A DNA stretch of 35,350 bases from a virus: positions 1 to 35,350 of IMG/VR virus record IMGVR_UViG_3300020213_000072; one strand, given 5' to 3'. Positions 1-35,350 of the stretch are shown here, in pieces. Positions within the stretch are counted from its first letter, which is position 1; every line of letters starts with the position of its first letter. Both the position numbers and the translations under genes were made by a program. Under the pieces are notes generated by a model. That model was not told the origin of the DNA. It saw only the letters and a list, made by a program, of their open reading frames with translations, and ran no database searches.

Positions 1-295
1 CGTAACCGGAACCGTTACCGTAACCGTAACCGTCACCGGAACCGGAACCGGAACCGGAACCGTAACCGTCACCGATTCCTGATCCGTAACCGCAACCGTT
101 ACCGTAACCGGAACCGGAACCGTCACCGGAACCGTCATCGGAACCGGAACCGTAACCGGAACCGTCACCGGAACCGTAACCGGAACCGTTACCGGAACCG
201 TCATCGGAACCGTCATCGGAACCGTCACCGGAACCGTCATCGGAACCGTCACCGTCACCGAATCCTGATCCGTTACCGCAGACTACGCTTTCCAT
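1..295 (-). CDS. Gly-X dipeptide repeat protein, array type MESVVCG (partial at edge)
   Basis: The ATG at 295 lies inside the last codons of the small ORF at 283-360, in another frame, with the motif ATGGAAAGCGTAG. The protein begins MESVVCGNGSGFGDG and then alternates Gly with Ser, Asp, Asn, Tyr or Phe. Several Gly residues are replaced by Asp (SDDG), showing point decay. The frame is open to the window edge. It would continue at 35350 and end at 34987 if the molecule is circular, with a one-base phase problem at the join. No catalytic motif is present. Translation, if it occurs, should rely on coupling to the upstream stop because no ribosome site is visible. The head matches the array proteins at 4838 and 5100. 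Confidence 0.5.
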   Translation of the reverse strand, partial: MESVVCGNGSGFGDGDGSDDGSGDGSDDGSDDGSGNGSGYGSGDGSGYGSGSDDGSGDGSGSGYGNGCGYGSGIGDGYGSGSGSGSGDGYGYGNGSGY

Positions 296-360
296 AGTTT
301 TTCACGCAACGTGTCCCCTAAAAACTCAGCACCATTAATTAAATCTTGAATTGTTTCCAT
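283..360 (-). CDS. chimeric spacer mini-ORF (25 aa), left copy
   Basis: The mini-ORF begins METIQDLINGAEFLGDT and ends LREKLWKA. Its ATG overlaps the TGA of the preceding array ORF (TGATG), and its TAG lies inside the start of the next array ORF. The first 20 bases match the start of the Cys-rich gene at 5619. The middle matches the tape-measure gene at 15080-15123 with 43 of 44 bases identical. The end matches the 3' end of the gene at 4644. It is therefore a recombinant linker rather than an obvious gene, although the frame is open from end to end. Two more copies lie at 5035 and 5291. Confidence 0.5.
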   Translation of the reverse strand: METIQDLINGAEFLGDTLREKLWKA

Positions 361-599
361 CACCCGATTCCGTAACCGTTACGGTTACCGTCACCGGAAC
401 CGTAACCGTCACCGAATCCGAATCCGGAACCGGAACCGTTACCGGAACCGTAACCGTCACCGTCACCGGAACCGTCACCGAATCCGAATCCGGAACCGGA
501 ACCGTTACCGGAAACGTAACCGTAACCGTAACCGGAACCGTCACCGAATCCGAATCCGGAACCGGAACCGAATCCGGAACCGGAACCTAAACTTTCCAT
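360..599 (-). CDS. Gly-X dipeptide repeat protein, array type MESL (79 aa)
   Basis: The start ATG sits in the last bases of the DUF6948-like gene (13-base overlap, ATGGAAAGTTTAG), out of frame with it. The stop is TGA in TGATG, overlapping the mini-ORF at 360. The protein starts MESLGSGSGFG and is almost wholly Gly alternating with Ser, Phe, Asp, Tyr or Asn, ending GNRNGYGIG. The same head and tail recur in the right-hand array protein at 5356. I recall Gly-X repeat ORFs following DUF6948 genes in other phages, but could not check this here. It may be a real low-complexity protein or a by-product of an array in which several frames stay open. Confidence 0.55.
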   Translation of the reverse strand: MESLGSGSGFGSGSGFGFGDGSGYGYGYVSGNGSGSGFGFGDGSGDGDGYGSGNGSGSGFGFGDGYGSGDGNRNGYGIG

Positions 600-871
600 T
601 CAGGAACCCCCGAGATGCTTTCTTTGGCTTTTTTGGTAACGTCTAATATTTCAATAGCCTCAGTCAGAACCACACTAGATACGGGAGCTGGAAATTTACA
701 TTCAAGGGGATGCGATACACCGTCGATTGCGAGCTGGCTTAAAGAGGCGGCACCTTTCCAAAACCATAACCGGCGCGCATTTTTAAGCGTGACCTCTTTA
801 CCATCTTTTTTAGACAAATTACCGGCAAAAACACCGGCGCTATTGGTTCTCACAATTACGTATTTGCTCAT
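587..871 (-). CDS. DUF6948-like phage protein
   Basis: This is a 94-residue protein beginning MSKYVIVRTNSAGVFAG, with the patterns NARRLWFWKGAASLSQLA and a C-terminal helix ending in PEWKV. These match what I remember of the DUF6948 family, small phage proteins of unknown function often sited in early or accessory operons. A strong AGGAG ribosome site lies eight bases before the ATG. It is the last ordinary gene of the minus-strand early operon. Its TAG stop is followed at once by the hexamer array, and the array ORF starts within its last four codons. The function is unknown. Confidence 0.75.
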   Translation of the reverse strand: MSKYVIVRTNSAGVFAGNLSKKDGKEVTLKNARRLWFWKGAASLSQLAIDGVSHPLECKFPAPVSSVVLTEAIEILDVTKKAKESISGVPEWKV

Positions 872-895
872 TTTTTTTCTCCTTTGATTTGTTTG

Positions 896-1090
896 TTAGA
901 AAACGGGGCCCTTAAAATGTTTTATCTTACGCTTATTTTGCCACTCAGCTATTTGCACATCTGCTATGTACCGCTTTGCTAGGTATTCAATTTCAGCATT
1001 AGCTTTTGCGGAATAATACCCCATCATATGCGCCAGTTTAAGAGAGGTGCAGGCAACCATAATTAAAAAAATGTATTCGAGTTTTGTCAT
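896..1090 (-). CDS. small single-pass membrane protein
   Basis: The start at ATG 1090 is chosen because it overlaps the TGA of the Fis-like gene (ATGA), giving translational coupling; an ATG 15 bases upstream is possible. The product begins MTKLEYIFLIMVACTSLKLAH, a hydrophobic N-terminal segment. It continues into a charged helix (AEIEYLAKRYIADVQIAEWQ) and a basic tail. This suggests an inner-membrane protein with a short cytoplasmic or periplasmic helix. No family is recognised. It lies in a chain of overlapping small genes. Confidence 0.6.
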   Translation of the reverse strand: MTKLEYIFLIMVACTSLKLAHMMGYYSAKANAEIEYLAKRYIADVQIAEWQNKRKIKHFKGPVF

Positions 1091-1341
1091 TCGGTTGGTT
1101 CCCATTTACATTTTTCATATTCTGTTTTTTTTAATTCTCTTAGTTCCGTTTCTTTTTTTGGCTTTAACCAAAACAGACCGTGACGTTTAAGCATGACCGT
1201 AAATGTCGACCTGCTAACACCGAGCAATCTAGCAGCCGCCGCCTTAACTCCACCGGATCGCTCTAGGGCCTGCTTAATTAGGTTCAATTCAACCTCTTTA
1301 ACAAGCTTGTGGCAGTCGATTGGAAATTTTATTTTTGTCAT
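1087..1341 (-). CDS. Fis-type helix-turn-helix protein
   Basis: This is an 84-residue protein. Residues about 17-55 (from VELNLIKQALERSGGV through AAARLLGVSRST) match the C-terminal Fis/NtrC-type helix-turn-helix (HTH_8): a long helix, a Gly turn, then the AA.LLG.SR.T recognition unit. The rest is a basic tail. The start ATG overlaps the TAA of the zinc-ribbon gene (TAATG). It could regulate the early region or act as a small architectural DNA-binding protein; the target is unknown. The HTH assignment is firm, the role is inferred. Confidence 0.75.
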   Translation of the reverse strand: MTKIKFPIDCHKLVKEVELNLIKQALERSGGVKAAAARLLGVSRSTFTVMLKRHGLFWLKPKKETELRELKKTEYEKCKWEPTE

Positions 1342-1565
1342 TATTTTGCCGAGTCTGATTTATTTAATTTTTTTTCTTCCATCCACGTTTTGCAAGCCGA
1401 ACACCAAAGAGTTCCCTGTGAGTTGTAACTAAAAAGATGATTACCGCATGTGCAGTTGTATTTTTTTGTTTCAATGGTCGTAATCTTGCGGTTAAAGCTC
1501 ATCGTGGCCCATCCATACGGTTTTTTGTCTAATTTAGAAATCTCTTTTAATTTATTTATCGCCAT
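1341..1565 (-). CDS. small zinc-ribbon protein
   Basis: This is a 74-residue protein with a four-cysteine zinc ribbon: CTCG near residue 38, then CSAC about 20 residues later, in a compact beta context (NHLFSYNSQGTLWCSAC). The N-terminus is helical and basic, the C-terminus lysine-rich. The start overlaps the end of the upstream gene by a few bases and the stop overlaps the start of the Fis-like gene. Ribbons of this sort usually bind nucleic acid or serve as protein interfaces. The specific role is unknown. Confidence 0.6.
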   Translation of the reverse strand: MAINKLKEISKLDKKPYGWATMSFNRKITTIETKKYNCTCGNHLFSYNSQGTLWCSACKTWMEEKKLNKSDSAK

Positions 1566-1750
1566 ATTTCCCCGTCGCTGCCAGTGTCGGGACTAAACTC
1601 GCTTGTGTCGTCGCCGTTTTGTTTTGTTGTGTGCGAGCAGATTTTCCGTTTTTGGATTAAATCTTCGACCGTGTTTTTTAGTCTGATGATTTCACCCAAA
1701 AGCTCTGCGATGTTGTCGGAAATGCGCTCGTCGTGTGTTTTTTCGCTCAT
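1556..1750 (-). CDS. small helical protein, unknown
   Basis: The chosen start is ATG 1750 (MSEKTHDERISDNIAELLGE). The longer reading frame would run 33 bases further into the upstream gene than needed. The product has 64 residues, with a central amphipathic helix (ISDNIAELLGEIIRLKNTVEDLIQ) that could form a short coiled coil, and an acidic tail. The stop overlaps the start of the zinc-ribbon gene. No family is recognised. The gene's position in the overlapping operon supports expression. Confidence 0.5.
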   Translation of the reverse strand: MSEKTHDERISDNIAELLGEIIRLKNTVEDLIQKRKICSHTTKQNGDDTSEFSPDTGSDGEIWR

Positions 1751-1782
1751 AATATTTTTCTTATCCGAATCTGTAAAATTGA

Positions 1783-2109
1783 TCAAAACAACTGCCCTGG
1801 AAAGGTGACGCGTCCGGCCTTGGAAAACAACACCCACTTATTTTTTTGCCATTGGTAATGCGCCGAATATCGCTTACCGAAAATCACCAACGTATGATCC
1901 TCTGTTAAAGAAGATTGCTCTGGTAATGGCCCTGCAATTTCTTCGCCTCCATTTTCGTAAATAAGTTTAGTGCCAAAAAATATCCTAGAAACCCAGGCGT
2001 GCTCCGAGCGGTAGGGCCAGTACTCGTCTTCGTGCGGAAGCTCCCACGGATAAAACTCACAGGCGTAACATTTGCGATTCCATTTTTCAGAAAGCATCGG
2101 CCTAAACAT
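1783..2109 (-). CDS. hypothetical early protein, 108 aa
   Basis: The protein is rich in aromatic residues, with a Cys pair near the N-terminus (RKCYACEFYPW) and many Trp and Tyr residues (WPYRSEHAWVS, HYQWQKNKWVLF). It looks like a compact beta domain. No family is recognised. The start at 2109 has no clear ribosome site; an internal ATG at 2097 is an alternative. It lies between the HNH gene and the small helical gene in the same operon. Confidence 0.5.
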   Translation of the reverse strand: MFRPMLSEKWNRKCYACEFYPWELPHEDEYWPYRSEHAWVSRIFFGTKLIYENGGEEIAGPLPEQSSLTEDHTLVIFGKRYSAHYQWQKNKWVLFSKAGRVTFPGQLF

Positions 2110-2129
2110 AAAAGACGTTTAACAAATTT

Positions 2130-2375
2130 TTAAGATCTTCTCAATTTCATAATTCCAAACTCACAAACAAAGTGCCAGCCCTTTAATTTTAAAACTTCTA
2201 AGATCTTCGGCCTTAACAAACTAAGCTTGTAAAATCCGGATTGATGCTGGTAACCGTGATCACGGCGACACAGCAAGATCGTATTTGATTCGGATTCGTC
2301 ACCGCCCGCACCTCTAGATTTTATGTGTGCAACATCAACGACATCGATTGATCCGCACGCCTGGCAAATCTTCAT
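2130..2375 (-). CDS. HNH endonuclease
   Basis: This is an 81-residue HNH nuclease. It shows CQAC at residues 4-7, AHIKSRGAGG with His17, Asn31 in SNTILLC, then C36, D39-H40 and H44 (RRDHGYQHQSG). This is the compact zinc-dependent HNH fold with the His-Lys-x-Arg-Gly-x-Gly-Gly loop typical of phage and Lambda-type HNH proteins. Expected activity is metal-dependent nicking or cleavage of DNA, perhaps in replication, recombination or packaging. The start ATG overlaps the stop of the preceding gene (ATGA). It is far from the terminase genes, so a role in DNA processing is as likely as packaging. Confidence 0.8.
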   Translation of the reverse strand: MKICQACGSIDVVDVAHIKSRGAGGDESESNTILLCRRDHGYQHQSGFYKLSLLRPKILEVLKLKGWHFVCEFGIMKLRRS

Positions 2376-2596
2376 GCGGCCTTTTTTAAAGGGATGTCGG
2401 TAAATATTTTGTATTTATTTTTTAGCCACAACGCAAGAGCTTCGTTTTCTTTTTCGCCGCACATGTGTCTTTGTATTTTATGTAACTCAAGTTCGTACTC
2501 GTCTAAATATGCTTTTCTTAACCAGTCTAAAAACTCGACGGCTCTTGGTTCGTTCATAATTTTATTGGTAATTTGCATTGATTCAACAATTCTCAC
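2372..2596 (-). CDS. hypothetical early protein, 74 aa (GTG start)
   Basis: The GTG start at 2596 overlaps the TGA of the upstream small gene (GTGA). An AAGGGG ribosome site lies about eight bases before it, which decides this start over the ATG six codons in. The protein is mostly helical (EPRAVEFLDWLRKAYLDEYE, LHKIQRHMCGEKENEALALW) with a Trp-rich middle. No family is recognised. Confidence 0.55.
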   Translation of the reverse strand: MRIVESMQITNKIMNEPRAVEFLDWLRKAYLDEYELELHKIQRHMCGEKENEALALWLKNKYKIFTDIPLKKAA

Positions 2597-2733
2597 AGCT
2601 CAAGCCCCTTTAGAGCTGTCTGTCTGGAAATTTCATACGCTAGTTTTAACCAGTCAAAACCATTAGCGTCAAACTCAGGAATATCACCAGCAAGAATACG
2701 TATAGCAAGCTCTCTGTATTGATCACATGTCAC
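2593..2733 (-). CDS. tiny early ORF, 46 aa
   Basis: The GTG at 2733 overlaps the TGA of the upstream gene (GTGA), and its own TGA overlaps the next GTG. The product begins MTCDQYRELAIRILAGD and ends in an amphipathic helix (WLKLAYEISRQTALKGLEL). It is too short for a family call. The unbroken chain of GTGA and ATGA overlaps is the main reason to believe it is translated. Confidence 0.45.
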   Translation of the reverse strand: MTCDQYRELAIRILAGDIPEFDANGFDWLKLAYEISRQTALKGLEL

Positions 2734-2888
2734 TTCAAAATATCCGGGCGGGCTTTTTTTATACAAAGTTTAATGAACGCCGTTAACGTAATTTTACGCA
2801 GTTTTGCAGCCAAAAAAAGCTTGTTAAATTCACTCTGTCTAAACCTGACACCAACTAATCTGTCCAGGTTGTTTTTTATATTCGACAT
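2730..2888 (-). CDS. possible ribbon-helix-helix protein, 52 aa
   Basis: This is the first gene of the minus-strand early operon. The product (MSNIKNNLDRLVGVRFRQSE, then FNKLFLAAKLRKITLTAFIK) has the shape of a CopG/Arc-type ribbon-helix-helix: a short beta strand (VGVRF), a helix, a turn (KITLTAF) and a second helix. Such proteins often autoregulate, and the palindromic intergenic region lies immediately upstream. The family call is tentative because the sequence is short and lacks a clear glycine turn. Confidence 0.45.
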   Translation of the reverse strand: MSNIKNNLDRLVGVRFRQSEFNKLFLAAKLRKITLTAFIKLCIKKARPDILK

Positions 2889-2922
2889 AAAACATTAATA
2901 ACATATCTCTTGATAATCCTCA

Positions 2923-2935
2923 ACGGTTTGTTAAA
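2923..2935 (+). promoter_or_regulatory. 13-base motif shared by two divergent intergenic regions (copy 1)
   Basis: The motif ACGGTTTGTTAAA occurs here between the divergent early operons. It occurs again at 31789-31801 between the divergent ParB-like and membrane-protein genes. Both copies have the same orientation in the window. The placement suggests a phage regulator site or promoter element, but there is no direct evidence. Confidence 0.35.
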
Positions 2936-2956
2936 CAGACTTATCGCAACACAAGG

Positions 2957-2999
2957 CCCAGGGGTCATTGAGGTACCTCCCAGTATTCTGACCTCTGGG
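2957..2999. promoter_or_regulatory. candidate operator: nested inverted repeats before recT
   Basis: An 11-base inverted repeat with one mismatch (CCCAGGGGTCA at 2957-2967 and TGACCTCTGGG at 2989-2999) encloses a perfect 10-base palindrome GAGGTACCTC at 2970-2979. It lies 17 bases before the recT start. This fits a regulator-binding region or a hairpin in the recT leader. The regulator is not known; the Fis-like or RHH-like proteins of the same region are candidates. Confidence 0.45.
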
Positions 3000-3015
3000 T
3001 AATTTAGGAGAGAAA

Positions 3016-3882
3016 TTGGACAAATCAAAATCATTGACGGCAGTTGAAACAAACCTGATTGCACATCAGGGCCAGGCCTGGACAAGTGAGCAAATTGAAC
3101 TTGTCAAACGGACTATATGCAGGGATGCAACCGACGACGAACTAACCTTATTTCGTCACGTCTGTCAGCGAACCGGCCTTGACCCGTTTGCTAGACAAAT
3201 TTACGCGCTCCAGAGAAGCGTGTGGAACGCAAAAACAAATTCAAAAGAGTGGGTGATGAGTATACAGACTTCTATTGATGGGTTTCGGTTGATCGCCGAG
3301 CGTACTGGAAAATATCAGGGTCAAGTGGGCCCGTTTTGGTGTGGGGCTGACGGTGTATGGCGTGATGTGTGGCTTGAAAAAACCGCACCGGCAGCCTCTA
3401 AAGTCGGCGTATGGAAAACTGGCGCAAAAGAGCCAACGTTTGCCGTTGCGAGGTTTGACGCCTACGCTCAAACAAAATCAGACGGAAGCCTTAATTCAAT
3501 GTGGTCGAAAATGGGCGATAACCAACTAGCCAAATGCGCAGAGGCACTGGCCCTTAGGAAGGCATTCCCACAAGAACTTTCCGGATTGTATTCTTCCGAC
3601 GAAATGGGCCAGGCCAACAACGCACATGAAAATAATTTAACACCAAACAATCCGACACACATAGCGCCTCAAATCGAGCCGACGGCTGACCCCAGAATAG
3701 AACTAGGCAAACAAATTCGAGCAGCCACAAATAAACTGGGCATGAACGCTGATGGTTTGAAAGAAATGGTATTTGAACAATATAAAACCACAACGGACAG
3801 TCTAACAAACGACCAAATGGTGGATTTGCTAAACAATATTCATTTTGAAATTGGCCGAAAGGGGAAACGTCATGAGTGGTAG
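3016..3882 (+). CDS. bet: RecT/Bet-family single-strand annealing protein
   Basis: This is a 288-residue protein of the phage Bet/RecT annealing family, which binds single-stranded DNA and anneals complementary strands. Supporting segments are GLDPFARQIYALQR near residue 55, SIQTSIDGFRLIAERTGKY near 85, then DNQLAKCAEALALRKAFP and the closing LSGLYSSDEM. The start is TTG, decided by a strong TAGGAG site six bases upstream. It heads the plus-strand early operon, and the next gene overlaps its end by 11 bases. No 5'-3' exonuclease partner is seen beside it. Its location between the two inverted hexamer arrays makes it the natural suspect for their rearrangement. Confidence 0.9.
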   Translation: MDKSKSLTAVETNLIAHQGQAWTSEQIELVKRTICRDATDDELTLFRHVCQRTGLDPFARQIYALQRSVWNAKTNSKEWVMSIQTSIDGFRLIAERTGKYQGQVGPFWCGADGVWRDVWLEKTAPAASKVGVWKTGAKEPTFAVARFDAYAQTKSDGSLNSMWSKMGDNQLAKCAEALALRKAFPQELSGLYSSDEMGQANNAHENNLTPNNPTHIAPQIEPTADPRIELGKQIRAATNKLGMNADGLKEMVFEQYKTTTDSLTNDQMVDLLNNIHFEIGRKGKRHEW

Positions 3883-4654
3883 CATTGTCGAGTTTGATTC
3901 ATTAAAATCTGATATCTCGATTTTTTTGTCTCCAGTTAAAACCATTACCGTTAGCGACTTTAAGTCCGCGCAGTCTGCCATTGAGGCGGCTAAAAAGGTT
4001 AGGGGTTTCATAAAGCGGGTTGATACAGTTCAAAAGTTATTGGTTGAGCCACTTAACATCCAGGTAAAAACGATTAATGCTTTTGCTAAGGACATCAAAC
4101 AGCCGTTACTTGACGCAGAGTCTTTTATCAAAGCGCGCCTTGTCGCGTTCGAAATAGAACAAGAAAAAATCCGAGAATCAGAAAAAAAGAAACTAGAGGA
4201 ATCCCGAAAGATAGCCGAGTCCGAACTTCTTGCAAAACAAGAAGCCGCGCGGCTCGCTCTACTCGAAAACATAAAAGAGGATAAAGAAGTTTCTGACATT
4301 TTTGGAGCAGGTCCGGAGGCGGTTCCATCCGAAGAAAAGATTGCCGAGTTTGATCAAAAAGCCGCCGAGGCGCTCCTCGTTACAAAAGGACATTTTGAGG
4401 CCAAAAACTGGGAAATCAATCAAATGGGAGTTAAAAACTCTAGAAAAACATGGAAATGCGAGCTTACAGATATTGAATCTGTCCCTAAAGAATACTTAAT
4501 TAAGCAACTAAACTCACAGGCAGTTCTTGCAATGGCGCGCGCTGGAGTTACAAACATTCCGGGCGTGCGCATTTGGCAAGAGACGACGGTCGCAATTGGC
4601 GACCACACCTACATTCCACGCAAGGCGCTTGGTATGAAATCTTATGAACCCTAA
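3872..4654 (+). CDS. coiled-coil protein of the recombination operon
   Basis: The start is ATG 3872 (MSGSIVEFDSLK), with an AGGGG site upstream, rather than the earlier in-frame ATG inside recT. The 260-residue protein is helical through residues 20-155. It has a long charged coiled coil (EQEKIRESEKKKLEESRKIA) and a small C-terminal domain (WEINQMGVKNSRKTWKCELT, then IPGVRIWQETTV). Proteins of this build are often encoded next to phage annealing proteins and may help load or regulate them. No enzymatic motif is visible. The function is inferred only from position. Confidence 0.6.
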   Translation: MSGSIVEFDSLKSDISIFLSPVKTITVSDFKSAQSAIEAAKKVRGFIKRVDTVQKLLVEPLNIQVKTINAFAKDIKQPLLDAESFIKARLVAFEIEQEKIRESEKKKLEESRKIAESELLAKQEAARLALLENIKEDKEVSDIFGAGPEAVPSEEKIAEFDQKAAEALLVTKGHFEAKNWEINQMGVKNSRKTWKCELTDIESVPKEYLIKQLNSQAVLAMARAGVTNIPGVRIWQETTVAIGDHTYIPRKALGMKSYEP

Positions 4655-4850
4655 TCGCGTAACTCTTCCAATTAGAGAACTTGTAGAACTAAACACACAA
4701 AACGGTTTTTTAATCGGGTGCGTACTGGGAATTTTAGCAAAATATGACATTTTAATTTTAGAAGAAGACGCTGTCAGGCTTCGTGACGTTGGTATTAGCG
4801 TTCCTGAGCTGAGAGGGGACACGTTGCGTGAAAAACTATGGAAAGCGTAG
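4644..4850 (+). CDS. hypothetical protein, 68 aa, last gene before right arrays
   Basis: The start ATG overlaps the stop of the coiled-coil gene. The protein begins MNPNRVTLPIRELVELNTQ. It has a hydrophobic stretch (GFLIGCVLGILAKYDILIL) and ends GDTLREKLWKA. No family is recognised. Its last 36 or so bases recur in every spacer mini-ORF on both sides of the early region, so its 3' end has been copied with the array. The array ORF starts inside its last four codons, with the same 13-base geometry as at the DUF6948-like gene. Confidence 0.6.
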   Translation: MNPNRVTLPIRELVELNTQNGFLIGCVLGILAKYDILILEEDAVRLRDVGISVPELRGDTLREKLWKA

Positions 4851-5035
4851 TCTGCGGTAACGGATCAGGATTCGGTGACGGTTCCGGTTCCGGATTCGGT
4901 TCCGGTTCCGGTTCCGGTAACGGTTCCGGTTACGGATTCGGTTACGGTTCCGGTTCCGGATTCGGATTCGGTGACGGTTCCGGTTCCGGTTCCGGTGACG
5001 GTTACGGTTCCGGTGACGGTGACGGAATCGGGTGA
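4838..5035 (+). CDS. Gly-X dipeptide repeat protein, type MESVVCG, right copy 1
   Basis: This is a 65-residue protein starting MESVVCGNGSGFGDG and continuing as Gly alternating with Ser, Phe, Asn, Tyr and Asp, ending GDGDGIG. The ATG overlaps the end of the gene at 4644, and the TGA overlaps the mini-ORF at 5035. No ribosome site of its own is visible, so re-initiation is the likely route. The head is shared with the left array at 295 and the copy at 5100. Confidence 0.55.
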   Translation: MESVVCGNGSGFGDGSGSGFGSGSGSGNGSGYGFGYGSGSGFGFGDGSGSGSGDGYGSGDGDGIG

Positions 5036-5112
5036 TGGAAACAATTCAAGATTTAATTAATGGTGCTGAGTTTTTAGGGGACACGTTGCGTGAAAAACTA
5101 TGGAAAGCGTAG
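5035..5112 (+). CDS. chimeric spacer mini-ORF (25 aa), right copy 1
   Basis: This has the same 25-residue product as at 283-360, ending LREKLWKA, and starts in TGATG. It contains the tape-measure-like segment (DLINGAEFLGDT) joined to the copied 3' end of the gene at 4644. Whether it is translated is unknown. It is listed because the frame is conserved in all three spacers. Confidence 0.45.
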   Translation: METIQDLINGAEFLGDTLREKLWKA

Positions 5113-5291
5113 TCTGCGGTAACGGATCAGGATTCGGTGACGGTTCCGGATCAGGATTCGGTAACGGTGACGGTTCCGGATTCGGATTCGGTGACGGTTC
5201 CGGTTCCGGTGACGGTTCCGGTTACGGTTCCGGTTCCGGATTCGGTTCCGGTTCCGGTTCCGGTTCCGGTTCCGGTGACGGAATCGGGTGA
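5100..5291 (+). CDS. Gly-X dipeptide repeat protein, type MESVVCG, right copy 2
   Basis: This is a 63-residue protein with head MESVVCGNGSGFGDGSGSGF and tail GSGDGIG. It consists of Gly alternating with Ser, Asp, Phe, Tyr and Asn throughout. Start and stop overlap the flanking mini-ORFs exactly as in the other copies. The unit order differs from copy 1 after the first dozen residues, which shows independent evolution of the array body while the head is retained. Confidence 0.5.
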   Translation: MESVVCGNGSGFGDGSGSGFGNGDGSGFGFGDGSGSGDGSGYGSGSGFGSGSGSGSGSGDGIG

Positions 5292-5368
5292 TGGAAACAA
5301 TTCAAGATTTAATTAATGGTGCTGAGTTTTTAGGGGACACGTTGCGTGAAAAACTATGGAAAGTTTAG
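5291..5368 (+). CDS. chimeric spacer mini-ORF, right copy 2 (ends KV)
   Basis: This matches the other mini-ORFs except that its last codons read LREKLWKV. The end switches from the 4644-type tail (AAAGCGTAG) to the DUF6948-type tail (AAAGTTTAG) within the shared bases ATGGAAAG. This is direct sequence evidence of exchange between the left and right array loci. Confidence 0.45.
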   Translation: METIQDLINGAEFLGDTLREKLWKV

Positions 5369-5619
5369 GTTCCGGATCAGGAGTCGGATTAGGATTCGGT
5401 AACGGTTCCGGTTCCGGTGACGGTAACGGTAACGGATCAGGATTCGGTTACGGTTACGGTTACGGTAACGGTAACGGTAACGGATCAGGATTCGGTGACG
5501 GTTACGGTTCCGGATTCGGTTCCGGATTCGGTTCCAGTTACGGTTCCGGTTACGGATCAGGATTCGGTTACGGTGACGGTTCCGGTGACGGTAACCGTAA
5601 CGGTTACGGAATCGGGTGA
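5356..5619 (+). CDS. Gly-X dipeptide repeat protein, type MESL, right copy 3
   Basis: This is an 87-residue protein beginning MESLGSGSGVGLGFGNG and ending GNRNGYGIG, the same head and tail as the array protein behind the DUF6948-like gene on the other side. The body is Gly with Ser, Asn, Phe, Tyr and Asp. Its TGA overlaps the ATG of the Cys-rich gene (TGATG). The copy implies that a DUF6948-linked array once stood, or was copied, directly upstream of the Cys-rich gene. Confidence 0.55.
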   Translation: MESLGSGSGVGLGFGNGSGSGDGNGNGSGFGYGYGYGNGNGNGSGFGDGYGSGFGSGFGSSYGSGYGSGFGYGDGSGDGNRNGYGIG

Positions 5620-5795
5620 TGGAAACAATTCAAGATTTGACTGATCGTTGTGATTGTCGTGATTGCCTGTTGTTAGATCTAGAAGCGCGCTGCGCTTTTG
5701 ATTGCGACGATGATCGGTGCGCTGGCTGTCAGGAACTTGACGAAGCAAACGCACAAAAAGAGTTTGACTGTAACTGCGCGCTAGGGATTCGCTGA
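5619..5795 (+). CDS. small cysteine-rich protein, 58 aa
   Basis: The protein begins METIQDLTDRCDCRDCLLLD and has nine cysteines in 58 residues, mostly as CDC, CxxC-like and CxC pairs in a very acidic context (FDCDDDRCAGC). It could bind metal (zinc or iron-sulphur) or be a small secreted-like knot, but there is no signal peptide. The start overlaps the TGA of the last array ORF. Its first 20 bases are copied into all spacer mini-ORFs. The 3' end overlaps the convergent VRR-NUC gene by 15 bases, and no terminator is seen between them. Confidence 0.55.
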   Translation: METIQDLTDRCDCRDCLLLDLEARCAFDCDDDRCAGCQELDEANAQKEFDCNCALGIR

Positions 5796-6158
5796 CTCGG
5801 CAGAGAAACATCTGGGGTCTTTGTTAATTTCGAATATTGCTTTGATCGCATCTTCTAGGCATCTGACAACAAAATAATAAGCGCCGACTTCTGTTATTCT
5901 TTTGCAAAACATTTTTTGGGCGTCCGACATTCTCGAACTACCGGGTGCTTTACACTCGAAATAAACTGGTAACCCTCGATAAACCATACATATGTCTGCT
6001 ATTCCATTTATTTGATACTTAGAGTTTTTTTTTCGAAACGTTCTTTTTTTTTCATCCCAAATGCCAACTGATTCTTGTATCCAAAAATGTATAATATGGG
6101 GTCGTATTAAATCTAGGTATTCACAAACTTGTTTTTTAACAATTCCTTCGGGAGTCAT
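5781..6158 (-). CDS. VRR-NUC domain nuclease
   Basis: This is a 125-residue stand-alone VRR-NUC (PD-(D/E)XK fold) nuclease. The N-terminal TPEGIVKKQVCEYL helix is typical. The catalytic core reads INGIADICMVYRGLPVYFECKAPG, with the Asp of GIAD and the Glu-Cys-Lys of the E-x-K motif. It is followed by SDAQKMFCKRITEVGAYYFVVR. Such phage proteins act as structure-specific nucleases in recombination or as late DNA-processing factors. It is the last gene of the late operon. Its start overlaps the stop of the preceding gene (ATGA). Confidence 0.85.
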   Translation of the reverse strand: MTPEGIVKKQVCEYLDLIRPHIIHFWIQESVGIWDEKKRTFRKKNSKYQINGIADICMVYRGLPVYFECKAPGSSRMSDAQKMFCKRITEVGAYYFVVRCLEDAIKAIFEINKDPRCFSAESANP

Positions 6159-6331
6159 TTTCCTAATATAGACCCAACAATACCCATGATGAAACCAATG
6201 ATTGAGGATATCATTCCAGATTTTACTTTAAGGGTCGTGACACTATCGGTTATTAAGTCCAATTTTTCTGAGTGTTTTTCTAGGACAACTCTAATTTGAT
6301 CTAGCTCTCTAAGTATTGGCGCGGTGTCCAT
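6155..6331 (-). CDS. XhlA-like small coiled-coil membrane protein
   Basis: This 58-residue product starts MDTAPILRELDQIRVVLEKH. An N-terminal heptad helix is followed by a C-terminal transmembrane segment (ISSIIGFIMGIVGSILGK). This is the layout of haemolysin XhlA-like proteins that accompany holins and endolysins in phage lysis cassettes. Its position two genes after the holin candidates supports that role. The stop overlaps the VRR-NUC start. Confidence 0.6.
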   Translation of the reverse strand: MDTAPILRELDQIRVVLEKHSEKLDLITDSVTTLKVKSGMISSIIGFIMGIVGSILGK

Positions 6332-6333
6332 GC

Positions 6334-6489
6334 TTATAGTTTAACCCGAGATTTTCTTATTCTGGTAATTGCACCGCTAAGTTCTTTTAAGGACTCGCGG
6401 CTTTTGCATTTAGATTTGGCCTTAACACACAACCCCACGACGCCAAACGCGCCGAACAGGATAAAGCCAAACGTCAACATCGATGTCAT
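6334..6489 (-). CDS. small membrane protein of the lysis cassette
   Basis: The start is ATG 6489 because it overlaps the stop of the preceding gene (TAATG). The product is 51 residues with one membrane segment (MLTFGFILFGAFGVVGLCV) and a basic, helical cytoplasmic tail. It could be a holin partner or antiholin. The assignment rests on size, hydrophobicity and neighbours only. Confidence 0.5.
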   Translation of the reverse strand: MTSMLTFGFILFGAFGVVGLCVKAKSKCKSRESLKELSGAITRIRKSRVKL

Positions 6490-6719
6490 TATGCTTGTGG
6501 CGGCTTGGGCTGAATCACTGAAAATTTGCGGAGCGCGACCAGAAGCCAACCAAGAACCGGAATAGATTCTAGTTTTTGAAGAAACGCGTCGTCTTCTTTA
6601 TTAGGAGTGGCCGCTACGTAAATTGTGCCGGCAACGCAAAGAGATCCTAGAACGATTAGAACAGGCTTTGCAATTGGCAAAGAAGAAGCCAGCCACGCGA
6701 GAATAAAGTCAAAATCCAT
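6489..6719 (-). CDS. holin-like protein
   Basis: This is a 76-residue protein with two hydrophobic segments (LAWLASSLPIAKPVLIVLGS plus CVAGTIYVAA, and IPVLGWLLVALRKF) separated by an acidic loop (PNKEDDAFLQKLES). The pattern with DDAFLQKLESIPVLG resembles small membrane proteins that sit downstream of endolysins in many phages. A GGGGG ribosome-site-like run lies before the ATG. It follows the amidase gene, so a pore-forming role at lysis is likely. Confidence 0.6.
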   Translation of the reverse strand: MDFDFILAWLASSLPIAKPVLIVLGSLCVAGTIYVAATPNKEDDAFLQKLESIPVLGWLLVALRKFSVIQPKPPQA

Positions 6720-6757
6720 AGAACCCCCGGTTAAAGTTTTTAAATCCCATTATTTAA

Positions 6758-6763
6758 ATTATA
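6758..6763 (-). promoter_or_regulatory. possible -10 element for the lysis genes
   Basis: A perfect TATAAT lies on the minus strand 39 bases before the holin-like gene, in the gap after the amidase. The sequence 17 bases upstream is only a poor -35 match. A CCCAT/ATGGG inverted repeat surrounds it. Confidence 0.25.
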
Positions 6764-6777
6764 CATGGGTTGTTTAA

Positions 6778-7215
6778 TTACAATAAATATTTTTCTATCG
6801 GCCCTTCGGACTTGGTTAAATACCAATGCACCAGGTCTGACGCCCTCATGTTGGGGCATGTTTTTGCTTTGTTAAACTCATGGTGTGCAAAAAGATTCCA
6901 CGTCTTCCATCCTGAGCATAACTCTATGGTTCTTAAATAATCCCTAAGCGTTTTAAACTGTCTATCTGTGAATTTATTACAACCCGCTAGCGCAATGCCA
7001 ACATTTCGTGCGTTGTGTCCTTCCACGTGAGCGCCTGGAACGTTCAGTGGTCTTGTCTGTTCTAATGTCCCGTCGGCCTGAATAATCGCGTGATAACCAA
7101 CGTCTTTAAAACCCCTTAAGATATGATTTTTTCGGATAGATTCTATAGATACGTTTTTACCGTTATCTGTGTCTGTGCAATGCAGTGTTACTAGTTCTAC
7201 TATGTAGCTTATCAC
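6778..7215 (-). CDS. N-acetylmuramoyl-L-alanine amidase (endolysin)
   Basis: This is a 145-residue amidase_2 / T7-lysozyme-type enzyme that cleaves the amide between muramic acid and L-alanine in peptidoglycan. Zinc ligands by alignment to T7 lysozyme are His12 (LHCTDT), His111 or His112 (AHHEF) and Cys120 (KTCPNM). The conserved segments GYHAIIQADG and GAHVEGHNARNVGIALAG are present. The start is GTG and could also lie slightly downstream. There is no signal peptide, so it needs a holin, consistent with the membrane proteins downstream. Confidence 0.9.
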   Translation of the reverse strand: MISYIVELVTLHCTDTDNGKNVSIESIRKNHILRGFKDVGYHAIIQADGTLEQTRPLNVPGAHVEGHNARNVGIALAGCNKFTDRQFKTLRDYLRTIELCSGWKTWNLFAHHEFNKAKTCPNMRASDLVHWYLTKSEGPIEKYLL

Positions 7216-7246
7216 TACATAATTATAGCTTATTAATTGTGTCTTG

Positions 7247-7783
7247 TTAATTTATACGAATAAAGCAATTAGACACGTCTGTCCTCGGTCTGCTCTCTAG
7301 AGCGTATCCTGAGTCAATGTTGTCGGCAGAAATATAGCCCTGCATCCGTTGCGTGTATTTACCAGATGGATAGCTGTTGTTGCTTTGTGCGGTTAATGCG
7401 AAACCATAATCACCGGCCTGAGCTGGGGAGTTTATTCCGTCTACAGTGCCCCCGCCCTCGTCATAAGATGACGGTGTTGTATAACTGTCGTTATCGTACC
7501 ATCTATGGTTGTGGTTTCTTGTGGTGTCTACTTGATACGCGCCTAAAGCCATTTCACCCGCCGCGTCTTCCTTTCCGTCGTTTCTGCCGTTATTTTTTCC
7601 TCTAATGTAATGCCCGCGTCTATCAACCACGGTTGAGTTTCCGGTTAGCACCGCATAGGCTGATCCGGCCACATTTCTGCCGTCTGATAAAATATATCCA
7701 GTTCCAAGCTGAGCCTGTAACTGAGCCTCCGTTAAGTCGGCGAAAAAGATTTCGCCAATGGCTCTTGTGTTAGTAATAAACAT
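7247..7783 (-). CDS. tail-collar-like fibre protein
   Basis: This 178-residue protein has the features of phage tail-collar or fibre tips: an N-terminal anchor, the glycine-rich RGHYIRGKNNGRNDGKEDAAG, then QVDTTRNHNHRWYD and a C-terminal SRPRTDVSNCFIRIN. The HNH-like TRNHNHR is a collar metal-binding motif, not a nuclease. It is probably a receptor-binding or fibre tip component. The start overlaps the stop of the preceding structural gene (TAATG). Confidence 0.75.
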   Translation of the reverse strand: MFITNTRAIGEIFFADLTEAQLQAQLGTGYILSDGRNVAGSAYAVLTGNSTVVDRRGHYIRGKNNGRNDGKEDAAGEMALGAYQVDTTRNHNHRWYDNDSYTTPSSYDEGGGTVDGINSPAQAGDYGFALTAQSNNSYPSGKYTQRMQGYISADNIDSGYALESRPRTDVSNCFIRIN

Positions 7784-8274
7784 TAAACAGTCACCTCATA
7801 TTCAATAATGACATCGAATCCAGTTGCGCCCTCTTGAACGGAATCAATATCAATCCTTAAAAATGCACCCGCAGCAATAGAGGCAATAGCGATACCAGAA
7901 TCAGGCTCAACAAACAAATCACCATCTGTGTATGGACTTGCCACCACAGAATTAAGAATGCTTGCAAACGCCCCTGCCCCGACTTTACGCTGAACGTCCA
8001 CAGTTATAGTTCCAGACACTCCGGCTTTTTTAATAAATAATTTAACCCCGCTTACTGTAATTCCGTATGGGACCCTAATGTAGTCTTTGCCGTCACCTAT
8101 CACACCCTGACCCACTATATTAAAAACCAAGGGCACTGCTGAAGCGGCAAACGCCTCGAGGTCTGATATTCTAGATTCGTGGTCATTAAAATTACCAAGC
8201 GCCTTTGTGAAGATTTCACTCTTTGTGGGCTCACCGCTTGCAATCTCGTTAGTTGTTAGTGCATCAAAAACCAT
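7783..8274 (-). CDS. tail fibre-associated structural protein
   Basis: This 163-residue protein has a short helical N-terminus (TTNEIASGEPTKSEIFTKAL, then NFNDHESRISDLEAFAAS) followed by a beta-rich domain (VSGVKLFIKKAGVSGTITVD and GIAIASIAAGAFLRIDIDSV). This is the usual build of fibre-base or adhesin-like tail proteins. A GGGGGAG site precedes the ATG. It is encoded between the tail-tip protein and the collar-like fibre. Confidence 0.6.
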   Translation of the reverse strand: MVFDALTTNEIASGEPTKSEIFTKALGNFNDHESRISDLEAFAASAVPLVFNIVGQGVIGDGKDYIRVPYGITVSGVKLFIKKAGVSGTITVDVQRKVGAGAFASILNSVVASPYTDGDLFVEPDSGIAIASIAAGAFLRIDIDSVQEGATGFDVIIEYEVTV

Positions 8275-8283
8275 AAACTCCCC

Positions 8284-10833
8284 CTAAAAAATTAAACTAA
8301 CCCCAAAAGTATCAGGATCATTGTCTTGCATTCCAAACTGATCAGTAATGTATCCAGCCGTTGCCCTTTCGTCTTCTGTAGAACTATTATAGTCAGGGTT
8401 TGAATTTTCGGTAATAACACCGCACCTGGTAAAAGTGTTAGCCAAATCTTCTAAATCAAAATTAGAATCTGAAATGGATTTTTTTACCGACTGAACGGCA
8501 GCAATCTTTTTCTTATCTGTGCTTCCTAGCCTCTCGTAAAGTTTTTCGTGGGAAAGTTGAACCTTATCGTTAATTTCAAGCCTTGAACCCTTCATTTTGG
8601 TTTGGATATTAACCTCTGATGAGGCGACCGAAAGAATAAACGCCAAACGATTGGCCAATATCTGCGCGGCTGCTGGGTCAGTCAAAATAGAATCTAGCTC
8701 ATATTCTCTGTTTGTTTTGACAAGGTAAGTACCAGATTTTGTGACCGCAGAAGCCTGTAGAAACGAAGACGCAAAAGATTTTGAATTGTATTCTTTTTGA
8801 AGATAATTTACTTTAGCCGTTTTAATTATCCTGGATGAGTCGGAATTAATTTTAAAACTTAAAATATCCCTTTCGTCATATTTTTCTATTCCGCACCCAC
8901 GCTTTGGAGATAGAACGTTATATTTGAATTTAAAGTCATTAGTCTGAATAAGAGAGCCAAACACTGACTGATTGACTTTATTTATTACATCCCTGGCTGT
9001 CGGTGTTTTTTTATCTTTAACCTTGTGTGGAATTACAAGCGCCACGTCTTGAGAGGCAAGCTCCTGAGAGAGTAAAAACGATGCCGAATCAATATCAGAT
9101 GCAGATATTCCAACCGACAAAAGAACGTCTTTTACAATATCTGATGCTGTTAGAATTAATGACCCAGAGGTAAGGCCGTTTATAGTTTTACCAAGACAGT
9201 CACACGATAAAACTGATTTACCCTCCGTGTAATAGTTTGGGGATTTATACCTTGCAGACGCTGTATCCGTATATGTAGAAACGGACTTTAAAGTAATCTG
9301 AAAAGGAGAGTCAATTGACAAAACCTCAAAATAGTCAGCATGTCCAACAGCCCTGACCCAATCTGACGGTCGAAGCTCCATATCAAAAATAGTACCTAAC
9401 CCTGTCACCGTTCTAGATGCGTTTGTAAAAGTAACCAAGCCTGTTATGCTTCTGACTTGAGCGATATTAAATTCAGCCAAAGGGTTAATATTTATTTTAG
9501 CGTCAGTCGCATTGACGGTGTAGTCCCGATTATATACGAGTGTTTTGTCGTCTAAATAAACATCGCTCACCGCTATTCTGGTAATAACTGCCCCAACTAA
9601 AGGGGGCGTTACTAAAAACGGTGAAAAGAAAATTCTATTTCCAGATACCCTTAGTATCCGAGTAGATTCAGACCCAACCGTAATCCTGTCGTCTGCTCTA
9701 AAGTCGGAAGAATTAACAACATCCACAAACCTTAAAGAATTAGAGGCGCTAACCGTAGTTGACGGCTGTTTTAACGAGTGGCCAGCCACCAAGTGAATAC
9801 GGTTCATATACCTTTTTGAAATCTCAGGAATGACTTCAATAGAACCAGAGTCAGACCCACCTTCATACTCCTCTGATAGCTCTAGAGTTGTATTGTTAGC
9901 AATGGATTCAATGGTGTATTCTGTAGCATCAAAAGAAAATACGATTCTATCGCCCGGATTGAGTTCCGATAAGAAACTCGTGCCAACTCCGGACACAGTC
10001 GCTGACGCGCTTGTAGCGGTGGCGGTCCCAGTTAGTGGATACGTTTTATTTACAAGAGAATCAATATTGCTTGGTACGTGTCCCCAAACTCTGCCGTAGA
10101 TTTTTCTTTGTTTTGTGAGTAGGTCTAACTCACTTACGCGCGCGCCTAATAGGTCTTCTAAATTATCACAAGGCACGTTTGCCCTGATTTCATTTAGTGC
10201 GTCCTTAAGAGTGAGCTTAACGGAATTATCACTCCACGACTTTTTTTCAACAACCCCACGGTATAAGAGTTTGGCTTCTGTAATCGGAAGATTGCGAGAG
10301 TAGGAATAAACAAGGCACTTTTTATTTTCAAAAGTTAGCTTGTCGTAAACCGGAGACCAAAAGTCCTTATCGTTTACAAAATTAACCGACCCAGACCCCT
10401 CAAGGGCCAGCCCAAATTGATTTTGGTTATCTAGTTCAAATCCGAAGTCGGATGTGCCGTTTAATAATCCCCTCCAATTAACATCAAATCCGGACGCTAG
10501 GTCGTGCGGAAGATGAATAGAGACGTTACTAAAAAAAAACTGGCACTCAATAACAACAAACTTTGTGTTTGGATTTACAGAATCTGACGTGCGTACGTAC
10601 AGAATGCCAGCTTGCCTATCCCAGTAATATGTATTAGCAACGACTCCGCCAAGGGATGAGACTGAAATTAGGGAAACTCCAGAGTCCTCAACAGAGTACA
10701 CAACACGAGTAAGTGGGAGTTTATAAATTGTTCCAGAATTTAGAGTCCATCCCCTGGCTAAAATAGAATTATGTAGAACGACTAGGCCGATTTTCTCGCT
10801 TTGTGGTGTTAGCTGAAAGTCAGAATAGTTCAT
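8284..10833 (-). CDS. large tail-tip / baseplate hub-like protein, 849 aa
   Basis: This is an 849-residue structural protein in the tail module. Its length, its position after the tape measure and its mixed content suggest the tail-tip hub: an N-terminal beta domain (about 1-200), a hub-like region (about 200-270), an inserted Ig-like or barrel section with repeated GTSFLSELNPGDRIVF and GTIFDMELRPSDWVRA patterns, and a C-terminal region resembling gp27-like folds (KYNVLSPKRGCGIEKYDERD). The two GT.F..EL.P.D patterns about 160 residues apart look like an internal domain duplication. It should bind the tail tube end and carry fibres. The family is not identified by name. Confidence 0.6.
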   Translation of the reverse strand: MNYSDFQLTPQSEKIGLVVLHNSILARGWTLNSGTIYKLPLTRVVYSVEDSGVSLISVSSLGGVVANTYYWDRQAGILYVRTSDSVNPNTKFVVIECQFFFSNVSIHLPHDLASGFDVNWRGLLNGTSDFGFELDNQNQFGLALEGSGSVNFVNDKDFWSPVYDKLTFENKKCLVYSYSRNLPITEAKLLYRGVVEKKSWSDNSVKLTLKDALNEIRANVPCDNLEDLLGARVSELDLLTKQRKIYGRVWGHVPSNIDSLVNKTYPLTGTATATSASATVSGVGTSFLSELNPGDRIVFSFDATEYTIESIANNTTLELSEEYEGGSDSGSIEVIPEISKRYMNRIHLVAGHSLKQPSTTVSASNSLRFVDVVNSSDFRADDRITVGSESTRILRVSGNRIFFSPFLVTPPLVGAVITRIAVSDVYLDDKTLVYNRDYTVNATDAKININPLAEFNIAQVRSITGLVTFTNASRTVTGLGTIFDMELRPSDWVRAVGHADYFEVLSIDSPFQITLKSVSTYTDTASARYKSPNYYTEGKSVLSCDCLGKTINGLTSGSLILTASDIVKDVLLSVGISASDIDSASFLLSQELASQDVALVIPHKVKDKKTPTARDVINKVNQSVFGSLIQTNDFKFKYNVLSPKRGCGIEKYDERDILSFKINSDSSRIIKTAKVNYLQKEYNSKSFASSFLQASAVTKSGTYLVKTNREYELDSILTDPAAAQILANRLAFILSVASSEVNIQTKMKGSRLEINDKVQLSHEKLYERLGSTDKKKIAAVQSVKKSISDSNFDLEDLANTFTRCGVITENSNPDYNSSTEDERATAGYITDQFGMQDNDPDTFGVSLIF

Positions 10834-10842
10834 TTCTGGTTT

Positions 10843-11118
10843 TTACTTAATGACTAGTAAGTAGTCTTTTATTAATTGGACGTAGTCGGAAATCTCTTTA
10901 AGGTTTTTGGCATTTTTAGGCTCAAATGAATCTAGAGAGGTTTTCACTTCTTTTAGCGATTTATTAAAAACAACCGGCTCACCTGCAAGCCGCTCAAACT
11001 CTGCAAGTTCGTGCGGTAGCGCGCCGGAGAAAAAATCAACAGACCCATCTGTTCTTAACCTACATGCCGGTGTTGGTTTAATTTGTTGCATTACTTCATT
11101 GAATTTTTCTTTTGTCAT
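10843..11118 (-). CDS. small tail-module protein, unknown
   Basis: The start at ATG 11118 (MTKEKFNEVMQQIKPTPACR) is chosen because it overlaps the TAA of the upstream gene (TAATG). The product is 91 residues, with a beta core (CRLRTDGSVDFFSGALPHEL) and a C-terminal helix (KNLKEISDYVQLIKDYLLVI). No family is recognised. It could be a small fibre-assembly or chaperone protein given its place between fibre genes. Confidence 0.5.
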   Translation of the reverse strand: MTKEKFNEVMQQIKPTPACRLRTDGSVDFFSGALPHELAEFERLAGEPVVFNKSLKEVKTSLDSFEPKNAKNLKEISDYVQLIKDYLLVIK

Positions 11119-12233
11119 TATGGACTCCATCCTAAAATTGGAACTTCAAACCTTGCGCTGACATTATCCCCACTGCTCATAATTGCGTTTCCGTTTTGTG
11201 ACACAAGTTTAGAAACGCCCGAATGACTGACTCCAAAATAAACAAGCGCAGTGCTTGTGGTGGTAGCCGTTATAAGAGACCCGGCCTCGTTTGCGTTTGT
11301 GTTGTGTACCCAGGAACCAACTAGCGGCCCAGAGTTAGACGTGTCGTTCGCGTGTGATTGTTTCGAACCGTCAATGGTCATACCGCCAGGTAGTGAGATA
11401 CTAGCAACAGAGGCGGCCACCGTTCCATTGATCCAATGCGCAGCCACTTCTATATTCTCGCCGACCCGTCTCCATTTTGCTGTTTCTGAACTTACAGTAC
11501 CAAGGCCAGCCCCTAGTGTTGGTGTATAAGAAGCCCACCCGGTTAATGTTTCGTGATTCAAAACAATCCAATTCGCACCATTGCTGACAATTCTTAACCG
11601 TTCTCCGTTTGTATACATTGGGTATGTGCTAGACCCGCCTATAGTTTCGGCAGCACTACCGTCTAGCGTATAAACATCAGATAGGCTTGTCCCATTATGA
11701 ACAATATCTAAAATTCTCCCGGTATTACCAACGGCTGTGTAAATATTTTGTGTAAAAGATACACCGCTTAGGGACAGAGAGTTGTCCGACGTTGTCGCCG
11801 TGTCGGTTGCCGTTACAGACCTATATGCACCAACACCCTGTGGTGTGGTAGAGCTAGACCATGTGGTCCCGTTTGAAATCAACACGTTCCCGTTTGATCC
11901 TGGCACAACCCCAGAAAAGTTTCCGGTCCCGTCGTTAATAACCACAGCGTTTATTGTCCCGGCTGCAATCTTTGATCTATCAACAGCGGCTGATGCGGCT
12001 ATGTTAGCGTTTGATATGTTGCTAATAGTATTTGTTGAGGCGTTTAGCGTTTTATTTGTAAGTGTTTGAGTAAGATTGTCCCCTACGAGGTTAGACGTGC
12101 CAGAGCTTGGAACGGTGTGAAGACCGGCACCATTTTTTATCTTCTTAGCCTGAACGGTTCTATCAACAACCGCGTGAGAGGTCACGGAGAGCGAGACAGC
12201 AAGCAGCGCGCTGATTATAAGTTTAAACGTCAT
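11118..12233 (-). CDS. fibre-like protein with N-terminal signal peptide, 371 aa
   Basis: Residues 1-21 (MTFKLIISALLAVSLSVTSH, ending AVV) form a clean Sec-type signal peptide with cleavage near SHA. The mature part begins with a repetitive fibre stalk (GDNLTQTLTNKTLNASTNTI, NISNANIAASAAVDRSKIAA). It then has Gly- and Ser/Thr-rich beta segments (NGNVLISNGTTWSSSTTPQG) and a C-terminal beta domain. The stalk pattern is typical of phage fibres. A signal peptide on a protein from the tail operon is unusual and implies either export or a hydrophobic anchor. Confidence 0.65.
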   Translation of the reverse strand: MTFKLIISALLAVSLSVTSHAVVDRTVQAKKIKNGAGLHTVPSSGTSNLVGDNLTQTLTNKTLNASTNTISNISNANIAASAAVDRSKIAAGTINAVVINDGTGNFSGVVPGSNGNVLISNGTTWSSSTTPQGVGAYRSVTATDTATTSDNSLSLSGVSFTQNIYTAVGNTGRILDIVHNGTSLSDVYTLDGSAAETIGGSSTYPMYTNGERLRIVSNGANWIVLNHETLTGWASYTPTLGAGLGTVSSETAKWRRVGENIEVAAHWINGTVAASVASISLPGGMTIDGSKQSHANDTSNSGPLVGSWVHNTNANEAGSLITATTTSTALVYFGVSHSGVSKLVSQNGNAIMSSGDNVSARFEVPILGWSP

Positions 12234-12606
12234 TTCTAGTTACCTCGTTCCAAAGTGTTCCATTCCATAACAGCTGAAGAACCGAGCCCTCAACCATCGT
12301 ATACTCACCGTTTAGTCTAAGACCATTCGTGTCTTCTAATTTAACGGTGTTTGTGTCGTCGTTTCCCACTAAGTATAAAATCTGTCCCAATGATGTTCCT
12401 GCCGCCACTTGAGGATTAGCCACAACATCCACAGCCCCGGGAGATCCCTCTAGTATAATAATCTCAAACGCCCGACCAGACGGAGTCACACCAACCGCCG
12501 CCGTAATTAAAGTAGGGCTTACTGTGGTGCCTGTCACAACATGAGCCGACCCAGTTGTCGGACTAAGCGCAGAAGAGAACCCATCTGAAAAATCTAATAA
12601 CCTCAT
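12223..12606 (-). CDS. small beta-rich structural protein, 127 aa
   Basis: The start overlaps the stop of the upstream gene (ATGA) and has an AGGGTGAG site. The protein is rich in Gly, Thr and Val (GSAHVVTGTTVSPTLITAAV, TNGLRLNGEYTMVEGSVLQL) and ends in a Trp-rich strand (LLWNGTLWNEV). The latter pattern is common in trimeric fibre knobs. It is probably a virion surface component. The family is not known. Confidence 0.5.
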   Translation of the reverse strand: MRLLDFSDGFSSALSPTTGSAHVVTGTTVSPTLITAAVGVTPSGRAFEIIILEGSPGAVDVVANPQVAAGTSLGQILYLVGNDDTNTVKLEDTNGLRLNGEYTMVEGSVLQLLWNGTLWNEVTRNDV

Positions 12607-13052
12607 AGCTCACCCTTCCTGACTTGTTTCATTTCCCACGCCTCTATATCTAGTGGTGCAATGGTATTACCACTAGGGATATAATCAACGTCGTATTTTC
12701 TTAAATCGTAGTCGTTACACCAACCGACATAAGCCGACTCACTAAATGCATATCCTGATGAAACCAACCTAAGTAGATATGTGGTGTTTGGAAGCAACCC
12801 CGCCTTTAAATTAAATCTTACGTATCCATGGAAATAGGCGTTAGATATATCTGTAATGCTTTGAACGCTAACGGCGGAGGATGTTTTAAGTAATGCCCCC
12901 GATGAGTTTCTAAGCTCAACGTAAAGATTTCCGGCCGGATTGTTGTGTTTATAAAGATGCGGTCTAACGGCCTCTAGCTGAACCGGGTCATTGCCGGTGG
13001 TTAATGACTGCTCTAAAACTTCTGATGTTAATTCATGGACTATTAAATTCAT
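12603..13052 (-). CDS. tail-module protein with beta-sandwich character, 149 aa
   Basis: This is a 149-residue protein with alternating hydrophobic strands (NLYVELRNSSGALLKTSS, AYFHGYVRFNLKAGLLPNTT, YLLRLVSSG). It resembles a galactose-binding or carbohydrate-binding sandwich. It starts within the stop of the preceding discoidin-like gene (ATGA) and ends in ATGA with the next. A role in surface recognition is inferred from fold type and position only. Confidence 0.5.
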   Translation of the reverse strand: MNLIVHELTSEVLEQSLTTGNDPVQLEAVRPHLYKHNNPAGNLYVELRNSSGALLKTSSAVSVQSITDISNAYFHGYVRFNLKAGLLPNTTYLLRLVSSGYAFSESAYVGWCNDYDLRKYDVDYIPSGNTIAPLDIEAWEMKQVRKGEL

Positions 13053-13840
13053 AAAGTTTCCAGAACGCTAAGACCCGAATCAAAATAACTAAACACGTTG
13101 TGTTTTAGTGAAGAGTCTCCTGTAATTTTCCCATAAATGAAATATCTATCCTTATTAAACAGCTCTTCGGTTGAGTCTAAATCTATCGCTATGCATCTTG
13201 CATTGCCGACTCGTTCATAGATTTCGTGAAGCGTGTTTGCGTCTTCGTCAGTGAATGCCGTAAAATCAAAACCCAAAGAGCGAATGCTAGGAAAAATATC
13301 AGTATACGAATGCCCGTAGTCTGTTCTTACGTTCTTAGACTGATCTACTGTCTTTTCTGAAAAACCCTTGTTAGGTCCCTGAGCTAGTAAAGTGGCCTTA
13401 CTTAAAATAATTTTAGGTACTTCTAGATAAGAATAAGCTGAAACCGGATCTGTTATTGAAAGTCTCCAGTAACGATACTCCTGATCGATTGTGAAATAAT
13501 GAGACGCCAGGCCGTTGGTCTCGTCGATCGTTAAAGCCTGATCAACCGGAGGAGATGTCCATACGTTTGTATGTGACGCCTGTATTTTAATAACCGCGTT
13601 AGATGAGAACTTAACCCCGACGAAAGAATCAAAAACTAACACAACGGAATCAATGGCTTCTTTGGTTTTGATGTCAATTACAACCGACTGGTTAAGAGTT
13701 GAGGTAGTTCTCCATGTAAAACCCCTAATTTGATTTTTAAGGTTTAAAACAGGAAACTCCGAATCTGCGCTAGACGCGGTCAGTATTGTGGCCGACTGCC
13801 AAACGTAGTTAAAATCTAAAATTCTAAATTCACAGCTCAT
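13049..13840 (-). CDS. distal-tail-like protein with discoidin-type domain, 263 aa
   Basis: It follows the tape measure with an ATGA overlap, the usual place for the distal tail protein. The N-terminal 150 residues look like a discoidin / F5-8C sandwich (FPVLNLKNQIRGFTWRTTST, VVIDIKTKEAIDSVVLVFDS, YFTIDQEYRYWRLSITDP). The C-terminal part (GHSYTDIFPSIRSLGFDFTA and following) resembles the belt domain of distal tail proteins. It probably joins the tail tube to the tip hub. Confidence 0.6.
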   Translation of the reverse strand: MSCEFRILDFNYVWQSATILTASSADSEFPVLNLKNQIRGFTWRTTSTLNQSVVIDIKTKEAIDSVVLVFDSFVGVKFSSNAVIKIQASHTNVWTSPPVDQALTIDETNGLASHYFTIDQEYRYWRLSITDPVSAYSYLEVPKIILSKATLLAQGPNKGFSEKTVDQSKNVRTDYGHSYTDIFPSIRSLGFDFTAFTDEDANTLHEIYERVGNARCIAIDLDSTEELFNKDRYFIYGKITGDSSLKHNVFSYFDSGLSVLETL

Positions 13841-16011
13841 GCGCTTAGTCTCCTGCCGTTTCGGACCTGTTCGTTAACCGCATTGAATATTTGTTCGCCA
13901 CCAACACTCACGCTAATGGGGCCCTGATTTCCAATTCGTTCAGCAATAAGCAAAAGAATGTCTCGTGAAGATTCTTGAGAATTAATAAAATCTTTTAAAT
14001 CCCTATTTTGATCACGAGATAAAACGCGCTCACCGGGAGCTAGGATAGCTGGAAAATTATCTTTAAGACCAGTCCCCGGAATCTCAGTCATACCGGTCGC
14101 TAGTTTTTGTGACGCTATATTTGCTATCTGGACACCCGTTGCGACGCCGACCGTAGCGGCTAGAATAAAGTTAAACGGAGGAGGGGCAGACGATAACGCC
14201 TTTTGGATTGCCGCATAACCGTCAACAGTAGCTTGGGCCAATGCGGCCGCCTTACCTATTTCAAATAGTTCTTTGTTTCCTGTTTTAGTTAGTGTGGCTA
14301 GATTTCCAAATGATTGAGATACAGCCGACACCTTCTGAGCTTCTAGCTCTTTTTCTTTTTGAACTTGTTTCGCCTTTGCCGCAACCATTGCGTCAGTTAG
14401 TTTGTTTTGTTTGTCTAAGGTGCTGGCATTAGACGCGTCTTGACTCAATGAAATATCCTGACCATTTGCGGCCCTGATCGCGGCAAGATGCGCGTTTTTG
14501 CTTTCTTCTGCGCTTATGATTGAATTAATTTTTAAATTATTCTGTTCTAGCTCTGCGATTGATTGTTCGTCATTGAGAACCAGAAGAGCTTCGTTTCTCT
14601 TTTGAAGTGCCTCAATTTGTTTTATGTTGGCTTCTTCTGTAGCAATAACCTGTGCGTCTGCAGACTCTTGAGCAGATATTTTACCCTGAAGAAACGCCTG
14701 ATTGATTTGATCTAACTTAATAATAAAGTCGTCTAGCGGGCCTGTGTTTTTATACTTTTCAATTAACTTAAGCCCTTCGTCACCTGCTTTAATCTGGGCG
14801 TCTGAAAATGTAACCATCGCGCTAGACGCTGACAAAACATTGACGCTTACGTTTTCAACACCTCTGCCAACTCTTGAAAGACTTCCTTCTAATTTAATTC
14901 CAACCTGGTCTACCTCTGATATCGCATGGCTAAAATTAACTGCGGGAGTGGCCGCATCGGTTACATCTTCTTTAAATCCAGCAAACGCATCCTTGATAGA
15001 ATCAAGAGCAGACTTTCCCTTATTCGCAAACGAATCAAACGCAGTAGCTATCCCCTTAACGGGAGCGATAGCAATCTGAAACGTGTCTCCTAAAAACTCA
15101 GCACCATTAATTAAATCTTGAATAACGCTAAGAGCCGCCGATGCTGATTTAACTAAAAGAACCAACGTCTCGCCTGCAAGTATTTTTAGTTCCTTTTCGT
15201 TCTTACCAACCGACGCGGATAAGAAATCAAATAGTTTAGATACTTCTTTAATGCCGTCTATAACGACTTTATTTTCTACAACGACGCCGCCGATTGCTTC
15301 CTGAAGGTTATTGAACCTATTTGAGGCTTGAGATAGAGCTCCCGAAAAAGTATTGACTTGAGCCTGAGCGGCCCCCCCAAATCTAGAGTTAAGAGTTTCT
15401 AGTGTGTTTGCAAATGTTTGTGCGTCGGTTGTCCCTTTTCTAATCTCAATCCCTTGACGCTGAAGTGCGGACACGTTCCCGTTTGCTGCCTTAGCGACTA
15501 AGCTTGTGGCCTCCTCTAGACTCACACCAAGCGCGGCGGCCAAATCAGCAGCGGCAACAGTCGCTTTTTGTAATCCCTCTTGATCTAATCTTGTGAGTGT
15601 TTCAAGAAAAGCTCCCGAGCTAATAATAGCGTCATCCGAGAATGTTGTTACAGCCTCAAGACCTTCAGCAAACTTTTTAAAATCTTGTGTTGATTGTTTA
15701 GCGTCCCGTCCGGCAAGAGCAAACGCTACGCTTAATTTATTTAAAGCGTCTGCCTGCTCTTGAGCCGCGTGAATACCCTGCACAACAAACGTCTGGAATA
15801 ACTCACGGGCTACATCACCTAGTTTTTTAATAGATCCGATAAGGACCTGAGAACTAAAAACACCGGCAAACACTTCGCCGGACCTTTTAACTGAGCTGTT
15901 CCCTTTTTCTATCGTCTTTTCTAAAGAATCAAGGCGTTTGATAACGTCGTCGATTGCCTTGGCCGCATTCCCAGATGCTTCTAGCCCTATCTCAATTTTT
16001 TCATCTGCCAA
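13837..16011 (-). CDS. tail tape measure protein, 724 aa
   Basis: This is the longest coiled-coil protein of the tail module, directly after the chaperone genes. It has an N-terminal helical region with the heptad IDDVIKRLDSLEKTIEKGNS. A PhageMin-like core follows around 80-250 (LATKAANGN-type segment SLVAKAANGNVSALQRQGIE, then RFGGAAQAQVNTFSGALSQA). Ala/Gly-rich membrane-like stretches lie near 600-650, with a C-terminal PGERVLSRDQNRDL. At roughly 1.5 angstrom per residue it predicts a tail near 110 nm. The start is TTG. Codons for residues near 297-310 (VIQDLINGAEFLGDT) share 43 of 44 bases with the array spacers. Confidence 0.9.
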   Translation of the reverse strand: MADEKIEIGLEASGNAAKAIDDVIKRLDSLEKTIEKGNSSVKRSGEVFAGVFSSQVLIGSIKKLGDVARELFQTFVVQGIHAAQEQADALNKLSVAFALAGRDAKQSTQDFKKFAEGLEAVTTFSDDAIISSGAFLETLTRLDQEGLQKATVAAADLAAALGVSLEEATSLVAKAANGNVSALQRQGIEIRKGTTDAQTFANTLETLNSRFGGAAQAQVNTFSGALSQASNRFNNLQEAIGGVVVENKVVIDGIKEVSKLFDFLSASVGKNEKELKILAGETLVLLVKSASAALSVIQDLINGAEFLGDTFQIAIAPVKGIATAFDSFANKGKSALDSIKDAFAGFKEDVTDAATPAVNFSHAISEVDQVGIKLEGSLSRVGRGVENVSVNVLSASSAMVTFSDAQIKAGDEGLKLIEKYKNTGPLDDFIIKLDQINQAFLQGKISAQESADAQVIATEEANIKQIEALQKRNEALLVLNDEQSIAELEQNNLKINSIISAEESKNAHLAAIRAANGQDISLSQDASNASTLDKQNKLTDAMVAAKAKQVQKEKELEAQKVSAVSQSFGNLATLTKTGNKELFEIGKAAALAQATVDGYAAIQKALSSAPPPFNFILAATVGVATGVQIANIASQKLATGMTEIPGTGLKDNFPAILAPGERVLSRDQNRDLKDFINSQESSRDILLLIAERIGNQGPISVSVGGEQIFNAVNEQVRNGRRLSA
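15080..15123 (-). repeat. tape-measure segment duplicated in the array spacers
   Basis: These 44 bases inside the tape measure gene are identical, with one mismatch, to 308-351 and, in opposite orientation, to the spacers near 5044-5087 and 5300-5343. They are flanked by ATTCAAGATTT on one side, shared with the start of the Cys-rich gene at 5619. On the other side is AGGAGACACGTT, shared with one mismatch by the gene at 4644. The match is to unique coding sequence, not to the low-complexity hexamers. Confidence 0.95.
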
Positions 16012-16426
16012 GTCGATTACCCCTTACAGTGTTTTTAACTTTATTTTTTTTCAATTCTTTTTCTAGTTTATCAGATTTCATTGAACTGATGACATCAAAG
16101 ACCTCTATTAGTTTAGCTGGCTGATCCATTGGACTCCCTTTAAACGGCATAACCCCCAACTGGTAAAGACTGTGCATATCTAGAAGATCGCTAAACCCGT
16201 GATCATAGTAATTTCCAATACAATTGTTAAACGAGATAGATGAATGCTGATCTCTAATGTAAAATAAAGGGTTAGATGAAATCTTGGAGCAGTGTTTAAC
16301 GTTCTTAAGGCTCTCTGAGAGTTTGTCTGCATTACACTTAGAACATTTGAATTTATCGTTATTAAGTATTTCCCACGAGGATTTCATAAAAACCCACTCA
16401 TTAGTTGTGAGTCTGGATACCTCCAT
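16001..16426 (-). CDS. tail assembly chaperone, downstream (T-like) part
   Basis: Read alone from ATG 16426 this gives a 141-residue protein with a CSKC...HC cysteine cluster near the N-terminus and a helical C-terminus (LIEVFDVISSMKSDKLEKEL). In the same frame the sequence is open upstream to the A9 run at 16462-16470. A -1 slip there therefore fuses it to the preceding gene, as in lambda gpG-gpT. It is probably made mainly as the extension of that fusion. Its stop overlaps the tape measure start by about 11 bases. Confidence 0.65.
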   Translation of the reverse strand: MEVSRLTTNEWVFMKSSWEILNNDKFKCSKCNADKLSESLKNVKHCSKISSNPLFYIRDQHSSISFNNCIGNYYDHGFSDLLDMHSLYQLGVMPFKGSPMDQPAKLIEVFDVISSMKSDKLEKELKKNKVKNTVRGNRLGR

Positions 16427-16458
16427 TATTTGGAGATAGATCCAGTACGATAAAACAC

Positions 16459-16851
16459 CTATTTTTTTTTAGTGTTCGTTGTAGAGCTAAAGTCAACCGT
16501 CACACCTTCGATAGCAACGTCTTTAATTTCATTTAGCCATGTAAAAGCAATTGTTGTGAGTTTGGAAATATTTTCTAGCTGCATAACATCTTCTACCGAA
16601 TCGTCCGTTAATACATCGTTCTCTAGCTCTAATATAATAGGAGTACCATCGTGAGACATAAGACCGTCTACAGCCTTAATACTGTATTTAATAGCAAGCC
16701 TAGCTTGTGATGCTGTGATTGAAGTTTCACCAGACTTTAACAACGTCTTTGTTGAGACTTCGATTTTGTGTTCCCACTTGAATGGAGAAAACCAAAAAGT
16801 AAGATCTCCAAGTTTGACAGGTATTCTATCCGTAGTTCTATAAATCTTCAT
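16459..16851 (-). CDS. tail assembly chaperone, upstream (G-like) part
   Basis: This is a 130-residue protein upstream of the tape measure and downstream of the tail tube, the fixed position for the G-like tail chaperone that coats the tape measure. It begins MKIYRTTDRIPVKLGDLTFW and has helical segments (ASQARLAIKYSIKAVDG, LENISKLTTIAFTWLNEIKD). It ends in NTKKK at the slippery A9 run, followed directly by TAG. No strong ribosome site is visible before ATG 16851. Confidence 0.7.
   Translation of the reverse strand: MKIYRTTDRIPVKLGDLTFWFSPFKWEHKIEVSTKTLLKSGETSITASQARLAIKYSIKAVDGLMSHDGTPIILELENDVLTDDSVEDVMQLENISKLTTIAFTWLNEIKDVAIEGVTVDFSSTTNTKKK
16462..16470 (-). promoter_or_regulatory. programmed -1 frameshift site (A9 run)
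   Basis: On the coding strand the G-like chaperone ends ACT AAA AAA AAA TAG. Slipping back one base gives ATA GGT GTT and a frame open through 12 codons to ATG 16426 and on to 16001. The fusion is about 283 residues. A conserved -1 frameshift at this position is a hallmark of long-tailed phages. Confidence 0.7.
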
Positions 16852-16885
16852 GACAGCAATACTAGGTTATGCTTTTTTTTAATCA

Positions 16886-16911
16886 AGTCGTTATCTTTAG
16901 TCGTTATCTTT
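16886..16911. repeat. adjacent 13-base direct repeat
   Basis: AGTCGTTATCTTT occurs twice in tandem, bordered by T8 and T9 tracts. It lies 35 to 60 bases upstream of the chaperone start on its coding strand. It could be a regulator site or a spacer between the RNA element and the gene. Confidence 0.5.
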
Positions 16912-17025
16912 TTTTTTATTTCTTTTCTTTTTCTAGTTAACTGAACTGAATACTAATTCTTAGTAGTGTTCTTTAAATCAAGTTGCTCAGGTTTTTACTT
17001 ATAAGAAGTTAAATTCTGATTAATA

Positions 17026-17390
17026 CCGGTGGGCAAAAGGGAGCTATGATAAGATTAGCTTACCCATTATATTCAGATAGAGATCCACTCCTGGTGTCCT
17101 TTGATTACGAGCAAGCCCGCTCAAAGAACATAAGGTCTTGAGGTCGACATGTGGTCACGTCTTGTCCGTGCGGTCGCTGCTAACGCCGTCACTATTACCG
17201 CGGATTTAACCGCTGGATTCCTCTAGCTACAATACCGTATAGGCCGTTGGTCGCTTTGCCCACCGTCGGTTCGCAGAATGGCTGCAACCAACTATGCTAC
17301 ATGTTTCCATGGAGTCTATCGCTAGACCACGAGCTTGCACCGCCATTCGGCTATTCTCGCTTTGTCCCCGATGGTCGGGACTGCCTGCTG
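17026..17390 (-). ncRNA. candidate structured non-coding RNA in the late operon
   Basis: This gene-free, GC-richer block lies between the tail tube and chaperone genes. On the minus strand it folds into several stems. A long-range 11-bp pairing joins 17255-17265 with 17027-17037 and is perfect. GUCUA-GCGA-UAGAC lies at 17314-17327, and CAUG-GAAA-CAUG at 17300-17311. An 8-bp stem with one bulge is at 17268-17289, a GCGG/CCGC hairpin at 17200-17213, a 6-bp hairpin at 17146-17161, and a GUCCC stem at 17364-17381. Two loops are GNRA only when read on this strand, which is the late-transcript strand. No protein frame is continuous. It may be a large phage RNA (compare GOLLD or ROOL as classes), but no family is recognised. 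Confidence 0.5.
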
Positions 17391-17424
17391 TATAAAAAAC
17401 AAAATGAAATAAATCAAATTATAA

Positions 17425-17454
17425 AACAAAATGTGTGGCGTCTTCCTTGACGCC
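17425..17454 (-). terminator. terminator-like hairpin after the tail tube gene
   Basis: On the minus strand, GGCGTC-AAGGAA-GACGCC (17437-17454) is followed by ACACATTTTGTTTT. A second small hairpin GATCAA-GGA-TTGATC (17458-17472) abuts the tail tube stop codon. The T-run is interrupted, so termination may be partial, separating tail tube mRNA from the downstream RNA and tail genes. Confidence 0.5.
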
Positions 17455-17472
17455 CATGATCAATCCTTGATC

Positions 17473-18663
17473 TTAAACAAATCCGAGATATAGCTCTTCG
17501 ATTGTCCCAGAAGCTCCACGGTTAACGTTAAATGAAATTTCATCTACAAGTAGACCGTCAATATCTCCAGTAGGTAACTCTGTTGTTACGCAGTTCGGTA
17601 AAACAAACATACAAACAGACCCTAAATCTAGCTCACCGGCAACCGCCGATGGATTCCCAGCCCAGGCAAACAATGTATATCCGCTCTGTAAATCAAACTT
17701 TGTAAATTGGCTAATGTCTGCGTCGTCCATGTATGGGTTCATTGAGCCCGTAACTACTCGCTCTGTGATTCGTGAGCTTGTACGACCCGCACAGATTTCC
17801 TCCACAAATGATGCTGTATTGGAAAGAGCCCAAGACACCGCGTTAACTTTAAGAGCCGTTCCGTTTTGGTACACACATGCGTTACTCACAACAATCGGCG
17901 GGAGTGCGCTTTGATACGTAGGCGTAAATGGTGACGCCGTATTTGTTCGATCAAAGTTAAGCCCCTGAAGAGAGCACCCAAAGCTTGCAATCTGCCCCGT
18001 AGAAAAGTTCTCTAGAGCTAACTGTGTAACTCGGCACCCTGTGCCCTTTTGTAAAATTTCATTCGCCCAGTACACAGATGCTGAAAGAGTTGGATGTCCT
18101 GAGTTTGCAGTTAGATAAGTCTTAGCTTTTGAAACCTCAACGCTGTCAGAGAACACACCAGATGGCTTAGACGGGACAACCGTTATTGTGGCAGTGCCAG
18201 CACCCGTTGACTTAGCCGAAACGTAACAAGGGTGATGAGCGCCAGCCTCAAGCACAACAACCATGTCATAAAGATTATATTTAGAAATATCAGCGTCTTC
18301 AATTTGAAGCACCGATGCAGTATTGCCAGCCGCTTTAGTTGCTGACCGTGTGGCAATTGTTCTAGATGTTCCAAGTGCAGACTTAAATAGCTTGTCACCT
18401 TCAGGAGCGCCGCCCTCTGTGCCAGATGCTTTCATTTCAAACGGGATAGCACCGGCAAACGATTCGAGCCCTGCTCGTGGAGCCACTTTACCGATTGAGC
18501 TAGTAAGCACTGACCGCTCGACAACCTCTTTAGAACCGTTGGCCTCAATACCATCTAGGGTTGCAACGTAATCAGTTGCGGCTGCCGGAGCTAGGTAAGT
18601 ACCTTCAGTCACCTCAACCATCACACCTACTACGGTAGTATTTTTTATAATCGGGGTTGCCAT
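17473..18663 (-). CDS. major tail tube protein, 396 aa
   Basis: This 396-residue protein begins MATPIIKNTTVVGVMVEVTE and has the tail-tube pattern of a short N-arm, EGTYLAPAAATDYVATLDGI and a repeated beta core. The C-terminal half (TYQSALPPIVVSNACVYQNG and FAWAGNPSAVAGELDLGSVC) continues the barrel and probably carries an added domain. It has a strong AAGGAG site 9 bases before ATG, as expected for a highly expressed virion gene. It sits between the tail terminator and chaperones. Confidence 0.8.
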   Translation of the reverse strand: MATPIIKNTTVVGVMVEVTEGTYLAPAAATDYVATLDGIEANGSKEVVERSVLTSSIGKVAPRAGLESFAGAIPFEMKASGTEGGAPEGDKLFKSALGTSRTIATRSATKAAGNTASVLQIEDADISKYNLYDMVVVLEAGAHHPCYVSAKSTGAGTATITVVPSKPSGVFSDSVEVSKAKTYLTANSGHPTLSASVYWANEILQKGTGCRVTQLALENFSTGQIASFGCSLQGLNFDRTNTASPFTPTYQSALPPIVVSNACVYQNGTALKVNAVSWALSNTASFVEEICAGRTSSRITERVVTGSMNPYMDDADISQFTKFDLQSGYTLFAWAGNPSAVAGELDLGSVCMFVLPNCVTTELPTGDIDGLLVDEISFNVNRGASGTIEELYLGFV

Positions 18664-18686
18664 TTAGTCTTCTCCTTGACTCATGT

Positions 18687-19130
18687 TTATGTGATCTGAT
18701 TCCTATACTTTACATTAAATCCAACTCGTAACAACACGGCCTGATTATCTAAGATTTCGGGCTCAGAGATACTTGGCCTGTCTACAATCATTACGATACT
18801 CGTTAAATTTAACTTTTTTAAAAACATTTCAACAAGTAATCCGTCTGCATGATCATAAAGATTATTGATTGTTTCTTGTATTGCCACGTCGTCTTGACGG
18901 TCTACGAATCTTCTAGAGAGGAGCACTTGAAATGAATGGTCGAGTGTATAAAACCTCATGACCCCATCAGATGAACTAGCCGCTCCGTGTAATACTCCGA
19001 ACGCCTTTTCTGAACTTCTTAAATCATTGAGTGTTGGGTTAAAAACCCTTCTTAGCGGCTTGTACTCTACCCCTAAAACCGTCTGGGTGATCGCTGTAAT
19101 GGAATCGTATATCTGCTCCACTACGTTCAT
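18687..19130 (-). CDS. tail terminator / completion protein candidate
   Basis: This 147-residue protein lies directly upstream of the tail tube gene, the usual position for the tail terminator. It has an alpha-beta build: an N-terminal helix (VVEQIYDSITAITQTVLG), strands (RFYTLDHSFQVLLSRRF), a long helix (DDVAIQETINNLYDHADGLL), then IVMIVDRPSISEPEI. This fits the gpU-like fold. The start overlaps the stop of the connector gene (ATGA). The assignment rests on position and fold character. Confidence 0.6.
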   Translation of the reverse strand: MNVVEQIYDSITAITQTVLGVEYKPLRRVFNPTLNDLRSSEKAFGVLHGAASSSDGVMRFYTLDHSFQVLLSRRFVDRQDDVAIQETINNLYDHADGLLVEMFLKKLNLTSIVMIVDRPSISEPEILDNQAVLLRVGFNVKYRNQIT

Positions 19131-19924
19131 CGGCGCGTCACCACAGGAATCCCAAAGTCTTCACGCTCTGCATCTGTTACCCGACCGTCCTTGTTTGCGT
19201 CCACACTTAAGGAAAGCTCATTCATCTCGTTATCGAATGAGTCAGAAGCGTCTTTTTTTCTTTTTTCTGTCTGCTCATCTGAAGCAATCGGGTGAAGGAT
19301 TATTTTTGCAGCGGCGTGTATTGATGCTGCACATACTTGGTTTGCGTCAATCACCTGTGACTCGTCTTGAATTAACCCGCGCTGTTTTAGTCTAAGTATA
19401 ACAAGGTCCTTGGCCGCCAGGTACTGCTCTAAAAAGTCGGACCTGTTAGGCGGTAGGTATCTCGTATCTGATATTAATTCCGGGTAATACACTCTCATAG
19501 TGTCGTCATCACAAAATAAATTCAAAACACTTTGCAAACTCGTGAAAGCGGATAACGATCCAGAGACTTTAAGTCTGACCCAATATAGATCTACATCACT
19601 TACGGGCGTAAGTTTTTGAACGGCCCAATTATTAGCGTTTTGCCAATGAATAAAACCGTTTACTGTAAATCCCAATGTCTGGTCGACAAGATCCTCTACA
19701 GGCTCCCACGAGTCACCATCCCAATAACTAACGGCAACCGTAATTAAGTTAGTATTAAGAACCCCCATTTTAAAATAACGAGATGCAAATTTTCCGTGAA
19801 ACCCAATATAAAAAGAATCAGACGAAGCGATTACAAATGAAAGAGCGTCTGAGTTAATAGAGTTTGTTTTAGCAGTGGTCTCAGTGGCGTTTAATACGGT
19901 TCTATTGACGCGTCTATTGATCAT
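19127..19924 (-). CDS. head-tail connector protein with EF-hand-like loop
   Basis: This 265-residue protein lies between head and tail genes. A beta-rich N-terminal domain (SVAVSYWDGDSWEPVEDLVD-like segment) is followed by a helical part resembling head-tail adaptors (SDFLEQYLAAKDLVILRLKQ, VCAASIHAAAKIILHPIASD). Near the C-terminus, residues about 242-253 read DANKDGRVTDAE, a full canonical EF-hand calcium-binding loop with all side-chain positions filled. Calcium could stabilise the connector. The connector role is inferred from order. Confidence 0.6.
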   Translation of the reverse strand: MINRRVNRTVLNATETTAKTNSINSDALSFVIASSDSFYIGFHGKFASRYFKMGVLNTNLITVAVSYWDGDSWEPVEDLVDQTLGFTVNGFIHWQNANNWAVQKLTPVSDVDLYWVRLKVSGSLSAFTSLQSVLNLFCDDDTMRVYYPELISDTRYLPPNRSDFLEQYLAAKDLVILRLKQRGLIQDESQVIDANQVCAASIHAAAKIILHPIASDEQTEKRKKDASDSFDNEMNELSLSVDANKDGRVTDAEREDFGIPVVTRR

Positions 19925-19945
19925 TTATTATCTCCAGTGTACACC

Positions 19946-19960
19946 GCATTTTTAAAATGC
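19946..19960. other. 15-base palindrome in a short intergenic gap
   Basis: GCATTTT-T-AAAATGC is a perfect inverted repeat. A T-rich run follows on the plus strand only, so it is poorly placed as a terminator for the minus-strand operon. Confidence 0.4.
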
Positions 19961-19969
19961 TCTTATTTT

Positions 19970-20203
19970 TCACTCATTCAACCCAGGACACAAATCAACA
20001 GACAGCTTTGCAAGAGCAAGCTTACCTTCTGCTGCAACACACACAGCACAAAATAATCCAACTATAGCGTGTGTTTCTCCAGCCACAATAGACGCATATC
20101 CTTGCAAATTTAGACAGCCATCCGGCAAGGCCCCATTATTCATGACAACAATCACAACGCCGCACTTGTCACAAAAAGCAGTGGATACAATTTCTAATCC
20201 CAT
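19970..20203 (-). CDS. small protein with two CxxC pairs, 77 aa
   Basis: The product begins MGLEIVSTAFCDKCGVVIVV and contains CDKC at residues 11-14 and CAVC at about 52-55, a likely zinc ribbon. The rest is small-residue rich. It sits between the fibre-like gene and the connector. A minor structural or assembly role is possible. No family is recognised. Confidence 0.5.
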   Translation of the reverse strand: MGLEIVSTAFCDKCGVVIVVMNNGALPDGCLNLQGYASIVAGETHAIVGLFCAVCVAAEGKLALAKLSVDLCPGLNE

Positions 20204-20213
20204 TTAGTCTCCA

Positions 20214-21938
20214 TTATTTTATTACCCAATTATAAACATCGGCTGCGTCTTTTAAACAAATATTAAGAACGTCGGCAATTCCAGCACCACCCTGAATCAC
20301 CCACCATGTGCCACGATATTCGACGCTGCAAGCAGGCTGAGCAGCTGAGGTGTCTATCGTTGTTCCGTTTTTAAATTTTGCCAGGCCGTTTTGCGTGATT
20401 CTTAACCGTTCTACCGGCGCAGTGCCGCCGTTTCCCGTTGTAGAAAAAAATATATCAGCACCATTCGTTATGTCTGTTGTGTTTTCGGTTGTAACGACAT
20501 TCATGCCCGCCGCGTACCCTGTGCTCCACCCGGTTGTTGTTCTACCGTGTGCAAGCCAACTAAACAATGTGTCGCCTGTTTGCGATTGTGTTCGAGTCAC
20601 CAAAGTTCCACGGGACGCTTCTGCAAGAATGTTTGCGCCGATTGTTGTAGCGCCTGAGTTTGTCATATTCAAAGTTACGAGCGTGTTTTCGTTTTGAATA
20701 TGCACAGCGCTATTTGTTGTAGACCTAGAATAAAAGTTACCCGCCGAAGAGTTTGTTGTTGGATCAGACGTGCTAACAACCCCGTTAATTCTACCAGTGC
20801 CTCCGCCTTGACCAACATGAAATCTATTGTTTGTTGAGTCAAAAATAAAAAGAGAATTAGCCACAAATTGAGTTCCGTTTGAGTATGGGACCCTCTGACT
20901 AGCAAATGCCGTTGTTCCTGTCCCACCGTTTGCAAGCGGGAGCGTGCCCGAGACATCAGTCGCTAACGCCGCCTGAGCAAATGAAACCGCCAGGCCGTTG
21001 GTTCTTAAAAGTCTATTTGACGTAGCACCAGAAGTAATCGAAGGCACACCAGTTGAACTTGTAACTAACGCGCCAGTATTTACCGTAGCAAGTCCTGCAA
21101 TAGTATTTGCAGACGGAGAATATAAAATTCTATTTATTGTTGTGGATGAAATACCTGTCCCGCCGTTTCCAACCGGCAAAACTCCCGTCAACGCAACCGA
21201 CCCACTTCCCGGTCCGGCCTGAAGCGCACCCGTGAGCTGCGTAATTCCGTTTGAGCTAGTTCCCTGAAGTGCAACTGCGGTCAAAGAGCCTTGTACCGCC
21301 GTCACTGTTCCCGCTCCTGATGCGCGGTTGAACTGACAGCTTACCGTGTATGTACCCGGCGTAAGTGATACCGAAAGGTTTTGACTTGGAACAGTTAAAT
21401 GCTGGGTCGTTGCGACCGTAAGAGATTGCGTGACCGAACCACCAGACACGGCGTTGATGGTGACTCTAACTGTAGCGACTGACGCAGCCGTTGCGCTTAT
21501 CATATCTAAAACACACAACGCACGAATCGGCGCGCTTGTAGCCGTGACGTTAATCGTAGTGGTGAGCGCAGTTACAAAAGTAGTTGACGCCGAAGTGGTT
21601 GTGACTAGAGTTTGTGTAGACGCGTTTGGTATCGCGCCAGATGCTATCGGCTCGGCCCAAGATCCATCCCCACGCCAAAACGTAGTTACATCTGCAGCTG
21701 TTCCACTGTTTAAATTTGTGACCGGAAGATTTCCCGTGACTTCACTCGATAGATTTACAGGAGACACAGAAAATAAACCGTTCGAATCGGCCTTACATAC
21801 CCCCCCGGGGGTAAGTCCCGGAACAACAATACTGCCGGGGTTTAAAAACAACGCGTCGTCACCGCTCCATATAACAGGCGAATTTGCGTGTACTCGTCCT
21901 ATAATCAAAAATAATAATACATAATTTTTCATAATCAT
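20214..21938 (-). CDS. fibre-like protein with N-terminal signal peptide, 574 aa
   Basis: The N-terminus (MIMKNYVLLFLIIGRVHANS) is a signal peptide with cleavage near HAN. The mature protein has a Ser/Thr-rich repetitive stalk with NLNSGTAADVTTFWRGDGSW and repeated GNGGTGISSTT or ANGGTGTTAF units. The C-terminus (RGTWWVIQGGAGIADVLNIC and VYNWVIK) resembles capsid-fibre or surface-spike ends. It lies next to head decoration candidates rather than tail fibres, so it may decorate the head. It is the second virion-operon protein with a secretion signal. Confidence 0.65.
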   Translation of the reverse strand: MIMKNYVLLFLIIGRVHANSPVIWSGDDALFLNPGSIVVPGLTPGGVCKADSNGLFSVSPVNLSSEVTGNLPVTNLNSGTAADVTTFWRGDGSWAEPIASGAIPNASTQTLVTTTSASTTFVTALTTTINVTATSAPIRALCVLDMISATAASVATVRVTINAVSGGSVTQSLTVATTQHLTVPSQNLSVSLTPGTYTVSCQFNRASGAGTVTAVQGSLTAVALQGTSSNGITQLTGALQAGPGSGSVALTGVLPVGNGGTGISSTTINRILYSPSANTIAGLATVNTGALVTSSTGVPSITSGATSNRLLRTNGLAVSFAQAALATDVSGTLPLANGGTGTTAFASQRVPYSNGTQFVANSLFIFDSTNNRFHVGQGGGTGRINGVVSTSDPTTNSSAGNFYSRSTTNSAVHIQNENTLVTLNMTNSGATTIGANILAEASRGTLVTRTQSQTGDTLFSWLAHGRTTTGWSTGYAAGMNVVTTENTTDITNGADIFFSTTGNGGTAPVERLRITQNGLAKFKNGTTIDTSAAQPACSVEYRGTWWVIQGGAGIADVLNICLKDAADVYNWVIK

Positions 21939-22351
21939 TTTGTCAGGTTTATTATTAATTCACCCTTGGTTGCGTTGCCGCTTACTGCCTTAACCGAAAT
22001 TCTAGACCCAATAGGTATCAACAAAGACTGTGTTCCGTTGCCGCCAGGAAAAACATAGACTTGATCTACTTCGGAACCGATACCACCAACCGCTATAACC
22101 ATGGTTTTACCAGACGAGTCGAAAATATTTAATTCATTAATTACGTCAACGGTGGAAGAAACTAACGTGGTGTACGCCGCAGTTGTTACATTAGTAACAA
22201 CGTATTCGTGACGCACTAAATGGACTTTGGATTTTCCAACAGAAGATGAAACCGTTGTCGTAAGAGATCCAGCAACCCTTACGGCGGCATAACCAGAAAC
22301 ATCTACGAACTTATCAAGTTCTCTGTCTGTTAGACCCGGAGATAGCGCCAT
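21935..22351 (-). CDS. head decoration-like protein, 138 aa
   Basis: This beta-rich 138-residue protein (ISVKAVSGNATKGELIINLT at the C-terminus, VVTNVTTAAYTTLVSSTVDV in the middle) follows the major capsid gene by one gene. Size and position fit a capsid decoration or head fibre base protein. Its stop overlaps the start of the fibre-like gene (ATGA). Confidence 0.5.
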   Translation of the reverse strand: MALSPGLTDRELDKFVDVSGYAAVRVAGSLTTTVSSSVGKSKVHLVRHEYVVTNVTTAAYTTLVSSTVDVINELNIFDSSGKTMVIAVGGIGSEVDQVYVFPGGNGTQSLLIPIGSRISVKAVSGNATKGELIINLTK

Positions 22352-22559
22352 TTATTTTTAAAACCTCAGGGTTTTGGTCCACGTCTACCAAAAACCACGC
22401 ATACCAAAACCCATCAGCAAACTGTATGTTGGTGTAATCAGCGCGGCCCATAAGTAGTTGATTAACTTTTAATTGAAGGCGGACCAGCCCATCAGCCGTG
22501 TCCGCCCTCAGATACATTCTTATCTGAGAAGGTTTTGAAATATTCCCAGATATTTGCAC
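22314..22559 (-). CDS. small head-module protein, 81 aa
   Basis: The protein begins MQISGNISKPSQIRMYLRAD and is predicted to be mostly beta (LVRLQLKVNQLLMGRADYTN, FWYAWFLVDVDQNPEVLKI). It directly follows the major capsid gene and overlaps the next gene by 38 bases. It is possibly a minor capsid or cement protein. No family is recognised. Confidence 0.5.
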   Translation of the reverse strand: MQISGNISKPSQIRMYLRADTADGLVRLQLKVNQLLMGRADYTNIQFADGFWYAWFLVDVDQNPEVLKINGAISGSNRQRT

Positions 22560-22562
22560 AGA

Positions 22563-23378
22563 TTAATTATTGTCTTTAAACAACAATGAACCGTTTTGCA
22601 TTTTTGCATGTCCCCATTTTTGGTCTAGAACGCGAAGCTTAGCGCCTGTTCCATACTCGGGAGCATCTCGTTCTCCGATTGAGAGTTGCTTTTGAATGGC
22701 GAACGCATAACCTTCTTTGCTGTACATATAGAACTGGTCAGCGGCTACGTTCGTGCTTAGTGCTACTTTAACGCCGTAAAGAGTTCCGAGAACTCCCGTA
22801 GGAATTACAGCCGAACCGTACTGATCCGCACGCACAAAGTCTGCGATTGCTAGAAGTTTAGCTTCTGAATCTGTTCCCATTAGGAACGTAGTTTCAGAAA
22901 GATCACCTTCCGCATCCAAAACGCTCTTTCTCATTTCAAGAAAGATAGCCTGTGTGATTGCTCCAGCGGTCGTTGTAGCTGTAGCGCCTGATTCCAAACC
23001 TGCAATGACTTTAACGTCAAAGTTTTTGGCCTGTGCTTTGGCTGCGCGCGAAGCAAGATCGACCTGAACGTCAACGCTTGATTCAATCTCATCCTGAGAG
23101 TCAACAATCCAGGCGACTGTAGACATCTGGTTAAGTACAAGTGGGTCGGTTGCGTACGTAACAGCAACCTGTGCAGCGGCAACCCCAGTCGCGCGGTCTT
23201 CCACTGCGAACGATCCAGCTCGTGGAACATTGATCGACTTACTACCTTTGCCCGCATACACAGATGCGTCCAACAATGTAGGCATCACTACTGCCTTAGA
23301 AATGAGTTCGCGCTGAACGAGAGACACGATCAAGTCGTTTTTCGTTGCAGTCAACGATGTATTATCAACAATTGCCAT
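22563..23378 (-). CDS. major capsid protein
   Basis: This 271-residue protein follows the scaffold gene and has a strong AGGAGA site. The sequence fits HK97-fold capsid proteins of the N4-gp56 / P22-coat-like type: an N-arm (TKNDLIVSLVQRELISKAVV), the E-loop (KGSKSINVPRAGSFAVEDRA), the spine helix (SRAAKAQAKNFDVKVIAGLE) and the A-domain strands (YGVKVALSTNVAADQFYMYS). It forms the icosahedral head shell. Confidence 0.85.
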   Translation of the reverse strand: MAIVDNTSLTATKNDLIVSLVQRELISKAVVMPTLLDASVYAGKGSKSINVPRAGSFAVEDRATGVAAAQVAVTYATDPLVLNQMSTVAWIVDSQDEIESSVDVQVDLASRAAKAQAKNFDVKVIAGLESGATATTTAGAITQAIFLEMRKSVLDAEGDLSETTFLMGTDSEAKLLAIADFVRADQYGSAVIPTGVLGTLYGVKVALSTNVAADQFYMYSKEGYAFAIQKQLSIGERDAPEYGTGAKLRVLDQKWGHAKMQNGSLLFKDNN

Positions 23379-23390
23379 TTTTAATTTCTC

Positions 23391-23975
23391 CTATTTCATT
23401 GAGCGAAGTCTATTCATGATCTCATCTTTTGAGAGCGCACTTAAGGGCTTCGCGTTATTTAATGTTCCAGCACCATTAGGCGTCACAGGATTAATAACGG
23501 GTGTTTTATGTGCAGAAAACATTTGAGGATATTCAACCTTCGCACTCTCTAAGAATGCATCTACCCCGTATACGGCACCAGAGTCTTCGTCATATGTAAG
23601 AAGGCTCTGATTCCCAAATTTGAGGATATTTTCAGGCTTAACAAACCCTGCTTTTTCTGCGGCAGACTTAACTTGAGACATCACCGTAGTTGAAGTAATT
23701 TGCTTCTTTAGTGAAACTAAATCTTGAGTAGCTTTTTCGTACAATTCTTTGTACTTGCCATCAGCTTTTAATTTCTCCTGAAGATCAGATTCTTTAGCTT
23801 CTAGCTCCTGTTTTGTCTTAAGATATGCCTCTTTGTGTTTTTTGCTCTCAACCAACAAACGTTCGTTTGTGGCTTTTAAAGCAGATGGATCGGGCTTTTC
23901 TTCCTGACCCAGCACATTCCCGTTAACTGCATTCGCAGGCGTCTTTTCACCGTTCGGTGTTTCGACTTGTTCCAT
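23391..23975 (-). CDS. scaffolding protein
   Basis: This 194-residue protein lies immediately upstream of the major capsid gene. It has a charged coiled coil through residues 30-95 (LKATNERLLVESKKHKEAYL, LEAKESDLQEKLKADGKYKE) and a small C-terminal region (LSALSKDEIMNRLRSMK). This is the usual layout of phage scaffolds. A GGGAG site precedes the ATG. It assists head assembly and is expected to be absent from mature virions. Confidence 0.8.
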   Translation of the reverse strand: MEQVETPNGEKTPANAVNGNVLGQEEKPDPSALKATNERLLVESKKHKEAYLKTKQELEAKESDLQEKLKADGKYKELYEKATQDLVSLKKQITSTTVMSQVKSAAEKAGFVKPENILKFGNQSLLTYDEDSGAVYGVDAFLESAKVEYPQMFSAHKTPVINPVTPNGAGTLNNAKPLSALSKDEIMNRLRSMK

Positions 23976-24029
23976 GTCTTAACTCCCTTTGATTTATATT
24001 AAGACTTAATCGAAATACGATCAAGTCAG

Positions 24030-24551
24030 TTACTGTTTGAGTAATTCTCGTATGTGTCGTCTATAAATGCTAGATATTATTCTTTGAATACGTTGAGAGA
24101 ACCCCTCTTGTTTTGTTGGAATGGTCGGGCGTGATGGCTGACCGTTTACGCCCTCTCTATGTCCTGATTCTTTTTTAGCTTCTGAGTCTTTAAAATATCC
24201 GACATCTGTCACCCACGAACCACGAACCTGTCTAACTTTAAAAATCAGAGCTTCTAGAAAATCCCCAGTTAATTTTAAATTTACGGGCCTATCCTTTTTC
24301 TTGCCTGATTTAAATTGAGGCGTGTTGTACGGGTAGCCATTCTTGTTTGGTCTACTTTGGGCCTTATAAGCGGGCATCCGGCCAGAGTTGCCAACGGTTG
24401 ATACGCCCTTAGATATCTGGTTTTTCATTTCAGCTTCAATCATTGAACCCATTGTCATTGCTGTGGATCTATCCACGGGAGACCTAAGACTCTCTAATTT
24501 TCTCTTAACTCTGTTTAGTGTTGTTTTTGAAATTGTAGCCTTAGTAATCAT
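24030..24551 (-). CDS. gp10-like / virion morphogenesis protein, copy 2
   Basis: This 173-residue basic protein contains NLKLTGDFLEALIFKVRQVR, which matches NLELTGDLLDSLEVKVVKGH in the gene just upstream. Both carry a helix of the phage virion-morphogenesis or HK97-gp10-like type. It probably acts in head-tail joining. Overlap with the upstream gene is four bases. The pair looks like a tandem duplication that has since diverged. Confidence 0.55.
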   Translation of the reverse strand: MITKATISKTTLNRVKRKLESLRSPVDRSTAMTMGSMIEAEMKNQISKGVSTVGNSGRMPAYKAQSRPNKNGYPYNTPQFKSGKKKDRPVNLKLTGDFLEALIFKVRQVRGSWVTDVGYFKDSEAKKESGHREGVNGQPSRPTIPTKQEGFSQRIQRIISSIYRRHIRELLKQ

Positions 24552-24997
24552 TGATTATTTAAATAGTCCTCTATGATTTCTTTAATCCCTTTTTTAATAT
24601 CCTTTTTAAAGTCCTGCCCCCGGTCTGCGTTTGGTATGAACTGCCTTTCTGGCAGGTTAGATTTACCAGAGAAATTATTATGACCGTCGGCCTGGTCCTG
24701 TTCGCTCTCTGACACCGTAAGCCTCATCTTGTGACCTTTTACGACTTTAACCTCTAGTGAATCGAGCAAATCCCCAGTTAACTCTAAATTGGAAATCTTC
24801 TTCCCTGTTTTTTTTGCATAGACGGGTGATAGGTTTTTTTTGAACGCTCCACCGGCAACCGGCGTTCTTCCGGACCCAACAGCGTCTAATACTGATTCTT
24901 TAACAAACGCTGAAATGTCTTCCGTTAAATCGGACTTCTGACCCTTGGTTAGTTCAAATCCTTCAAATGGGTCAAAGTCAAATTTGACTATTCCCAT
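24548..24997 (-). CDS. gp10-like / virion morphogenesis protein, copy 1
   Basis: This is a 149-residue protein with the core RTPVAGGAFKKNLSPVYAKK and NLELTGDLLDSLEVKV, then RQFIPNADRGQDFKKDIKKG, a pattern seen in phage proteins near portal genes that complete the neck. It starts within the portal stop (TAATG). It is a paralogue of the gene downstream. Confidence 0.55.
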   Translation of the reverse strand: MGIVKFDFDPFEGFELTKGQKSDLTEDISAFVKESVLDAVGSGRTPVAGGAFKKNLSPVYAKKTGKKISNLELTGDLLDSLEVKVVKGHKMRLTVSESEQDQADGHNNFSGKSNLPERQFIPNADRGQDFKKDIKKGIKEIIEDYLNNQ

Positions 24998-26514
24998 TAT
25001 TTAACCTGTGATTGCTTTGGCGGTTCTTGATTCATGAACTGTGAAACGGACTCTTGCCTCTCTGAGGCAATCTCGTCCAATTTAGCCTGAGCTTGCTTAT
25101 CGTCCATGTCTGGATTGAGTTTTTTAATAGCGTCTAGTTTAGATACAAGCCCCAGCGAAAGTAAGTCTTTAACTAACAAAACTCTTTCCTGGTCGCTCTC
25201 TAATGGACGCATGTCTCTAAATTGAATCGAGACATCAAACTTGTCTGAGAACTTACCCATGGCCTTTGCTTCGTCGTTCAATACACCAACGTCAAACATC
25301 CAGTTATGCCAGGCGGATATAACTTTCCATAATTTATACTCTGCGTCTCTTAACACTGGCTTATCTGATTCAATCGCTTCGAGAGCGTCACTCATTTGGA
25401 TGAGACGAGAAAAACCAGACTGCATAACTTGTGACTGGTCGTTGCCGGATACCGCGCCTGGATTCATGTCGTTAGTCGTAAGCGTTAACCCGAGTAGGTC
25501 CATTAAAAGCGCCTTGTAGTCATTCAATGGAGCGGTAGATTGTACGTATTGCATAGAAGGGTCTTTCCCTTCGGCTGGCTGCTTAAGCCACACACCGCGA
25601 TTCACACCCACTGAAATCTTCTTTGGCTCAACGGGTGAGATAATTGTTAAAACAGAAAACCCCTGATGCTTAGCGATCGTCAAAATGTCCGACCATCCCA
25701 TTTGAAGCGCCATACAAAGATCAAAAAGGTCCGCGCCCTGCTTACTCCATGACTCCGCGTCTCTCTCTTTTGAGAGATTAATCACAGGCTTAATTCCAAT
25801 CGGATTAGTAAATTGATCCGGATCAGTATTGTCTGGTATCAGGAATAACTTCTCGCCGTTGTTGTTGGTTGTGAAATGTTCTTTGTCTGTCCAAAATACA
25901 TACTGTCTGTTTTCTTGCACATTAACTGATTCTCTTGAAAACCCCTGCACCCCTGTTGCGCTAGGCACGTCGTCGGCGGGTGCGATATGTGCGGACTCAA
26001 CAAATGAGTTAAAAATGTATGTATCAATCTTAAGTGGATCGTAATGACTCGGTACGATTGAATAAAGATGGGGGGGGCTTACGCATAGCTTGAGAGCACT
26101 CTTACCGTCTTCGGTTGTATTTCCTGGATAACAATACAACACACAGTTTGAATGAAGATTGTAATATCGGTTAGCCTGCATCATAGACAAATCAATGCAA
26201 AGGGTTTTCACATAGTAATCAATCAAAGCTTGATCCGAAGACACCATTGTTTCTCTTTTGGGTTGATTCCTATAAACAACAGACCTTTTGTTAACGATCT
26301 TTTTTAAAATATTAATAGGGCACAGTCTAAACTCTGCTAATGCGTCCTCGTTAAACTCTCTTAGAATCTGTTCGATTAGAAACTTCTTTCCATCGTCACG
26401 ATAAAAGTCATGTCTTCGCTTAGCGAGCGCCCTACGCGTCACCTCATTCGAACAGTTAATGTTCTCAATGATTTTAGTGATGTCTTGATCTGTTAAAATT
26501 TCAACGTCTGCCAT
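24997..26514 (-). CDS. portal protein
   Basis: This 505-residue protein is encoded directly downstream of the large terminase and overlaps it by 22 bases. The sequence fits SPP1-gp6-like portals. It has an N-terminal helical wing (RRALAKRRHDFYRDDGKKFL), the stem region (NYLHS-like YYNLHSNCVLYCYPG), the crown helices (QVMQSGFSRLIQMSDALEAI) and a Gln/Lys-rich C-terminus. It forms the dodecameric DNA entry channel of the head. Confidence 0.85.
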   Translation of the reverse strand: MADVEILTDQDITKIIENINCSNEVTRRALAKRRHDFYRDDGKKFLIEQILREFNEDALAEFRLCPINILKKIVNKRSVVYRNQPKRETMVSSDQALIDYYVKTLCIDLSMMQANRYYNLHSNCVLYCYPGNTTEDGKSALKLCVSPPHLYSIVPSHYDPLKIDTYIFNSFVESAHIAPADDVPSATGVQGFSRESVNVQENRQYVFWTDKEHFTTNNNGEKLFLIPDNTDPDQFTNPIGIKPVINLSKERDAESWSKQGADLFDLCMALQMGWSDILTIAKHQGFSVLTIISPVEPKKISVGVNRGVWLKQPAEGKDPSMQYVQSTAPLNDYKALLMDLLGLTLTTNDMNPGAVSGNDQSQVMQSGFSRLIQMSDALEAIESDKPVLRDAEYKLWKVISAWHNWMFDVGVLNDEAKAMGKFSDKFDVSIQFRDMRPLESDQERVLLVKDLLSLGLVSKLDAIKKLNPDMDDKQAQAKLDEIASERQESVSQFMNQEPPKQSQVK

Positions 26515-27884
26515 GTGTTGATCTCTCTCATTTCTGATTTTTCTTCTGTCTGACTCATTATTGCATAACCAAGACTTGTGGTGACATGCTGAAATCTTTT
26601 AGAGTCATCCTCAATGTATGAATTTTTTTTAAGTGTTGTAAGACGCATTCCCTCGTCTACTGTAGGGGCCTCTTTATAAACGTACAATCTAATCCTTTTG
26701 TCTGATGATTGACAATAAGCATTAAGCCTATTGTGTCTAGTTCGAATAGCGGGGTTAGATAGCGGGACATCGATGTCAAACCTAACCCCAACTCCATTTT
26801 TTTTTCTATAGTTTGATAAGAAACTCCTGATAATATCGTAATCGGATTTGATATTTCTCGTGTCCCTGTGCTTACCTGAAGCATCGCCATGAATAATAAA
26901 CGCATGCTCTAGATCCAGTATCCCACGCGATGCGAGTTCTTCGTAGACATCTTGAGTTCTTGCCGTGTCTAAAATTACTTCAGAAAATACATGGAATGTA
27001 TCCCCAACCTTTTGCATGAGGCATGCGCTCATTGGTTTGTTCGTGGCTATATTAAAATCATGGCTAATAATAATCGGCATGTTTTTGACTAGCTTGTACG
27101 TCTCGTTCTTAAAGTTATTCTCTCTAGAGTATTGGTAATAGACGCCCTCTGACTGGATCTCAATCCATTCACCCATAAGCATTCTACGCGCTAGCTTTGG
27201 GTCCATGTCCCTTTCGAGCTGTGCTAGGTACTGTTTAGGTAAAAAAGGATTGTCCCTAGTAAGTGAGTAATAAACGTGTCTAGTCGGGGATTGACCTAAT
27301 ATAAAATATTTATACCAATACGTTAAGGGTGAATCTGGATTAGTGGCCGCCACAATGACATTTTCTTTAACGTGTGGGAGGCGTCCGATACGGTTTTTTA
27401 GCTCTCCGTAAAACGGTTCGTATCGTTCCCCGTTCTCTGTTAACTCTTCAATAATAGCCATTGAGGCTTCTATAGATCTAAATTTTTTAAACTTTTGATC
27501 AGCCCATGACCTTGAAAGTATCTCAGACCCGTTTGAAAAATTAATTTTTGCCCTGGTCTGGTTATGCTGCCAGTGTTTTTCCTGTTCTAAACCTTCGGTA
27601 CCGTCGAGGTGATCAAGAACCTTTTGTAAAATTGTGTCCTTAAGATCCGGCATTGATTGCCTACACAAAATAACTCTAGACCTTGGATATTTTAAACAGT
27701 GAGTAAGCGCCAAATGGGCCATGAGCAAACTCTTAGAACTTCCAATACTGCCTGAAAGTAGCACCTCGTGTACGCCCATAGAGTAATCATAATTTTCTCG
27801 TATGTCGTTGATCACGTTAAATTGAAACGGAATAACGGTAGGGTCAAACTCAGTTATTGATGGGGTTGATCCTAGCTCAAGCAA
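26493..27884 (-). CDS. terL: terminase large subunit
   Basis: This 463-residue packaging ATPase-nuclease has Walker A GSIGSSKS at 45-52, Walker B SMAIIEEL at 141-148, and coupling motif AATNP at 179-183. The RNase H-like nuclease carries Asp276 (SHDFN), Glu302, Asp334 (IHGDASG) and a late Asp near 349. The start is TTG and overlaps no other frame. It follows the small subunit by two bases. With the portal downstream it powers DNA entry into the head. Confidence 0.92.
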   Translation of the reverse strand: MLELGSTPSITEFDPTVIPFQFNVINDIRENYDYSMGVHEVLLSGSIGSSKSLLMAHLALTHCLKYPRSRVILCRQSMPDLKDTILQKVLDHLDGTEGLEQEKHWQHNQTRAKINFSNGSEILSRSWADQKFKKFRSIEASMAIIEELTENGERYEPFYGELKNRIGRLPHVKENVIVAATNPDSPLTYWYKYFILGQSPTRHVYYSLTRDNPFLPKQYLAQLERDMDPKLARRMLMGEWIEIQSEGVYYQYSRENNFKNETYKLVKNMPIIISHDFNIATNKPMSACLMQKVGDTFHVFSEVILDTARTQDVYEELASRGILDLEHAFIIHGDASGKHRDTRNIKSDYDIIRSFLSNYRKKNGVGVRFDIDVPLSNPAIRTRHNRLNAYCQSSDKRIRLYVYKEAPTVDEGMRLTTLKKNSYIEDDSKRFQHVTTSLGYAIMSQTEEKSEMREINTWQTLKF

Positions 27885-27885
27885 G

Positions 27886-28230
27886 TCATTTCTTACCAGT
27901 CGCGTATTTCAAAACAATATCAGCTTGTGGAATGGAAACCGTCTGCCTGTCTTCTTGTTGTAAATAGTTCTTACCTAAAAATATTTGAAGGGCGGCATTG
28001 CCCTTTTGCGCGCTCTTTAACTGCATATTAAAGAGGTGCATTTTAAATGTTCCATACTTTTGATCGCGATATGCCGAAAGTGTCATATCATATTTGTCTC
28101 TTATTCTGTTTTCCAGTGTGTCTTTTGATATTTTTAGAATCTGCGCTAGTTCTTCGTTTGTGGTGATTTTTCTAGGATAACTCGCTAGTTTTTCAAACAG
28201 TTCCCAATCAATCGGCTTTTCTTCTATCAT
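27886..28230 (-). CDS. terS: terminase small subunit
   Basis: This 114-residue protein has an N-terminal helix-turn-helix (KITTNEELAQILKISKDTLE, near 20-45) and a helical oligomerisation segment (AYRDQKYGTFKMHLFNMQLK). It ends in a basic tail. It lies immediately upstream of terL. This is the DNA-recognition subunit that selects the packaging start. Confidence 0.8.
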   Translation of the reverse strand: MIEEKPIDWELFEKLASYPRKITTNEELAQILKISKDTLENRIRDKYDMTLSAYRDQKYGTFKMHLFNMQLKSAQKGNAALQIFLGKNYLQQEDRQTVSIPQADIVLKYATGKK

Positions 28231-28245
28231 GCAATTCCATCCCCT

Positions 28246-28536
28246 TCAGTCTGGTAAAGGTCGATATTCATCGCCTCTATGCTTTAAAACTCTGTCTAAA
28301 ATAATTTTAACATAACAAATGGTTTGGGATTTTAGATAGTGATCTATTTGACTCTTGGTTTGCATTTTACCCATGATGTCCAATTTGTTGGCGTCTAACC
28401 AGAGTCTGTCTATAAACAGAGGCCAGCGTTGGTGGTGCATAATCCAGTCTTTAAGTACTGACCGCTCTGCAGGCGTTTGATAAACGCTCTTTACGTATCT
28501 CTCTGTTGTTTGTTGAACGTATATTTTGTCAATCAT
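28246..28536 (-). CDS. hypothetical protein upstream of terminase, 96 aa
   Basis: The protein begins MIDKIYVQQTTERYVKSVYQ and has a Trp-rich helical middle (LKDWIMHHQRWPLFIDRLWL) and a basic C-terminus. Its start overlaps the stop of the truncated nuclease-like gene (TAATG). No family is recognised. It may be a small packaging accessory given its place. Confidence 0.5.
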   Translation of the reverse strand: MIDKIYVQQTTERYVKSVYQTPAERSVLKDWIMHHQRWPLFIDRLWLDANKLDIMGKMQTKSQIDHYLKSQTICYVKIILDRVLKHRGDEYRPLPD

Positions 28537-28919
28537 TAGTGAACCCTATCCTTTGGTCCCGCGACCTCAAAATTTGTTTTCGGGTGAACAAAACGAATTC
28601 CACGCGTTAGTGAGTCACGCCATTCATCCATTTTTTCATGTGAAAGGGGGGCTGCAGCAATTCCGAATTTGACCATAAGGGGATGCGGCTCACCCTTCTT
28701 TCGATATTCATCGAATTCACATTTTAGAAGTACGTCTACTGCGGAGTTCAAACTATATGGATAGGAAGGCGGATGACCAATTCCTAATTTGCGATCTATA
28801 AAAAAGCACCTTGGACACTTAACAAATAATTCAATTTTGCTACGGCTAAGGCGAAACGGCTTTTTAGAATTCGAAATGAAAACGTTTTTAGTGTTTTTCC
28901 CTTTGTAATATTTCGTCAC
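28536..28919 (-). CDS. N-terminal remnant of a PD-(D/E)XK (Cas4-like) nuclease
   Basis: This 127-residue protein begins MTKYYKGKNTKNVFISNSKK and contains FRLSRSKIELFVKCPRCFF and LGIGHPPSYPYSLNSAVDVL. As I remember it, this matches the N-terminal half of a bacterial PD-(D/E)XK nuclease family of roughly 220-250 residues, common in Patescibacteria. Those proteins continue after the segment NFLITGGIDDVW into the catalytic D-x-K core and C-terminal cysteines. Here the protein stops at NFEVAGPKDRVH, at the first catalytic Asp region, so the nuclease core is missing. Start is GTG. It may be a remnant, a domesticated fragment, or a shorter phage-specific member. Confidence 0.65.
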   Translation of the reverse strand: MTKYYKGKNTKNVFISNSKKPFRLSRSKIELFVKCPRCFFIDRKLGIGHPPSYPYSLNSAVDVLLKCEFDEYRKKGEPHPLMVKFGIAAAPLSHEKMDEWRDSLTRGIRFVHPKTNFEVAGPKDRVH

Positions 28920-29048
28920 AATTACAATTATAAATCATTAATCCACTAAGATGTGCCGCAATGCACAAACTGTTTTTCTCAATTAAATCTCGACTTTTAT
29001 TTTACGAAACCTATAATCAAATTAACGGGTTACCATTTTTGATTTTCG
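28920..29048. promoter_or_regulatory. AT-rich divergent intergenic region
   Basis: 129 AT-rich bases separate the start of the minus-strand late operon (28919) from the plus-strand methyltransferase. It must hold the late promoter or an upstream read-through and the methyltransferase promoter. I cannot point to a confident -35/-10 pair. Confidence 0.3.
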
Positions 29049-30353
29049 ATGGGAGTGCTATTGGAGCGGGCGGTTCAAAGGGGCCAAGGACCTCGGGTCT
29101 TGGATTTGTTTGCGGGAGCTGGAGGATTTAGTCTCGGACTTCATTGGGCTGGGTACCACACAGCAGTTGCCATTGATCATAAACCTACTGCAATTGAAAC
29201 TCTCTCAGTTAACTTCTCACATCACGGAACCAAAGTTCTCGAGAGAGATTTAAGTTCATTTACTCCTCAAGATTTAAGTAAATTTTTTCCCAAAACAAAT
29301 TCACATGACTTGTTTGACTTGGTTGTCGGAGGACCGCCTTGCCAAGGATGGAGCATGGTCGGAAGAGGAAAAATTCGTACTTTGTCGGAATCTGATGGTC
29401 GACATTGCACGAAAACCGACCCGAGAAATGAGTTGTATAAAAGATTTTTGAGTTTCGTAAAATTTTTTCAGCCCAAAGTTGCTGTAATGGAAAACGTTGC
29501 GGGAATGCTTTCACACTCGGGCCTAAATGTTGCTGAAAATGTCGCCCTCTGTATGGAAAATTCTGGCTATAACGTTTCCTGGACCAAAATTAATGCCAGT
29601 GATTTTGGAGTACCACAACATCGCGAACGTTTGTTTTTTGTCGGCGTGCGCAAGGATTTAAAAAGGAATTTTGTATTTCCAATTCCCGTAACCGAACGGG
29701 GGCGTCGCGCCTTTCCACTAGTTACCGTTGAAGATGCAATCAATGATTTGCCTATCATAAGACACGGCAATAAAGACTGGATTCAACTTTACAAAAAACA
29801 GGAAAGTCTCACAAAATTTGCCAAACGAATGAGATTGGGGGCGGATCAAAGTAAAATTTTTGATCACGTTTGCCGGACTCACAACGATCAAGATCTCGAA
29901 GCTTTCAAGTTGATGAAACAAGGAGGTTGGTATCGCGATCTTCCGAAGAGATTAAAACGTTACAGGGACGATATTTTTGAAGACAAATACAAGAAGCTTA
30001 AATGGAATAAACCAAGCGGTTGTATCACCGCCCATCTAAGCAAGGATTGTTACACACATATTCATCCTAGCCAGTCCCGAACCATCTCTGTTCGTGAAGC
30101 GGCACGATTACAATCGTTTCCTGACTCGTTTTACTTTGCAGGAACTATGGGTTCTAAATTTGAATTGATCGGCAATGCAGTAGCTCCATTTGTTGCTGAG
30201 ATGATTGGTAATGAGATACGAATACAAATTCTTTCCAAAACACTTTCCAAAAAGGATAAGGCACATCTTTTCGCCGTGAGACCAGTTTTTCTCTCTAACC
30301 GGCGTGTAATTGAACACCTTAGAAAAAGGATCGCCAAGGTATCCACAGTCTAA
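29049..30353 (+). CDS. DNA cytosine-5 methyltransferase
   Basis: This 434-residue C5 methyltransferase has motif I LDLFAGAGGFSLG at 18-30, motif IV GGPPCQGWS at 94-102 with catalytic Cys98, and motif VI ENV at 148-150. Motif VIII QHRERLFFVG is at 190-199, with motif X IGNAVAP near the end. It is the only gene on this strand in the region and has no clear ribosome site. The last 26 or so residues are read antisense to conserved codons of the metallophosphoesterase, so its original C-terminus is probably lost. No restriction enzyme is visible, so it looks like an orphan acquired for modification of phage DNA. Confidence 0.9.
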   Translation: MGVLLERAVQRGQGPRVLDLFAGAGGFSLGLHWAGYHTAVAIDHKPTAIETLSVNFSHHGTKVLERDLSSFTPQDLSKFFPKTNSHDLFDLVVGGPPCQGWSMVGRGKIRTLSESDGRHCTKTDPRNELYKRFLSFVKFFQPKVAVMENVAGMLSHSGLNVAENVALCMENSGYNVSWTKINASDFGVPQHRERLFFVGVRKDLKRNFVFPIPVTERGRRAFPLVTVEDAINDLPIIRHGNKDWIQLYKKQESLTKFAKRMRLGADQSKIFDHVCRTHNDQDLEAFKLMKQGGWYRDLPKRLKRYRDDIFEDKYKKLKWNKPSGCITAHLSKDCYTHIHPSQSRTISVREAARLQSFPDSFYFAGTMGSKFELIGNAVAPFVAEMIGNEIRIQILSKTLSKKDKAHLFAVRPVFLSNRRVIEHLRKRIAKVSTV

Positions 30354-31175
30354 TTCGAATAAGAATTTGTTAGTCCTTGGGTCTTTTGAATAAACGAGCC
30401 CCCCCTTATGAAGATGCCCGTGTACAACGTGTGTTTGTAGTTTTGCTCTGTGCGTTCCGGCACCCTGAAAGCCATGAATAAACGAAATATTATTCTGAAC
30501 AAACGGCTTTCTCGTGTCGTGTATTGTCTCAACCCCGTCAAATTCAAACAGAGGCTTGAAATTAAAAAAAGCCTCAAGTTCGGGTGCGCCAGATTCTAAT
30601 ATTCTTTTATGGGGTCTAATGTCGTGGTTGCCCAATATTTGTATCAGTCTGGCATTAGGCTGAAGGCGTCTCACTGATTTCCAAAACTCTTCGGCCATCT
30701 TTCTAGCTAATTTAACCTCCTCATCTGGATTGATAATAAGGTGCGATCGTGGAAACTTAGAAAAGCTATAGAAGTCGTATATGTCGCCGCACTGAATAAT
30801 TGTTTGCACCTTATTAGAATCTAAAAAACTATAATCAGACATTAACGCTTCGTTTGAAACAAACGGAAGGTGCATGTCCCCTAAAATCACCGTTTTGGTG
30901 AATTTTGGCATGTCAAAGGGGGCAAACTCTTTTAATGGTTTGTTTAGTTCTCTAATGTCTCTAGAGAAAAACTCTTTGACTCGCTTTTTTGACGATCCTT
31001 CGTCTTGTTCTTTTTCTAATCCTGAGTTTTTAAGAAGCTCGCCGAACGTCCCAAACGATTCGCACAGCTTGGTATTAAGGCCAAGCGCTCTTGCCTCATC
31101 GCGCTTCGGGACTCGGCCAAGCTCGCATGCTATTCTCTTAAGCCTAGAGACGGCCTCATGTTTTAAATCTGCCAC
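30108..31175 (-). CDS. metallophosphoesterase with HNH-type N-terminal repeat, 3' end replaced
   Basis: Residues 5-52 (AVSRLKRIACELGRVPKRDE, then ALGLNTKLCESFGTFGELLK) resemble the homing-endonuclease-associated DNA-binding repeat. The phosphoesterase follows with GDMH (99-102), GDIYD (130-134), GNHD (182-185), His234 and GHLH (253-256), a complete dinuclear metal site. It resembles phage calcineurin-like phosphatases or DNases. After about residue 300 (NWSHG) the frame runs antisense through the methyltransferase gene, so the last 55 or so residues are not native. The start is GTG. Confidence 0.75.
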   Translation of the reverse strand: MADLKHEAVSRLKRIACELGRVPKRDEARALGLNTKLCESFGTFGELLKNSGLEKEQDEGSSKKRVKEFFSRDIRELNKPLKEFAPFDMPKFTKTVILGDMHLPFVSNEALMSDYSFLDSNKVQTIIQCGDIYDFYSFSKFPRSHLIINPDEEVKLARKMAEEFWKSVRRLQPNARLIQILGNHDIRPHKRILESGAPELEAFFNFKPLFEFDGVETIHDTRKPFVQNNISFIHGFQGAGTHRAKLQTHVVHGHLHKGGLVYSKDPRTNKFLFELDCGYLGDPFSKVFNYTPVREKNWSHGEKMCLILFGKCFGKNLYSYLITNHLSNKWSYCIADQFKFRTHSSCKVKRVRKRL

Positions 31176-31245
31176 TTACATAAATTGTATTTAGTAATTA
31201 GAATGCTTAGTTACTTATTTTTGATATTTTCCAAATAAACCATTG

Positions 31246-31743
31246 TTAAGGGTTAAACGAATTGTTGCAGTGCGGGCATGTAACTTCTTTAGTCTGCTTT
31301 TCTTCTTTTTTCTTATCCGGCAGGTCGGCGGGCTCTAGTTCAAAATTCTCAAACCCAAGCAAGTCCAAATCCATGGGCCCAAGGTCTTGCAGTTGTGCGT
31401 TTATCATGGAAAAATCAAATTCGCTCCAGTCGTTTACTGCGTTGTCTGCGACAAGGTCGCAGTATTCTAGATCTGTTGTGTCGTAGTCTTGATACACAAC
31501 CGGCACCCGCCCCATTCCTAAGTGCATGGCCGCCAAACGCCTACCATGGCCGACTGTAATTTTTTTAGACAAGTTAGAAACGGTAATAGGTCTACGAAAC
31601 CCCTGCTCCTTAATGATCTTAGCTAGTCTTATTATTTGTGCGGCCTGGTGTTGGTTTGGGTTAAGGCTGTGCGGCGTTAGATCTTCAGGGTTTATTAGAG
31701 CGTCAAATTTTGCGTGTATTTTAATACCGTTTTCTTCTGTCAT
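31246..31743 (-). CDS. ParB-like nuclease-domain protein
   Basis: The start at ATG 31743 is fixed by an AAGGGG site. The longer frame to 31773 adds ten unlikely residues. The 165-residue product has the ParB N-terminal pattern: LTPHSLNPNQHQAAQIIRLA, QGFRRPITVS, then ITVGHGRRLAAMHLG, the G-H-x-R-x-x-A signature. It ends in a zinc-ribbon-like CPHC (residues near 157-160). Phages often carry such proteins near packaging genes, with roles in DNA binding or modification rather than partitioning. Confidence 0.8.
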   Translation of the reverse strand: MTEENGIKIHAKFDALINPEDLTPHSLNPNQHQAAQIIRLAKIIKEQGFRRPITVSNLSKKITVGHGRRLAAMHLGMGRVPVVYQDYDTTDLEYCDLVADNAVNDWSEFDFSMINAQLQDLGPMDLDLLGFENFELEPADLPDKKKEEKQTKEVTCPHCNNSFNP

Positions 31744-31788
31744 CAGGTCCCCTTTGATTGAGTCTGTCCACATCTAAAACAATCATAC

Positions 31789-31801
31789 ACGGTTTGTTAA
31801 A
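31789..31801 (+). promoter_or_regulatory. 13-base motif shared by two divergent intergenic regions (copy 2)
   Basis: ACGGTTTGTTAAA, identical to 2923-2935, lies in the 76-base gap between the ParB-like gene and the membrane-protein gene, 18 bases before the latter's start. Confidence 0.35.
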
Positions 31802-31819
31802 AGCGTATAAATTAGAGAG

Positions 31820-32158
31820 ATGAATGACCTCTTTAAACAGTTGGTATGGGATAATATTGTTGAGGCAGTTGTGGCGCGCATTTTTTTATCCATTCCAGCT
31901 CTTGGTTGGGGGCCACTTGGGGTCATTGTTTCGTTTGTTGTTTCGTTAATAGCTACAAAACTTTACGAAGTCCTGAAACTATCTATAAATCTTCAAATGA
32001 TTGTCTTCCAAAACGCGGCACACCTGAAAGCTTACGTCGAGGCAAGCTCAAAATTAAGAGAAATAGCTCAGTCAAAGGGAATTGATTCGGCGGAATTTAG
32101 GAGTGCAAGAAATGAAGATAAAAAACGTCTGTCTGAGTTTGTTCAGTTTGCTCGTTAG
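31820..32158 (+). CDS. small membrane protein (possible inner-membrane spanin or holin)
   Basis: This 112-residue protein has hydrophobic segments at about 18-45 (VARIFLSIPALGWGPLGVIV and SFVVSLIATKLY) followed by a long charged helix (YVEASSKLREIAQSKGIDSA). The next gene, a lipoprotein, starts inside its last 47 bases in another frame. Membrane anchor plus helical domain with an overlapping lipoprotein gene recalls Rz/Rz1 spanins. The separation from the lysis cassette and the absence of a Pro-rich lipoprotein make this weak. Confidence 0.5.
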   Translation: MNDLFKQLVWDNIVEAVVARIFLSIPALGWGPLGVIVSFVVSLIATKLYEVLKLSINLQMIVFQNAAHLKAYVEASSKLREIAQSKGIDSAEFRSARNEDKKRLSEFVQFAR

Positions 32159-32474
32159 TTCTTGTGCGATTGAGATCGTCAACACAGAGGCATGCGCGGT
32201 TTCTGGCGTAATGGCGGCAGGCGCTAACTGCGCTCACACACTCTCTGACGAGACAAGAGAGATGACCTTGCCAGAGCTCATTGAATGGCTTGAGCCAAAC
32301 AAAGATAAGGGCCCGGCAATCTGTCAGTCAGCCGAAGACTTTAATAAAAATAAAACATCGCTTGAGCAAGCATGCAAAATGTTGGGTGCAGGATGTCGCT
32401 ATCAAACAATGAAGGGCGCGTTTCGTAGAATCGAAAGAATTAAGGTAAAAAGAGGATCTAAAATTGAACATTAA
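32112..32474 (+). CDS. phage-encoded lipoprotein, 120 aa
   Basis: The start at ATG 32112 has a GGAG site. The N-terminus MKIKNVCLSLFSLLVSSCAI is a lipoprotein signal with lipobox LVSSC and lipid-carrying Cys18. The mature part has six further cysteines (CAVSGVMAAGANCAHTL, ICQSAEDF, ACKMLGAGCRY), likely forming disulphides in the periplasm. The C-terminus is basic. The overlap with the membrane-protein gene suggests joint expression. It may serve in superinfection exclusion, as a spanin partner, or in envelope modification; none is proven. Confidence 0.65.
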   Translation: MKIKNVCLSLFSLLVSSCAIEIVNTEACAVSGVMAAGANCAHTLSDETREMTLPELIEWLEPNKDKGPAICQSAEDFNKNKTSLEQACKMLGAGCRYQTMKGAFRRIERIKVKRGSKIEH

Positions 32475-33165
32475 AATTATGTGTTTCATATTAATTGCCT
32501 GTGTTTCTCATGCAGACCCTGAGATTATTAGCGGCGAACTGGCCAACCCAGAAGAATATAAAGAAGTTGTACTTCTTAAATCGTCTGGATGTAGCGCAAC
32601 GGTTGTCGGTCCACAAGTTTTAGTTACAGCCGCTCACTGCGCCGTGAATATTAATACGTCTTTCACGCTAGACGGTAAATCATACGCAGTTAAACTGACG
32701 AGATCTCCTTATCATCGCGGGGGGGGCAGCGGTCATGACATGGCTCTAGGCTTAATATCTGATCCGGTTTTGATTCATCCATCAAGACTTGCACATATTG
32801 ATTTTACAAATATTGGTACCATGGTCCCAGTTGATCTTGTCGGGTACGGCTGTACCAAATGGAGTTCGAGCGTTGGTTACGGTGTGCTCCGCATGGGATT
32901 CGCAGACTCAACGGGGTATTCTAATTCTAATTTAGAATTTACCACAAATGGACGTTCGGCAATTTGCCAGGGTGACAGCGGGGGGCCTACGTTCTTATCC
33001 GGTCTACCCCATTTGCTTATTGGTGTTCATAGTAAAGGCAACGGAAGCACAAGCTATGAAGTTCGCCTAGATACTGAACAGTCATTTGAATTTTTAACTG
33101 ATTTCATTTCTACAAACCAAGCAGGGGTGTGTGGAATTAATATTAATTGTAAGGTTGCCGAGTGA
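32464..33165 (+). CDS. secreted S1-family serine protease
   Basis: This 233-residue chymotrypsin-fold protease has a signal peptide (residues 1-17, MNIKIMCFILIACVSHA) and a short pro-segment before IISGELAN, which resembles the activated IVGG N-terminus. The catalytic triad is His58 (TAAHC), Asp92 (HDMAL) and Ser172 (GDSGG). The Cys43-Cys59 pair is conserved. The residue at the trypsin Asp189 position is Ala166, so Arg/Lys specificity is not expected. The start is TTG with an AGAGG site and overlaps the lipoprotein gene. A secreted protease is rare in phages. It would act in or beyond the periplasm. Confidence 0.85.
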   Translation: MNIKIMCFILIACVSHADPEIISGELANPEEYKEVVLLKSSGCSATVVGPQVLVTAAHCAVNINTSFTLDGKSYAVKLTRSPYHRGGGSGHDMALGLISDPVLIHPSRLAHIDFTNIGTMVPVDLVGYGCTKWSSSVGYGVLRMGFADSTGYSNSNLEFTTNGRSAICQGDSGGPTFLSGLPHLLIGVHSKGNGSTSYEVRLDTEQSFEFLTDFISTNQAGVCGININCKVAE

Positions 33166-33359
33166 TCGCGTCTGTTAGAAAATGTAAAAAGCCAGGGTGT
33201 GAAGGAGAGGCGAGGGGAGAAATGGCGTACTGTTCTAGATCGTGCTCTCCGCTTGGAAATTATGGAAAGCCTCCAAGGTCAAGGGATGCCGAGCGTAGAC
33301 ACACCAGATACCTCAGGGAGATTGCAAGGCGTACCGGCGCACCAATTAAAAAGGATTGA
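33162..33359 (+). CDS. small zinc-finger protein, 65 aa
   Basis: The GTG start overlaps the protease stop (GTGA). The product has CKKPGCEGEARGEMAYCSRS with a fourth Cys following (RSCS). This is a C-x4-C...C-x3-C cluster similar to small phage zinc-finger or HNH-remnant proteins. A basic helix follows (SRDAERRHTRYLREIARRTG). It probably binds nucleic acid. No catalytic residues are visible. Confidence 0.55.
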   Translation: MIASVRKCKKPGCEGEARGEMAYCSRSCSPLGNYGKPPRSRDAERRHTRYLREIARRTGAPIKKD

Positions 33360-33437
33360 ACAACAGAAGTCTCCGGATAAACTTTTTCTTGAGTCACATC
33401 TAAAACACATCTAAACTTTATTAAACGGGGTGTGCAT

Positions 33438-34001
33438 ATGAAGCTTTTAATTCTAATGTTGCTTTTATCGGTTGGATGCGGCTCAAGCATTTATGACAAA
33501 CGAGAACCCGCTGATGACGAAATCGATCCACCGAGTGAGCCAATTGACCCCCCGGATTCTGGTGAATGGCCTGACCTTAAACAGTGCGTGAAGATTGAAG
33601 TAGAGGGGGGGGTAAACCCCGATTGTGTGATTACCGCCGAGAAAGACAAAAGATTTTCACTGGTTGAGGTTTCATTTATAACGTGCCCAGCCTGTGTTGT
33701 GAATTTCCCCATCTTCGCGAAACTTGCCGATGAAATCGAAGCAACTACTTCTGCAAGTGTGATTCTGTTTAAACATACCAAGTCTGAAAATCAGCAATAT
33801 ATAAAGTCACATCCTGAGTGGTTCAAACACAGAGTAGGGCACGATGTTGCGAGCAAACAGACCGTGGCTTTAGGGCTGAGAGCGGCTCCAACGATTTTTC
33901 TTTTTGACATGAAAGCGACAGACCCAGGTGTCCCGATCGCAAAATATGTCGGCGTTCTCACGGGTGCTCAAGTCGCTAAAATTAAAGCGGCTGTTAAGTA
34001 G
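33438..34001 (+). CDS. thioredoxin-fold lipoprotein
   Basis: The start at ATG 33438 has a GGGG site seven bases upstream. A GTG two codons earlier is less likely. The signal (MKLLILMLLLSVGC) has a lipobox at Cys14. A Pro/Asp-rich linker (DDEIDPPSEPIDPPDSGEWP) leads to a thioredoxin-like domain with the active site CPAC (residues 83-86) and the cis-Pro loop RAAPTIFLFD. It would be anchored in the outer or inner membrane and could oxidise, reduce or isomerise disulphides, for instance in the neighbouring Cys-rich lipoprotein or protease. Confidence 0.75.
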   Translation: MKLLILMLLLSVGCGSSIYDKREPADDEIDPPSEPIDPPDSGEWPDLKQCVKIEVEGGVNPDCVITAEKDKRFSLVEVSFITCPACVVNFPIFAKLADEIEATTSASVILFKHTKSENQQYIKSHPEWFKHRVGHDVASKQTVALGLRAAPTIFLFDMKATDPGVPIAKYVGVLTGAQVAKIKAAVK

Positions 34002-34002
34002 T

Positions 34003-34938
34003 TCAAAATTCAGCTGGAAATTTCATTTGTGTGTCATACACAGATTTTAGTCCGGACTTAGCAAAGCAATCAAATGCACCTGAGTCATACAGTTTTTGAA
34101 TTTCTGGACGTACTGGGTATTTATTGAATCTGCGCCATAATATCTCAACACGTTCAGATTTTAGCCTTACCGCCTTTTTTCCTCTAGTTGCAATTGATCC
34201 GCATTTTTTTGATGTAGCTCTAGAAGCAAACTCGAAGCGCTCCCATGTATCGGGAACGCCCGGCTGATTATAATTGGACAAAAGAAAAGAGCCCTGAGCA
34301 TCGTTTAGCGTTTCGATTAGTAAATTAAAATCTTCTTGTGTGTATCCCTTATAGTGGCCTTGATGTGCGTTTGGGTATGGTGGATCACAATAGAAAAATG
34401 TTTGCGGTGAATCCCATCGTTTTATAACTGATATGGCGTCATCACATTCAATGTGGATTGATGACATTCTGTCTATGTATTCTGAAAGATTTGAAACTTT
34501 ATTAGCCCAAGTAGCCGCATGATTTACACCAAACACCCCGGTGCGCCATCCAGCACCCTGGACATTAGCAAATGACATTTGAATGTCACAATAAAAAGAT
34601 GCGGCTCTTTCAACTGGGTCTAAAAAATCTTGCTTTCTAGTTTTGTGTACAGCTCTTGAGTACGTAGTCAAAGCAAGTCTGTCACAAAGTTTTGGCCCTA
34701 GAACTGGGTCCCTTAACGTGCGGTAGAAATTTATGAGATCTATTTTGTTATCGTTTATAACCTCCCTATAATTGTGAGTGTTTGTAACTTTGGGCCATGG
34801 TTTTTTAAATAAAACGGCAGCTCCTCCAGCAAATGGTTCCACGTAAACCGTATGCTGTGGGATTAGGGGGACTATATTATGCGCCATTCTTTGCTTGCCG
34901 CCATAATAAGAGATCGGCGGCCTTGAAATTAGTTTCAT
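34003..34938 (-). CDS. dam: Dam-type DNA adenine-N6 methyltransferase
   Basis: This is a D12-class adenine methyltransferase of 311 residues from ATG 34938. A TTG two codons earlier is possible. Motifs are YYGGKQRM at 11-18, the AdoMet site VYVEPFAGGAAVLF at 31-44 and catalytic DPPY at 185-188. D12 enzymes usually modify GATC, but the target cannot be read from sequence alone. It is convergent with the thioredoxin-fold gene with almost no gap. Upstream, a 36-residue frame overlaps its start and abuts the terminal hexamer array. Confidence 0.88.
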   Translation of the reverse strand: MKLISRPPISYYGGKQRMAHNIVPLIPQHTVYVEPFAGGAAVLFKKPWPKVTNTHNYREVINDNKIDLINFYRTLRDPVLGPKLCDRLALTTYSRAVHKTRKQDFLDPVERAASFYCDIQMSFANVQGAGWRTGVFGVNHAATWANKVSNLSEYIDRMSSIHIECDDAISVIKRWDSPQTFFYCDPPYPNAHQGHYKGYTQEDFNLLIETLNDAQGSFLLSNYNQPGVPDTWERFEFASRATSKKCGSIATRGKKAVRLKSERVEILWRRFNKYPVRPEIQKLYDSGAFDCFAKSGLKSVYDTQMKFPAEF

Positions 34939-34987
34939 CCACAAATTTAAGCATTGGATGCTGTGTCAATTCAATCGTTTCTTTCAT
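34879..34987 (-). CDS. short ORF between terminal array and dam, 36 aa
   Basis: The frame begins MKETIELTQHPMLKFVDETN and ends LLLWRQAKNGA. Its ATG overlaps the TGA of the terminal array frame (TGATG), the same geometry as the Cys-rich gene on the other side. It overlaps the first 60 bases of dam in another frame, so it may serve only to couple translation into dam. No family is recognised. Confidence 0.35.
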
Positions 34988-35350
34988 CACACGTAACCGG
35001 AACCGTAACCGTCACCGATTCCTGATCCGTAACCGCAACCGTTACCGTAACCGGAACCGTCACCGTAACCGTTACCGTAACCGGAACCGTCACCGTAACC
35101 GTAACCGTCACCGGAACCGGAACCGGAACCGTAACCGTCACCGATTCCTGATCCGTAACCGCAACCGTTACCGTAACCGGAACCGTCACCGTAACCGTTA
35201 CCGTAACCGGAACCGTCACCGTAACCGTAACCGTCACCGGAACCGGAACCGGAACCGGAACCGTAACCGTCACCGATTCCTGATCCGTAACCGCAACCGT
35301 TACCGTAACCGGAACCGGAACCGTCACCGGAACCGTAACCGGAACCGGAA
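34987..35350 (-). CDS. Gly-X dipeptide repeat protein, terminal array (partial)
   Basis: Read on the minus strand from the window edge, the Gly-X frame is open to TGA at 34989-34987 and ends GSGYV, then TGATG. It is the likely continuation of the array starting at 295. Units such as GNGCGYGSGIGDG recur three times. The terminal Val arises because the last hexamer runs into GTGTGATG. Confidence 0.45.
   Translation of the reverse strand, partial: SGSGYGSGDGSGSGYGNGCGYGSGIGDGYGSGSGSGSGDGYGYGDGSGYGNGYGDGSGYGNGCGYGSGIGDGYGSGSGSGDGYGYGDGSGYGNGYGDGSGYGNGCGYGSGIGDGYGSGYV
34990..35350 (-). repeat. terminal hexamer array with higher-order repeat
   Basis: The array contains the same CGGNNN hexamers, organised into a longer repeat. 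The marker GATTCCTGATCC (plus strand) falls near 35017, 35143 and 35275, and once more near position 73 of the window. Successive copies are 126 and about 132 bases apart, that is 21 and 22 hexamers. They differ by one extra ACCGGA unit. This is recent block duplication with single-unit slippage. It matches the left edge of the window, supporting circularity or terminal redundancy. Confidence 0.9.

Follow-up and report, generated by a model that had tools for sequence, protein, structure and literature searches.

Three identical chimeric spacers between Gly-X hexamer-array genes of a viral genome probably record a double template switch or strand annealing in vivo

The window analyzed here, a 35,350-nt stretch of viral DNA (IMG/VR record IMGVR_UViG_3300020213_000072), carries two inverted clusters of Gly-X hexamer-array ORFs (arrays A and B), within which three identical copies of a 78-bp spacer separate successive array units (Table 1). 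The locus raises the question of how a sequence put together from pieces of several genes came to lie between array units three times over and in two different arrays. The initial annotation had stated that each spacer joins the start of a Cys-rich gene, a segment of the tape measure gene and the 3' end of the small gene starting at 4644 (gene 4644), and sequence alignment of the spacers to all three sites bears out both the coordinates and the sources.

Table 1. Arrays, spacers, spacer sources and neighboring genes in the window.
Feature	Position	Strand	Remarks
Array unit A2	1..295	-	Runs off the left contig end
Spacer/mini-ORF 3, inverted array A	283..360	-	278-365 is the reverse complement of 5030-5117 (88 nt identical)
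Array unit A1	360..599	-	Directly after and overlapping DUF6948
DUF6948 gene	587..871	-	First in module; Pfam PF22253, E 1.4e-31, 108.9 bits, above the cut-off of 27
RecT single-strand annealing recombinase gene	3016..3882	+	PF03837, E 3.2e-28
Gene 4644	4644..4850	+	Small gene upstream of array B
Spacer right-end source	4814..4855	+	Gene 4644 3' end and unit B1 start; 42 nt or more exact
Array unit B1	4838..5035	+	Gly-X hexamer ORF (MESVVCGNGSG..GDGIG)
Spacer/mini-ORF 1, array B	5035..5112	+	Encodes METIQDLINGAEFLGDTLREKLWKA, then stop
Array unit B2	5100..5291	+	MESVVC..GDGIG
Spacer/mini-ORF 2, array B	5291..5368	+	5286-5363 identical to 5030-5107 of spacer 1 (78 nt); ends ..LWKV, then stop
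Array unit B3	5356..5619	+	MESLG..NRNGYGIG; start and end as in unit A1
Spacer left-end source	5614..5638	+	Stop of unit B3 and Cys-rich gene start (METIQDL); 25 nt exact
Cys-rich gene	5619..5795	+
Tape measure gene	13837..16011	-	724 aa, intact; phrog_9483/3336/1506, phrog_9483 E 1e-17
Spacer middle source	15080..15123	-	Within the tape measure gene; 43/44 identity
Right-contig-end array	34987..35350	-	Ends GYGSGYV, then stop; 119 nt identical (17-135 = 35218-35336)

The sense-strand spacer sequence is GGGTGATGGAAACAATTCAAGATTTAATTAATGGTGCTGAGTTTTTAGGGGACACGTTGCGTGAAAAACTATGGAAAG. Its match to the tape measure gene is exact over 35 nt and covers 44 nt with one mismatch (E 4.4e-16 in the genome), and genome-wide, no other dispersed near-exact repeat of at least 25 nt occurs outside the arrays. 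Both joins described in the initial annotation were recovered: the join between the Cys-rich and tape measure pieces falls in ATTCAAGATTT, 11 nt common to both sources, and the join between the tape measure and gene 4644 pieces falls in AGG(A/G)GACACGTT, 12 nt with one mismatch. The microhomology exceeds chance at both joins, exact in the first case and with a single mismatch in the second; at random joins in this genome, a microhomology of at least 11 nt occurs with a frequency of 3.5e-5. Secondary structure was considered as a cause of the joins and set aside, the array strand scoring weakly (z -1.9) and the spacer strand giving no signal (z -0.7).

All three segments of the spacer are read in their native frames, yielding a 25-codon mini-ORF composed of METIQDL from the Cys-rich gene, IQDLINGAEFLGDT from the tape measure protein and GDTLREKLWKA from gene 4644. 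The start of the mini-ORF overlaps the stop codon of the array unit before it (TGATG; unit B1 in the case of spacer 1) and its end overlaps the start of the next one (CTATGGAAAGCGTAG; unit B2 in the case of spacer 1), so that translational coupling through the operon is preserved. Of the nine ways of phasing the two joins, just one leaves the frame open as far as the next unit, and this is the combination observed; its 1 in 9 chance without selection counts against the mechanism discussed below, and selection for the preserved coupling would favor retention of the spacer. Furthermore, the spacer at 5291-5368 draws on a fourth source: within the 8 nt ATGGAAAG it changes from a 4644-type end to a DUF6948-type end, with the result that its terminal LWKV and stop are followed by MESLG.., the start that array A has after the DUF6948 gene. 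This fourth source, the in-frame relay and the DUF6948-array module described below go beyond the account given in the initial annotation.

An ORF with coupled start and stop, present in three copies, might also be read as an older, real 25-codon gene that gave the Cys-rich gene its start, gene 4644 its end and the tape measure gene the matching piece. The middle of the spacer, however, belongs to a tape measure protein of 724 aa that aligns to PHROGs from residue 109 to residue 722, relatives of the spacer were not found in viral contigs, and a single transfer into the spacer is more parsimonious than three in the opposite direction, all of which makes an older gene a highly improbable source. 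An exact left-junction scan of the viral collection returned no ordinary 80-bp gene in relatives, but this absence is weak evidence since the collection contains no close relative spanning the region. The whole-phage relatives comprise only L008 (7.7 kb in the terminase region, with 99-100% protein identity) and distant matches, none of which covers the arrays. Among phages and viral contigs, no homologues were found for gene 4644, the Cys-rich gene or a 269-aa gene with a weak exonuclease profile, and the tape measure segment gave only matches with E of 3 or more in other phages.

We consider the spacers to be, probably, an unusual in vivo rearrangement scar of a known general kind, left by a double template switch or by strand annealing. 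During copying of the array gene between gene 4644 and the Cys-rich gene, the growing strand would come off its template inside the terminal part of gene 4644, pair with 12 bases of the tape measure gene (one mismatch) and copy 33 bases from it, and then pair with the start of the Cys-rich gene over 11 bases, whereupon the array would be copied a second time. The predicted product is one array gene duplicated in tandem, tail to head, with a templated insertion between the copies, and units B1, B2 and B3 are indeed arranged tail to head and separated by joins of the Cys-rich start to the 4644 end. In antisense synthesis, the end AACGTGTCCCCT would pair with the tape measure gene over the 12 bases, with an internal mismatch and three matched bases at the 3' end, and after the 33 copied bases AAATCTTGAAT would pair over 11 bases with the Cys-rich start. 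The direction of synthesis bears on this proposal, as sense-strand synthesis would find only 3 exact bases at the second join before the mismatch, and the 12-base pairing needs antisense synthesis. This explanation draws on the identity of the pieces, the microhomology, the reading frame, the presence of three copies in two arrays and the fast array change seen in cultured phages.

The same product would result from RecT-mediated annealing of single strands. The recT gene lies approximately 1 kb upstream of array B, and a RecT-type annealing protein may assist the process. The initial annotation had the tape measure gene bridge the two ends of an array unit during strand annealing; the bridge remains the most economical account, but strand annealing does no better than replication template switching, and the two explain the spacer data equally well. 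Polymerase jumping as opposed to strand annealing, the direction of synthesis, the role of RecT and the contribution of selection are components of the scheme that we infer.

A similar signature could also be generated in vitro, by a double jump in library amplification (phi29 MDA or PCR) followed by placement of the resulting piece in both arrays by the assembler. The junctions of MDA chimeras fall in short complementary stretches, the longest being 21 bp (PMC1855051), a signature that the spacers share, and the contig is metagenomic. In the same study, 85% of MDA chimeras were inverted and 15% were in direct orientation. At this locus the tape measure piece lies on the opposite map strand, so that each jump is an inverted join and the two jumps together restore the strand and produce a direct duplication. 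A lone MDA jump would yield a piece in inverted orientation. With array and tape measure pieces on opposite map strands, the jumps out and back constitute two events, and two such jumps within 33 nt would be unusual for a single in vitro chimera. Moreover, the same chimera is found three times with different neighbors, in one case with an 8-nt join to a fourth source, and it is in frame with its start and stop overlaps kept. Unlike MDA chimeras, the spacers represent a double jump that returns to the region of its start, in frame and three times in two arrays, and we regard an in vitro origin as improbable.

The alternative of an assembly artefact, in which unrelated paths are joined via overlaps of 11-12 bases in a repeat-tangled graph, gains some plausibility from the fact that both contig ends lie in hexamer arrays. 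Gly-X arrays cut short-read assemblies, with 22 of 80 DUF6948 contigs ending at most 700 nt downstream of DUF6948. Common de Bruijn assemblers, however, require at least 21 shared bases, which exceeds the 11-12 bases available at the joins. The longest exact repeat in the contig measures 137 nt and no 141-mer occurs twice, which fits assembly at k=141, a setting at which 78-nt spacers are resolvable. It is reasonable to argue, as the initial annotation did, that ordinary assembly does not join sequences over an overlap of only 11-12 bases. In addition, the pieces match one short tape measure segment and are in the right reading frame at both joins. We deem misassembly very unlikely, and, judged from the contig sequence, an artefact of either kind is unlikely.

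An array at either end of the contig points to a genome that may be circular or permuted and was cut within array A; in the circular case, the right-contig-end array is probably the rest of array A.

FoSTeS/MMBIR, together with templated insertions at tandem-duplication junctions, has mainly been described in eukaryotic genomes (e.g. PMC5120786). The spacer locus shares with FoSTeS/MMBIR a tail-to-head duplication, filler from a distant site and microhomology at both joins, and it differs in residing in a phage genome, in its longer microhomology (11-12 nt) and in an in-frame filler kept in three copies. The candidate agent would likewise differ, being phage RecT instead of host break repair in a mechanism that is putative.

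A rearrangement of this kind in array B would leave the copy in array A to be explained. The inverted arrays (1-599 and 4838-5619) share up to 123 identical bases, and recombination between them would spread the scar-bearing unit to array A, after which the hexamer words between the scars would keep rearranging. Such recombination between arrays A and B would also invert segment 600-4838, a 4.2-kb stretch that carries recT and a Fis-type HTH gene. The spacer serves as a molecular tag: its presence as three identical scars shows copying of array units and their exchange between two loci. Between units B1 and B2 there are 14 word edits even though the spacers on both sides are identical, which argues that the scar is young and that the arrays change quickly. 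The divergence of words between identical scars further argues that this change is much faster than point mutation.

Cultured phages show the same behavior. The flanks of the arrays in Pectobacterium phages Ymer (L308) and Amona (L310) match perfectly for 1771 nt on the upstream side and 1280 nt on the downstream side (3,051 in total), and yet their arrays measure 222 and 204 nt, respectively, an 18-nt difference, and are separated by 12 edits of about 30 words; in a control with shuffled words, 14 or more edits were obtained. Ymer and Abuela were obtained on different host strains and share one and the same array, and the difference between Ymer and Amona is therefore not random assembly noise. 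Hexamer arrays thus change faster than their flanks. The words of Ymer and Amona differ mainly at codon positions 1 and 2, and hardly at position 3. A hypervariable array beside identical flanks renders testable both the mechanism of diversification and the function of a predicted Sm-like protein with a variable partner, and the spacer provides a defined test for double template switching by phage annealing proteins in vivo.

The predicted Sm-like protein is the product of the DUF6948 gene, with which Gly-X arrays are closely associated. In the viral collection, Gly-X hexamer arrays were found in at least 120 stretches, and 51 of the 89 mixed-word array loci have a DUF6948 gene at most 200 nt upstream on the same strand. 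Conversely, 571 viral stretches encode a DUF6948 relative, and among the best 80 of these loci (L168-L247), picked by similarity and not at random, a Gly-X array directly follows DUF6948 in 80/80, is at least 48 nt long in 75/80 and overlaps or abuts the DUF6948 stop with its start in 77/80, the commonest arrangement placing the array ATG exactly 10 nt before the stop. Contigs L178, L181, L186, L188, L189, L194 and others end in or just after the array, as does the window. Bacterial and archaeal genome bins presented an array of at least 18 nt at 51 of 59 DUF6948 matches, the remaining 8 being mostly cut contigs or doubtful matches, and all six public phage records first examined (6/6) had an array after DUF6948, in varying frame. 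DUF6948 and its overlapping Gly-X array hence define a near-universal two-gene phage module that is widespread and apparently undescribed: a literature search returned no paper naming DUF6948 and none on Gly-X peptides in phages. Compared with the spacer scar, this module may be the larger novelty.

The AlphaFold2 model of DUF6948, calculated from an alignment of viral-contig sequences only, is a Sm-like beta barrel with a pLDDT of 95.5. Foldseek returned Sm/LSm chains as its top PDB matches (probability 1.00, best E 2.6e-3, 11-21% identity), and no sequence match to DUF6948 was found in the PDB. DUF6948 is hence predicted to adopt a Sm/LSm-like fold. Unlike Sm, LSm and Hfq proteins, to which its likeness comes from the predicted model, DUF6948 is accompanied by a separate overlapping Gly-X ORF.

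Array A is a standard instance of this module, its ATG lying 10 nt before the DUF6948 stop. The window departs from standard DUF6948-array loci in its chimeric spacers and in a further array cluster, inverted relative to the first, that follows gene 4644, a gene without detectable homology to DUF6948. At its end, gene 4644 overlaps the start of the array in the 10-nt arrangement seen for DUF6948 genes. Gene 4644 might on this account be a diverged DUF6948/Sm-like paralogue, a weak candidate in which only the overlap geometry matches: no profile similarity was detected (hhalign probability 0.1) and the single-sequence model is helical and of low confidence (pLDDT 55.5).

Tail-to-head or leader-repeated array units with short spacers are present in 6 of 212 loci, namely the window and L069, L073, L146, L214 and L108. 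The L073 spacer consists of the start of the downstream gene and the end of the upstream gene, and forms a four-codon relay ORF with start and stop overlaps. No third-party filler was found in the other tandem-duplicated arrays within their contig stretches, and the event that carries such filler is therefore a single instance, that of the window.

Direct repeats flank the DUF6948-array pair in L212 (73 nt, 3913-3985/4454-4526), L119 (39/40, 6565-6604/7097-7136), L204 (27 nt, 3939-3965/4451-4477) and L265 (32/33, 2183-2215/2840-2872), and exact flanking repeats of at least 15 nt occur in 5 of the 59 loci tested as against 0 of 164 controls. These repeats look like insertion footprints of a mobile module; no direct repeat was found flanking the window's own arrays. 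Taken jointly, the observations allow a tentative reading, conceivable though less than even in our estimation, of an undescribed mobile and hypervariable module that pairs a Sm-like protein with a reshuffling low-complexity partner, and in which one template-switching process would reshuffle words, duplicate units and insert the module with target duplications of 27-73 nt.

The two components of the module are also found joined. In L128 (951-1514, - strand), DUF6948 is fused in frame to its own Gly-X array, which suggests that the two act together. Gly-X arrays further occur as inserts near the N-terminus of a larger protein, which starts with MEELIK or MEEQIR and contains LTGSC..GR, in L166 (3001-3560), L081, L104, L148 and L151.

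Follow-up and report, generated by a model that had tools for sequence, protein, structure and literature searches.

A candidate orphan structured RNA in a gap between tail genes of a phage late operon

The late genes of the phage analyzed here are encoded on the minus strand almost without gaps, except for 621 b at positions 16852-17472, and the question raised by this locus is what such a stretch is doing among the tail genes. The window, i.e., the whole IMG/VR record of 35,350 b, corresponds to a tailed phage by its gene content, with a tape measure and a major head protein encoded. The large subunit of its terminase is of the classical type (Terminase_3/Terminase_6N), with matches at about 23%. 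Neither the tube nor the head protein had a match among 50,697 phage records, the tube profile retrieved no relative from the genome collection and no close named relative of the phage was found. A preliminary description of this DNA had pointed to the gap and to a GC-rich block inside it, and both were confirmed: the gap separates two complete ORFs, 17473-18663(-) and 16459-16851(-), and the block, which interrupts no gene, has a GC content of 0.523 vs. 0.253 and 0.305 in its flanks.

17473-18663, minus strand: upstream late gene, 396 aa, tail tube by position, without a profile match of its own
17026-17390, minus strand: candidate structured RNA block of about 365 nt, supported by fold statistics, loops and composition
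16459-16851, minus strand: downstream gene, 130 aa, tail assembly chaperone by position, with the same start residue as in relatives

The reading that we prefer, with a probability of roughly 0.55, is that the block was acquired and is a moron-like, stand-alone structured non-coding RNA of about 365 nt, without a match to any Rfam family and transcribed with or inside the late operon. The evidence for it is a strand-specific fold, a low ensemble diversity, special tetraloops, a complementary pair of pentaloops and the absence of the block in relatives. It is further supported by the lack of any protein match, by an empty site recognized in one relative (L031) and by the fact that no 13-mer of the block recurs elsewhere in the phage, directly or as its complement. 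Counting against a stand-alone RNA are the lack of a clear promoter or terminator and an MFE that is ordinary when compared with GC-matched DNA.

The predicted fold has two domains: five hairpins (P1-P5) on the 5' side and, on the 3' side, a branched part that is closed by a helix of 11 bp. Its elements are the following.

17364-17381, minus strand: hairpin P1, GUCCC/GGGAC, from the predicted fold
17329-17360, minus strand: hairpin P2, 5+4 bp, pentaloop AAUGG at 17343-17347, pair probabilities 0.95
17313-17328, minus strand: hairpin P3 with the GNRA tetraloop GCGA (17319-17322), from the predicted fold
17300-17311, minus strand: hairpin P4 with the GNRA tetraloop GAAA (17304-17307), from the predicted fold
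17265-17292, minus strand: hairpin P5, bulged, 7+4 bp, pentaloop CCAUU at 17277-17281, fully complementary to the loop of P2
17255-17265, minus strand: 5' arm of the long-range 11-bp helix P6, exact pairing
17027-17037, minus strand: 3' arm of helix P6, exact pairing
17095-17130, minus strand: long hairpin with an AA bulge and a CUUG tetraloop (17112-17115), pair probability 0.98-0.99

Several of these elements are named in the preliminary description and were recovered here; the set of three special tetraloops and the pentaloop pair are additions of the present analysis. The perfect long-range pairing of 11 bp (17027-17037 with 17255-17265) is present, and an inverted repeat of at least 11 bp appeared in 1.2% of the shuffles. 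The bulged stem, announced as 8 bp, corresponds to 17292-17282 paired with 17276-17265 (7+4 bp). The two GNRA hairpins, with the loops GCGA (17322-17319) and GAAA (17307-17304), were found as well, and they were rightly assigned to the transcribed strand only: with 4 Watson-Crick pairs required there are 2 on the minus strand vs. 0 on the plus strand. Together with CUUG, the special tetraloops in the predicted fold are three. The pentaloops AAUGG (17347-17343) and CCAUU (17281-17277) show complete mutual complementarity, a possible kissing loop between P2 and P5. Neither the temperature (20-37 C) nor the use of the Andronescu parameters altered P1-P5, the CUUG hairpin or the 11-bp helix that closes the 3' domain; the inner part of this domain did change.

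The minus strand of the block has an MFE of -129.2 kcal/mol (z -3.3 against dinucleotide-preserving shuffles, with 1 of 500 as good), and the plus strand gave a z of -0.25. When the whole window was scanned for folding, the block scored about -4.0 and was outranked only by windows of hexamer repeats and by 22321-22680, where both strands score low; the other low-energy windows (4861-5760, 1-720 and 34921-35280) are the hexamer-repeat arrays. A separate observation in that part of the genome is a perfect inverted repeat of 10 bp at 22369-22412; it lies upstream of the gene for the major head protein, in a stretch where the folding energy of both strands is low. Taken alone, the MFE of the block is ordinary for GC-matched phage DNA and not decisive, because 9% of 932 GC-matched windows from related phages reached it. 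The ensemble diversity was 37.8, vs. a shuffle mean of 84.6, and values as low were found in 1% of the shuffles and in 1.6% of the GC-matched windows of relatives. As for the loops, the three special tetraloops compare with a shuffle mean of 0.06 (two or more in 0/300 shuffles, three in 0/932 GC-matched windows of related phages) and a fully complementary pentaloop pair was found in 0/600 shuffles, 0/316 windows of the own genome and 0/932 GC-matched windows, frequencies that overstate the significance because the loop features were spotted in the sequence before their tests were designed. A fold beyond composition on one strand, a mark of a structured RNA, is what the block has, with the exception of its MFE against GC-matched real windows.

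The comparison with relatives gives a second line of evidence. Three scans provided tail-tube relatives on about 50 distinct contigs with a readable junction, and the block was absent from the tube junction in all of these approximately 50 loci. In almost all of them the distance from the tube stop to the next gene ranges from a slight overlap to about 90 b; the two exceptions with a larger spacer, L068 and L078, have short protein ORFs inside. L024 has hairpin-rich spacers too, at places other than this junction; none of the large spacers in these three kin resembles the block, and blastn across the whole kin records gave only short chance matches to it. L031 has a tube protein with 54% identity and a spacer of 39 b in all (GACTTGATTTAAAAAAAC...), which is similar to the final 38 b of the gap in the window.

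16852-16889, minus strand: ancestral-looking spacer before the downstream gene, by its likeness to the entire 39-nt spacer of L031

By this likeness L031 appears to be a recognizable empty site for the block. Since this spacer is alike and the downstream gene has the same start residue in relatives, the extra sequence lies between the tube stop and about 16890. For the same two reasons, the shared start residue and the plain spacer of L031, the idea of an intron at the start codon of that gene was dropped. A direct repeat is present on both sides of the block.

17410-17420, minus strand: 11-nt direct repeat, upstream copy, AATTTGATTTA, by sequence match
16974-16984, minus strand: 11-nt direct repeat, downstream copy, AACTTGATTTA, by sequence match

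These copies of AAYTTGATTTA are the only exact AAYTTGATTWA sites in the window, and two or more sites of this type appeared in 4/100 shuffles. They may be the trace of an insertion or a promoter element, as a hint only. Single-sequence statistics, with their strand-specific and well-defined fold, and the comparison of the insertion site support the large structured RNA proposed in the preliminary description, and suggest that the block is a credible candidate for an orphan structured RNA.

The main rival to a stand-alone RNA is that the block acts in cis, as a long structured 5' leader controlling translation or transcription of the downstream tail genes (chaperone and tape measure), for example by lowering them relative to the tube protein. 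The signals around the block are as follows.

17430-17472, minus strand: hairpins directly after the tube stop codon, GATCAAGGATTGATC; GGGCGTC..GACGCC, without a T run
17389-17417, minus strand: promoter-like site TTGATT-17-TATACA, weak (8/12 matches), from which the RNA would start at the first hairpin

The terminator-like hairpin described after the tube gene does exist (GGGCGTC-AAGGAA-GACGCC), but its role as a terminator was not borne out, as no T run follows immediately and the terminator scan finds none there; hairpins after the tube gene were found also in relatives that have no block. For a promoter and terminator of its own the block has only the 8/12 promoter-like site, with a predicted start near 17382 and of a grade common by chance (442 sites in the window), and the scan gave no terminator. 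A leader would agree with the position of the block, on the same strand and directly upstream of the downstream tail genes, with the lack of any consensus terminator between the block and the downstream gene and with the start codon at 16851, which has no clear Shine-Dalgarno, unlike that of the tube gene. However, relatives do without such an RNA and express these genes with spacers of about 0-90 b, the block and the start codon are 170 b apart with AT-rich sequence between them, and the final 38 b ahead of this codon resemble the complete spacer of L031, all of which makes a leader possible but rather unlikely. Just upstream of the downstream gene we also observed a perfect tandem repeat of 13 b in two copies, AGTCGTTATCTTT, at 16886-16911.

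Searches for families and homologues of the block were negative throughout. Three Rfam runs, the covariance search suggested in the preliminary description (where no family membership was claimed), produced no family at gathering score and nothing but noise at E up to 10. The models of GOLLD and ROOL were unmatched at either level, and so were RF00044, the model of the phi29-type pRNA, and those of RNase P RNA, tmRNA and the known ribozyme families. A protein gene in a corrected frame, which would have spoken against an RNA, was rejected, since the six frames with stops masked had no match in Pfam or PHROGs. Comparison by blastn with phages and plasmids gave nothing, or noise. Of two DNA patterns searched in viral contigs, one gave none and the other an isolated 20-base match, in L020, without further similarity; degenerate multi-pattern scans, derived from read-through translations and applied to viral contigs as well as genome contigs, found none. 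The covariance models made for the two halves of the block had no match in 382 kb of kin sequence, nor had that of the 3' half in 28 whole kin records, each model being built from one sequence and hence weak. No homologue was found, therefore, at the sensitivity of blastn, pattern and single-sequence covariance searches, and the DNA-based and pattern searches reach only fairly close homologues.

Such an outcome would also be expected if the block were functionless, a decayed gene or random foreign DNA with a fold that is a by-product of its high GC, and the MFE within the range of GC-matched phage DNA points the same way. We consider this improbable in view of the strand asymmetry and low ensemble diversity of the fold, of the three special tetraloops and the complete loop-loop complementarity, neither reached in any control, and of the six frames without any trace of protein homology. 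Less probable still is an unrecognized intron or ribozyme that splices or cleaves itself from the late transcript. Like group I and group II introns the block carries GNRA loops and is inserted in a phage late gene cluster, at an otherwise conserved junction, and its size falls in the range of group I introns. Unlike them it is intergenic, with no gene interrupted and intact genes at both sides, and lacks a model match: neither the catalytic core of group I nor domain V of group II was recognized by the Rfam models, and no intron of either group or ribozyme family reached even E 10. That the block is a DNA-level signal, a packaging or replication site folding as single strand, is very improbable, for although there is an inverted repeat and flanking 11-nt direct repeats, the structure signal is restricted to one strand and uses loops special to RNA (GNRA and CUUG).

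Returning to the acquired stand-alone RNA, the block would be read from the minus strand, either from the weak promoter-like site or within the late transcript. The loops of P2 and P5 would kiss, within one molecule or between molecules, locking the 5' domain, and the 3' domain would be closed by the 11-bp helix. The RNA would accumulate late in infection and serve, in trans, as a folded scaffold or a binding partner, with a protein, the host or copies of itself as its target. An antisense action on the phage's own genes seems unlikely because no identity or complementarity of at least 13 bases was found between the block and the rest of the phage.

The closest known systems are ROOL and GOLLD, RNAs of phages and prophages with unknown function, often found near tRNA genes, that form cages held together by contacts among which are kissing loops; many GOLLD RNAs exceed 800 nt (PMC12286853). 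Like them, the block is phage-encoded and non-coding, with an intricate predicted fold and a complementary loop pair, which is all that is seen here of their homo-oligomeric cages. Unlike them, it has no Rfam match, is only about 365 nt long and lies between tail genes; the neighborhood of tRNA genes, a frequent but not strict trait of ROOL and GOLLD, is missing, as there is no tRNA or tmRNA gene in the 35,350-b window. By analogy, the block possibly works as they do, without membership being implied. The pRNA of phi29 is another phage RNA with complementary loops able to join molecules, and in this the candidate is similar. It is different in having no match to the pRNA family, in being about twice as long (the pRNA has 174 nt) and in belonging to a phage with a classical terminase large subunit, unlike phi29-type packaging. 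With phage morons it shares being an extra unit between conserved late genes, of deviant base composition and missing from the same junction of relatives. Known morons usually carry protein genes with their own promoter and terminator, whereas the block is a candidate RNA for which no clear signal of either kind was seen. That the block represents a new class of phage RNA, a compact particle that joins to itself via the pentaloops AAUGG and CCAUU and forms an RNA moron among tail genes, is a tentative and rather doubtful reading.

To our knowledge, few large structured RNAs of phages have been described, GOLLD and ROOL being the best known. If the preferred reading is true, the block would be a compact phage RNA of 365 nt outside every Rfam family, small and tractable for structure work, with an insertion site that can be compared with an empty one (L031), and its existence would demonstrate that a moron can be an RNA gene.

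Some other features of these genomes deserve mention. In the relative L024, a non-coding stretch of 731 b (8043-8773) that is rich in strong hairpins folds extremely well (z about -9.6); it shares no homology with the block and has no Rfam match. The window itself contains arrays of GGNNNC hexamers at 1-600 (-), 34990-35350 (-) and 4840-5620 (+), encoding Gly-Ser/Gly-Asp/Gly-Tyr/Gly-Phe repeats in several short ORFs that alternate with copies of a small ORF (METIQDLINGAEFLGDTLREKLWKA). Since both ends of the record fall inside a hexamer array, the assembly may break there. Within the small ORF beside these arrays, 44 b (308-351) are 98% identical to 15080-15123 in the tape measure gene, a likeness that suggests a recent copying event between the two.
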